From NCBI RefSeq assembly GCF_042453785.1, contig NC_091670.1, positions 39,133,501 through 39,197,500 of the forward strand: a stretch of DNA of 64,000 nucleotides, written 5' to 3'. The stretch comes from Malus domestica (taxonomy: Eukaryota > Streptophyta > Magnoliopsida > Rosales > Rosaceae). The first letter of the stretch is position 1; every line of letters starts with the position of its first letter. The notes beneath the pieces were generated by a model, which had not been told where the DNA came from, ran no database searches, and saw nothing but the letters and a program-made list of their open reading frames with translations. Position numbers and translations under genes: made by a program. This document shows positions 1-64,000 of this stretch, piece after piece.

Positions 1-240
1 GTTGAAGAAGTTCTTGTGAAGCTTGTGAACCTCTTCTTTTGGGGGTGTTTGGCCGTCAGTGCTTAGCGTTCTCAAGTTAAGATTCGACGGGTACCTAGAA
101 AGGGCAGAGTTGACTGGGATTCCAGTCGGGGAAGTCCCCAGGATGGCAGTAAGATTGAGGATGGTGGGACCAATGGGGCCGAGAGGGAGGACCATGGTGT
201 TAGTGGCCGAACACCAAAAGCATAAAACCGCTAGGAGGAG
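1..240 (-). mobile_element. plant mobile domain (PMD)-like coding trace, antisense inside the LTR element
   Basis: The minus strand reads FWCSATNTMVLPLGP, then IGPTILNLTAILG and SPTGIPV. This matches the start of the plant mobile domain (aminotransferase-like) family, where a short FW..TNTF..P.G stretch is followed by a TPT..D.A.I.GL.PTG motif. PMD domains are known from plant transposons and from the MAIN/MAIL1 proteins. It runs antisense to the LTR orientation. The family call rests on motif recall only. Confidence 0.5.
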
Positions 241-1248
241 CTTCTTGTCCAGAATGATCTTCATAGATGAAAGGCGAATGACGTCGTAGATGCCTAGGGA
301 TTTCCATTGCTCGCCAAAGATTTTTTCCATTCGAACAACCCAGGCTACCCAGGTTGTAGTAGTCGAGGGCCAAGAACCTTGGGGCCTCGCTACCTCCCAC
401 TTCGACCAGTCGAACCCTTGTAGTAAGGGTGATAAGCAATGCTCCTGGAGAAGTGCAGTAATGGTCGATGGCACCGTCGCCTTAAAAAGAGGACCCAAGA
501 TTTGATGAGGGGTGCTCATGTCGCTCTCAAATCGGATGGTCTTGATTGAACTCCGATCGATGATCTTCTGGCATTGGTCACACTCCTTGGAAAGCTTAGA
601 GATAAAGAAGGCCATGATGAATGGTTTGAAGGAATGACAAGAAAAGAACTTTATGAGTTAAAGGTTGAAGACGAAAATTTGGAAGAAAGATATGCACTGG
701 AGAGCAATGGCAAGAAATTCAGAAAATTGGAAAACGTAAAAGTACAAATGAAAGGATTTCGGTATCTATAGGACGATGGAGGGAAGGGCAATCGTTCGAA
801 ATTCAAAATGAAGGGTAAAATCGACCGAGAAATTCGCTAATCATTATGAACATTCAGAAGATCCAGTTGAGAAGACCAAGGGTTTCGTATTTCGGACGCA
901 CGATTACGTGTGGCGGCGAGATTTATGGTGAAAGATGGTTTGGCGTCTGCACGATGCTGAATGGTTCGCAGATCGAGGTGGCATGGTGGTGTTCAGCAAT
1001 AAAGCCATGATGATATGACGGTTCAGGCGGTTCAGGGAGCCGCACGCTTCAAACGTCATTATTAGGGACTAGCCCTATAAAAGAATGCCACGTAGTGTGG
1101 TGGTTAGCAGGATCAAGATCGTGCAATCGTGCTCAATAAATGCGCCTCGGGAATAAGAGCATTTGAGTTTTGAGTTTTAATTTCGCTTCTTCAAGGCCGA
1201 AGCTCGACCAGAGGGTTCAGGCCGAGGACCTCTGAAGCGAAGGGGCAA
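1..1248 (+). mobile_element. LTR retrotransposon, 3' part of internal region
   Basis: Internal sequence leading into the 3' LTR that starts at 1249. It ends in a purine-rich tract (about 1234-1248, AAGCGAAGGGGCAA) directly before the LTR, which is the expected polypurine tract and sets the element on the + strand. The 5' part lies outside the window. No gag or pol reading frame is visible here. The only recognisable coding trace is on the opposite strand (1-240). A Ty3/Gypsy-type origin is likely but not proven. Confidence 0.7.
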
Positions 1249-2186
1249 TGTTTGGGCCCAAAATATTAGTTTGGGCCGAGTATAGAATCATTCTCGGCCC
1301 GGGAGGCCTTACAACAAGGATATCATGGATCGTGGGCCTCCAAACCTAAGACGGCTAGGTCATAACGCAGGACAAATCGAGTCCTGGTGCAATAAGGAGT
1401 CTTGGTAGGATTAATAACCCGAAAGTGAATCCGGCTCGATTAAGGACTAGGTTCACAATCATAGAGAAAATAGGACTGGTCGAGTTGGCATTTGATCAGG
1501 AGAAGAAAACCTACTCCGAGTAGGGTTTTGACTCGACTTTGAAGGTGTCCAGTGCTATAAATAGAGGAGGCTGTGCAACAAATGAGGTCTCCAATTCAAC
1601 ACACAAAACTGCCCTGCGCAAACCCTCTCAACAACTTTGAGATTTTTATTTTCTCTTTTCGCTGACACATCTTCCGTTGGCATCAACAGCACTGTGAAAG
1701 CAACCGGTGATATCTTAAGTCGGCATAGATAGCTCTGTTACCGTAGAATCAGCCGGTCTCGCAGCATCTTCCGTTGGCACCAACAACACTACGGTGAGGA
1801 CAGTTGATTACCTATCCAAGTCTCGGTCGAGAAGGATTTCTGAATCCTTATTGGTCGAGGTCATCTCATCAGCCTTCTCGGCGAAGTGAGGTGTTACGAG
1901 TTACTACATTCGGCACATTGGAAGCCGAATTGGATATTGAACTTCGTAAGAATAGTAGCCTTGTCTTTAGGTTCGAGAACTCAAGAGGCCCAGACGTGTT
2001 CCTTCCTCGGTTACAATCGCAAGACGCAGAAGTCAACCGCGCACCCAACGCAACATCAATGAATTTTACTCCTCGGCCGAGCTCGACCGACGAGTTGGCA
2101 CGCCCCGCATTCACCGAAGGACGTAGTTAGCTTATAAATTACTTGGCCTGCGCGCCACGTAGGCTTGGTAGTTTTTAGGGTCAACA
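1249..2186 (+). mobile_element. 3' LTR of LTR retrotransposon
   Basis: Starts TGTTTGGGCCC right after the polypurine tract and ends AGGGTCAACA, so it has the TG...CA ends of an LTR, 938 bp. It contains a good TATA box about 305 bp in. The right flank begins GATAC, but the matching target-site copy is outside the window. The short ORFs inside it are not genes. Confidence 0.75.
1556..1563 (+). promoter_or_regulatory. TATA box of the LTR
   Basis: TATAAATA followed by a short GC-richer stretch, placed inside the LTR where the U3 promoter is expected. Confidence 0.5.
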
Positions 2187-2223
2187 GATACAAAATAAAT
2201 GTGTCCTACTTGAATTTAAAAAA

Positions 2224-2379
2224 GAAAAAACTAATGAAAAATGTTCGAAAATTCTTTGAGTTTTAATGATAAGGACAAATTAAATGGTGAAGTGAATAGT
2301 ACCATGATTGACTTTTTAGTGTAAAAATATGGTTTTTCGTTAAAATAAACAGCACCGGGAGCTTTTCGTTAAAGTTTCC
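2224..2379. mobile_element. MITE family M1, copy 1 (Mutator-like)
   Basis: About 156 bp with imperfect terminal inverted repeats (GAAAAAACTAATGAAAAA and the complement of TTTTCGTTAAAGTTTCC). It is flanked on both sides by the 9-bp sequence TTTAAAAAA. Four more copies lie in this window (11836, about 23301, 37982, 50487). A 9-bp target duplication points to the Mutator superfamily. Confidence 0.75.
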
Positions 2380-2771
2380 TTTAAAAAAACCTATTATACG
2401 ATTATGCGTCAAACTTTGCAAACTATTAAAGTAATAAGTTGTAGATTTGATTAATTTATTACTTCTAAATGACTATAAGAAACCAATGATCCTCCCTTCT
2501 TCAACAACCAATATCCTCTACAATTAATCAGCATTTGATACCTTTTTAACAACCAATTGCATTAGTAGATTAAATTATTAGTTATTAGAAGAAAATAAAT
2601 AAATAAAGATCAAACTCAAACTGCGGTGCATAATCATAATTATTTTTCATTACTTGGGTAAGGCAGGGATTAAGCCAACAAAACTTCACATGTCGTATTT
2701 TTCAAATGGGCCATATACTTTTGTGCTCGGTGTGATTACAAATTTTATTAGATGTCCCCGTAGGGACATTT

Positions 2772-3371
2772 TGTCACATCCCAGCCCGGGCGGGATTATT
2801 TTTTGGGCTCAACTTCGTTGTAGCACAATATTGTCCGCTTTGGGCCCTGACCACGTCCTCGCGGTTTTGTTTCTAGGAACTCACGAGCAACTTCCTAGTG
2901 GGTCACCTATTATGGGATTGCTCTCGCGCAAACTTGCTTAACTTCGGAGTTCCGATGGAGCCAGTGAGCTCCCAAAAGACCTCATGCTAGGTAGGGATGA
3001 GAATATACATTTAAGGATCACTCCCCTAGGCAATGTGAGATGTTACAATCCCCCCTTTAAGGGGCCCGACGATCTCGTCGGCACACCACGGCCAGGGTTA
3101 GGCTCTGATACCATTTGTCACATCCTAGCCCGAGCGGGACCACTTCCGGGCTCAACTCTCCTGTAGCACGATATTGTGCACCTTGGGCCCTGACCACGCC
3201 CTCACGGTTTTGTTTCTGGGAACTCACGAGCAACTTGCTCTCGCGCGAACTCGCTTAACTTCAGAGTTCCGATGGAACCTGAAGCCAGTGAGCTCCCAAA
3301 AGGCCTCGTGTTAGGTAGAGATGAGAATATACATTTAAAGATCACTCCTCTGAGCGATGTGGAATGTTACA
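2772..3371 (-). mobile_element. Cassandra TRIM retrotransposon, looks structurally whole
   Basis: Two LTRs (2772-3047 and 3116-3371) flank a 68-bp non-coding middle. On the minus strand the LTRs start TGTAACAT and end ATGTGACA. The primer-binding site TGGTATCAGAGC (minus strand, 3113-3102) matches initiator-Met tRNA. A purine tract, CTTAAAGGGGGG, precedes the 3' LTR. A perfect 5-bp target duplication CATTT (2767-2771 and 3372-3376) shows the outer ends are original. The LTR carries a 5S rRNA-like segment, the hallmark of Cassandra. The element is non-coding and depends on other elements for movement. Confidence 0.92.
2881..2958 (-). other. 5S rRNA-like segment in Cassandra LTR
   Basis: The minus strand contains CATCGGAACTCCGAAGTTAAGC and then, further on, an ATGGGTGACC-like stretch. 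These are the best-conserved parts of plant 5S rRNA and include its internal promoter. It is LTR-borne, not a 5S gene. A second version sits in the other LTR (3116-3371). Confidence 0.8.
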
Positions 3372-4539
3372 CATTTAATTAAGTGTTTTAAAAAGTTAAT
3401 TTTCTCCATACAGATTGTAAATTGTGGAACATATACAGATATCAATCTCTAATTTATTTAAAAAGGTTTTGAATAAAATGATTACATGGATGTATGTTTT
3501 GAATTTTCTCCTTAGGGACCTTTTTTTCTTTTTCACTTTCTCATACACTTCATTTTATTTTAATTAAAATAACGAACATGATTAAACAGGATGTATGTGC
3601 TAGTGGTGTGTGTTTATCATTTCCGTATCCGCAAAAGAATATTATGTCTCAAAATCACGGATATTGTATTTTTCTCGGGCACTATTATAGCAACGAAGCC
3701 TCTTAAGATAAAAATGTACAAGTGAACTACATTACAAAATTTGTGAACCTAATTAGGTGAGATTAGGTTCACCTAATTAATTAAACTACATTACAAAAGT
3801 AGACACATTTTTTACATCAATAGTTCAAAGTTCATTGAGCCTAATCTCGCCTGGTTAATTAAACCACATTACAAAAGTAGACACCAATCAAGCTTTCCTA
3901 TTGGATAATAAGTTGAGGACTCAGTGCGCTAATGCCAGATAGCTGCAGAAAAGCACAAGCCCGAAAACACAATATGTGCCCCGGCCACACATTCATAATT
4001 CAAACTACTGAGTTCGTTACGGTATTTCCTGTGATACCCCAATCACCCAATAAATTGGTATTTCTAAATGAGTCATTAAAGGCATAACGAAAATATCCTA
4101 TCTCCACATAGGATCAAGAACATGATCAAAAGGATCAAAAACGGCTAATTCGTATAGAGCCATCAAACCGGGAAGTGATTACTGAATTTTCCACATAAAA
4201 AGAGTGCGAAACTATTTCCCAATTTATTATTATGAAATTTTAAAGATACCAATAGAATTCACAGATAATGTTTCTATGATAGCATAGAATTTGATCGAGT
4301 AATAACTAATGAAAATTTCTCAGTTGAGTAATAGTTAATGAAAATTTCTAATTGCAAACACAAATTTCTTAAATTTAATTAAACCTAATAAATTCATTGA
4401 ATTTCTAAGGCCTTCTTTTACATTGTTTGAACAAATCTTCAACAAAAAATCAACACAAAGTGGAAAGATAGAACTAAACAGTGGTCGGAAAAAACTGAAC
4501 AAAAGACTATCAAATTACACGCTACGAAACAAATAGTAA
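3372..4539. other. intergenic, with a short direct repeat
   Basis: AT-rich and without a supported gene. A 30-bp stretch with TTAATTAAACTACATTACAA and AAAGTAGACAC occurs twice, near 3778 and 3856. Nothing else was recognised. Confidence 0.6.
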
Positions 4540-4782
4540 TTAACAAGGAATCTTAGATGTGAACCACTTCATGATCGAAAAGGGAAGCTTGATCAACGCC
4601 AGAGCAAACTCAACTATGATCGTCACGCACAAGCAGCACGGACATATGCAAGTCAACGCCAACCCGACGATCCAGATGACGACACCGATGACGGAGAGGA
4701 TGAGAGCGACGAAGGCGAAGGGCAGGCCGAGGAGAAACCCTAGCGGCCTGCATTCGCAATCGTCTCCGCAGCAGCAGCTCAT
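4540..4782 (-). CDS. TAX1: TAXIMIN-type cysteine-rich signalling peptide
   Basis: Intronless 80-residue protein. The N-terminus [19 protein letters not shown] and the C-terminus KWFTSKIPC match the TAXIMIN family, whose members share the CRPLGFL..GLPFA motif, a hydrophobic middle and a Pro-Cys end. The middle (about 18-66) is strongly hydrophobic with a CICPCC cluster, so it could be membrane-associated. Family members are small plant peptides implicated in lateral-organ fusion and in regulation of specialised metabolism. The ATG at 4782 is the only sensible start and the full family length is present. In Arabidopsis TAX1 lies beside the CLE4-7 cluster, and here too CLE genes follow 5 kb away, which supports orthology. 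Whether the peptide is secreted or membrane-bound cannot be told from the sequence. Confidence 0.88.
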
Positions 4783-6606
4783 TGATTGTTTTTTGTGCTG
4801 TTCTTGTTTCTCTTCTACTTCTTTAGAGTTGGTAGGTTGTAGAAGGCGATACGGGAAGGCAACTTCGTTTGGTTTGTTGTCGATTGTGGGAAACGATATG
4901 ACTAAGGAATAGGTATTTGCGGTATATATGTAATACTATTTGACGGAGTTAAACAAGGACTTGTATTCTGCTGCCGCCCTTACACCCTAATCCACAAAGA
5001 ATTCCTATATATTTTCGGAAACGTCCGTCGCTTGTAGCCCATCCTGGTCGTTTATTTTTATGGAATTTATAGTAACAACGGTTACGATCAGCTCCTCCAC
5101 ACGATTTGTTTATCTTGTATGCATTTTTTTTATTTCATTAAGATATTACAATAAGGGCATAGAAATAAGAAGTAAATTGGATTTGATTACGTATTTTAAG
5201 AGGAAGTTAACTTGTTTGATTCTTTACATGCAAGTAAACACATGAAAAAAAAATACAAAAAGTGAACTGAAACGCGTGAAATGTAAGAATTAAGAGCTCG
5301 TTCACTTATCAGTAGTTCGGGAATAAAGAGTTGGATAATTTCGAAATAGACAAAAATGTAAGGAAAGGGAATTGTATTGACACATCTCTCTAGTTAAACA
5401 AATTTATGAAATTGTGTTATTCTATTACGGATTTTAGTTAATCTCGCTACGAGTTCTGTGCAAATAAATGCAAAAAAAGTCCTAAAGAGAACATATTCTC
5501 TTTCTTTTCATTTTCATTACTGATAGTAAACGAGCTCTAAAATAATTTCGATTATCATTCGTTTTAAGTAATCATATCCTAACTTGGAGAAAACAAACTT
5601 GAGTTCATGGAGTATAACCCATTGTTTTACTTACTTTGACCAAACTCGGGTGCCCAAAAAGAAACAAGACGTTGGAAACTGTAATTTTTTTCGTTTTATA
5701 TGCAGAGAAATTTGGAAGAGAAAAAAAAGCATCTTTGTGATATGCGAAACAAACCAATAATACATTCCCAGGTCAATCTCCTACTTTCCTTGACCAACGA
5801 GCCTCCTTTTCCGACTCCTACCTCCACTTGGACTTGCATTTTATTTTGCAAATATAATCATTCAAAGAATCCAATACCTGTTTTAACATTTTTCGGCTGT
5901 ATTAAAGCTTTTTTTTTATTATTTTTTTTTTTTTAATTCAAGCGATATTAGGATGAGGAAACTCAGAGCTTTGCGTGGAAAGATATTAGCATCTAGAAGA
6001 ATTTTCAAAATAGTTGAAAACACCTTTGGTAAAAATATTTTTAGTACCAATTCTTAAAAATGCAAGTGAATCCTGAAAAGAGTGTCTTTCCCAAAAAACA
6101 CATAATTAGTGCTTCTTGCAATTGCAAGAAGCATTTTAAGTGTTTTAAAATCAAAAAACATTTTCTTTAAAAACTCTTTCAATCATTTTAAAAACACTTT
6201 TAAATGATCCCATAAATTGACATTTTGATGGTCACCACAGAGCCGATTAATGTACAAATACAATTAGGTGATTATTTAATTATTGATCAGCAAATCATTC
6301 TGTGGTTTAGCTTTGAGAGTGAAAAAACTTGAATTACTGACTGCTAACTATATATTCCCATTCCACAGAAAATTACCTCTGAAAATGGTTATGGCTTGTC
6401 CAATTAAGCAACATTCTATTCTCCCTTGAAAGCCCGAGCAGTCCGCTTGCGTGAGCTCAATGAGACACCGGCTGAGTTAGCACCCGTTAATTTGTTCGCC
6501 AGTTTCAAAACTGAGCTAGGAGGCTTGTCTTCAGGCTCCCTACAGCTTCAACATTGCCCGCTCTCTTTAGTCTTTGCAGTGAACTTGTCTTTAACCATGT
6601 GAAAGC
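4783..6606. other. intergenic between TAXIMIN and PPR genes
   Basis: AT-rich. It holds the Tourist-like MITE at 5294-5537 and otherwise nothing I can name. The last 200 bp before 6607 are probably 3' UTR of the PPR gene. Confidence 0.5.
5294..5537. mobile_element. Tourist-like MITE (PIF/Harbinger)
   Basis: 244 bp with terminal inverted repeats of about 23 bp. The left end reads GAGCTCGTTCACTTATCAGT; the right end, complemented, reads GAGCTCGTTTACTATCAGTA. It is flanked by the trinucleotide TAA on both sides (5291-5293, 5538-5540), the target duplication expected of PIF/Harbinger elements. No coding capacity. Confidence 0.8.
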
Positions 6607-8193
6607 TCAGCAACCACTATCAGTACCAATCCAGCTACAGGCGGTGTCTTTAGATATCCCGCTTGACTTCATTTTCTCTCTAAGCTCAATTACACTTTCC
6701 CATTTCCCAGCGGCTGCTAAAGTATTCGAGAATGCAACATATGCCCCAGGCCGACCATCAGGATTCAACTTAAAAAGTTCCTTGGCAGCTATATTTGCCA
6801 TCTCAACATCACCATGTAATGTGCTTGAACTAAGAAGAGCAGCCCAAACATCGGAATTGGGCTTCTTGGGCATCCCCATTGCAAACTCCCACGCTTGACG
6901 TAAACTCCCTGCACGTCCCAAGAGATCAACCATGCAAGCAAAATGCTCCATCCTTGGTTTCAATGAGTAGTCCCTATCCATGCTTTCAAAGATCTCAAGG
7001 CCTTTGTCAACTAGCCCAGCATGTCCGCAAGCTGATAGCGCACTGAGGAATGTGACAAAATTGGGTTCAATTTGGTGTTTCCTTTGCATTATACTAAAGA
7101 ACTCAAGTGCTTCATCAGGATATCCGTTCTTCCCATAACCATCGATCATTGAAGTCCATGAAAACACATTTTTTTGGGGCATGTGGTCAAAAATTCTCCG
7201 AGCATCCTCAACTCTTCCGCATTTTGAGTACATGTCAATAAGAGCACTTCCCATCTTTACGTCCAAAAACAATCCAGTCTTCATAAGATGACTTTGGACT
7301 TGTTGGCCAACTTCAAACGATGCCAACACCGAGCAAGCTCCAATAACACTAGCAAAGGTAGAGAGATTAGGTTGGAAATTCAACCGTTGCATGTCAATGT
7401 AAACGTCAAGTGATCTCCTAGCATACTCAACCGATTTGCTGTAACCTTCAATCATTGCGTTAAATACCACCACATCTTTTTCAACAGTTTTCCTGAATAT
7501 ATCTTCAGCATCCTCCACAGAGCCTTGATTCATGTACCCAGAAATCATCGATGTAGAACATATAACATTCTTTTCCAACATCATATCAAACACAGTCCTC
7601 GCATAACGGACCTTCCCATTCTTAACGTATGAGTCGACGAGTGCTGTATAAAGTACCTCATCAGGCGCAACATCTGTTCTTATCATCTGGCCATGCACTA
7701 CTCTTCCTAAATTACGCGGCAATGCAACATCACCAGCACAAGTAGAGGCTCTCAAGATCATCGAAAACGTATACCCATCAAGCTTCTCACCAGATAAAAC
7801 CAGTCCCCGAACCAAGTTAAGCGATTCTTCTACCTTCCCACGTTTGAGGTATCCGCCGATCAAGTAATTATAAGCGGAAAGAGTCTGTGCAGGCAATTCA
7901 TCAAACACTTGGCGTGCATAAGCCAATGAACCACATTTGAGGTGGAGTATAAGGAGTTTGATGGAAATATTGACATTGGGTCGGAACCCGGATTTGAGAA
8001 TCCGGGTATGGATCTTTCGGCCATGCGAAGGGTTATCTGAATTGATGAAGTGTTGCAGAGCAGATGATAGACTGGTGGCGATTGTTTGGGAGACGGAGCT
8101 TCGTGGTGGCGGTAAATTTTGATTTGGCTGGGGAGGCATTTTCTGGTGATCGACGGTCTGGTTGTTGGTACTTTTCCATTTTTTCATTTGCAC
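6607..8193 (-). CDS. pentatricopeptide repeat (PPR) protein, PLS class, E-type end
   Basis: Intronless 528-residue protein, typical of plant PPR genes. A run of 31-36-residue repeats fills roughly residues 45-500, with signatures such as VFDELPAQTLSAYNYLIGGY, ALVDSYVKNGKVRYARTVFD and ALIDMYSKCGRVEDARRIFD. The mixed spacing marks the PLS subfamily. The end (about 430-528) is the E region, finishing KDTACSWIG; there is no DYW deaminase domain. Such proteins bind organelle RNA and act in editing or processing, with catalysis supplied in trans. Resemblance to Arabidopsis At1g28690 is recalled, not tested. The first ATG (8193) adds a polar leader; ATG at residue 19 is an alternative start. Organelle targeting is likely but the presequence is not obvious. 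Confidence 0.9.
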   Translation of the reverse strand: MQMKKWKSTNNQTVDHQKMPPQPNQNLPPPRSSVSQTIATSLSSALQHFINSDNPSHGRKIHTRILKSGFRPNVNISIKLLILHLKCGSLAYARQVFDELPAQTLSAYNYLIGGYLKRGKVEESLNLVRGLVLSGEKLDGYTFSMILRASTCAGDVALPRNLGRVVHGQMIRTDVAPDEVLYTALVDSYVKNGKVRYARTVFDMMLEKNVICSTSMISGYMNQGSVEDAEDIFRKTVEKDVVVFNAMIEGYSKSVEYARRSLDVYIDMQRLNFQPNLSTFASVIGACSVLASFEVGQQVQSHLMKTGLFLDVKMGSALIDMYSKCGRVEDARRIFDHMPQKNVFSWTSMIDGYGKNGYPDEALEFFSIMQRKHQIEPNFVTFLSALSACGHAGLVDKGLEIFESMDRDYSLKPRMEHFACMVDLLGRAGSLRQAWEFAMGMPKKPNSDVWAALLSSSTLHGDVEMANIAAKELFKLNPDGRPGAYVAFSNTLAAAGKWESVIELREKMKSSGISKDTACSWIGTDSGC

Positions 8194-9346
8194 CGTTGGA
8201 TCTCGTTATCTAATTTGGGTTTTGTTTGGGGCCCAAAGTTCGATGGCAGAAGGTTGAGCTCAACTCTTGCACTAGGCCCAAGCGTGGTGGCCCATAGGCC
8301 CATCAACTTCAAAGGGTGCATGCCATTTGTCACATATGAATACACGCATATGTGATTTCAAATATCAAAAAAGAACAAATCACAAATATAGACATAGATA
8401 AATAGACGTGCGCAGAAAAAAGAAAGTATGCTAAACTCAAATTTTCAAGTAAACAGTATTTAGTCTTTAGGCTCGTTTGAAAGTGTTTTTCAACGCTCAA
8501 ATTGTGTCCATCGATTTCATGTTGTCCTACAAATAGTAAAAGCTGACCTTCCTTTGTATTAGATTTGGTATTCATTAGTTTGACCGTTCTACAAATTGAG
8601 CTGAGGAAAATGGAGGAGGACAATAAGACAAAAAGCAATGTGTGAGAGGAGGGAAAGGAAGAGGATGAGAATATGAGGGGAGAAAATCCTACTCTAAATA
8701 TGTGGGCTTATTTCAAAGTGCAGAGAAAGAGATGAGATGTCAGATGATGATTCATGCAAGTAAAGTTGCCGCTGTCACCCAATGTATCAAGGCTCAAAGC
8801 TTAGTTCCAGATTTGGTGTTCATTGCTCTGAGCGGGACAAAAAAAAAATATAGGCTGATGAAGTAGTACGATGACTTGCTCTGATGTGTACTTCTTGCTT
8901 AATAAGCTAATCCTCTAACTGAAAAGGCTCAAAGCTAATCCCTTTCACTAAAAGTGATTACAGCCGTTGAGTTGGTTTAGTATTGTAGAGAATGAATTTC
9001 ACGTTGATGGAATGAGGGACATTTTATGGGCTTATAAGTAAGTTGGACTACTCCCTATATTGTTAATTAGTTTTATGGTGGAACCTCAGCTTTCTTCATG
9101 GTATCAAAGAAGGTTGTCCCACGTGTGAAGCCAAACGGTCACACGCTCTCTACATCATTCCATTTGTATTGTCTACGTGTTAAACTTGAAAATTTGCAAA
9201 AATAAAAAAATAAAAAAATAATGTGAGGGTGCGAGTGCGAGTTGAGAATAAATCCCCCATTAATGGGAGGAAAGACATTACATGAGCTTATAATTAAATA
9301 AGTTAAATTACTCCATATATTGTCAATGGTTTTATGATGGAACCTC
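8194..9346. other. intergenic with an old short LTR element
   Basis: No supported gene. It contains the TRIM-like element at 8984-9350, which abuts the left edge of the duplicated CLE block. Confidence 0.5.
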
Positions 9347-9350
9347 AAAA
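8984..9350 (+). mobile_element. TRIM-like short LTR element, old
   Basis: Two diverged direct copies (8984-9098 and about 9241-9350) share GGGACATTTTATGGGCTTAT-like and GGTGGAACCTCA-like stretches. Directly after the first copy lies TGGTATCAAAGA, a primer-binding-site-like sequence. Size and layout fit a TRIM. It is clearly an ancient fossil; the outer target duplication is not visible. Confidence 0.6.
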
Positions 9351-9786
9351 CTAGGTATTTCGATTTTCTATTGGTACATGTGTACAACTTGTAACATAAA
9401 CACATTGCCTGAAGTAACTACTATATCTGTAAATCGATCCAAGGGATGTACGAACTTCTTGGTAATTAGTTCGTACCAAATTAATAACTGAAGCAATAAC
9501 ATCACATAGTCGTATATTCCGAATACACTGAAATCGCTTCTTTGATACATGAACAGATATAAAGTGCTATAAATCCACCATTGATTAGCTGCATTTCATT
9601 TTCATAGATTGTGTATGTATATAGATTACAACAGTTGATTATGTAAAGTCGTAGAAGGCAAGTAATAAATTACAATAACAACAGTAAGGAGAGAGGGAAA
9701 GAGTGAATCGTGGAATGCAGCAAATCATGTCCTAATGGCAGATTGATCTGCTTATTTGCTGGACTGTACTAATCTCTTCGGATCTA

Positions 9787-9788
<2 letters not shown>

Positions 9789-9842
<54 letters not shown>
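9789..9842. repeat. (AG)n microsatellite
   Basis: About 27 AG repeats just downstream of CLE A1. The equivalent place in unit 2 has only a few repeats (about 14750). Confidence 0.95.
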
Positions 9843-9845
<3 letters not shown>

Positions 9846-9871
9846 TATATAAGCTGGAAACTGATTAGGGT

Positions 9872-10060
9872 TTAATAATGAATGTGAGTCGGTCCTCCAG
9901 GACTCACTCTCATCGGGTGGTCTAACTCACTTAATTTGCGGACAACGTGAAATGAAGCCCGGAAAGATATTTGGCCTACGTACTTATTCCTCCTCATGAG
10001 AGGCCGAGTTTCTGCACTCCTCCCTGATAAAAGCAAAATCAGAGGAACAATGAACAACAA
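9872..10060 (-). pseudogene. CLE: CLE peptide gene A1, probably dead
   Basis: Paralogue of CLE A2 (14793-15002). The body ETRPLMRRNKYVGQISFRAS and the motif start MRVSPGGP are kept. The last five residues of the active dodecapeptide read THIHY in place of DPRHH. Comparison with A2 shows one base lost and one gained around that stretch, so only the end is misread before the shared stop. At the front, the ATG equivalent to A2 (MTKRVC...) is followed by a 5-base insertion, which puts it out of frame. No ATG remains in the coding frame, so the longest frame starts at TTG (10060). A working start through splicing cannot be excluded, but decay is the simplest reading. Confidence 0.75.
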
Positions 10061-10522
10061 GAAGCATACAACACAAGTTTCGTCATCCTCAAAATTAAGA
10101 CTTGCGAGTGTTCATTACAATTATTTGTGGTAATTTATAGATTTAGCATTTAGGGTGTGGATATATAGTGGATTGATTATTGTTTTCATATGATTAACTC
10201 AGTGGATGATGAGTTGTCAGTTATTGTCGTGTTATAATTAGTACGTGTGATGAGTTGTCGTTTTTCAGTTGCCTGGATCACTAGCTAGATATCATATAAG
10301 TCCAAGTCTGCCAGATATAATTGGCCAAGCAGATGATGAGGCTTAATTATATAATCGGGGATCCAAAAGGTAACACCTCTTTTCTGATCTTAATTACGGT
10401 TGCTGTGATCTAAATCCAATGCAATAGTGACGTGGTTGTCATTTCTAGCCCCTGCAAATTGAGTAGAACTGCCACCGTCTTTGACAGTTGATGACACGAG
10501 ATATATGGTTAATTAAATATGA

Positions 10523-10686
10523 AAGAAATGTTAAGGAGACCTTCTTAAAGTAAGATTTTTTAGAATTCTTTGCTACATCGTGTTTTTGGTACAATTTTAT
10601 AATATTTGCATAAGATTATACAAAAAACATGAGATAACTGAAAATTTATAAAAATCTCATTTTTAAGAATCTTTTTAGCGTTTCTC
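10523..10686. mobile_element. Mutator-like MITE in CLE unit 1
   Basis: 164 bp with related ends (AAGAAATGTTAAGGAGA and complement GAGAAACGCTAAAAAGA). Flanks TAAATATGA and TAGATATGA form a near-perfect 9-bp target duplication. Unit 2 has the empty site near 15455, which confirms the boundaries. Confidence 0.75.
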
Positions 10687-11835
10687 TAGATATGATCATA
10701 TTGAGAGGTAAACTAGAAGGATGATTGGGTGGAGTACGTAATCTAGCTTGCTAGCTAGGCTGTTCAGTGGACTCCAGCTTGGATGAAAACATTTCAAGTG
10801 GATTATGAAACAACAAAAAACTGATCCATAAATAATTACATGTGGGATGGTGGCGTCCTCCATCAAACGACAAAAAGCATTGGGGGCCAAAGTTTGAGTG
10901 CGTACGGTTGATTCCCCAGTAGTGTGGTTAGACTAAGCCTCGTGCCATAAACAGTAAACTAATCTTGTGCTCAGGAGATTGGTTTGCCCTTCGCGTTTCT
11001 TTTATTCTGCAGCCAATGAAAGGGAAGGATTAATGCTTTATCCGCCTAAATCTTAATGCTTCCCTATTTGTTATGGGGATGATAGAGACTTCCTAGTTTT
11101 GGTTTCTTTTCCTTCTCCACTCTAGGTCTGTCTCGTATATATTTACATTATACGCACGCACACTCTGCACAAGCTTTAAAATTTGTCCATACATATGTTC
11201 TGCTTTTAAGCTCCTAGACAAATTCTTTCGGACCTACCAGGCTTAGCTTTCACAAATCATGACATATAAACATTCGAGACAGAGAATTTTGTGCTAGCTA
11301 GCTATCTTTTGCAAGATTAGTTTACAAGGAACTTTGAGACGTTAACATTTCAATCTACTATACATATACATGTCACACGCAAGAATGCATGCGCGGCGTG
11401 CACATACATGGATTGTACGTTATATATTTGATGCATAGCTGGTACTTGGGGCAATTTAGAAGGGTCTGAAAGATTGTCAATGTGGTATCATATGGCGGAA
11501 TGGATCAAAGATCAAGTAAAAAATCTAACAGCAAGAAAAAAGCTTTGCAAATTTGGGTTCTGTTCTGATGTCTGATTTGAGCCTATGACCTGTCATTTTG
11601 AAACGAACGGCCTCACAAGTTTAACTTACCACTTTGTCGTGATATATGGAGTTTTTTTTTTTGGCTGAATTGTATCGTTTACCGTGTTTGATCAACATTC
11701 TACGTTTTTAATTTGTTTGTGATATATTTTTATTTACTAAAATTCTATCTCTTTGATCTCCTATAATATCTAGCTAAGAGGCATTGTATAAATCATCTTT
11801 AGGGTTCTAGGGCGTTCTATCTTTCATAGTTTTAA

Positions 11836-11989
11836 AGGAAAACTAATGAAAAAAGTTTGAAAGCTTTGAGTTTTAATGATAAGGACAAAATAAAGGGTAA
11901 AGTGAATAGTACCATGATTGACTTTTTAGTATCAAAATGTGTTTTTTCGTTAAAGTGAACGGTACCAGATGCTTTTCGTTAAAGTTCCC
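11836..11989. mobile_element. MITE family M1, copy 2
   Basis: Same family as 2224-2379, here starting AGGAAAACTAATGAAAA and ending TTTTCGTTAAAGTTCCC. Flanks TAGTTTTAA and TACTTTTAA (8 of 9 match). Unit 2 lacks it at the corresponding site near 20395. Confidence 0.8.
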
Positions 11990-12089
11990 TACTTTTAATT
12001 GATAAAATTTGACTTTTTCTCACACTGTTTAATAGATATCAGTGTTTTTGTTCTTTAAAATTATGGTTTGATATATTTTCTTTGCCACT

Positions 12090-12136
12090 AGCCGACCCCA
12101 CTTAGTGGGAAAAGGCTTTGTTGTTGTTGTTGTTGT
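12090..12136 (+). mobile_element. RTE-type LINE, 3' tail only
   Basis: 47 bp containing CCGACCCCACTTAGTGGG and ending in TTG repeats, the known 3' end of plant RTE LINEs. A perfect 16-bp target duplication, ATATTTTCTTTGCCAC, flanks it (12074-12089 and 12137-12152). This is an extremely 5'-truncated but genuine insertion. Confidence 0.85.
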
Positions 12137-13143
12137 ATATTTTCTTTGCCACGTTGCGTTGCAATGAAGAGAAAGAAATGAATCATCTCAATGACAAGTC
12201 TTCTAGTGGATTCATGATTCCATATACACACGTATCACGGCTTCAAACTTCAAACGGTATGGATGCCCCTTACTATACAGTTTAAAAGTACAAATTAGTG
12301 TTTGACTTTGTAAATTATGGTTGCCTTTTCCCTGTATAACACTTCGGAAAGAAGTTTAATTGGATATTTGAAGGTGCTTCAAGCATAAACAAAACAAAAA
12401 AAATGACTACTGAACAAGAAACATATAAACCCTGCAAAGAACCACAATCTGTACAGCATGCATGCCATGAGAATCTTAAATTGTGAGAGAGCGAGTTCAA
12501 CTTCAAGCTTTCTATGTAGAAATTAGAAGACTTTGGTAATTCATCAAACCCTAATGCCTTGACATCTAAGTGTGATATCACTTTATTTGATTTTTTGGAC
12601 ATACGATATTTGTAGAGTGATTTACAATATGAATGGTTCTGATCATAAACACGATATGAATCGGTAACGAACAACTTTAATTAGGAACACTCCTACTCAT
12701 CCTTTGAGTAGCCAAGTATTACCCTAAGAGGATGAGCTATCATTTTCTGTTGACGATTATAAAACTTAAAAATGCATGTTGTGAGCCAAATCCTGTATCC
12801 AAGTACTTTTCAACCCTATTATGAAAGAGAAACTTTATGTTTTTCAGATTTCTTTCCCATCATATTTTGGAAAGTGTTACTTCTTTTACTCTTTCCCCTA
12901 CCTTGACACCTGAAACAGGAACAAAATTAGGTACCTATTGCTCAACTGCTCGTACTTTTTCATTTTGAAACCCATGAATTATGCATTACTTGTAGTTCTA
13001 GTAACTTCTCTATGCAACGATCGATAATCAACGCTCATAACAAGTTCCTCAAGGTTTCAACAACATCATTTTCTGGTTTGGAGCACATGCACTCATGTAA
13101 AATACACTCAAAACCCAAACATGTGTATGCTAGTGTAGCTAGA

Positions 13144-13421
13144 CTACTGATTTTTGGAATGATGTCTAGGATCAGGACCTCCCGGACTCAATTGCTTCGG
13201 ATTGTAATGAGTTCTCTGCGCGTCTCTTGTTTTCTCAACCAAATGTTCAGTAGTTCCCTAGCACTTGCTTGACTCGACCTGGTTACGTTCCTCTTCTCCA
13301 GCTGACTCGGATTGTTTTGTTTTTTGACTGGGAGCTCACTCGGATTGAGAGGCCGAGTTTCAGCACTAGAAAACAGCAGCAGCATTAGTACACAGCAGGT
13401 ACAAAATCTCCATGAAGAATA
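13144..13421 (-). pseudogene. CLE: CLE peptide gene B1, frameshifted
   Basis: Paralogue of B2 (22159-22398), sharing WRFC.CCVLMLLLFSSAE (secretion signal), RPLNPS and ARELLN.WLRK. The frame then shifts around 13190-13215, so the reading frame from the signal peptide ends at 13188. The CLE motif continues in another frame as KQLSPGGPDPRHH, with Gln in place of the usual first Arg. The stop after the His pair is also lost, adding SKNQ. A short LTR element (13422-14064) sits immediately upstream, and the first in-frame ATG (13445) lies inside that element. Very probably non-functional; a single sequencing error would explain the shift but not the other changes. Confidence 0.8.
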
Positions 13422-14064
13422 TGTTAATCTATAGAAATATAGCATCTGAAGATGTGAAGAAGATGAAGTTGAAGAGTTACAGAGAGACGAGAAAGAAAGG
13501 CCAACAAAAGTTCTTGGTATTCATTAATTAGTAGTTAAGAAATACACTGAGGTAGTCTTTATACAACTCACAATATCCTAACAAACTAAGTACCTTTTGA
13601 CAAGTGTCACCAATATCTCAAACATACAAGTTATATCTCTATCACCTCCCTCCCCCCCTCCCCCCCCCCCCCCCTCCCTTCAAATTCATGCATAGATGAA
13701 CCGATCTTAGTTGTTGATCACAGAAGAGAAGGAGCCGAATTATCAAATTAGAGAAGCAGAAGCAAGAATTGGATCGAAGATCAAGCGTGATCAGCAACAC
13801 TGGTGATGGATACCATGTTAATCCATAGAAATATAGCAGATGAAGATGTGAAGAAGATGAAGTTGAAGATGAAGATGAGAAGAAGATGAAGTTGAAGAGT
13901 TAGAGGGAGAAGAGAAAGAAAGTTAATTCTTGATTTTCATTTCTTGGTAGTGAAGAAACACTGAGATAGTTTTTATACAACTCACATTATCCTAACAAAC
14001 TAACTACCTCTCTAATCTTTTGACAAGTGTCACCATCTCAAACATACAAGTTATATCTCCATCT
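13422..14064 (-). mobile_element. TRIM-type LTR element at the 5' end of CLE B1
   Basis: 643 bp, flanked by a perfect 5-bp target duplication GAATA (13417-13421, 14065-14069). LTRs 13422-13644 and 13816-14064 flank 171 bp of non-coding sequence. On the minus strand the LTR starts TGATAGAGATATAACTTG and ends GATTAACA. A TGGTATCCATCACC primer-binding-like site follows the 5' LTR, and a long G-rich purine tract precedes the 3' LTR. The LTR contains TTGTATAAA, a TATA-like box. A related solo LTR lies at 44869-45078. LTRs are similar but not identical, so the insertion is of moderate age and after the CLE duplication. Confidence 0.85.
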
Positions 14065-14792
14065 GAATATACGTGTATGTCTTCATGCGTAGCTATATAA
14101 CTAGGTATTTCGATTTTCCATTGGTACATGTACAACTTACAACATAAACACATTGACTGAAAATAACTATTATATCTGTAAACCCAAGGGATGTACGGAC
14201 TTCTTGTTAACTAGTTCATAACAAATTAATAACAACTATAAACTACACAATCTCCAAGGGAAGTTGGATCTTCTGGAGACAAGATACATATATATGCTTT
14301 CTTATATATATGAGAGAACCGCATATATATTGTTTGTCGTTGAAGATAGCATATGCTCTGTGCTATATATACCATAAACTTAAGTAAGTCATGGAAACAC
14401 AAGTTATGTGATGTACCATTTCATTGGTTGATATGCTTCACCTTTAATGTATATTAGTAAAAAAAACGAATCGACGTATTGTAATTTAATTGAGACAGTA
14501 ACGTCTAATAGTTGTGCATATTCCGAATACAGTGAAATCGCTCCCTTGATACATGTTCAGCTATAAAGTGCTGTAAATCCATCATTGATTAGCAATGTTT
14601 TCATACCAAAAATTAGAGTGCATTTTATTTTCATTCGGATACATTGAAAACAGGTTAACCGCCTGCAATTAATCCCTGATTAAGCAGGACATACTCATAC
14701 TCGTTCCACCACACATCGATCTATCCCCAAAAAATAAGAGGAAAAACAGAGAGAGAGAGAGTGAACTATATAAGCTGGAAACTGATTAGGTT

Positions 14793-15002
14793 TTAATGAT
14801 GACGTGGGTCAGGCCCTCCAGGACTCACTCGCATCTGATCGTCGAACTCGCTTGATTTGCGGACAACGTGAGTTGAAGCCCGGAAAGATTTTTGGCTTAC
14901 GTACTTATTCCTCCTCATGAGAGGCCGAGTTTCTCCACTCCTCGCTGATAAAAGCAAAACCAAAGTAACAATGCACAACAAGAAGCATACACGTTTTGTC
15001 AT
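14793..15002 (-). CDS. CLE: CLE peptide hormone precursor A2
   Basis: 69-residue precursor if started at ATG 15002; ATG 15035 would add 11 residues, but only the inner start gives a clean signal peptide. MTKRVCFLLCIVTLVLLLSA is hydrophobic with a likely cut near SARSG/ETRP. A variable basic middle follows, and the protein ends exactly in the CLE dodecapeptide RVSPGGPDPRHH and a stop. This is the A-type CLE group (CLE1-7-like), in which the Pro residues are hydroxylated and the peptide acts on CLAVATA1/BAM-type receptor kinases. Several Arabidopsis members respond to nitrogen in roots. Intronless, as usual. The A1 copy in unit 1 is decayed, so this is the active representative of the A lineage here. 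Confidence 0.92.
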   Translation of the reverse strand: MTKRVCFLLCIVTLVLLLSARSGETRPLMRRNKYVSQKSFRASTHVVRKSSEFDDQMRVSPGGPDPRHH

Positions 15003-15772
15003 CCTCAAAATTAAGATTACTGCGCAAGTGTTCACTACAATTAAATTTTGTGGTAATTTATAGATTTTAGGGTTTACGGTGTGGATATTGTGGATTATTG
15101 GTTTTATCTGATTAACTCAGTGGATGAGGTGTAATCAGTTGCTGTCTTGTTATAATTTGTACGTGTGATGAGTTGTCGTTTCTCAGTTGCCTGGATCACT
15201 AGCTAGATATATATCATGTAAGTCCAAGCCTGCCCCATGTGTATATTTGGCCATGCAGATGATGAGGGTTAATTATATAATCGGGGATCCAAAAAGCAAC
15301 ACCTCTTTTCTGATCTTAATTACGATTGCTGGATCTAAATTATAATGCAATAGTGACTTGGTTGCAATTCTAATCCCATGCAAATCAAGTAGAACTGCCG
15401 CTGTCTCTTACAGTTGATGACATAGATATATGGATTCTTCAATGGTTAATTAGATAAGATCATGCTGCTGAGGTAAACTAGAAAGATTATTGGATGGAAT
15501 ATATCTAGATAGCTAGCTAGGCTGATGCAGCTGATGTGCTAATGCATTCGTTATCTGTTTATAGGATTCCACCTTGGATGAAAAGACCTGAAGTGGATTA
15601 TGGATAAGCCATAAGATAAACATCGATTGAGTAATTAAAGGTGGTGTATTCACCCAGAATTTTAGATGATTTAGAAAAGTTGAAAGTTTTAGGGTATTTC
15701 ATTGGGATTTTAAAGGAGTTATAAAAGTTTATGGAAATTCATGTGTATTTAAGCATGATTTTTAAGACGTCA

Positions 15773-15890
15773 TTTAGTAGTACGGTCTAATGGTATTACT
15801 CTTTATTTATAGGTGAGAAGTTTTAGGTTCGATTGTCGTCAAAAGTGTATTTGAACCAAATATTATCATTAAGTAAAAAAAAAAATGATT
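15773..15890 (+). mobile_element. tRNA-derived SINE, copy S1
   Basis: Box A-like TAGTACGGTCTAATGG and box B-like GGTTCGATTGTC spaced as in tRNA, then a body ending in an A-run. The same family occurs at 44301-44435 and 44478-44640. Confidence 0.6.
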
Positions 15891-16196
15891 TTTTAGAAAT
15901 ATCGTTTGTTAAAAAAAATTATGATTTTTAAGAAATGTACAAAAGTACAAGTGTGTTCAGTTAAAATTTGATTTTAAAGAATTGTAACAATGATATTTTG
16001 GTGGATTTGGAGAGGAATTCTAAAATGTATATGTAAGGCTTTAACAAATCCACAAACATAGTGGCGCACATATCGGTCAAGTTGAATTTATTTTTTAATT
16101 TTACTTCTTGTTGGTTTGAGGAACCTCTAAATATTATCTAAGATGCCTTCTTTTAATATTGGATCCTTAGTATCTAATAAAATCCACTACCATTTT

Positions 16197-18650
16197 TGTA
16201 ACAACCCGTCCCTGGTTTTATGACTTTATTAATTTTAAAGAGGAGAGATTGTTGACTTTCGTTGATTGTCTTTTCGTGACGTATACAAGCTACTATTTTA
16301 CGTATTCTCAAAGTACTCGACAGTACAAACGTGTAGGCGTAAGCGGATCGAAATCGAAGTTACGATGAAGATTGTATGGAACTACGAATCCGAAAAATAC
16401 TTTTGTAAAGATTATTATTTTATATTTTATATATTTATTCAAAATTTTATATTATTATATCATTATTTTAATAATTTTTTAAAGGATATTTTATTAATTA
16501 ATTTTTAGCCATGGGACCCCCACCTCACTTCTCTTCCACTGCCACGTGTCCTCTTTTCCTCCCCACACTCGAACGTTCTCTTTCCTCCCCGTAAACACAG
16601 ACACACACACATCACCGGTCATTGACCTCCATCAACACTACCACCACCACTCCCTCCCATGCAAGTCCTATGAAACCAGAATGGGGAGAAACCCCTTATT
16701 TTCTCTCTCTCCCTCGTTGCACAATACCATCATGTGCAAAAACCTAATTCGACGAGTTCTCGCCATCTCCAACAAGGTAAGTTCGAAAACCACTCTAAAT
16801 CTTCATATATCGTGTTTAGGACTACGATTAGGTTGTTTTTGAGACAATTTGGTGGTGTTTGGGTGCATAAACCACTCAGGGAAAACACTCCCCAGTTTTC
16901 CAGTGAGGAACCCAGTCTTTGTAGGTTTTTTTCGACTGATCCCGACATCAGCTCAACCTCATTTTGGTATAAACTTGTTCCTGATCTCTTAAGCTTCATT
17001 TTGACTTTTATTTCATTGAAAATAGTTAAGAATCGAGCTCAAATGAAGCTCGGGAAGTTTTCCGGCCAAAATACCAGTGTTCTTCTTCATTGGGTCCGTG
17101 GGTTCAACCTGCAAGCCCAACGGGTTGACTCAACCTGAATTTATAAAAAAAGAACCAATAAACTCGGATCCAGATCCGAACTTGGGATCCCAGCCAATTC
17201 CAAAATGGATTTGAAATACTCTTTGCAATATTCCTGAAATATTCTTGCGTTGACTTTTTCAAAATTTTCTCGGAAACCCTCATAGACTAATTTTGACGTC
17301 TTGAGTCCATTTTTGATATCCGTTTAGTGAAATTCTGAAGATTTAACGTAGTTGATCACCAAGGTGGCTCGTTGACTTTTTGGAGTTGGCCGTTGACTTT
17401 TACGTTCGAAACTCTTCTTAGCATATTTCGACGCCTTGATCCCAAATCCGCACTCCGTTTTTCCAAATTTAATCGTTTTTGTTGAGTTTTATACTAATGG
17501 GTTCTAATATTATGCTTAGGTGCACTTACTATTGAAGACTCCGGCCTTCCTAGTTTGAACGGTTACGACTTCGCAAGTATCTGTGAGTGAGTCTTTTCTT
17601 TTATATAGTATATATATTGGTTAGTTTCCACATATATATTTATTAATGAATTTTCTACGTGATTGCCATAATTAAATTATAATTTATAAGAAATGTCGTA
17701 TTGTTGGGAAATTATGAAATAATCCTACAAGATGTATGCATATTATTACGGGATGCCTTAATTATATTTATGGTCGTGAATAGTATTATGTCGAAAGGAA
17801 TTATCGATTTACCGCTGTATGATTTTATTTACTTTATCTGCTCATCGTGTGCTACACTGGTGTTAGTACTTGCTTGGGCCAGGGCCAGTCTTCACGTGTA
17901 TGTTCACATTGCACTATACGCTCAATTTGAATCCATTGTAGGTGCCAATCCTGTCCTAGATTGCTATAGGCAATTAGGATTCGTGTGTGATGCACATAGC
18001 ACAAGTCTTCAAGTGATTGTAGTACTAGAGTGTAAATTATTATCACAACCAGTCTTGTTCATGTCAGAATACATCTGTATGAACTCGTGTGTCAACATAT
18101 GTCAATGAGCACCCGATATGATATGTTTGTTTATGCGAGATTATGTGATTACCAGACGTTAGGTGGTTATTTACGAAATACTGTAATGTATTGAATTCTT
18201 GAGAAATTGTAGGCTACGGTAAGTATTTTCATACTATACGTAGTATGTATTTGGAAACTATACTTGTTTTACGGCGATGAGTTATTACGTTTTCAAAAAA
18301 GTTTTACATAGTTTTATTTTTAGGCCCATTCACCTTTGTTTTTCGCCCCTTCAGGTTTTAGTAGCAGAACCTTCATGTCGACGAGGATTTTTGGCAAAAC
18401 GTTGTTATGGGAATACTCCGGAAGGTATAATTCCTCTTTTACATTTACAGTACTTTACTTATGCTCTGACATCACGTGTGAAATTGGTTCATTCTCGCTC
18501 ACATGCACACTCTTCCGTTTAGGCACTTTTAGGTTTAAATTTACTCACATTATCCACATCACTACACTTTATGACTTCGCCACCCTTCTGGTGTAGGCTA
18601 ACATAGCTCGATTTGAAGTCCAGATGGACATTCTGGTTCGGGGTGTGCCA
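16197..18650 (+). mobile_element. solo LTR, 2454 bp
   Basis: Starts TGTAACAACCCGTCCC and ends GGTTCGGGGTGTGCCA. It is flanked by a perfect 5-bp target duplication ATTTT (16192-16196, 18651-18655). No second LTR or internal domain is present, so the rest was lost by LTR recombination. The ends resemble those of the solo LTR at 55681-57872, so both probably belong to related long-LTR (Gypsy-like) families. ORFs inside are chance. Confidence 0.85.
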
Positions 18651-20040
18651 ATTTTCACCTAAAAAAATCTTAACTTAGAAAATTCACTAAAAGTCTACAT
18701 GTCTGTTGAAATCAATTAAAACTCCAATAGTATCTTAAAAATCTATATATATTTTTATTTTCTACAATGTTCTTTGATCTAATTTTTAGTCAACAGTAAC
18801 GTATGGGTTATGATCATCATTATATATAGGATCAAATCTCGGTGGGTTCCCGGGGTTCTTTCTGCAGCCTTGTGTTGCAAACCATTGTACAACGTTAATA
18901 TATATTCAAAGTGATTAACATATACGATCCTAATATTCAAAGGGAAAAAAATCAATCTTCCTAAATAACAATATTAGTCCAGATGACCAAAATAATCCAT
19001 TTATAGTTCACTACGTTTTCAGCATTACACTTTGTACGCAACTTCCATTGAGTTAAAAATATATAGGACGATCAGGGCAAAAAGAAGGACAATCCTCGTT
19101 CTGACTTCTGAGCTTAGGGCCAAAACAAACCCCAACCCTTACCTAGAGGTTATATGGGATAGACAATTAACCGGCCAACTATTTATGCCTTAACGCCTGC
19201 CCTGCTCTTGCTTTTTTTAAAGAGTAAGGGGCTGGTTCTTAGCTCTTGGTGCCTGCCTTAGGTTGTCCGGGGTAGAGTAATCTCGGCATGCATCAGGAAT
19301 TAGATGGCAGGCACAGTTCTTAATACTTTAGGCCTGGGTGTTTCTGTTTATTAGCAGCAAACGTTTGCAGTAATATATTCAGGTTGTTCTAAAAATTTAT
19401 TAACAATATGACTGGCACTTAACAAGCGCCTTGGTCAGTAGTTTTTAACTTTTTATTTTTTTCGTAATTACTTGCTTCCATAACTAACAACGTTGGTTGG
19501 TAATCAATTAATTAACACAACAAAACAAACAACTAAAAACTGATCCATAAATTATTACATGTGGGTTGGCGTCCTCCATCAAACGACAAAGAAGCACTGG
19601 GGGCTAAAGTTTGAGTGCTTTCTGTTGATTCCTCAGTGGTGTGGTTAGACCAAGCCTCGTGCACATAAACAGTAAACTAATCTAGTCCTCAGGAGATTTT
19701 GATTTGCCCTTTCGCGTTTCTTATACTGCTGCAGCTAATGAAAGGCAGACTTAAAGCTTTCTCCTCTTAAATCTTAATGCTTTCCCTATTTGTTATTGGG
19801 CACGATAGGGACTTGCCGGTTTTGGTTTCTTTTCTTCTCCACGCTACCTCTGTCTCATATATATACAGTACTTGCACAAACTTTAAAATTTGTCCAGATA
19901 CATGTTCTGCTATTAAGCTTCTAGACAAAATCTTGCGGACCTACCATACATGCTTGGTTTGCACAAATCATGGCATATAAACATTTGATGAGACTGGGAA
20001 TTTTGTGCTAGCTAGCTATCTTTTGCAAGACTAGTTTTGA

Positions 20041-20088
<48 letters not shown>

Positions 20089-20128
20089 GTGTGTATGTAT
20101 GTATGTATGTATGTATGTATGTATGTAT
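20041..20128. repeat. (TG)n then (TATG)n microsatellite
   Basis: About 22 TG repeats followed by about 8 GTAT repeats. Absent from the matching region of unit 1 near 11330. Confidence 0.95.
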
Positions 20129-22158
20129 AAACATTATAAGGAACTTTGAGAATGCAATGTCAATGTAGGAGAAGACCTGCATATACATTATATTTTTGAT
20201 GCACAGCTGGTACTTGGGGCAATTTACAGGGTCTGAAAGACTGTCAATGTGGTGTCATATGGCATAATGGATCAAAGACAAGTAAAAAAAATATCTGGAA
20301 AGAAGAAAGCTGTACAAATTTGGATTCTAATATCTGATTTGGGCCTATAACTTGCCAGTTTAAAACGAACAACGTTCTATCTTTCTTCCTTTAAATTAAT
20401 AAAATTTGGGTTAAGAAGTCTTTTGTTCTTTAGGATTATCTTTTATTACCTTTTTTTTTGTCACTTTGCGTCACAATGCGGAGAAAGAAATGAATCATCT
20501 CAGCCACAAGTCTTCTAGTGGATTCATGATTCCATATACACATGAATCATGTCTTCAAACTTCAAATGGATAAATATATGTATGCTTCTTCATTTTTTTG
20601 GTTATTGCTGCCCACTTACTATATAGTTTAAAAGAACAAAATAGTGTTTAACTTTGTAATTTAGACATGATGGTTGCCTTTTCCCCTGTCTCTTTTTCGA
20701 AAAGAAGTTTGTATATTTGTAGGTGCTTCAAGCATAAACACAATTAAAAAAATATGACTAGTGAACAAGATAACATATACGAGCCTCCCTACTTCCATTT
20801 CATATTGACTCGGAAAAAGACAACATATAAACCCATAATCCGCACAACATGCATGCTATGAGAATTTTCAATTGCGAGAGAACGAGTTCAACTTCAAGCT
20901 CTGTACGTAGAAATTAGAAGACCTTGATCATTGATCAGAACCTAATGCCTTGACTTCAAAGTGTGATGTGACTTCAAAATATATGTGAAGTCAATGTGAG
21001 GAAATATTTGGTTTGATAAGAGAAACATCTCACTTTGAAAAGCTAAATACCATTTTGAATATAATTAGTACATTTTATCTTATCCCTTGCCACTTCTTTA
21101 AGATAAGAGTATGAACAATACTTGGTTACTCAAGATCAAATATGAGTGGAAACTCCTATTCAAAAAAATTTATATTCGAATTACAGAGTTTTATGCTTAT
21201 AATTATAATCATTCATATTATGAATCATTCTGTAAAGATCATCTCTGCAAAAAATGAATTAAAGTTAAGTTGTTTAGTCAATCTATTGTAACAAATATAT
21301 AAACGATTCACAATGCTTTTACCGATTTTATTCATCTGTTTTTATACAGTTCGATGACTAAACAACCTTAACTTTAATTAATTTTTTACAAAGACAATCT
21401 TTATAGTAATTTATAATATGAATGATTCTGATCATAAAAATAAAATTCTATGAATAAGTAACAAACAATTTGTAGTAGGAATTCCTACTCATATTTTGAA
21501 TAGACAAATATTATTTTAAGAGTATTAGCTATCGTTTTCGGTTCATGAATATAAAACTTAAAAAGTTCATGTTGTGAGCCAATCCTGTATCCAAGTACTT
21601 TTCAACCTTATTATGAAGGAGACATTCTGTTTTTCAGATTTCTTTCCCATGATATTTTTTGGAAAGTGATACTTCTTTTACTCTTTTCCCTACCATCACG
21701 GGTCTGGATCTTGCCGGATTTTCTTTGTGAGGATTCTGAGAATCTGTGAATCGTAAATTAGGCGGTTAAAATTCATTTTAAAATTTTTTATTTAAAAATA
21801 AACATAAACAATATTTGATAAAAACTGATTGCACGATGTACAATGAACGGACACGATTCACGAATCTTCAAAATTCTCACCAAAAAGATCCGGAGATGAT
21901 CCTGTTAGATACCATCACACCTGAAAATGGAGCAAAATTAGGTAGATATATTGCTCGACTGATGGTACTTTTTTTATTTCAAAAACCATGAATTATGCAT
22001 TACATATAGTAAACTATGCAACGATTGATAATCAACGATCACAAGAAGTTCCTCGAGGTTTCAACAGATTTTCTGGTTTGGAGCACATGCACTCATGTAA
22101 AATACACTCAAAACCGAAACATATGTATGCTAGTGTAGCTACAGTACTACTGATTTTT

Positions 22159-22398
22159 TTAATGATGTCTAGGATCAGGACCTCCCGGACTCAATCGCTT
22201 CGGGTTGTAAACAGTTTGCTGCTCCTCCTCGTCTAGTTTTCTCAACCAAACGTTCAGTAGTTCCCTAGCACTTCCGGCCAATGCTTGACTCGACCCGGTT
22301 ACGTTCCTCTTCTCCCCGCTCGGATTGAGAGGCCGAGCTTCAGCGCTCGAAAATAAAAGCAGCATCAGTACACAGCAGGCACAAAATCTCCAGAGCAT
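22159..22398 (-). CDS. CLE: CLE peptide hormone precursor B2
   Basis: 79 residues, intronless. The signal peptide MLWRFCACCVLMLLLFSSAE is followed by ARPLNPS, a charged middle with SARELLNVWLRK, and the C-terminal dodecapeptide RLSPGGPDPRHH directly before the stop. That dodecapeptide equals the one of Arabidopsis CLE1/3/4-type members as I recall them. The peptide would be secreted, processed and perceived by leucine-rich-repeat receptor kinases. A TATATATA box lies 62-69 bp upstream of the ATG. Its duplicate B1 in unit 1 is frameshifted, so this is the working B gene. Confidence 0.93.
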   Translation of the reverse strand: MLWRFCACCVLMLLLFSSAEARPLNPSGEKRNVTGSSQALAGSARELLNVWLRKLDEEEQQTVYNPKRLSPGGPDPRHH

Positions 22399-22459
22399 TC
22401 TTCTCTAAATTAAGGGTTTCATAAAAATGATAGGCTTGTAAAGACCATCTGAGAGGGCA

Positions 22460-22467
22460 TATATATA
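22460..22467 (-). promoter_or_regulatory. TATA box of CLE B2
   Basis: TATATATA, 62-69 bp before the start codon, which implies a 5' UTR of roughly 30 bases. Confidence 0.5.
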
Positions 22468-22744
22468 GAGACCATCAAAAGTGTTGGTTTCTGTTATGAT
22501 ATTATTCAAAGTGGGTGGAAAATGGGATCTCACGAAGCCCCATTGTAATGCTTGTTTTGTTGTGTTTTGTAGTTGAGTTGTACCTTGTGACCCCTTTAGC
22601 ACTAATCGGAAATAACAAATGCCGACCAACTCTTTGTACTCAAACAATAAGCTAGGGACATTTAAACTCAATAAAATTCCATCTCTTACAGCCTCTCAAG
22701 CTGTTTGTTTAAGTGATCATTTGCCTTGGGTGCTCTATAACGAT

Positions 22745-23063
22745 AAGGATGATGTTAGAAATACCATCTTTTTATACCATATTTTCAAGACCGCATGATA
22801 TGATGGTTGGTGGTTGGATTCCTTCCTTAAATCATTAAAAATGGAATTCAACTATCAACCGTCACATCAAGTGGTTTATAAAATATGGTCTAAGAAGATG
22901 GTTTACTGAGCATTTTCCTAATGATAACATTGATTTCGGTTGATGGTTCGATTCCTCATTTAAATCATTAAAAATAGAATCTGACCATCAACCAGCACAT
23001 CATATGATTTATAAAATATGATCTAAGAAGATGGTCTACTGAGCATTTTACTGATGATAACAT
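22745..23063. repeat. internally duplicated DNA-transposon-like repeat
   Basis: A unit of about 120 bp (AAATCATTAAAAATGGAATT ... GATGGTTTACTGAGCATTTT ... ATGATAACATTGAT) occurs twice in tandem. The left end (GATGATGTTAGAAATACCATC) is loosely the inverse of the right end, suggesting a MITE that duplicated internally. Confidence 0.55.
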
Positions 23064-23300
23064 TGATAAAGGTTTCAAGGCACCTTTTGAAATAAAAAAG
23101 GAATAGGTTAATTGATTTGGCCGGCCTTAGTCGGTTAAAAATTAAGACAAGTGAAGCCGCCCGGATTTTTCCATGTCCATATATTCTCATAGTAACTTTT
23201 CAATGAACGAAGGAATAGACCAAGGTCCGTTATATTCTCATATATTCTCATATATTCTCGGAGCTTAAACGATCCATGGTTTGGGAATTGTGATATATTG

Positions 23301-23457
23301 AAAAAAAATATAATGAAAATGGTTTTAAAACTTTGAATTTTAATCAAAGGACAAAAATGCGTTGTAAGTGAATAGTACCAGGAGTGACTTTTAAAAGTAA
23401 AAATGTCATTTTTCGTTAAAATGAACGGTACCTAGAGTATTTCGTTAAAACTCTCAT
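23301..23457. mobile_element. MITE family M1, copy 3 (diverged)
   Basis: Same body as the other copies (AAACTTTGAATTTTAATC, GTGAATAGTACCAGGA, TTTTTCGTTAAAATGAACGG), but both ends are worn and no clear target duplication is left. Confidence 0.65.
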
Positions 23458-24446
23458 TATTTTTTAATAATAGGTGGATAATTACTGCGGGCATCCTGGA
23501 TAAGTCGGGTAGGTGATTTTAGTTATTGCATGAATTTTAAATTATGTAGTGGGTGTTTTTGGCATATAGAGGTGCCTTCAAATAAATTGGAGAGTGGCAA
23601 TTAAGCCTTTTAGACGAAAAGAAGAATTTTTGGGTACTTAAGAATTAGAAAGAATTCCTCCTGCTGCGTAGCCAATTTACATAATCATGGGTTGATCTCC
23701 GTCTATCTATTTCCTACAGTTGATTATCTAAACGATATTAGTTTTAATTTATTTATTTTACCATGCAGTTATATTGATTCCAATCATAAGCATTGAGTTC
23801 CTTAAACCTGTCACGGAGTATTTGGAGGATGAACTCCTCGTCCTTTGAATAGCCAAGTTAATTAGACTAGAAAGAACCGCGTTTGCATTAAGAATGGGGA
23901 TGCAAATTACATGCATCCCCAAGTGTTCTGGGTTTTGTACTTGGAACCAGAGGGGAGCGAAGCATACAAAACAAAGTGATCTTTCATGTCTATATCATTC
24001 AGATGCCAATGGTAATTCACAAGTAACATGGAAGAATCTAACCAGAGCACCCGATTGCGTCCTAACAAGAACAGAGTAACTGTATTTAGGAAGAACAATA
24101 TGAAAAGAGCGACGCCAAACTAGATTACAAACGAGGTTTTTGGCTAATCATTTACATCACAATCGTCGTTATTTTTTCACTCCCTATGTATAACTACAAG
24201 AGAGAACATTGATATAGCTCATGCTAGCTTGTGAAGTTGCAAACTCAAGGCCTGATGCATCGCATTTGAGTTTCAGATGGTCCTTCGAGTAGCAGGTTCT
24301 CACTGTCGGAACCAAAGCAGGAAAGAGAAAGCGTGTCGCGCTCCTGATATTCAAACAACATAGTAAATCATCATTATCAGTATAACCATAGTCAATTATG
24401 AATGCTTTTATAACAAGCCAACCTGTCATTGCCTGTAAGAATGCTT

Positions 24447-27400
24447 TCAAATAACAACCGTCGGCGATCTCAAACATGTTTGAAGCTCCTTCGACATCAG
24501 TTTTGCGGCAAATTTCTGAACTTTATGAATGTAAGTAATTATGAAGGAAAATGCAACTTTATCTCGATGATCAAAACGGAAGATAGAAAAACAGGAAATT
24601 AACATCTAAAACAGCCTGAAGGATATCTTTGCTTCGTAGATGGGATGGTTGAGCATCAGTAGATTATTGTTGTTCACAACAGCTCTAACTAGCAGTTCCT
24701 TGGCTTCCTCGTGTTTCTTCCTCAGCATGTTGCATATCTGCAAGAAAGAGAGAGAGAGGGGGGGGGGGGGGGAGAGAGAGAGAGAGAGAGAGAGATCATT
24801 ATAACCCGTGATATATAATTTATAATTATATGCTGCATAAATGACCGATGCATAATCAATCGCAATGACACTGCCTTGCAGTCCTAATTTTCTCTATAAT
24901 TTAACTGAATTCATAGCTTAGGTGTTTGAATTCTTTAATTATAATGCACACAGAATGTCACCGTAAAACAAGTGATAATTTACTCACATCTTCAAGCTCC
25001 TTAGCATACGCTTCAGCCTTTTCAACATTTCCATCATTTTCCATTGCTGAAGGAATATCAAGTTCCATCACATTGATTGCACAAGGACTACCAAGTCCAG
25101 AGGTCGGATGGTCATCTAAGGTGCTGTTAGTCTTGCTCTCCAAATGACTCTCATGAATGCGAACCTAGATCAAACGTACAGAATATTTGAGCAGATAGTT
25201 TATCTGGTAAAGGTTTCCACCTATTTTACTTTATAGATACACTTAACAGTCTTTATAAATCATTGATTTTATGGAGTCAGTTGAGATGAAACCTGTTCTG
25301 CAACAACTTCTTTTGAAGGTAATTTGAAATTTCTGCAGGTATTTTTGGAAAAAAGAGTGTGATATGTCAGCAGATTACCAATAAACCACTTTAGAATAAT
25401 ACGTAAATAGTAATAGTGTTTTATGCAGCTATTTGCGAAGAAAAATTAGATAGGCTGGAAAAAGATGAATAATATGTTAAATGCGTATATACTAGTAAAA
25501 GAGGACCTGGATTCTCTAGGTGACTGAGAAAGGCGCTTTAAAGGCTTTAAGAATGCTAAACCTGAATCTGATCCCTGCAAAATAGCTTCGTGTAAGAAAT
25601 TGGAAAAGTGCAATAAAATCTTCACTAATCATTTGGATAGAATAGAACAGAGCTTCAAATAAGAATGTTATAGTCATGATATCATTCCAAAGAGAACAAC
25701 AGGAGTTAAAGGAATGGATTTATAATGGAAGACCTCAAATGTTTTTCGCTTCAAGGAAAAGTTTGGTGACATTTGTTTCTCAACAATCTGGGCAGTCTTT
25801 GATTCCACATTTCGTTGCACTTCCATGTTTTGCTCTGGACTACTCAGGGATTTCAATTCTTTATGCGGTGTAGCATTCAATGAAACTTTACTGCCACCAA
25901 TATTCCTACATTTAGAAACATCAAAATATTCAAAATCACAATTAAAACATTTCTGCACAGAAAAGAACTGAAGAATAGGAGTAATTACACTCGCACCATA
26001 CTTTGAAATGTTCAAGGTAGAAAGGTCGGTTTTTTTCTTGGAAGGTTTATCAGGAAAAAGTTTACTCCCTTCAGCTGTAATGATCTTTGTGTTCCTCATA
26101 GACTCCAGGCTTGAGAGCATGAATTTAGGATTTACACATGTCTGAGTACTAGGTTTAATAGTCTTCTCGATTGTGCTGGAAGGATTTGCTTGACAGCTAG
26201 AAATCTCCACATGCCTAGAATACACATATTGACAATCAGAAATTTCACTACAAGGTTTTGAGGACCAATAATAATGTTGCTGAACAATGTACGAAGTAAG
26301 TTGTCATGTGCCTGAGAAATAAGCAGTCACATCTTTGGATGGGAACATCTGTGGAAAGCCACATTCTGAATGATAAGATATGCAAAGTAAAGTACAAGAT
26401 GGAACAAGGTCTTTTATAAATGCTTTACCTGAGATCATGAAGACTTTTTCTCAATCCACTTCCAAGGACAGTTTCTCTTTCTGTTATTTCTTTGTCAGAT
26501 GGCCGTGGATTCGCAACCAGTTTGGCCCTGTTTGGTACAGCATCAGAATTGAGGCCCTCCCTGTTGATAATTACAAAGGAAGGGACACTGCAATTTAGCA
26601 TCATCAATAGCTTTGTAATTTCTATGAACTAAAATGATGTCATCCTTTTTTTTGAGTGATTCATTGTAATACGATGTCAGTGTTAAAACTTTATATATCT
26701 ATTTATTTAAAACAAAAGGATTACTGGAATGTTGTGCCTAGAGTCATCAGCTGATATTACTTTTAAATTTTAACATTACCTTCCAGATATTACATGTTTG
26801 GCTTTCATTTCTTTATCAACTAACACAGGAGTATCAGGCAAATTGCTTCCAATTTGTGCACCATGAACATTAGTAGCCACCCTGTTGAAGATTATACAAA
26901 ACAGTTTATAACTTAAATGCCTACTATTCAATTGTTATGGGAAAGTTCACCGTATCACTCACCCTTCAATTGCTGGACGTAGACGCATGGTATCAATCCT
27001 TTTGATTCCAGATGAGAGAGGTTTTGCTCCTATTAATGATGGCTGACACATTTGAGATCCAGGTTCTTCAAATCTCTTAGAAACCTTTGAGTGGAATTCT
27101 CCACTTTTGGTTTCATTTGTCAGCGTAGCTTTATCAACTGCAGATTCACTGCATCAAAAGAGGGAAAATGTAAATGACGCATTGATACTAAAGCTCAAAT
27201 GTTTGCTCCCTATCAGAGGTATCTACACAGTTCAAGAGCATACCTGTTATACATAAAGATTAGAGTCTGTTCATTATAAGCATTTTTTTTTCCGATTACA
27301 TTATCATAAGCATTTGCATGTACTCAACTAAAAAATTAAATGGTTCTATGCATTTCTCATAGTTTCAGTAATAGATGTACTTGATTTCTGATTATTGTTG

Positions 27401-29299
27401 GTTTTTGTATTCAAAACCATTTTGACTCGTGACAGTTTCTACTTCTTATAGTTCAAAACATATGTCAGTGACTTGAAGGATGGAATCAATGAAACAAAGG
27501 TGGCAGCTATCAATATGCTCAAAGATTTTCTGACCTGCTCTCTGCAGACAAAGGAAGCTTTGAAGTCGAATTTTGGTCATCCTTGATACATTTGATGTTA
27601 TGTAGTGTCTTCCTTGAGATGAATGTATTGGAATTGTCTCCGAGATCTAAGTTATCTATAGCTGATTCAGCGTTCTCAGTCGAGATATCACTGCCTAACT
27701 TTGGTTCAGCGTTTTGTGTAGATATGTCACTGCCAGACTTACAACCATCACCATTATTGCTATCTGTATTAGCGATGTTTACTGAAGATGAATCCTTCAA
27801 AGGCAAGTCTTCACTATTAGGACCATCTCCTGCTGACATTTTCTCATCAACATCTTCTTTTCCACTTGAAATGGTATTCAAATCTGTGATCTGAAGACAA
27901 CCATCATTCTTTCCTTCAAAAACGGTACCTCCATTTGAATCAACTCCCCCTACAAGTTGACCAGACAGGTCATCTGTTGCTGGCTTAGCATATGGTTCTG
28001 TGGCCATGTCCTTCTCAGATAAATGAACTTGCTGATCTGATTCTTCAATACCATTAGTCATTACTTTTCCTGGAGACCTTGGACCATGTGGAAGTTTCAG
28101 ATTTTCTGATCTACGTTTTGATGGGCAATCATCACTGATAGAATTAACCTTGCCTGAAACAACTAATGAAGTATCAACCTTTAAAGGGGCCACTCTCTCA
28201 GAACCACCATCAAGTGTACTAATCTCTTCAGCTAGATCGATTTTAGAGCCCTGAGGTCCTCTTCTATCAGAAAGAAACTCTTTTCTGCTATCTTGATTCT
28301 TATTTGAACTTTTTTCACTTTTCGTTAAGCTTGAATCAAGATCGAAATCACCCAACCCACTTCCAAAAAAGAAAGTGTCAGGTTCAACCGTTCAAGTACA
28401 TTTACATTCCTTATGTAATTCAAATAACGAAACAACAAGATAATGCAGAGCTTACTCATTGAAATCAAAAGAGAATTTAAAGGGGTCTTGTTTCCCTTGA
28501 TGGTTTCCTTTGGAATGTTCTTCTTCAGATTTCTCCTTGGTTTTTGCAGCTTTTCTGGGCGGGCTTGAGAAATCAAGGTCTGGCATGTCCATTTTGAAAG
28601 ACGATATCTTGCCAAAGTCACCATCCAGATTGAAATCCATATCCCTGAACAAAAAAGAGGAAAAGGAACTTTATAAGAGTTGTCTGGGATTTCTAGACTC
28701 ACACTAGCATACATTTATTGGAGCTATATCTGTATAACTGGAATAAGACTACTTGAATCCCCAATTCTATCCTCCTTTTCAAAACAATTTGCCACATATT
28801 ACCCTGAGTACCAGATACACCAACAAAACTCATAAAGGTAGATAATTTACCCATGATAGCACACAAAAGTGTCACATAACTGTCATGCAAACCTTTAAGC
28901 TCTAAATAGAAGGAACCTATTAAATGTTTAGCAAGAAAAACACTTCGCAGTACTTACAGCTTCTCAAAGTCAAACACCTTCTTCTTGCCTTTGGAGCCTT
29001 TGGAAACTGTATCAAAGCCAAAATCCATTCCGTCATCTTCCATTACTGATATTGATTTCCAGGAGGTGAGAAATTCGTCTCCGATTTCCTCATCTGTTAT
29101 AAGAGGAACATAGGATCTGATTACATTGTTCACGTCAAATGAAAAATTCAGACTATTAACTCTCACTCGGACATTCTTCTTGTATACGATGACTTACACA
29201 GCAAAGATAAAGGTTAAGGGTAACCAAGAGAATACCTAGAAATGAACTTTTTCCTTTTTGATTAACCGAGGAAGATTTTGCCTTCTCTGATTCTGCCAT
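24447..29299 (-). CDS. At4g18490-like acidic protein of unknown function
   Basis: Phase-checked model, 13 coding exons, 864 residues: 29299-29236, 29093-28958, 28644-28456, 28359-27535, 27148-26963, 26881-26780, 26560-26429, 26214-25734, 25574-25507, 25332-25293, 25164-24988, 24737-24627, 24530-24447. A non-coding exon ends at 30268. The N-terminus has [17 protein letters not shown] and repeated Asp-Phe motifs ([30 protein letters not shown]). The middle is long, Ser/Asp/Lys-rich and looks disordered. The C-terminus is the conserved part: a coiled-coil-like [20 protein letters not shown], then [16 protein letters not shown] and [14 protein letters not shown] recall this architecture from the uncharacterised plant family named after At4g18490, which in Arabidopsis is the direct neighbour of CHLI1; CHLI is two genes away here. 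Nuclear location is a guess. The last intron is U12-type (separate entry). Confidence 0.78.
24531..24626 (-). other. U12-type AT-AC intron
   Basis: Minus strand: exon ...GCAAAG, then donor ATATCCTT (24626-24619), branch-site-like TTCCTTCAT (24549-24541), and intron end TTAC (24534-24531). The donor is a perfect match to the minor-spliceosome AT-AC consensus. The branch A lies 11 bases from the 3' end, the short spacing typical of U12 introns. Only this splice joins NHPIYEAK to [15 protein letters not shown] in frame; without it the frame stops within six residues. Confidence 0.9.
24745..24795. repeat. (GA)n with an internal G-run
   Basis: GA repeats interrupted by about 16 Gs, inside the intron just upstream (in gene sense) of the exon ending at the U12 intron. 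Confidence 0.9.
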
Positions 29300-29841
29300 A
29301 GTCTCAGACTTGTAGACTTTATTGTAAACCTCTGCAAACATTCATTAACTTTCACCGCGTATTCCAAAACAGAAAAAGGATTCCAGTCCTTGTCCACATT
29401 AAGTATTTTCCATCCTACCAAACCGACATTCTTACAACAAAAATTTAATTTAAAGAGGACTGAGAAAATTATGAACTTCATTTTACAAAAACTTGTAATG
29501 ATCAGTATATCACAGAGCAAAGCTAAACATGATACACACAGAATTAAATCCATAGTGTAAAATAAACTGTTAACTGCTGTGCACTTTTTTAGGAAAATTC
29601 AGTGAGTAAGCAGAAAAAAATTAATCAATTGACAATTAAGGACTAAAATCAAAACGATAACTAAAGGAACTAGCCAAAACATAACTCTCGCCTAAATTTG
29701 AATAAAAAACGGTTAGTAATAGGAACAATAGCATATTAGAAAACATGAAATTAGAGATTAACGATCAACATGACTCCGCAGAGAGAGAGATTTGAAAACT
29801 CTACAAATCGAACAGTAATCTACAAGATGAACATATGGAAT

Positions 29842-30157
29842 TCAAATTTGAGCGATTCTACGATCTACCAGAAAATCAACATTAGGCTCAAACAAGAAAT
29901 CGATTACATTCTACTTGCATGCAATTTTCCGAGAAATAAGCAAAATTTCCTGGAAAATACACGGAATCGATCAAGAAATGCACGAAACGAACATAATGGA
30001 GTTCAAAATTCAAGCGATTCTACAAGCTACCAGAAGCTCAACATTAGGCTCAGCAAACAAAGAAATCGATTACATTCTACTTGCATGCAATTTTCCGAGA
30101 AAATAAGCAAAATTTCCTGGAAAATACACAGAATCGATCAAGAAATGCACGAAACGA
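29842..30157. repeat. two-copy tandem repeat in the 5' UTR intron
   Basis: A unit of about 165 bp occurs twice with about 90% identity (for example TCGATTACATTCTACTTGCA and TCAAGAAATGCACGAAACGA in both). It lies in the first intron of the At4g18490-like gene and creates chance ORFs on the + strand. Confidence 0.85.
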
Positions 30158-30361
30158 AGGTCCACAGTTCAAAATTCAAGCGGATTTACTCGGTCCAGAA
30201 AGTTTTGCACCGCTCGCGAATCCGAAAAGCCATGTAAAACGAAACAATTAGGGATTGAGAAACTCACCGATTTCAGAGTCGAAAGATGAGGGAGAAACTG
30301 TGGAGGTGCGAGTCGTGAGAGAGCTGCTTGGCAAAATGATCCGAACAACCAAATGTGCGAG

Positions 30362-30369
30362 TATTTATA
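30362..30369 (-). promoter_or_regulatory. TATA box of the At4g18490-like gene
   Basis: TATAAATA on the minus strand, about 95 bp upstream of the first donor site (30268/30267, G|GTGAGT), so the untranslated first exon is about 60-70 bases. Confidence 0.5.
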
Positions 30370-31362
30370 CTTCTCCAAATTTGAAGAGGCGGGGGAGTAT
30401 ACCTGTGACGTATTAGCGCGCTATTTTTTTTTTTTGGAACAAACATAGTAGTGGGGAGTGTGCTAAGCTTTATAATAGACTTGTCATAATAATGTGGTTT
30501 AATTTTGCTCTTTAACCCGCTGCTTTGGTGCGCAAATACAAATCAATTAGGCACCAAGGGAAAAAGATCATCTCCAGATCCTTTCCTCATAATCCACCAA
30601 ATTAGGGGATCTGTGCCATTGGAATTTGATTCAATGATTGAAGTTATTATAAATTTTAAAGTGGGTCCTTGTTTGTAGCCATTGGATCAAATTTCAACAG
30701 CACGAATCTTCTGATTTGGAAGATTAGGAGGAAGAAATTCAGAGCTATCCAACATTGGTTTGGGCCCGCTAAATTTGCCACATGGATTTCGGCCCAATTA
30801 AAAAGGCCCACAGTAATGAGTGGTTGGAATTTTATTTTTAATTTTTTTGGAAAATTCGGGTGGTAGAAACTTGAAAGTGTCGCACTCGGCAGAAATGGCA
30901 TGCAACAATGCCCCTCAAATAAAGTTGACGCTGCGGCATGCTCCACGTCGCTCCTTCAAACACCATCCTCTCGACCAACCACATGGCCTTTTTCTTATTG
31001 AATATTTGTAGGTATTTATTACAATTATTATCTATTAGTTGATAAAATGTGCGTGAATATGTAAATTTAAAATAATTATCATTTTATCGCAGAAATAATA
31101 ATTATAATAAAATACATGTAAGTATAAAAAATATCTTGAATGCGCATGAAATTTTGTATTTAGTTATTCGTTTCCAAATATCGCTATACAAAAATGAAAA
31201 GAATTGTTCCAAACAATACATTTTCTTTTTTGTAGTGTTGGAATTAAGAAATGTAGATTAATTAGTGACGTGAGAGTAATAACTATTCTATATAAATCCC
31301 CACACCATAAAATGTTGAACAAGAACCCCAAACCACCACCTACCAAGTAGAAGCAACCAAAA
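30370..31362. other. intergenic between divergent promoters
   Basis: No gene supported. TATATAAA near 31289-31296 is a plausible TATA box for the BAHD gene, about 70 bp before its ATG. Confidence 0.5.
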
Positions 31363-32998
31363 ATGCAAATCCAAATCATCGAAACCAATGTCATCGTTCC
31401 ATCTCCGCCACCATTTACCGACGATCACTTCCTCCAACTAACCCACCTCGACAACGACCCCAACCTCCGCGTCACCTTCCGCTACGTCCGCGCCTACCAC
31501 AACACCAACTCCGCCCCCTCCCCCGCCAACCCCTCCCACGTCATCTCCGCTGCCATCTCCGCCGCTCTGTTCCACTACTACCCTCTCGCCGCCACTATCC
31601 ACCCCCGCCCCGACCGCCGCTTCGAGCTCTTTTGCTCCAACGGCCAAGGCGTCCCCCTCATAATCGCCTCCGCCGACTCCACTCTCGATTCGGTCGGATA
31701 CCTCGATGACCCAGCTGCGGATTTCGTCGAACACTTGGCGCCCGACCCCAACCCGGAAGAGGCAATGTCCACCCCGTGTATGCTGCAACTCACGGTGTTT
31801 AACTGCGGCGGGTTCACTCTCGGAGCCGCCATACACCACTCGCTGTGCGACGGAATGGGCGCCACACAATTTTTCAATGGCGCGGCCGAGTTCGCTCGCG
31901 GGGCGACTCGGGCGTCGGTTGAGCCGGTGTGGGACCGGGCGGGGTTGCTGGGACCCAGACATCCTCCCCGAATCGGCGCACCGGTGCTGCACGAGTGTCT
32001 GAGTTTGGACAAGGGGTTCCCGCCATACGGACAGGCGGAGGCGGTGGGGCCGGTTGTTAGGGAGTGCTTTCATGTGAGAGACGAGTGGTTGGAGAAATTC
32101 AAGGGGGAGCTGTTGGAGCAGGGTGGGTTGAACTTCACCACTTTCGAAGCTCTCGGTGCTTTTATATGGCGTGCCAAGTAAGTTAAAGTTGCTTTAATTC
32201 GTCATACCAAATTAAGAAGTTTTTCAGTATTCCAGTAACACAACCTGGTACATCGAGAAATTTTTCATAAATTTGAACTTTGACCTTCAAAGCGCCTTAA
32301 TTTGAGATTGTTGCATTTGATGTCGGAACTTCAAGGCGTCTTAATTTGGTAGTGTACGGTTCAGTTTTAAGACGCTTTGAAATTCCGAGACAGAATTGCC
32401 GCAATCTCAAAGTTATAACAAAAATTAATATTTTGGGTGATGGATGGCATGAAACAGGATTAAAGCCATAGGGCTTCCAAGTGACGAGAAGGTAACATTT
32501 GCATACTCAATCAACGTACGAAGACTAGTGAACCCTGCATTACCAGCTAGCTATTGGGGCAACGGCTGCGTACCAATGTACGTGAACCTCACCGCCAAAG
32601 AACTAACCTCGAAGCCGCTTTCGTCCGTGGCGGATCTGATCAAGAAGAGCAAAAGCAACGCCACGGACGAGTACGTCCGTTCGTTCATCGACTTCCAGGA
32701 GCTGCATTACGAGGACGGGATCACGGCGGGGAAAGAAGTTAGCGGGTTCACTGACTGGAGGCACTTGCGCCACTCAAGTGTGGATTTTGGGTGGGGAGGT
32801 CCTGTGACTGTGTTGCCACTTTCAAGGAACTTGCTAGGGAGCGTTGAGCCTTGTTTTTTCTTGCCTCCGTCGTCGTCCTCGGCGGGTGTGGGGAAGAAGG
32901 ATGGGTTCAAGGTTTTGGTGACCATGAGGGAGAGTGCTGTGCCGGCTTTTAGAGAGGAGATGGAGAAGTTTGGCTGCCTAGAGTTTGGGTTGCCTTGA
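31363..32998 (+). CDS. BAHD (HXXXD-type) acyltransferase
   Basis: Two exons, 31363-32177 and 32458-32998, 451 residues. The intron sits in the position common to many BAHD genes (GCCAA|GTAAGT ... ACAG|G). The active-site motif HHSLCDG places His159 and Asp163 of HXXXD; the structural DFGWG motif is at 381-385. Both are canonical and the length is normal, so it should be active. BAHD enzymes move an acyl group from acyl-CoA to an alcohol or amine in the cytosol. The substrate cannot be read from the sequence; the sequence reminds me of hydroxycinnamoyl/alcohol acyltransferases of the taxadienol-acetyltransferase-like group. Exon 1 is unusually GC-rich in third positions compared with its neighbours. 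Confidence 0.93.
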
Positions 32999-33692
32999 TG
33001 TTTTGCAAGAATACTTTCACTGTGATATGTGCATTATTTTTTTGTTATAACATTTCATCATCAATGTAATAATTATGGATCAACCATTCCATCCTCTGAT
33101 TAGGTTTTTATGTGATGAAAATACAACCAAAAGAGGTGACAAAACACAGTGAAAATAATGCTAAACCGCATTAGGATTTTATTTGGACCTCTGTTATTTG
33201 ACTGTTTGACCTCCTGTGGACGGTTTGTTTAAGAATTGAAATCGATCGATGTTTGTTTTCTTTATGTACTATTTATAATTGCTGCAGGGAAGAACTTTTA
33301 ATCATACTTTATCTGTATACGTGACATATTTTTTCTGCATGTTGATTTTTTTTATAATTACATACGGTGTAATATGTCCGTTTGAATTTTTATTTTAGAA
33401 TGTTCTCTACCTTGTGACAAAAAAAATAAAAACACTGAAAATACAAAGTAGTTCACTCTAAGTGACAAATTACAACTAATTACAATTCATGTTACTTTTT
33501 TTCTTTTGTTTGGTATACGACAACACAGGGAGCGAGTAAACATGGAAAATACGACAGAAAATCTATCCACTTATCCTCAGCCTCACAAACCAATAGAAAG
33601 CCAGAAACCATGCCGAGGTCCCAAGCCCAAGAATTACACTCACGCTCGAACACAGAACAGAATAGCAGTCCCACTCCCTATACACTTCTTCC

Positions 33693-35464
33693 ATGGCGTC
33701 CGTACTTGGAAGTTGCTCGACGGCGGCAACTTTGGCCTCCCGACCTCTATCCTCTCGCACTTACAGGACTTCAATTGCCTCTCTCTCTCTAACCCCAGGT
33801 AAACATTTCCGACCAAACAAAGGAAAACCCTTTTTTTTTTTTTTTTTTTCAGCATTTGAACCATGATTTGGGATTGTTTTCTGCAATTTGATTGAATACA
33901 TGAAATACCTAGTTCGTAATCTGGATTTTTTTGGTGTTTTTATGGGAGATTTGAAGTGGGTTTTTGCTGGATAATGGTAGTGGATTGTTGTTAATTTGAA
34001 TGGAATTGTGTTTTTGCATTGCAGGGAAGAGTTTTGGGAGGAAGTTTTATGGAGGGATTGGGATTCATGGAAAGAAGAGGTCTCAATTCCATGTGACCAA
34101 TGTTGCCACTGAAATCAGCCCTTCTGAGCAGGTCTGAATTTTCTTCATCCAATTGCAGTATTTGACAACAAAATTTTGATTGGTTTTGATTGAAAAGTTT
34201 GATTACTAATAGATGAAGTTTATATTTTAAATTGTTGGTTCAGTTTCTATAATGTTGGAGAAAGAAATATTTTGTGCATTCTAGATGTTTGTTGAACCGA
34301 AAATTTCGAGAAATGGTTGAAGTTTTTTCATTGGGAATTATACATGTTATGTAAAATTCTAGGTTGTTGAGTTTATGTGTGATTAATTATGGTCTGCCAA
34401 ATTGTATTCAGGCAAAGAGGGTTGCTGCTAAGGAAAACCAGAGGCCGGTATATCCATTCGCTGCTATTGTTGGACAAGATGAGATGAAACTGTGCCTTCT
34501 GCTGAATGTGATTGATCCCAAGATTGGGGGTGTCATGATCATGGGGGATAGAGGAACTGGAAAGTCCACAACTGTTAGGTCCTTGGTTGATTTGCTTCCC
34601 GAAATTAAGGTAGTTTCTGGCGACCCTTACAACTCAGATCCAGAAGATCCAGAGTCCATGGGAGCGGAAGTTAGAGAGAGCATTGTGAAAGGGGAGCAAC
34701 TTCCTGTTATCAAGACTAAGATCAACATGGTTGATTTGCCCCTGGGTGCTACGGAAGATAGAGTCTGTGGAACAATTGATATTGAGAAAGCTCTAACCGA
34801 GGGTGTCAAGGCATTTGAGCCTGGCCTTCTAGCAAAAGCTAACAGAGGAATTCTTTATGTGGACGAAGTTAATCTTTTGGATGATCATTTAGTTGATGTC
34901 CTATTGGATTCTGCTGCCTCTGGATGGAACACAGTGGAGAGAGAGGGTATCTCAATTTCACATCCTGCTCGGTTTATTTTGATTGGCTCGGGCAATCCAG
35001 AAGAAGGGGAGCTCAGGCCACAGTTGCTTGACCGTTTTGGGATGCACGCACAGGTTGGAACTGTGAGGGATGCAGAGCTCAGAGTGAAGATTGTGGAGGA
35101 GAGAGCTCGATTTGACAAAAATCCCAAAGAATTTCGGGTTTCTTACGAAGCTGAGCAAGAAAAGCTTCAGGAACAAATTGGCGCAGCTAGAAGTTATCTT
35201 CCATCTGTTCAGATTGATCAGGACCTCAAGGTGAAAATCTCCAAGGTTTGCGCAGAGTTGAATGTTGATGGATTGAGAGGAGACATAGTGACAAACAGGG
35301 CTGCAAAAGCCTTGGCTGCTCTTAAGGGAAGGGATAAGGTGACTCCAGAGGATATTGCTACTGTCATCCCTAACTGCTTAAGACATCGTCTTCGGAAGGA
35401 TCCTTTAGAGTCGATTGACTCTGGTTTACTTGTCATTGAGAAGTTCTATGAGGTTTTTAGCTGA
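33693..35464 (+). CDS. CHLI: magnesium chelatase subunit I, chloroplast
   Basis: Three exons, 33693-33798, 34025-34131 and 34412-35464, 421 residues. It is the AAA+ ATPase subunit of Mg-chelatase, which inserts Mg2+ into protoporphyrin IX at the entry to chlorophyll synthesis, with CHLD and CHLH. The first 60 or so residues are Ser/Thr/Arg-rich ([20 protein letters not shown]), a chloroplast transit peptide. Walker [11 protein letters not shown] is at 116-125, Walker B-like LYVDEVNLL at about 219-227, and [17 protein letters not shown] carries the sensor/arginine-finger region. The family length is complete. The in-frame ATG at 34364 lies in intron 2 and is not the start. Downstream lies the Nudix cluster on the other strand. 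Confidence 0.97.
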
Positions 35465-36041
35465 AGGAGATACTGAAAGAGCCCTTTCTTTTGTAATTTT
35501 AGTTGGTAAGATTGTTTTTGTTTAACATTTTTTCTGGGTTTTAACCATCCTGCTTATATACCAGCACATTTAGGTTTCACCATTGATATGTTCCGACTAC
35601 TGTGTTATTTCAAAACTTTATGGTCTATATTTTCGAGAAGCACGTATATGATACAATTTCTTTCCTATGGTTTCTCCTAATGTATTTACCGTTGCACATT
35701 GACCTTTCGGTTCATAACTGGATCATTAGAGTTGGCCTTGTACCTTGTATAAGGCGAATCTTCCTGTAGCGGGATGCCACTGTACCATCAAACGAATCAC
35801 ATAGTGTCATGTGTTTTAATTCTTCCACATGACATAGCGTGATTGGTATGACATACCACTACATTGGTATCCCGTTGTAAGTTGCTCTCCCGTATAGGGC
35901 GTAAGATTATTGCTTTGTCAATGTAATATCTGAGAAAGTAGTAGTTAAAGATTAACAGCCACATTGAAGGTTTCTGGGATTCAACTTGAAAATGCAGATT
36001 ACAAAAACATGTAACATCACATGAGTAACAATAAAATGACA
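35465..36041. other. shared 3' flank of CHLI and Nudix copy 1
   Basis: 3' ends of two convergent genes. The part from about 35700 to 36041 is repeated at about 39510-39881 with roughly 90% identity, including the CCTTGTATAAGGCGAATCTT stretch, so it was copied together with the Nudix gene. Confidence 0.7.
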
Positions 36042-37196
<1,155 letters not shown>

Positions 37197-37268
37197 TATT
37201 TTTTTCGCTCTCCTTTTGAAAAATAAAAATTGTGGGCTATATATAGCGGGGATGGGGATTCTTTCCAT

Positions 37269-38227
37269 ATTTTTGTGTAGATTTTAGGAATTCTCACGGC
37301 AAGACCGTTTATCGTATATTGCGCAATCAGTTTTTGTTATGTATTATTTATGTTTAATTTTAAATTTTAAATTTTAAAATAATTTCTGATCATATGATAT
37401 ACGATAGACGGTCACAATCATTGGACCCCTAGAATCTCCAGGAAAAGGATCTGGCGATGATCCTTTTCCAATTTTAGGACCTAAAATTTATTAATTATTG
37501 TGGAATGATTTTAACTCTAGTTTTTTTAATAAGGATTTTTTTTTTATATCTTTGAGCTATTTTCTCTTAATTTAATTTTAAGAATGCTTTAATTTAAAAA
37601 AAAAATTAAATCCCAAATTTTTTTTTAACAAATCACACACACCAACCAACCAATCAAACTTCAATATACACACCGACCAAACTTCAATAGACACACCAAC
37701 CAAATATATATATTTATTATTTTGATCGTTAGATTTAAATTGCAGCTGTTGAATTTTTTTGACAGTTGGATTGAAAAAAACAAATATAAACCATTAGATC
37801 AAAATCAAAAGATTGCCAAAAAAAATCAGATTTTAATATGGACCGTTGATCACCAACGGTCCAAAAATCGAACAGCTCACAATTGTTCAAATATTGCAGT
37901 TAGACAGCTGGGGTCCTCTGCCACTTGGTGCCCAGCTGTCAGCCACTTCTTATATCTTCCGCCCGTTTGTCTTTTTTTTTTGGGAACTTTAACGAAAAGC
38001 ACCCGGTACTGTTCACTTTAACGAAAAACCACATTTTTACACTAAAAAGTCAATCATGGTACTATTCACTTTACCCTTTATTTTGTCCTTATCATTAAAA
38101 CTCAAAGTTTTCAAGCTATTTTCATTAGTTTTTTTTTTTTTAAAGTGGGGCCCCCAAAATTTTGGGTGCTAATAGAAACCCAAATTTGGGTTTTAGTTTG
38201 GGTCCAAAGCCAAATATTTTGCGTTTA
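37269..38227. other. upstream flank of Nudix copy 1 with MITE
   Basis: Contains CACACCAACCAA-type repeats (37635-37705) also found upstream of copy 2 (42040-42140), and MITE M1 copy 4. No gene. Confidence 0.6.
37982..38132. mobile_element. MITE family M1, copy 4 (reverse)
   Basis: GGGAACTTTAACGAAAAGC at the left and CATTAGTTTTT at the right, opposite in orientation to the other copies. Flanks are T-runs, so the target duplication cannot be judged. Confidence 0.75.
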
Positions 38228-39473
38228 GATCATCTCCAACCGACCTAGCCAAATGGTTATAGGGTTAAAAATAATTCGTTTTGACATAAAATCGTCTCCA
38301 ACCGAATGTTAGGCCAAAGGGCTCGTGGTTCCCATCCGACCAAAAATGGGAGAACCAGCCAAAGGGCTGGCCAAGAGCAGCCAACCCACTAGCCCTTTAG
38401 CCCAGCCCTCCAGCGCCAAAATGTCACCTCCAGCTCAACCCATTTGAATGCCAACGGCTACCTGACGTCACGTCATGCTGTTGTTAGGTTACCATTGGAA
38501 TTTGATTTTTTTTTTTTTGACGAATTTTAGAAAAAAAAAATTCAAAATTTTTTTCCTATAAATACCTACACCATTCATACACCATTTCTCACATACTTTT
38601 CACTATTCCATACTATCTTATCTCATTTTATTTCAATTCTTCACATTTTATTGTCTTATCTCCTCCAATAATCTTTCCCTTAATTTTTTTCAATAGTTTT
38701 CAAATGGTCACATTTGTAATGAAATGACGGGCTTGGACCTGAAAAGAAGATGAAGCTCTTTGCAAGGCTTATAAATGGGTCTCAGAAGATAGTGTCAAGG
38801 GTAGTTCTCAAACAAGTGAAGGTGTTTAGAGGTGTGTGACTTCTACCCCAATATCTAGCCAATTTATTAACATTGGAAGTTGAAGATAAGAAGTGCCACA
38901 TATAAGAATCCTATCTAAAATTTGCACAACCAATTATATATTGACACGCGGCACTCGAAATCCTATCTGAAAAATTATTAAGATTACATAAAGATCATAA
39001 ATCTAGAGAGTTGCTCACCTTAGCGACACGTGTCAATTGAAATTTTATCTGAAAAATTATTGAGATTACATAAAGATACTAAATCTGGAGAATTACTCAC
39101 ATTAGCGACACGTGTCACTCGAAATCTTATCCAAAAAATTATTGAGATTATATAAAGATAAGAAATCTGGAGGCTTATTCATTTGGCGACAAGTTACACT
39201 CAAAATATGTCTGAAAACCTTATTTTAATATGGTAATTTAAGTAACCATATTAATTCAATTAAAATAATAAATTATGTTTGGCCTATGACTCTTTAGCCC
39301 TGTCGGTTGGAGATGATTTTTTGTCAAAGGGTTATATTTGGCTTATAACACTTTGGCCCCCTCAATTGGAGGTGGTATAAAATATGGACTTGTGTTGTTC
39401 ATTAAAATATAATTTCTTGCAGGGCTATAGGGCTAAAGAAAGTTTTTTGGCTTTTCTTTGGTTGGAGATGGTC
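38228..39473. mobile_element. PIF/Harbinger-like element, non-autonomous, 1246 bp
   Basis: Ends GATCATCTCCAACCGA and, complemented, GACCATCTCCAACCAA (14 of 16 match), flanked by TTA on both sides (38225-38227, 39474-39476). Further CTCCAACCGA-like copies sit in inverted orientation inside both ends (38297, 39309). It contains the 82-bp tandem array and no transposase frame. It separates Nudix copies 1 and 2. Confidence 0.8.
38943..39215. repeat. 82-bp tandem repeat, three units and a part
   Basis: Units start at 38943, 39025, 39107 and about 39188, each with GACACGYGKCA..TGAAAT and AAATTATTRAGATTACATAA-like sequence. The whole array lies inside the Harbinger-like element. Confidence 0.85.
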
Positions 39474-39881
39474 TTAGGTCTCACCATTCGATTGCATTTT
39501 TGGGTTTAGGTCTGCCCCTTCGACATTGACCTTTGGGTTCATAAATTGGATCATTATAGTTGGTTTTGTACCTTGTATAAGGTGAATCTTTCTATAGCGG
39601 GATGCTACTGTACCATCAAACAAATCACATAGTGCCATGTGTTTTAATTCTTTCACATGACATTGCGTGATTGGCATGACACACCACCACAATGGTATCC
39701 CCGTTGTAAGTAAGTTTCTCTCCCATATAAAAAGTAAGATTGTTGCTTTGTCAATGTAATATCTGAGAAAGTAGTAGTTAAAGATAAACAGCCACATTGA
39801 AGGTTTCTGGGATTCAACTCGAAAATGCAGATTGCAAAAACATGTAATATCACATGAGTAACGATAAAATGACATTAAAAC

Positions 39882-41900
<2,019 letters not shown>

Positions 41901-42217
41901 TATTTTATTCAAGGCTTTCTTTCTGAAAAAAAGAAGATATTTGTGGGCTATATATAGCCTTCCCTTACTCTTCACTTACTCTTAACTCCAACCTTAAACA
42001 ACATTAAATTCTAATAAATTTTCAAAACCGAACAAATTACACAAACCAACCAGTCATCCAAACAAACTTTAACATACACACCAACCAAATTTCAATACAC
42101 AAATCAACTAATTAAACTTCAATACATATACCAACCAAATATTTATCTCATTATTTTGACCGAAATTGCAGCTTTTCGTGGTATAGAACTAAAACGACGA
42201 TCGTTTTTTAGCAAACC

Positions 42218-42325
42218 ATCGATAGTGAGGTAAATAGTATTGCAGGAATGACGATCGTTTCCAATACAAATCGATAGTGAGGTAAATATTAATGCAGGAA
42301 TGACCATCGTTTCCAGTACAAATCG
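42218..42325. repeat. 52-bp tandem repeat
   Basis: ATCGATAGTGAGGTAAATA..., GCAGGAATGACGATCGTTTCC repeats at 42218 and 42270, with a third partial start at 42322. It lies directly downstream of the stop of Nudix copy 3. Confidence 0.85.
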
Positions 42326-42346
42326 ATACGATTCGTTGACAATAAT

Positions 42347-44048
42347 TTACGGGATTGTCGTATTTCTATCTACAACTCTAGGAACCTTAAAACGGGGATT
42401 TTGCTCCACAAAATTTGGTGGCCGTTTGTATACAACTGATGCGGCCCTAATCAAGATACCAGCGGTTAGGCCCCAAATCATGTACTTCTTGTTCTTGGTT
42501 TCGTAGTCGAAGAAATGGATCAGAAACTTGTCTCCCATCCACTCCCTCTCCTTTGACGTCCGGTTTTCATCCTGAAGAAAATGTATACAAAATTATCTTT
42601 AAGAGATCAAAAGATACATAATCTGTAATCGGAGTATGAAACTAAAAAGAGAGAAACCTTGAGGAACATTTCCAAGGGAGCATCGAATACCGCTTCCACT
42701 TCAGCAGGATTTGGATTCGGCTTGAATGCTTCCTTCTCATTAAGTATGCCAATAACCGGAACAACCCTAAGTAGATGCTGCACGGAAATCCAATGGTTAG
42801 CTAAATCGAGTTCCTCATCCAGAATAGTCTTTCAGAGCTACAAGTCTGACACCGAAATCTGCATTATACATCGCCTATAACGGCTATGTACCCTATTTTT
42901 GAAGTCATTCAAAGCACTTACTCAACAAATCAGACAAACTACACTGCTCTTCCCCAAGACCGGCTTCTCAAATTTTGAACTTGTGTGAAAATTATGGATT
43001 CGGAGGATGTATCTCGAAAATTCAGATGCACATGATTAAAATTAGTAGATATTAAGGACGTGTACTTAACAGATCAACACGAAGAACGAATGAGTACATT
43101 ACAAACTAAATGACCGTGTCAGCCAGATACTTCTTAAAGAACGCCTCCAATCTACCAATATGATTACTCAGTTTTTCCGAAAACTAATACCCTAAACCTT
43201 ACATTCAAACTCATTCGAATGCAAACGAAAAGTATATGATAAGTCCCGAGCCTTTCTTTTTAGTCTCAACTCAACTCAAGTTCCCAACTTTCACCTTCCA
43301 ATACAAAGAAACTAACGCATCAATCTGCAATTTCGCAAACAACCCATAATTCGATTAACCAAGTTCTGTGTCCACTAATTGCACACATTTGAGCTCAATC
43401 AAACTTAAATTTGTAACAAATAGTGATGAAAGATCAAACATTTATACCTTCGATAAGAATGGTTCAAGAACTGTCACAACATTGACAAGTTTAGGATCCA
43501 AACCAATCTCCTCTTTCGCCTCCCTCGTCGCCGTGTCCCCATCGTCCTTGTCCCCCTCCTCTGTTTTCCCACCCGGCAAAGAAACTTCACCTGCAGAAAC
43601 ACAAAACCAAAAATTAAAAAACCAATCTTTCCCATTTCCTTTTTATCAATTTCCTCAATTTTCTCAGGAACCAAACAAAGGGGTAATGAAAACTCCACAA
43701 ACCCGAGTGAGTGGAAAGCCCCGACGACCGCTTAGTGAGAATGACGCGCAGATCGCCGGCATCCCCTTCAAAGAGACAGATCAAGACGGCGGCTCTTTTG
43801 GGTCTGAACTTTTCTGGGTCCCTTGCAACAGGGGTGTCGGACTCGGCAAAACCCACCTGGGACACGACCTTGCCGGCGGTTTCTTCGATTCTCTGCTCCT
43901 CAATGTCGTCGTCGGAGGGAAAAGGCGGCGGCTTGTAGAGGCGGAGCTGCTGGGCTAAGGCGATGAGTCTCTGTGAGCCTCCGCATGCATTGGGCAGCTC
44001 CATGAGTAGTGGCGGCGGTGGTAGTAGCCTCCCGAGGATTGAGATCAT
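42347..44048 (-). CDS. Nudix hydrolase, CoA-diphosphatase type, copy 3 (organelle form?)
   Basis: Four exons, 44048-43703, 43590-43448, 42777-42658 and 42571-42347, 277 residues. Nudix box LPGGKTEEGDKDDGDTATRE then [12 protein letters not shown]. It is longer at the N-terminus (MISILGRLLPPPPLLMELPN), which may target mitochondria or plastids, as reported for the NUDT15 branch. It is more diverged from copies 1 and 2 than these are from each other. It keeps an intron after EMFLK that is absent from the other two. Likely the older member of the cluster. The reaction is hydrolysis of CoA and its esters, by family. Confidence 0.88.
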
Positions 44049-44300
44049 GGGCCGCGCTTCTGCATATTAATTATAGTAGAAGAAGAATACTTAGTAATTG
44101 CCGACGGGCGGGTTTTTTGTTGGCTCACGAGTCACTGAGTCAGCATAGGCTGTGGAAATGGTCTCAAACTTCACATTTGAGCTACCTATGTTTTTAGACC
44201 TAGATTGAAAAGCCCCTTAAAACTACCGTCGTTTAGTCATTGAATAATATAAAAACAGATGAACGTAATTGGAAAAGGCATTACGAATTGTCTATGTATT

Positions 44301-44435
44301 TTTTTTTTAACAAACGATATTATCTACACTAAATGAGCAAGCAATAATGTGGTTCAAATTCACATTTGGCGAGAATCAAATATAAAACCTTTCACTTACA
44401 CGTAAAGAGTAATATCACTAGACCGTAGTACTAAA
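44301..44435 (-). mobile_element. tRNA-derived SINE, copy S2
   Basis: Minus strand reads TAGTACTACGGTCTAGTGATAT-like box A, then a box B region with GATTCTCGCC, ending in an A-run. Head-to-head with copy S3. Confidence 0.65.
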
Positions 44436-44477
44436 ACTAAGGTCATTTAGCTAATCTATTGTAGCAAATACATATGT

Positions 44478-44640
44478 CATTTAGTACTATGGTCTTCACT
44501 TGTAAGTGAGAGATCTTCGATTCTCATCACAGACAAAGTTGAACTACATTATTATGACAAGCCCATTGTAAGAATTAGTTTACTTTCTCACATTCTTAGT
44601 GTAGACACAATCGTTTGCTCAAAAGAAAAATAAAAAATCG
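44478..44640 (+). mobile_element. tRNA-derived SINE, copy S3
   Basis: TTAGTACTATGGTCTTCACT (box A region), TCTTCGATTCTCATC (box B region), TTAGTGTAGACACAATCG and an A-rich end. Same family as S1 and S2. Confidence 0.65.
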
Positions 44641-44868
44641 TATTGCTACATTGGTTCAATGCCCGGTTTGTGCCACAAATCGGACCGGCTGCCCCCTAGC
44701 TAGTAGACCGAGCCACAGTGCTTAAAATAATAGTTGCACGTAAAGAGCAATAATATCAAGAATAGGACTTCGCTGCTGAAATTTCAGCAGGAGGTTTTGT
44801 TTACACCTAATTTCAGGTGGATACGTGTCTAAGTTTTTATTTTTTTAATTAAAATTTGGACACCTATC

Positions 44869-45078
44869 TGTTAACCTACAGAAATGTAGTGAGAGATAGA
44901 GAAGAGACTTGAGAGATTATAGAGAGAGAAGTAGAGAATGGAAAGCTTCAGTATATTGATTTTCTTAATCCCTACGTAAGTACACTCAACAGTATTTATA
45001 CTTCTCACTACTTCTATCACCTTAACTAACTAGCTGATACAAGTGGTAAAATCACAGCCACACAACCTATCTCTATCA
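44869..45078 (-). mobile_element. solo LTR of the TRIM family seen at 13422
   Basis: 210 bp, TGTTAACC...CTCTATCA in + orientation, flanked by a perfect target duplication CTATC (44864-44868, 45079-45083). The ends match the TRIM LTR in CLE B1 (TGTTAATC...CTCTATCA). Confidence 0.82.
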
Positions 45079-45083
45079 CTATC

Positions 45084-46529
45084 CACTCGGTATTGGGTGC
45101 AAGCAGGAATTCCCGCTGAAATGTTCAGCAGCAAAGTTACTTCCTAGTATCAAGTGGTCTCCTCCCGCATGCAATATACCGTCTAAAGTTGCAGCAAGAC
45201 AGTAGTGTGTACCCAACTTCTTTTTCTTTACTCCTCTGGCGCAACTCAGCTGCGCATGCCGTCCTTTTGGTACAAACTAAATTCAATGCTAACTGTTGTA
45301 GTCCTCGATCACTTCGATCACAAGAGCCTCGGTTGAATACATGATCTCATACAGAAAAGCATTATACCTTCCAACCTTCCGTGTATATGCTAATATGGTG
45401 CAATACATATTGATCTTAGTAATTAGGGCTCACATCTTCTAGCGATTCCTTGATTGCACTGATATTGTTATCAATTTTACTACTTAGGTTCATAAATGGT
45501 GTGATTAGGTAAATAATCAACGTGAAATTTTATGGCGAATAAAATTCAATTTAGAGGGTTAATTACCATTTATATATACATTTTACTTATAGTGATCTCT
45601 TTTTTGATGTGAGATAATTTGCATTTGATCGATAGTTTGTACTCTAATCTAAGAGAAATTATTCAGTCCGGAGACCAAACCAAGTGACTTATACGGCCCA
45701 CACACAAAAATCATCGCTTATCCCACTCCCTGATTTTTCATGTTCACCTAGCTCTATTTGTGCCCCGCCCCCACCTCACACAACACCAATGACCCACCAT
45801 CAACAGTGATCTCACACAAGAACCTCTCCTAATCTAGAGTTTAGAGGGTCCCATCGAAAAGGTGATGTGTCTAGTTGACAAGGGCAAGAGTTGCTTGCTT
45901 AATAAGCAAATGGAGACATGAACTCCTCCCAAGAAGAAAGCAGACCAAACCAACACATGATTGACAGTCAGTTTCCTTTCGTTGGTGGAATCTTTACTAT
46001 CTTGTCTATCTTTACCACTGTAGGGTTTTACTTGTGACCAGCTTTCTGAAAATCCACCAAGAAAAAAAACAATCTAACTTACTCGATAGTTGCAGCAGAT
46101 CGGGTTAATTAAGAGGTGTGACATTTGCATGATCAAGTCAGCAAGTAATTAGAACTAGAGTTGGCGCCAATATTCCTGTTTCATACAAGAGTTTGGAGCT
46201 GAACAAGTAAGAAACAATTTAGAAACCCGACTTTTCTGCATTAATGTTATGCTTAGCTTTTAAAAGGCTATCTTTATGATCTTTTTTGCTTCCTCAGACC
46301 GTGTCATGCCTTCTTTATCAAACATATCTCTCGTTTCATAGCTCGAAAATTTAGAGTACGTAAATATTGTATGGTGTGTGATGAATTTAATAGTTAGATG
46401 TGCGCTGAAAGATCCAAGAGAATTGAACGGATGAATCTGAGCCCCTTAGAAATCACTGTATAATGTACATGTATATATAGTAGGACTTGTCACCCCTATA
46501 TCGCTGGACTATTTGCACTAGTGTCTTCC

Positions 46530-46532
<3 letters not shown>
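45084..46532. other. upstream region of the TCP gene
   Basis: AT-rich, with no gene or element recognised. Confidence 0.5.

Positions 46533-46580
<48 letters not shown>
46533..46580. repeat. (AG)n in the TCP leader
   Basis: About 24 AG repeats about 70 bp before the start codon, probably inside the 5' UTR. Confidence 0.9.
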
Positions 46581-46583
<3 letters not shown>

Positions 46584-46606
46584 CTTACAACAAAGAGAAT
46601 CAAAGA

Positions 46607-46651
46607 ATGAGAAAGAAGAGAATGGAGATTATCAGCATGTTCAAGACTTGA
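46607..46651 (+). CDS. upstream ORF of the TCP gene
   Basis: [14 protein letters not shown] then TGA. The last base of that stop is the first base of the TCP ATG (TGATG at 46649-46653). It contains two more in-frame ATGs (46622, 46637), so almost every scanning start upstream of the TCP would end on the main ATG. Could act through termination-reinitiation; seen only as sequence, not as a proven translated ORF. Confidence 0.5.
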
Positions 46652-47298
46652 TGGCTACTTCAAAATCGGCATTCAAGCAACAGCAGGTCGACAATACGAG
46701 ATATGGGAAGATTGTGAAAGTTAACGGAGGCCACATTGTCCGATCCATGGCAAGAAAAGACCGGCGCAGCAAGGTTTACACTTTGAAAGGTCCGAGAGAC
46801 AGGAGGTTCCGGCTGTCACCTCATACTGCTATACAGTTATATGATGTCCAAGACCGCCTTGGCTACGACCGCCTGAGTAAAGCAATTGATTGGCTCATTG
46901 AGAAGTCCAAAGAAGCAATTGAAGCACTCTCTGGGTCTGAACAACCTTGCCAAGATTACTATGATTGCACTAATAGTAATGTTTTCGGTCAGCAGACTGA
47001 GCAAGAAATTGGAGAACAAAGTATGCATCAGCTTTGGAATCACCCGGAAAGCAATAGGGTGCTGGAAACAATGAGCAATGTGGGTCCCATGAACAATGTC
47101 AACAATTTTAAAGAACCGGTTTTCGACCAGTTAAGTTCATTGAACTATGCTGAAGAAGCCCTCGATCCCACATCGAGTTTATCGGATTCCAAAGTCACGG
47201 AGATGGGATGGTTTCAAAGTTTGGTGGCTTGGAATTATAATGCAGGTGATGGAGGAGAAATTTGTCCTTACAATTCATCGCATGTATCTCTGCATTAG
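46651..47298 (+). CDS. CIN-type class II TCP transcription factor, short and divergent
   Basis: Intronless, 215 residues from ATG 46651. The TCP domain covers about 20-95: [60 protein letters not shown] and [14 protein letters not shown]. The bHLH-like fold binds GGNCC-type DNA. Helix I and II patterns place it with the TCP2/3/4/10/24 branch, which controls leaf growth. Departures include RRSK for the usual RHSK and Leu for Pro in YDRxSKA. The protein is about half the usual length, and I find no miR319 target site in it. Arabidopsis TCP2 lies on the same chromosome-4 block as CHLI1 and CLE2, which supports common descent. Confidence 0.88.
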
Positions 47299-48042
47299 CC
47301 ATATATCTTGTCACAAGTTTTATTTGCTTCAAGTCTTTTGAATTGTGTTTTTAGCTAGTTTTACAAAAACTGTTTCCATTGAAATTCTAGTCTATCTAAA
47401 TCGGATTGAGTTACATTTTTCAGTTATTTTTTTGTCTGTCTTCTTCTTTTTCTTTCCATTAATTTTTTTAGAAAATTTCATTTCAATCCCTAAATAAGAT
47501 TACTTTTTCAATAATACTGTTTGTAAAATTAAAAATTAAAAATAGTCATCCATGTTAGATTATAATATTCCATATCACATTTAATGATTTTTTTTTATAA
47601 ATTTATTGAATTTTTAGTTTCCCTATTTACCCTTATTACTCTCTTAAAACCAATTAAAGAAACAAATATATAATTAACTTTCCAAGAATGCTTAAGTAAC
47701 TAGATCCATAATTAACACGTTCGTAATAACAATAACATTACCATAAACCTCCATGTGTTATTCCAATTAAAGAACCCAGAAAACTCAGAAACCATGATCA
47801 AACGAAAAAAGCCAGAAAACTCAGAAACCAAAAATCTCGTTGTATTCGGAAGAAAGAAGGAAAAATGGGCTTTTGGATGCCAAATTGATGATGAATCCAA
47901 AGAAAAATGAAAAAAACAATACAAATAGAGAAATAGAATGTGAAACCACAACCTAATTGAATGTACCGAATTGATCGGACCTACACTATATACTACCTAA
48001 CCAATCTTACCAAATGGATATGACCTAATTGACAGTACCTAA
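47299..48042. other. 3' flank of TCP gene and spacer
   Basis: No gene. A stretch near 47935-48000 (ATAGAATGTGAAACCACAAC, CTAATTGAATGTACC) is repeated at 49132-49200, so the Harbinger-like element sits between two local direct repeats. Confidence 0.55.
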
Positions 48043-48991
48043 GATACCATTTGGTATGCAGACGGGACGGGACGGAGGTTTCGTATATGTTTGGTACGCA
48101 CAGGACAGAACATGATGGTTGTTCTGTTCTGCGTTTGGTACGCGTTGGACGAAACAGAAAAAATTGAATGATTGCGGAGCCACAGTCGGAGGTGCAGAGA
48201 TTGCGGGGCTTACAGAAGTTGAGCTGCTGCTGTAGCATACATAAAATGTATCCCTCAAGCTCATCCTCCTCGCCCCAAAAGCCCATAGGCCTAAGACCAA
48301 GCACGACCGGTTTGACCCGCTACGGCTCCTCCATAGGCTCCCTCCCAAACTCAGCCGTCGATTCCGTTATCGGAACCGCCGCTGACTTCGACTTCTTATC
48401 CCTCCGATCGCAGCCCCTGATCGGCCACTACTTCTTTGGAGACGGTCACGACGACTCTTTCTCCCTCACTAGCTCTAAGTCAACTTTCAAAGTCAACTCA
48501 TCCAACGGCGGCTATAGGGAAGCCAGCACCACCAAGCCATTGCTCTGATCGTACGGCCAGAATGAGATTGGATCTTTTAATTCTTCTTCTCGGCGACTCT
48601 GGTTCGCCAGCGAAACTCTCCAGCTGGCTTCCCCAACCATCTCACAGATTCTCAGATTTCTTGCTTTTGGATGGCTTCCCCATTTTCTGAATATTGAGAG
48701 ATGTCGTGGAAAACTATGGCTATGATGGAAGGGAGGAGGAAGAAGAAGAAGACGGAGAGGTTGATATATGAGGAAAGAGACAATGGAAGAGGGGCATTTT
48801 TGTCTTGAAATGTTATAATTTTGTGTTCCACGAATGTGGAACGAATCATTCTAGGGGGTGAGGCAGAACAAAAATTCACTTAAAACTCGTCTCGTGGAAC
48901 AACGCATTCCACCCGTTTTAGGCGCATCAAACGTGGGACGGAACGCCTCGTCTCACTCTGTTCCGTCCCGTCCCACGTACCAAACGGTACC
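48043..48991. mobile_element. Pack-type PIF/Harbinger-like element carrying a host gene fragment
   Basis: 949 bp, ends GATACCATTTGGTATGCAGA and complemented GGTACCGTTTGGTACGTGGG, both followed by a GGGACGGGACGGA-like stretch, so the inverted repeats reach about 35 bp. TAA flanks both sides (48040-48042, 48992-48994). It has no transposase. The interior holds the bHLH-like fragment at 48168-48548. Confidence 0.8.
48168..48548 (+). pseudogene. captured N-terminal fragment of a bHLH128/122-like gene
   Basis: The frame contains MYPSSSSSSPQKP, GLTRYGSSIGSLPNSAVDSV, SLRSQPLIGHYFFGDG and SLTSSKSTFKVNSSNGG. I recall the same order (MYxSSSS, RYGSAPGSFL..VVDxVIG, F.G.FF.G, S.L.S.ST..VNSS) at the N-terminus of Arabidopsis bHLH128 and relatives. 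The bHLH domain is missing. It sits inside a transposon, so it is a transduplicated piece, not a gene. The frame has stayed open for 127 codons, which suggests recent capture or simple luck. Confidence 0.6.
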
Positions 48992-48994
48992 TAA

Positions 48995-51539
48995 ATGTAC
49001 AATTTTGTATGTAGAACAATATAGTGTACCTATATTCTAGATGAATTCGTTTTTGTTTTTATGGTTTTGGATTCAATAAATTAAAAATGAATCCTAAGAT
49101 AAGTGAAAATAACAATTTTGTATGTAGAGAAAATAGAATGTGAAATCACAACCTAATTGATCGTACCGTATCTATCATACTTAAACTATATAACTTACCT
49201 AATTGACCGTACCGAAACTATCGAACATAAATTAGTGCATTCTCCACACAGTATAAAATTTGTATAAATATTTATAAAAAAAACAAAAAGTAGGTAGTTA
49301 TAGTTATAGACAATAAAGGTGACATTTTTTGGACAATGAAGATGGAGATTACTTTTATGGGTGATAATGATGTAACCGTTACATTTTTTGAAATTTGATG
49401 GTGGAGGTTACATTGTAGACAATAGCGATGGCATTTTTGTAAATAGTAGTAAAACATGTGGTTTTATTATAAGTGACATATCATGGTGCATTAAAATGAA
49501 GAATCTTTTGTAGATATTGAAAACCTTCTGGATTATATTCTAAAAATCATCTTTAACAAGCCCTTATCTCTAAAATCTCCTAAATTTTTTGTCTAATCTA
49601 AATTACAAAGAAAGGAATTCGAAGCTGGAGTAGAAGGTGGAGAACACTTCTAATTAACTTGACCAAAGTTCAAACCCAAGTTCCCTTCCTATTACCTTGT
49701 TTCTTTAAGATTTGGAACCTACAACTTTGGGGGCATGGAAGAGCCAACGAGGCAACAAGTCAATTGTAGGAAAGATTACAAGAAAATTGTGATAAGAAAT
49801 TATAATGAAATAATATTCTTCTAATAAGAATGTAGACAATTAGGCCGAGGTGTGAGTATCTCGTACTTTTTAAGGAGGTTCAAGATTACTGTGATTTGAA
49901 AAAGTCCACGAATCGGCAATGCAACAGTATATCCCTAGACTTGTCCCATTTAAGATATAATAGCCCAACTAAATCGTTGTGTGACTCAAACCTATTGCAC
50001 GAAAGGAAGAGTCCAAAGCTACACCACACGAACACCCTTCTTTGTCCACACGAACACCCTTCTTTGCCCCGTAAGTAATAACCAAAAAGATGGAAATAGA
50101 GATAGTATTGTTGTAGAAAAAAAGGTAGTGGGACAATGAATAAAAAAGATGACAGAGAAAATGCTACTAATTATAGATTTATTATCATCCTTAGTGAATA
50201 GGGTAATAAACACATATTAACAAGAAAAGAGTTACAAGAGTTAATTTTCCACTTACAACAAATAATGACGGTTATAATTAATTAACTTGTTTAATATTAA
50301 AAATGTACCAACACCAACAACCTATGGCCTTGCCAATAAAAAAGATAGATGGAAAGCCAATTATTAAAGGCATTAGTGAGCATTAGAGCAATCTAATATT
50401 TAATTATGAAAACTTTATAAAACAACTGTATTTTCCATTTTGTAGGTGCAGAGTCATGTCAACTAATGTGTGCATTATTAATTATAAGGAAAACTAATGA
50501 AAATGGTTTGAAAACTTTGAGTTTTAACGATAAGGATAAAATAAAGGGTAAAATGAATAATACCAGGATTGACTTTTTAGTGTAAAAATATGATTTTTTT
50601 TCGTTAAAATAAATAGTACTAGGAGCTTTTCATTAAAGTTCCCTTAATTATATCCTCTTATGTAGGCCAAGGATGTGGAATTTAATGATACATATACTAG
50701 CCTTCTGAGCTTACTTAAAAAGGTTAGACTTCATGAGATTCTCGCATGTTTATCAGTATCTCTTATGTTACGTTAATACTAATAAGGGATATATTATAGC
50801 ACTCTAAATTTCCCCCCAGTTTTGTTTTAAAGATAGTTCTTATCGCGTTAATTGCTTGTTTGGATTCACGCAGAAATTTATGAATCGTGCACCAACGATA
50901 ACTACTGTCATTAAGAATGACACTTGGATTGGGAGTCAATCACAAGCACGCCCTTACCAACTGAACCAACCCTCGTTGGCAAAATAACTCTTCTTCTAAT
51001 TTTTACACTTCACTCAAAATCTGATGGACTGAATCGAGTAAAAAAAGGACCTTGAATTTCAAAAAATGAATCATTTAAGAACAAAAAGTAATTCAAAGAG
51101 CAAAGATTTGCAGCAACACAAGTCATTTAAGCATGCTGGTGAAAAATCTGAAAGACAACAACCAAAGCACTTTCTAATTACAGTGTGCGAAAGCACAGAA
51201 TAATCCACCCCCAACAAATATTTTGTCTATTTACAATATAAATAGATTATTATTTTTCTTTCAAATATACATTAATATGAAGAACAGAGGGAAAAAAAGA
51301 AGAAAGAATCATAGAAGGATGTTCTGATCAGCCCTAAATCCAGGTCCTGCTCGAAAATCCGTTACTACACGCGCAAGCACATTACTTCCACACCACTCCA
51401 TGTACAAGAATCAGAAATGACCGCGTTTTTTTTTTAAATGGCTCTTCCCTCACTTTTCTGCAGTTTGAATCCATAAGATACTGAAGACATTCTTATTTAG
51501 TTTCTACCATTGGATCAGAACCACCAACAAAGTCGATGT
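48995..51539. other. gene-poor spacer between Harbinger element and IQD gene
   Basis: AT-rich, containing the local direct repeat at 49132-49200 and MITE M1 copy 5. No gene recognised. The last few hundred bases before 51540 are probably the 3' UTR of the IQD gene. Confidence 0.5.
50487..50643. mobile_element. MITE family M1, copy 5
   Basis: AGGAAAACTAATGAAAATGG ... CATTAAAGTTCCC, flanked by a perfect 9-bp duplication TTAATTATA. The best-preserved copy for defining the family's ends. Confidence 0.85.
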
Positions 51540-53515
51540 TCATTTCTGAGTGTTTTGTTCTTCAGTTTTAATGCCCTCTGCACTTGCCACTGATTTTTCT
51601 TCGACAGCTGAGTAAGACAATCTCTGAGCCTTTGTAGTTGCCTTACCATTTGACGAAGGAAGTTTAACTATAACCGAAGCTTTTGGCGTTGGTGAATTTA
51701 TATTCTTACCAACTGGGCTTGCTTGCTTACTCTGCACTTTCCTTGGGCTAGGTGACTGCACACGGCTTTCCCAGGGGCGAGCAGCAATCCAGCGGTCCTT
51801 CCAGCTCCAACCCCAATTAGCTTTACCGAGCTCATAATTACCCAAGATTTGGCTCTGACTGCAGTTGGCCCTCCACTACAAATCATGGAATATGTTTTCC
51901 ATGTCAATTGGTACAAGGGTCAAATCAACAAATAAAGTACAAATATGAGAAAATAGTCTACCTGATGAGAAAATGCATATGCCATAGCCCGCTCACGCTT
52001 AACTGCTGCTTCTTCTCTTTGATATATCCTTGCAAGAACTTCATCCATTGTTTCAGAGCCACCACACCAATCCGCCTGTCACCGATTAAGACAACTAATC
52101 AATGTTACTATGAAATCAAGCATGTGTAGTCATGAGGGCCTGAGGCTGATGAGATGATAGTTCCGTAGCACGATTACACCAAGATTATGAAGAAACTTAC
52201 AGAATCCTACTATAAATAAATTTCAAGTCCGGCAAGCTAACAGATATGGAAGCTGCTGGTCTCACCTCTATGTCATGAAGCTTTGCCTCAAGTTTTTGCT
52301 GACTCTCTATTTTCTTCTGCTTGATCCGTCCTTCTGTTACCATACAGAGTCGGCGAGCTTTAACCTCATCTTGTATTTTACTCCATGAATGAAGATAGCT
52401 CAATGTAGTTGTAGCTTGCTTAGTAATAGGAAAAGCTTGGATCATTAGTTGCAATTTTACAATCCCTTTCAAACGGCGTAAAGCTTTTCTAGCCTGCAAT
52501 GGGTGAAAGAAAATCTTAGGAACCAAAAAAACCAGCATAACAAAAAGTGCTCTTTCATGCATGAATGCCTAAATTGCTCTCCATCTAGCATGAATGGGAA
52601 AAAAATTCAATGTAATAACATCATTCAACTTTGTTACCAATTCCTCATTGCTCATCAAGATTCGAACTAAACACCATTCACTAAATAAGAAGAATGCAAA
52701 ACCAAAGACATAAAAAAAAATTCCACACAATCACTGGGTAAAGAACGCAAACAGCATAAAAATTTCATATATTTATAGACTTTAGTGCACATATACATAC
52801 AGCATATGCACGGAAAGCAGTCTGAATCCGAATTGCAGCTATATCCTCAATTGGCAATCCAAGATTTTGACCATTCGCAAAACTCGACTTTTTCAATTTT
52901 ATGGAACTTGATTTTCCATGAGCTGATGATCCCTGCCAGAAAAGTAATGAGGGGTGAGAAATTACAATTTCATACCATCATCAGTCTTGCGACATCACGT
53001 ATAAATTCCTAGCCTTTGCTACTAGTAGCAAGCTACCACTAAAGCATAAACCACACATTCACTCATATGACTCGATTTAGCTTTTTTTTTTTTGTTCATG
53101 AAGTAAAACGGTAGTATAACTCAGGTATACTATGCCAGCAGCAGTGTTGGAGAGTTGGAATCCTAAACCTTCATACACTACATTTAAGATTTCCAAATTC
53201 CTAACCCGATTTCCTTCTTTATTTTGAAACAAAAGAGATATTTTAACGTCACTTGATTTCAAATTTTCAGTTGTTGGTCAATACTAATTACTGATTGATA
53301 TGTAAGATCAAACGCTCCAGAACAATATTTCAATTTCGGATTAAAAATAAATATAATGATAAGTAGGATAAACTTTACAGTTGCAAATCGCATATCGTTA
53401 CCAAGAGCTAAACAATGTAGAGCAATTTCAGGCTCTATACCTTCAACTGTTTTGAATTGCCGTCCTTTGCTTTCTTTAAGCCGATTAACACCCTAAACCA
53501 ACGCCCGGAACCCAT
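51540..53515 (-). CDS. IQ67-domain (IQD) calmodulin-binding protein
   Basis: Five exons, 53515-53441, 52932-52801, 52493-52266, 52075-51962 and 51875-51540, 294 residues. It starts MGSGRWFRVLIGLKKAKDG, the usual IQD N-terminus. The IQ motif IAAIRIQTAFRAYAARKALR spans the exon 2/3 junction at the conserved position in the 67-residue domain. LQLMIQAFPITKQATTTLSY and MDEVLARIYQREEAAVKRER follow. The C-terminal half has NYELGKANWGWSWKDRWIAA and RPWESRV, then a basic Ser-rich tail. IQDs bind calmodulin and link Ca2+ signals to microtubules or the plasma membrane. It looks closest to the small IQD7/8/9 group. A 5' UTR intron is likely, with donor CTG|GTATGTGAG near 54127 and acceptor TATCAG|GTATGG just before the ATG. 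Confidence 0.92.
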
Positions 53516-54329
53516 ACCTGATAGCGAAACTCTGTATCCAATTTAACATAACCCTACCAGTTAAATACATTCACCATCAACATTAAGCAACAACAAGGAA
53601 TTAACTTTAAGCATGCAAAAATTGTAATTTTCTTTGTCCTCTGAAATCAATCCAATTGTGTTAATGTTTAAGCATACATTATCCAATAACAAACAGAGAA
53701 AACCACAATATGCTAACTGCTGACCAAACTACATAATCCTCACAGTACTGCCTATTCACTCTCATTTATTCCTTCTGCACTCTCTTTCGTCCCTTGATTC
53801 TCCTTCGATGCTTATTCAATCCGAAGGCTAGAACAAGAACGGAGGAGTGCATGACTAGAAAATGAAAGCGCGAAAATCACTTCTCCAAACGAAAACCAAT
53901 TGAAGTCAAATGCAAGACACAACAATGTTTCCAGGAAATTATCATAGTGTAAACTGACTTCCATACCAATCTGGTATCTATAAACCCCTTACGCATTTAA
54001 CAACCAGATCCCACCCATATCTCCCAAATGCACAAAAGGGCTGTCCTCAAATCATATTGTCAACTCAAAAAGTAAGGCAAACAATGCGAAACCAAAGAAA
54101 ACAGCATCTGGGTAAGACTCACATACCAGAGAAGCAGCTTGAAATCTCCAAGAAAACAGTTTTCTTTTTTTGTTTCTGGGAAATGGGTGCTCAAGATTTT
54201 GGAGGAAAAAGGCGGTTGTTGTAAAAAGAAGAAGTAAGGAAGAAGCAAAACCCCTGAGAAAGGTGGGAGAGACGAGAGAGACGAGAGAATGATTAAAAGG
54301 TGGGTGTGGTGGAATGTAGATTGCCATGG

Positions 54330-55430
54330 CCCATCACCTCTCTCACAATTTTTTTTAAAATTAAATTAAAAATCTTGCAAAATACAAAATTACAAATCTT
54401 TCATATAATATAAAAATGAATCTTTTACTTTTGTTTTATTTAATTTTCTCACACCTCAATCATAGGCTCAACTAACGCTATTACAACTCACCGTGTGGGG
54501 TTGGAGTGGTGGGTTGGGAAATGAGATTCATTTTGGATTTTTGTGTTCAAAGTACGTAAATTAAGAGATTTAGATTGTTCAAATTTTTAGATTTTTGTGA
54601 AGTAAGCCATTGAGATGGACAAGGATCGTAGTATTGAAATTGAGTGATCCAAATTTTTCGTTTCACGAACTCTAGAACTCTAGACAGAGAGATCTGAAGT
54701 AGATCCCAATTCGTGGTTTGTAGGATTTGAAACTTCAACAAAAGCCGGCTACAGCGATGGCAGAACAAACCAATATTGTCAATATCATCACCGTCTGATT
54801 GAGATGTGCTGCCTTTCTATTTCTCTGAATTTCGTCATCAAGCTTCAATCTTTACCAAAATTAGAAAATAAAGGATAAAACTTTCTTCATTTTGTTAAAA
54901 ATTATGCAATCCTTTTACAATACTCCAGATTATCCAAAGCATAAATCATCACCTTATCATACAATGCACGTTTTTCACCATCTTAAAAGTGTGGGTGATT
55001 AAGAAGGTTCATGCAATGCAAATTTTACCTGTTGAGGTTATTTCGGAATTTGGCAGGATTCCAATTGAAGCTGGAGATTGGATGTGAAGTTGGAAAATTT
55101 GGTAGGAGATGTGATATTTTTGTTTCCTGGTGATTTCAGTATAGTTGGAGAGAAACAAATGTAGCTCCACATGCTTCTACAACCCCTTTTTTTGTGGCTT
55201 AGCACTCTTTTAGTGTGTTAAACAAGTTTATGGTCAGATTACTTTTTAAGAAAATTTTGCTTTATTAAAAATCTCAAATATCGATATTGTGACTTAACTG
55301 GATTCATCTATCTTTTTATCAACAATTGTCGTTCATGAGATTTGAATTCAAGATCCCTTAAAAAGCAAGTGAAGATTGAAAGATGCAAGACCAAATGGTC
55401 ATTTGCTATTACATACATCTACTACTCTTC
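54330..55430. other. intergenic
   Basis: No gene, element or repeat recognised. Confidence 0.5.
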
Positions 55431-55435
55431 ATGGA

Positions 55436-57955
55436 CCTCTTCTTAAGACTTGATTTACTCAGACCTAATTATGTTAAAATGGTTTATTCGATATCGTATT
55501 AAATACATAAAAGTATTGTAACCAATCCCAATTCTTATATGCCAACTTTATACTGAATTAGCCAACAAACGGCAAACTCGATGAGAAAAATACCCTCTTC
55601 TTTAGACTTGATTTACTTAATCCTAATTATGGTAGAATGGTTGTTTGTTTGAGATTGTATTATACACATGTAAGTATTGTTGACACGCCCCGACCCTGAT
55701 ATTTATCAGGATAGACACGTGCTGGGCGACACCCGAGGGTGACGAAAGCCATTAATTGATACAAAAGCTAAGAATAAGAAATAAATAAGAGTTAGAAAAT
55801 TAAAATACAATGAATTAATATAAGATTTAATAAATAACGGATGTGGGTCCTACACCAAGAGGACTCGAATATGCCAAAGCGAAGACGTTGACGTCGGGAT
55901 AGTATGCCTTGATTCTAAATCCTGAAAGTGAGCGCAAAACAAAGGTGAGTGGACCAAGTTTATATACATACATAATACAAAAACAGTTATGAACATACTA
56001 ACCCCTAGGTTTATATATAATGAAAACTACTAGCATAATAAGTGATAGGTTTTTCTGAAACTCTAGCATGCCATAAAACATCTCAACAGGTATAACGCGG
56101 AAAAACATCATATAAATCATTGCGTGTATTGTCTCGTAAGCGCGGTGTGCTGCTAGTAAGATCATTTAATAATAATATAACTCCCGGCCCAATGCCTACA
56201 CCTAAGTCTCTGTGCCCGTAGCCAGAGATAACTCCCTTCCGGCCCAATGCCTGTCTCCGTGTCCCTCAGCCTTTCACTAGGGATTATTTCTCCCGGCCTA
56301 TTTGCCAACACCAGATCCTCGCCCCAAGCGGCATAGTGTCTACTAGGTATGCACAAATAGGTACGTCCCTCATAAATAACCACTTCATAGTATAAAGTCA
56401 TCCATCGTCTATACTATAAATTGGGGTTTCTAAAACATGTTCTACCATCCTATCGTCATCCATCAGATAGTCTACCAGTTCATGGTTTTTATAGAAAATA
56501 CGATATTTTAAAATATGGCTCAATATAGGCCAACAATTAAGTCTTCACCAAAAACACGAGACGAGAATCAACATATTCAATAAACATGCTTAATATAAAA
56601 TCAAATTATAAACTCGTAAGACATGCTATTCATTTATGCAATTGAACTATAAAATCATGTAATTTTAGAAGAGGTCTACTCACAGTACTTCGCCGTCGAA
56701 AAGTCACGTAGCTAGTGAAGACAGAAACGCCACTATAATTGCCCCTAAGCACATAAAGAGTCCAATAAATAAAACTATATAATATCAATTGAATTTGGGA
56801 AAACAGAAATTGGAAACGGATTCAGAACGTCGAATTATCCTAAGAAGGGTCCTGGATAAATTTCGTAAAATGTCAACAGAATATCCTTTAAATATTCCAC
56901 ATAAAGGGTTTGAGTTTAGTTAATTAGGTGGGCTAGGTTTAGAGGAGAGGGCTTAGGGCCCTGGTTAAAAAGGCCCGAAGGCCTTAAGCCTAAGGGTTTT
57001 GGGTTTCTAGATAAAAAGGTTTAGGGCTTTAGCTAATTTGGCCCAAAGGCCTTTAACTTACAACAATTAATAAAATAAATAATAAAACTGAAATGAGTTT
57101 TGGGTTGGGCTCGGCAGGAAAGGCCCAAAGGGCTTGGGTTTGGTGGGTCGCCGGACCCAAGGATGAAGAAGGCCGGAATTAGGTCAGAAATTCACACCAA
57201 CTTTAAACGGCCATAACTTTGTCAAAACTCTACAAAATCAAGTGATTCAAAAACAAAATTTGTATTTCTCGAAGAGATGAAGAGAATGATACCTTACACG
57301 ACGTCTAACTCACTGTGGTTTGGCCGGAAAATGCCTCGAAAGCCTCGGAGGTCGCAGAAAACTGGGTAAGATTCAAATGAGTATAACTTCTTCAATACTC
57401 AACGAAATTGAGTGAAACAAAAAGGAAAGTTGTAGTTCTCAGCGAGACAAAGAGATTGATACCTTGCACATTGGCCAACGCGCTGTGGTTTGGCCGGAAA
57501 TTACCTCGAAAGTGGCGGTCTGCGTCGGAGCTCGTGTACGGGGCTTCATGGTTCGACTTCTAAGATGCCAAGACTATGGTTGAGTTCATAGCGACGAGAT
57601 AAAGACAATGGTGATGTTTGTTGGTAAGAAAAGCCCTCGGAAGGGTTGAGATAGAGAGAGCCGAGAGAGTGTAAGGGAGAGTGAGGGAGAAGAGAGAAAG
57701 AGGAAGACTTTTCAGAAAAATAAAAGAAAAAGGAAAGGGAACCAAGGGACAAAACAGGGGGGGGGGGGGGTAGCCCCCTTGGACACACCATTTAAGACCC
57801 AAAAATCATTTTAAAAGCAAGATAATATCAAACTTAGTGAAAATACAATTTAAATTAGGGGTGGGTGTAACAATTGTAGCCAATCCCAATTCTTATATGC
57901 CAATTTTATACTGAATTAGCCAACAAATGGCAAACTCAATGAGAAAAATACTAAT
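55436..57955. repeat. two-copy tandem repeat of about 155 bp, second copy split by a solo LTR
   Basis: CTCTTCTTAAGACTTGATTT ... GCCAACTTTATACTGAATTAG ... GAGAAAAATA occurs at 55436-55595 and again from 55599. The second copy is interrupted at ATTGT by the LTR 55681-57872 and resumes AGCCAATCCCAATTCTTATA at 57878. Confidence 0.85.
55681..57872 (-). mobile_element. solo LTR, 2192 bp
   Basis: Minus strand starts TGTTACACCCACCCC and ends GGGTCGGGGCGTGTCA. A perfect 5-bp target duplication ATTGT (55676-55680, 57873-57877) flanks it. The empty-site sequence is known from the neighbouring tandem-repeat copy near 55520. The same family begins at about 63098 in the other orientation. Confidence 0.88.
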
Positions 57956-57973
57956 TAAAAATGTAAAATCAGA

Positions 57974-58049
57974 CAACTGGTTCGATGAGGCTCAAACTCG
58001 TGACCTCCGGCTCATAAGAGCCGCGCTCTAATCAACTAAGCCACGGGAC
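57974..58049 (-). tRNA. tRNA-like sequence, probably a pseudogene
   Basis: Minus strand GGTCCCGTGGCTTAGTTGAT (box A region), a perfect anticodon-arm hairpin CGGCTC..TTAT..GAGCCG, then GAGTTTGAGCC (box B region) and a CCA-like end. The acceptor stem pairs poorly and the anticodon cannot be fixed with confidence, so this is best seen as a tRNA relic or a SINE head. Confidence 0.45.
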
Positions 58050-58349
58050 CAATTGCATTTTTTTAATTTTTTGTTAACTTTATTTAAGAATTAATTAAGT
58101 GCTAATCACCATACATACATTTCTTAATGCCAAATTGCTAAGTTTACTTGTGATCTTTAAGTTTATGTTTTTATTTACAGTCTGAATTATATTTGCTGTA
58201 ACATTTAGATATTGGCTACAATGAAAAGCCTATTTTGCTGTAATAATATTTGGTGTTTACCACCAATAACTATCTTATACGTACCATCCGATAACAGTGG
58301 TAAGAAGAACATGTAAAGTTTGAGTTTGATTAGTCATGAAACTGCTAGC

Positions 58350-61300
58350 TTAAGACCATCCGATAACAATGGTAAGAACATAAACCAGCAGCAGTGATAT
58401 GGGGTACAGAATGTATGCTAGAATGCTTGTCCAAAATGGGAACTTTCTGCTGAAGCTTGCAGAAAGACCAACCGCTATCGAAATAATTAAAACAACTAAA
58501 ACTTCAGCAGCGACATCCCATGATAAATTGCGTATATAAACAAGAGCCAAAAATATGATCAACCCCACAATATTGTTCATGAATGCCGCGTTGTAAATCT
58601 GCAGAGAACAGTTCAAATGTCAGATGATATTGATCATATGGAGTTGCAGTGCTGTGTTTATGGGGAGTATTAGGGACGGACTTTTGAAGTATAAATCAGG
58701 GAGAAATAAGTGTTTGACATCATTAGACGCTCAAGTGTGTGAAGTAGTTAAAACAATATATTTGAGTTTATGGAGAGAAACAGACCTCAGACAGTGTTAA
58801 AGAGATGGCATTCTCCGTCTTTTCTTTGGCAGACGATACAGACATTAGCGCCAGTCTGTAATTTGTAGCCAAGGGTATCACAACATACGAGGTCGTGAAA
58901 GAAGGGATGCTTGCAGCAGTGGAAAACTCTTGGAGACTTACCATGAGGGGCATTGAAAGAAAAACCGTTATGGCAGTTCCTAGAATAATTAGAAAAGCAG
59001 CCTTCAGGAGATTCATCCACGATGTATCAGCACCCCTAGTCTTCTTTTTCTTAGAGATCAGCGGTGTCTGCTGATCTTCCATAGATGTCTCATTCTGCAA
59101 GTGCAGTTTAATGACCCAGATGAAACTCTTGTTTTTCTAAGCATTCAAATATAGTCCTATCAGGCAAATGCGGGCGTAAGAGCAGGTGTGCTCATCCCTT
59201 ATGCGGGTAATTTCAAGTCCCTCTTCCCGATGTTTACATTAGTTAAAGTAAAATATTGCTTGTGTAAAAAAATATATATATACTTATAGTCCTACCGGGG
59301 CTGAATTTATACCTTGGAATGATTTCTTCTGAAAAGCGATCTATGTTCATTACCTTTACCGTTGGCAGGGGTCTTATCTGGATTAATCCATTTTGAGATT
59401 CCATTCACAAACTCCGTCTCAGCTATTTGAGCGTCGCCAGAGAGATCAAATTGCTTCATCACTTCTTCTGCATAATCATCATCATCCAGACCTATTTCTT
59501 CTATTTGTATTCCTAGGATCAATGCTCTAAGTTCATCTGCTGATATGTATGTGTTATGATTCTTGTCTATTCTATGGAACAGCCTGCAAATAAATTAAGA
59601 AAACGACTAAATGATGAGATCATGGCATTTCAGCGATTCAGGTGGAGTGAACTAAAAACAGAAACCGGGTACTTACTCTTTTATACTGGATTCATTAGCG
59701 TTTCCGTCTACTGTCAGAAGACTCGGCAGTATCTTCGGTATGTATTTACGCATCAAATATTCAAGCCTTCTGCTCTGAATCCATGGTTGAAAGAACTGCA
59801 TAATTGTTTTCTATCAGTTAAGAAGTTCACGAATACAACATTTCTAACTTTTGTACTTTGTTCATATAAACAAACAAAAGTCTTTCTCGGATTCTTATTA
59901 TTTCAGTATGTTAATTATTTCATCTTTCATACACAATAAATCAAACTTTTACTATCATCTAAGTATTGCCGAGGCAGATTTAATGTTCTTGAAGTTGTGT
60001 TACCTGGTAGATGATGTAAGTGGCAAGGATTGCAGATGCAATCAGTAGAGAAATTAAGATCACAACTCGAACCGCTGTGGTTGAAGTCAAGATTTTTGCC
60101 AGTTGAAGAACGAGATATGGAATCAACGAGAGCATCATGATTCTTGCTGTATCTTGGGTTTCGACATCAGTTCTTACACCGGAACCTGCACAACCATGTT
60201 TACTTACACATGAAGTTATCATATTTTAGACCTCTCTCTCAATGAGTGTTGATTAGTGTTTGTGGAGATCAGAGAAGAAGTAAACCAGTTAAACTGAAGG
60301 GGTTCTTATTTTCTGAATTTGATGAAGTTTGAGAATCCGAGAGGTCGGAGCTACCGAAAGCAACAACAGAACCCCAAATTAGGGTAAGAATCATGATTGT
60401 TGATCCTGCAAGCATGCTCATGTTCATTTTTGCCATTTCCTCCGCAGTTTCTGTAGTTGCTGTAATTCCAGTTACTGAGGAACAAAATGTGAATTGTCGT
60501 CATGAATTTACTAGACATAATACATGTCAAATGTATTACTTAGATTTAAAAGTTAAAACCAAAACTTCTGAACTTTTCTCTCCAAATAGTCAAGCAATTA
60601 CTAGACAAGTCAAAATCATTTAAACTATGCAAGTGGGCTTTTACCACAATAGTAGAAAGGTGTTGAGCTCTTGTATGACGGTGTGAGTTCAAATCCAGTT
60701 GATGACTAACTAAGATTTAATCTAACAAAATATATCATATAACAAAAAAATCATTTAAACCATGAATCTCTAATACTCATTAATTCGCACTCTCAACACG
60801 CTCGTAATTTTACATCTATAGAGGTGAGCAACTGATACTCATTAATTCGCACTCTCAACACGCTCGTCATTTTACATATATAGAGGTGAGCAACTGAGCC
60901 ACAAAATTAAACACATGAGTTGTTGAGATCAACGATTCAACACATGAGTATAGTTCTAATACCATATAAATAGAGGTGAGCAACTGAGCCACAAAATAGA
61001 GACCCAAGATAATTAAACTTTTATGTAAAACTTTAATTCCTCGAAGTTAGATTCCTAACGATATATAAGATTATGGTCATCACAGTTTAGGTACTTTTTT
61101 TTTTCCGTAAATTTTCAAAATTCTCTCTCTTATTTTACCTGCTCTAATATTTTGATTTTTGTTGACATGGTAACATGTTCAGGGATTTGCAGAGTTGTTA
61201 CCTTTTGAATTCATTGTATATACCTGATTAAATAAAAAAGAGAGAATAGACTGTAAATATATTATTGTTTTAAATAACTATTATTTCCTTTATTGTATTC

Positions 61301-62055
61301 GGAAAAAATATTAAGCTAAGAAAAATGAACCAAGCTGGCAACATTGACTAATAAAATAGTCTCCAACTTCTTGATGGATGAATATGCATGAAGGAGGATT
61401 AACATTGACTATCCACCCCTTAGAGTATTTTATCATACTACTAACCCAAGACTCAATCTTTGATGACTTACATTTTTTATAATTAGTACAATTCCGCTAA
61501 TTAATAACTGTTAATGTCAGTGAGAAATACTCGGACTATTTACGATTTTTCTGATTCTTCAAAATGGTGCTTTAATTGTCTATTTCTATGAAATGAAGAA
61601 CAATATAGAGGAGAGGAAGACGATCGATGAACTAATAACAAACAATACAAGCTGAGGTTTGGGAAGAAATTAGGGATCTTACCAAGAACCACTCCAACTT
61701 GTGGAATCAAGCCAAGCAGGTGGAAAGCACTAGCACCAAAGATACCAGTCCCAAACAATTCAAAGAAGATTTCAGATCCTCTTGAAACGTAATGATCTGC
61801 GAGGGAGAGCAAGACCTCGTAGACGATTATCAGAAAAAGAAAACCCCAAACTGAAGTTGCACAAGGCAAGAAGCCATAAATTGATTCACAAGTCACAGAA
61901 TCTGCTTTAAGATTCAGCGCTTCGACGATCGAAGATTGGCTTGTTTCGTCGTTTATTCCATCGGATATAAGACTGGAGTCTCTAACAATCCGGCCGCTTC
62001 CTAAATGGACTAGTTGGAGGACCAGAAAAATGATGAACAAAGCTGGTCTTGACAT
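58350..62055 (-). CDS. NCL: sodium/calcium exchanger NCL, EF-hand type
   Basis: Seven exons, 62055-61683, 60474-60286, 60185-60004, 59795-59677, 59583-59313, 59094-58786 and 58598-58350, 563 residues. The signal peptide MSRPALFIIFLVLQLVHLGS is followed by an N-terminal hydrophobic half with GTGIFGASAFHLLGLIPQ and LAGSTIMILTLIWGS (first exchanger domain). A cytosolic loop carries two EF hands, DKNHNTYISADE and DLSGDAQIAETE. The second exchanger half includes NAISLTLSEIYNAAFMNNIV and ends LVYVLTIVIGWS. Plant NCL proteins sit on vacuolar/endomembranes, exchange Na+ and Ca2+ and affect salt tolerance. Both halves and both EF hands are complete. All phases fit. Confidence 0.93.
59161..59275 (+). 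mobile_element. possible SINE relic in NCL intron 5
   Basis: GTAATTTCAAGTCCCTCTTC resembles a box B and the segment ends in an A-run followed by TATATA. No firm family. Confidence 0.35.
60637..60735 (+). mobile_element. possible SINE relic in NCL intron 1
   Basis: CACAATAGTAGAAAGGTG ... GTGTGAGTTCAAATCCAGTT resembles tRNA-like boxes A and B, followed by TTTAATCTAACAAAA. Diverged. Confidence 0.45.
60772..60897. repeat. 62-bp tandem repeat in NCL intron 1
   Basis: AATACTCATTAATTCGCACT, CTCAACACGCTCGT, TATAGAGGTGAGCAACTGA twice in a row, almost identical, so recent. The end part, ATAGAGGTGAGCAACTGAGC, recurs a third time near 60969. Confidence 0.85.
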
Positions 62056-63097
62056 ATCCAGAGACAGCTTTGTAATGAAAAATTATTACAAATGAGAAGG
62101 AAACTTGGTGCTTGATTAGGTTTAAATGGAGATCAATACCATGCAAGTTGTGACATCAGACAAAAATAGGCAAAAAAATAAGCAAGTTGTTTGACATTAG
62201 CAAATCCCTCTTTTCCTTCGTCTAGATTTTGAACAATAAGAACGAAGGATAATGTGGCAGGTTTGCAGAAAAAGCTGCCTACTACCTAATTGGACTTTTT
62301 AAATAATGTAACCAAATATTCTATTCACTTGCCCCACAATGCCATGATGCCATCAACCATTGCATAGTTTTGGATATAAGTAATGAAACTTTTTAAATAT
62401 AAATGCACACATTAATGAATAAATTGAATAGTTTATCGAATTATGTGTATATAAGTTAGATCAGTTGGTTATGACAATGTACTTCTTGCACTTAAATATT
62501 AAATTTTCCTTCTAATAAATTAGAGCAGTTCAAGATATGTATCATCTTATGACTCTTATCATTTAAAATAACCACAATGTAGAAATAAATTAATAACTCT
62601 TAGTGTAAAAATATCAATGTATTAATAAAATAAATCTATATGAAGATTCACCAGTGAGTTGCAGTATTGGCAGGTATATTTCAGTATCCTAATTGTTTGC
62701 AGAATCTACTAAGATTTTTCAGTCAATTTGGAGTGGCGGGTTGGAGATTGTGACCAGATTGGGAGGAGGGATCCAGAGATGCAATATTGGGTTCTCCGTT
62801 TTGGGGTTTTCGAACTGCGACAACAATGGCTGTAATGGGAAGGTGGGTTTTGTTCCTCTAGGGTTTGGGTCTTTTGTGGTTGTGGATTTCGTCGAAGTTT
62901 CAGCTTCGCGTCTTCTGTTGAGCTTAAGTCTCGAGCTTCTTTGTTTTTGTTTTTGCCAAATTTTATTTTTCTTTGGTTTTTTTGGTGGGGTGGTGAAGAT
63001 AGGCGGTAGTGGGGTGGTGAAGATGAAGGAAGAGAGATGGCGGTGGGGTGGTGAAGGAAGGTTAGGGGGGCACACAGGTTGATGAGGAAGATCTGGG
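62056..63097. other. upstream of NCL; unassigned
   Basis: AT-rich to about 62690, then a G/T-rich stretch with long frames on both strands and low-complexity composition. I recognise no family and do not call a gene. Confidence 0.45.
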
Positions 63098-64000
63098 TGT
63101 GGTTACACCCCACCCCCAATTTAATTTGTATTTTCACTAAGTTTGAGGTTATCTTACTTTTAAAATTGTTTTTGGGTCTTAATTGGTGAGCCCGTGGGGC
63201 CCACCTTCTTTTTGTATTCCCTGGTTACTCTCTCATTTTCCTCTCACTTTCTCTCATCACTCTACAACTCACACTCTCTCCCTCTCACCCTTGTTCTCCC
63301 TCCCTGCACACCCTTATCTCCCTCATCATCAAACACCACAACAACCACATAAACACCACCACCATCACCCTTATGAACTAAGTTTCAAGGAAAGAATACC
63401 CCAAACCCTCATCTTCCATTCGGCCGGTATTGTTCATCATCTTTCTCGACAAGTTTCGTATTTTTTTCAACGTTGGTAAGCTTCTAGAAACCCTTGGGTT
63501 GTGTTTTAGGGTTAGATCGAAGCTTGTTTTAAGTGGTGTATATGTGTGAATCACATAAAATAGCTTGGAGTAGCTTTTCCAAATTTTCTGGCGAGCACCG
63601 TCCATTTCAAGGCAATTTCTAGCCAAACCAAGACAATTCCCTGAGTACTACAACTTTCCTTTTTGTTTCACCCAATTTCGTTGAGTATTGAAGAAGTTAT
63701 ATCCATTTGAATCTTACCTAGTTTCCGATAACCTCAGTAGCTTTCGAGGCATTTTTCGCCCAAAACACGGTGAGTTAGACGTCGTGTGAGGTACCATTCT
63801 CTTCGTCTCGTCAAGAGCTATGATTTCCATTTTTGAATCACTCGATTTCGTTGAGTATTGACAAAGTGATTAACGTTTAAAGTTTGTTCAGTTTTCTGGT
63901 CGAAATCCAGCCTTCTTCTTCTTGAGGTCCGGTGACCCACCAAACCTAGGCCGTTGGGCTGTTTTAACTCGGGCCTTAGGCTCTTTTGATCTCAGGCCAA
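63098..64000 (+). mobile_element. LTR start, same family as 55681-57872, cut by window end
   Basis: GGTTACACCCCACCCCCAAT onward matches the complement of the 3' side of the solo LTR at 55681-57872 through about 900 bp, including GTGAGTTAGACGTCGTGTGA and the Pro/Thr-coding-like region near 63730. The exact first base is uncertain by a few positions. Whether it is a solo LTR or a full element cannot be seen. Confidence 0.8.

Follow-up and report, generated by a model that had tools for sequence, protein, structure and literature searches.

The consensus of the U12 branch site is TTCCTTRAY. In plants, approximately 0.06% of introns have AT-AC ends (PMC6310983), and AT-AC introns are reported to make up 26% of the U12-type introns of Arabidopsis and 23% of those of soybean (PMC7367187). 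The optimum distance between the branch site and the 3′ splice site in U12-type introns is reported as 11-13 nt (PMC3584512). Phase 0 is reported to be avoided by minor introns, which in many plants also show a preference for the 5′ half (PMC10639083). In Arabidopsis, more than 50 genes with putative U12 introns encode proteins of unknown function, and the same report states that no defect has been linked to a particular intron (PMC4892727). Furthermore, ab initio gene finders are reported to handle non-canonical splice sites badly (PMC5716242).

At4g18490 is SCEP3 (PMC12283363). Studies from 2025-2026 describe this as a central-element protein required for synapsis and crossover control (PMC12283363, PMC12711579, PMC13170185). 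The Arabidopsis gene is reported to have 16 exons and to encode 803 aa, and this gene model was confirmed via Sanger-sequenced bud cDNA (PMC12283363). Seear et al. reported 801 aa from a cloned cDNA with 3′ RACE, and detected only one of the seven predicted splice variants (PMC12711579). The difference between 803 and 801 is accounted for by residue numbering, which is shifted by two between the N-terminal peptides of these papers. In yeast two-hybrid assays, residues 734-803 of Arabidopsis SCEP3 bind ZYP1 (PMC12283363), and self-binding as well as binding to SCEP1, SCEP2 and ZYP1b is reported for the C-terminal coil (PMC12283363, PMC12711579). Biochemically, Seear et al. did not obtain a robust complex of ZYP1 and SCEP3, but the C-terminal coil associated strongly with itself (PMC12711579). 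The C-terminal region of B. napus ZSL is reported to bind ZYP1 and SCEP1/2 (PMC13170185). The available text of the SCEP3 and ZSL papers is silent on which type of intron comes last. No text among the matches listed links SCEP3 with U12 splicing, and supplementary lists of U12 introns may well contain SCEP3.

We analysed a window, by which we mean the whole 64-kb stretch of DNA (G000:C10:39133501-39197500), and searched the genome (651 Mb, 19 contigs) for snRNAs and for copies of the locus. The exons of the gene described here were set manually on GT-AG borders plus one AT-AC intron, and only coding exons were placed (Table 1). Joined together, these exons encode 832 residues in a single open frame, which runs from the ATG at 29299 to the TGA at 24447. 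Twelve of the 13 coding introns have GT-AG ends; the 13th has AT-AC ends and is in phase 0. With two antibody peptides of Arabidopsis SCEP3, the model shares 15 of 19 residues (aa 69-87) and 17 of 20 residues (aa 756-775), and the latter match lies in the conserved C-terminal domain, which is reported as helical in SCEP3. The conserved N-terminal FxF / FKMD region of SCEP3 is also present in the model (FKFSFDF plus a FKMD-region stretch). As judged from the predicted protein, the gene is SCEP3 (At4g18490), a synaptonemal-complex central-element protein, and an earlier note on this DNA was right to call it At4g18490-like. In the Pfam search, the 832-aa model gave no family and the 85-aa C-terminus gave one match below the cut-off (Csm1_N, E 0.11). 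The six matches in the PDB search (E 3.9-8.1) were not meaningful, and none of the pattern matches to relatives in viral contigs (6) and genome contigs (27) was confirmed. Intron 12 of the model carries a polypyrimidine tract (24740-24795, minus strand) that is a (CT)n-C15-(CT)n microsatellite abutting the acceptor TTTCTTGCAG; the length of this tract likely differs among cultivars.

Table 1. Positions of the SCEP3 gene model, of the signals of its last intron and of the partial copies.
Feature	Position	Strand	Remarks	Basis
Predicted SCEP3 coding region	24447..29299	-	14 coding exons placed by hand; 832 aa spliced	
SCEP3 coding exon 13	24627..24737	-	37 codons; includes equivalent of Arabidopsis aa 756-775	
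SCEP3 coding exon 14	24447..24530	-	27 codons + TGA	
Very probable U12-type AT-AC intron	24531..24626	-	96 nt; final one of the 13 coding introns; phase 0	Sequence, intron table, signature scan
5′ splice site ATATCCTT	24619..24626	-	U11 5′ end pairs with +3..+8; U6atac AAGGA pairs with +4..+8	
Branch site TTCCTTCAT	24541..24549	-	Likely branch A = 24542; C in place of consensus purine	
3′ splice site AC	24531..24532	-	11 nt past branch A	
In-frame TAG	24606..24608	-	Reached upon intron retention	
Partial SCEP3 copy (L004, L009)	G000:C5:42501637-42509372			
Partial SCEP3 copy (L005)	G000:C5:42475752-42477465			

The AT-AC intron (24626..24531 on the minus strand) reads ATATCCTTCAG...TTTTCCTTCATAATTACTTAC. 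Its donor agrees with the U12 AT-AC consensus at 8 of 8 positions, and its branch site agrees with TTCCTTRAY at 8 of 9 positions, the exception being the C at the R position immediately 5′ of the branch A. The distance from this A to the last intron base is 11 nt. The exons join as AAG|ATT in phase 0, the tail is open, and the AC end restores the frame: 27 residues are added and the frame ends with the TGA at 24449..24447. Without splicing, the frame continues for six codons (ISFRLF) and then meets the TAG at 24608..24606, in agreement with the claim of the earlier note that the frame otherwise stops at once. When the sequence was re-read, the coordinates, donor, branch site, terminal AC and 11-nt spacing were as that note had claimed, on the minus strand. 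Its word "textbook" is slightly strong, given the C at the purine position of the branch site. Among the 13 coding introns of SCEP3, only the AT-AC intron has a U12 branch-like site with a single mismatch; the best branch-like site in the 11 other scorable coding introns has at least 2 mismatches, and intron 12 had no candidate. On the motifs, the frame and the gene identity, the best reading is that already put forward in the note, namely a minor-class (U12-type) AT-AC intron that is the last coding intron of SCEP3, and we consider this very probable.

The motif ATATCCTT occurs five times in the window as compared with 3.7 expected, and the complete signature is present at one of these five sites, the last intron of SCEP3. 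At least one complete signature of the loose type was found in 42 of 200 shuffled windows. Therefore, the motif alone is weak evidence. We rejected window-wide rarity of the motif as proof and kept the rarity argument for one place, the 129-nt stretch from the start of exon 13 to the read-through stop, where exon 13 must end. The chance of a complete signature in this stretch is approximately 2e-4 (400 shuffles gave 83 donors that had a complete signature), as computed before the right reading frame was required.

These values bear on the reading in which exon 13 is read through to the TAG at 24608, with no intron, and the motifs are there by chance or are derived from a decayed intron. The frequency in the shuffled windows and the one off-consensus base of the branch site are in line with such a read-through, and the low chance at the 129-nt place speaks against it. 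The length of the protein speaks against it as well. In Arabidopsis, 28 residues follow aa 775; in the window, 18 residues follow the equivalent position when the intron is unspliced and 39 when it is spliced. Because the Arabidopsis numbering is based on cDNA, the requirement for 28 residues makes it unlikely that the protein ends at the unspliced stop; this argument is arithmetic on published numbering, not an alignment of the Arabidopsis tail or intron. We consider the read-through to be highly unlikely. If the exon-13 part is assumed to be equal (12 residues), the next exon in Arabidopsis comprises 16 residues and ends near ...KLMSKEL of the window protein. The window tail is 11 residues longer than that of Arabidopsis by numbering, its last 11 residues are without Arabidopsis counterpart, and the two 3′ ends therefore differ. 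The earlier note had proposed that the splice restores a conserved 13-residue tail: the published Arabidopsis length after the second peptide supports this only indirectly.

A different C-terminus would result if a weak U2-type (GT-AG) intron were used whose borders lie elsewhere. The GT donors of the SCEP3 model score 4 to 7 of 9, and 5 of the 12 score below 6, which makes weak donors plausible. Given this range, a low score is not by itself a reason to reject the best GT site. Ahead of the read-through stop there are four GT sites, with scores of 5, 2, 3 and 2 of 9, and the best of them (GT 24689), when joined to TTACAG at 24433, gives an open tail of 82 residues. However, this GT sits in the match to aa 756-775, so that its use would remove part of the match, and the tails would have at least 82 residues as compared with 28 in Arabidopsis. 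Accordingly, a U2-type intron at this place has very little probability. It is just as hard to believe that the same U12 donor and branch site are sometimes or mostly joined to another 3′ end: AGs are present at 24516 and 24521, but their distances to the branch A (26 and 21 nt) are beyond the reported optimum of 11-13 nt, AT-AG combinations are reported to be disfavoured (PMC3584512), and the AG equivalent to 24516 is absent in one (decayed) copy of the locus on contig C5. The AG ending at 24516 is in frame and drops IHKVQ (five residues fewer), and the AG ending at 24521 causes a frameshift. The other AC near the branch site, 7 nt from the branch A, gives a 3-residue tail.

When a 140-nt query was compared with the genome, its own locus and two places on C5, 26 kb apart and both 89% identical, were found. 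Both C5 copies retain the donor ATATCCTTCAG and the junction AC|ATTCATAAAG. Their branch site is TTCCTTAAT, and the spacing from the branch to the intron end is 4 nt longer than that in the window. The copies match exons 8-14 only, and exons 1-7 had no match (blastn E <= 1e-3) in the approximately 9 kb and 24 kb fetched upstream of them. In copy A, exon 8 contains an in-frame TAG and approximately 194 extra bases, intron 9 is approximately 6 kb longer, and exon 12 has lost 2 nt; in copy B, exon 10 is interrupted by a 5-nt gap. Because only exons 8-14 are represented and these carry a stop and/or frame-breaking gaps, the C5 copies are most likely pseudogene fragments. The identity of intron 13 is 92.6% and 90.5%, and that of exons 12-14 is 86-93%; introns and exons diverge alike. 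Since the copies are decayed, the shared signals reflect descent and not selection, and we rejected the conservation on C5 as proof of function. The copies show that the AT-AC intron is older than the duplication, and they hint that TTCCTTAAT was the older branch site.

In the genome, U12 snRNA was found at two loci over the cut-off and one below it, U11 snRNA at two loci over the cut-off, and U6atac gave nine matches over the Rfam cut-off. The U4atac model gave no match in the genome; none of the 14 control genomes matched either, and hence this search is uninformative. Pairing of U12 GTAAGGAAAA (L006, L007) with TTTTCCTT is interrupted by a mismatch at the C, and the bulged A is followed by a G-U pair. 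The off-consensus C in TTCCTTCAT costs one U12 pair, and TTTTCCTTAAT of the C5 copies would pair with U12 better by one base than the branch site of the window. AAGGGT of U11 (L012) forms six pairs, one of them G-U, with donor positions +3..+8, and AAGGA of U6atac (L014, L015) forms five pairs with positions +4..+8. The U12-like match below the cut-off (L008 on contig C14, 40 bits) keeps the branch-pairing GTAAGGAAAA and diverges directly after it. Two of the U6atac matches (L014-L021) have near-full scores (99.1 and 98 bits) and the rest have 36-65 bits; the weaker ones are perhaps variants or pseudogenes.

The U11, U12 and U6atac genes, together with the motifs, the reading frame and the identity of the gene, are consistent with the following course. 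U11 would recognise AUAUCCUU, and U12 would pair with UUUUCCUU beside the branch A. U11 would then be replaced by U6atac at the donor. The branch A at 24542 would attack the donor, and the exons would join as AAG|ATT 11 nt downstream. Splicing would add the 27 residues and thereby complete the C-terminal helical region of SCEP3. If the intron were retained, the protein would stop after ISFRLF and lack these 27 residues. We infer both the removal of the intron itself and its effect on synapsis.

The junction of exons 13 and 14 lies between residues 805 and 806 of 832, within the last 70 residues. It is located in the helical region at the C-terminus, for which binding to ZYP1 and SCEP1/2 is reported. 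The end of the SCEP3 protein may be lost by ordinary gene-finding software. The splice would complete the region for which yeast two-hybrid assays show binding to ZYP1 and SCEP1/2, so that AlphaFold models and orthologue alignments based on annotations without this splice would contain a truncated interaction domain. Retention would presumably disturb synapsis. Because the intron sits within the C-terminal region, it might also be a meiotic control point, at which the minor-spliceosome activity of meiocytes sets the amount of full-length SCEP3 and the retention product is stable but impaired in complex building; we regard this idea as speculative and rather unlikely. If it were true, U12 splicing, and stress on U12 splicing, would be tied to synapsis and crossover number. 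The intron offers a direct handle on whether defects of the plant minor spliceosome affect meiosis.

As compared with the known proteins, the window protein shares with SCEP3/ZSL (At4g18490; B. napus ZSL) an N-terminal FxF-rich stretch, the FKMDMP motif, a long polar middle and a C-terminal 15-residue stretch. It has FKFSFDF where Arabidopsis SCEP3 has FAFSYDF, and it is larger (832 aa versus 801-803 aa). We placed 14 exons as compared with 16 reported in Arabidopsis, and our number counts coding exons only. The new detail is the rare-type last intron in SCEP3; the kind of intron itself is well known. We have high confidence that the intron is real, ordinary in kind and situated in an unusually informative gene.

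With plant U12-type AT-AC introns, the SCEP3 intron shares the ATATCCTT donor, a TTCCTTRAY-like branch site, the AC end, the absence of GT-AG ends and a short distance from the branch to the end. Unlike usual plant U12 introns, it has one off-consensus branch base, phase 0 and the last position. In view of the trends reported for the phase and, in many plants, the position of minor introns (PMC10639083), its phase 0 and 3′-most position are atypical, but not strange. The U12 intron of CBP20 in land plants is likewise reported to have a set place and to divide the coding regions for protein parts (PMC5932401). However, it is in a different gene and in a middle position, being the fourth of seven introns (PMC5932401), whereas that of SCEP3 is the last.
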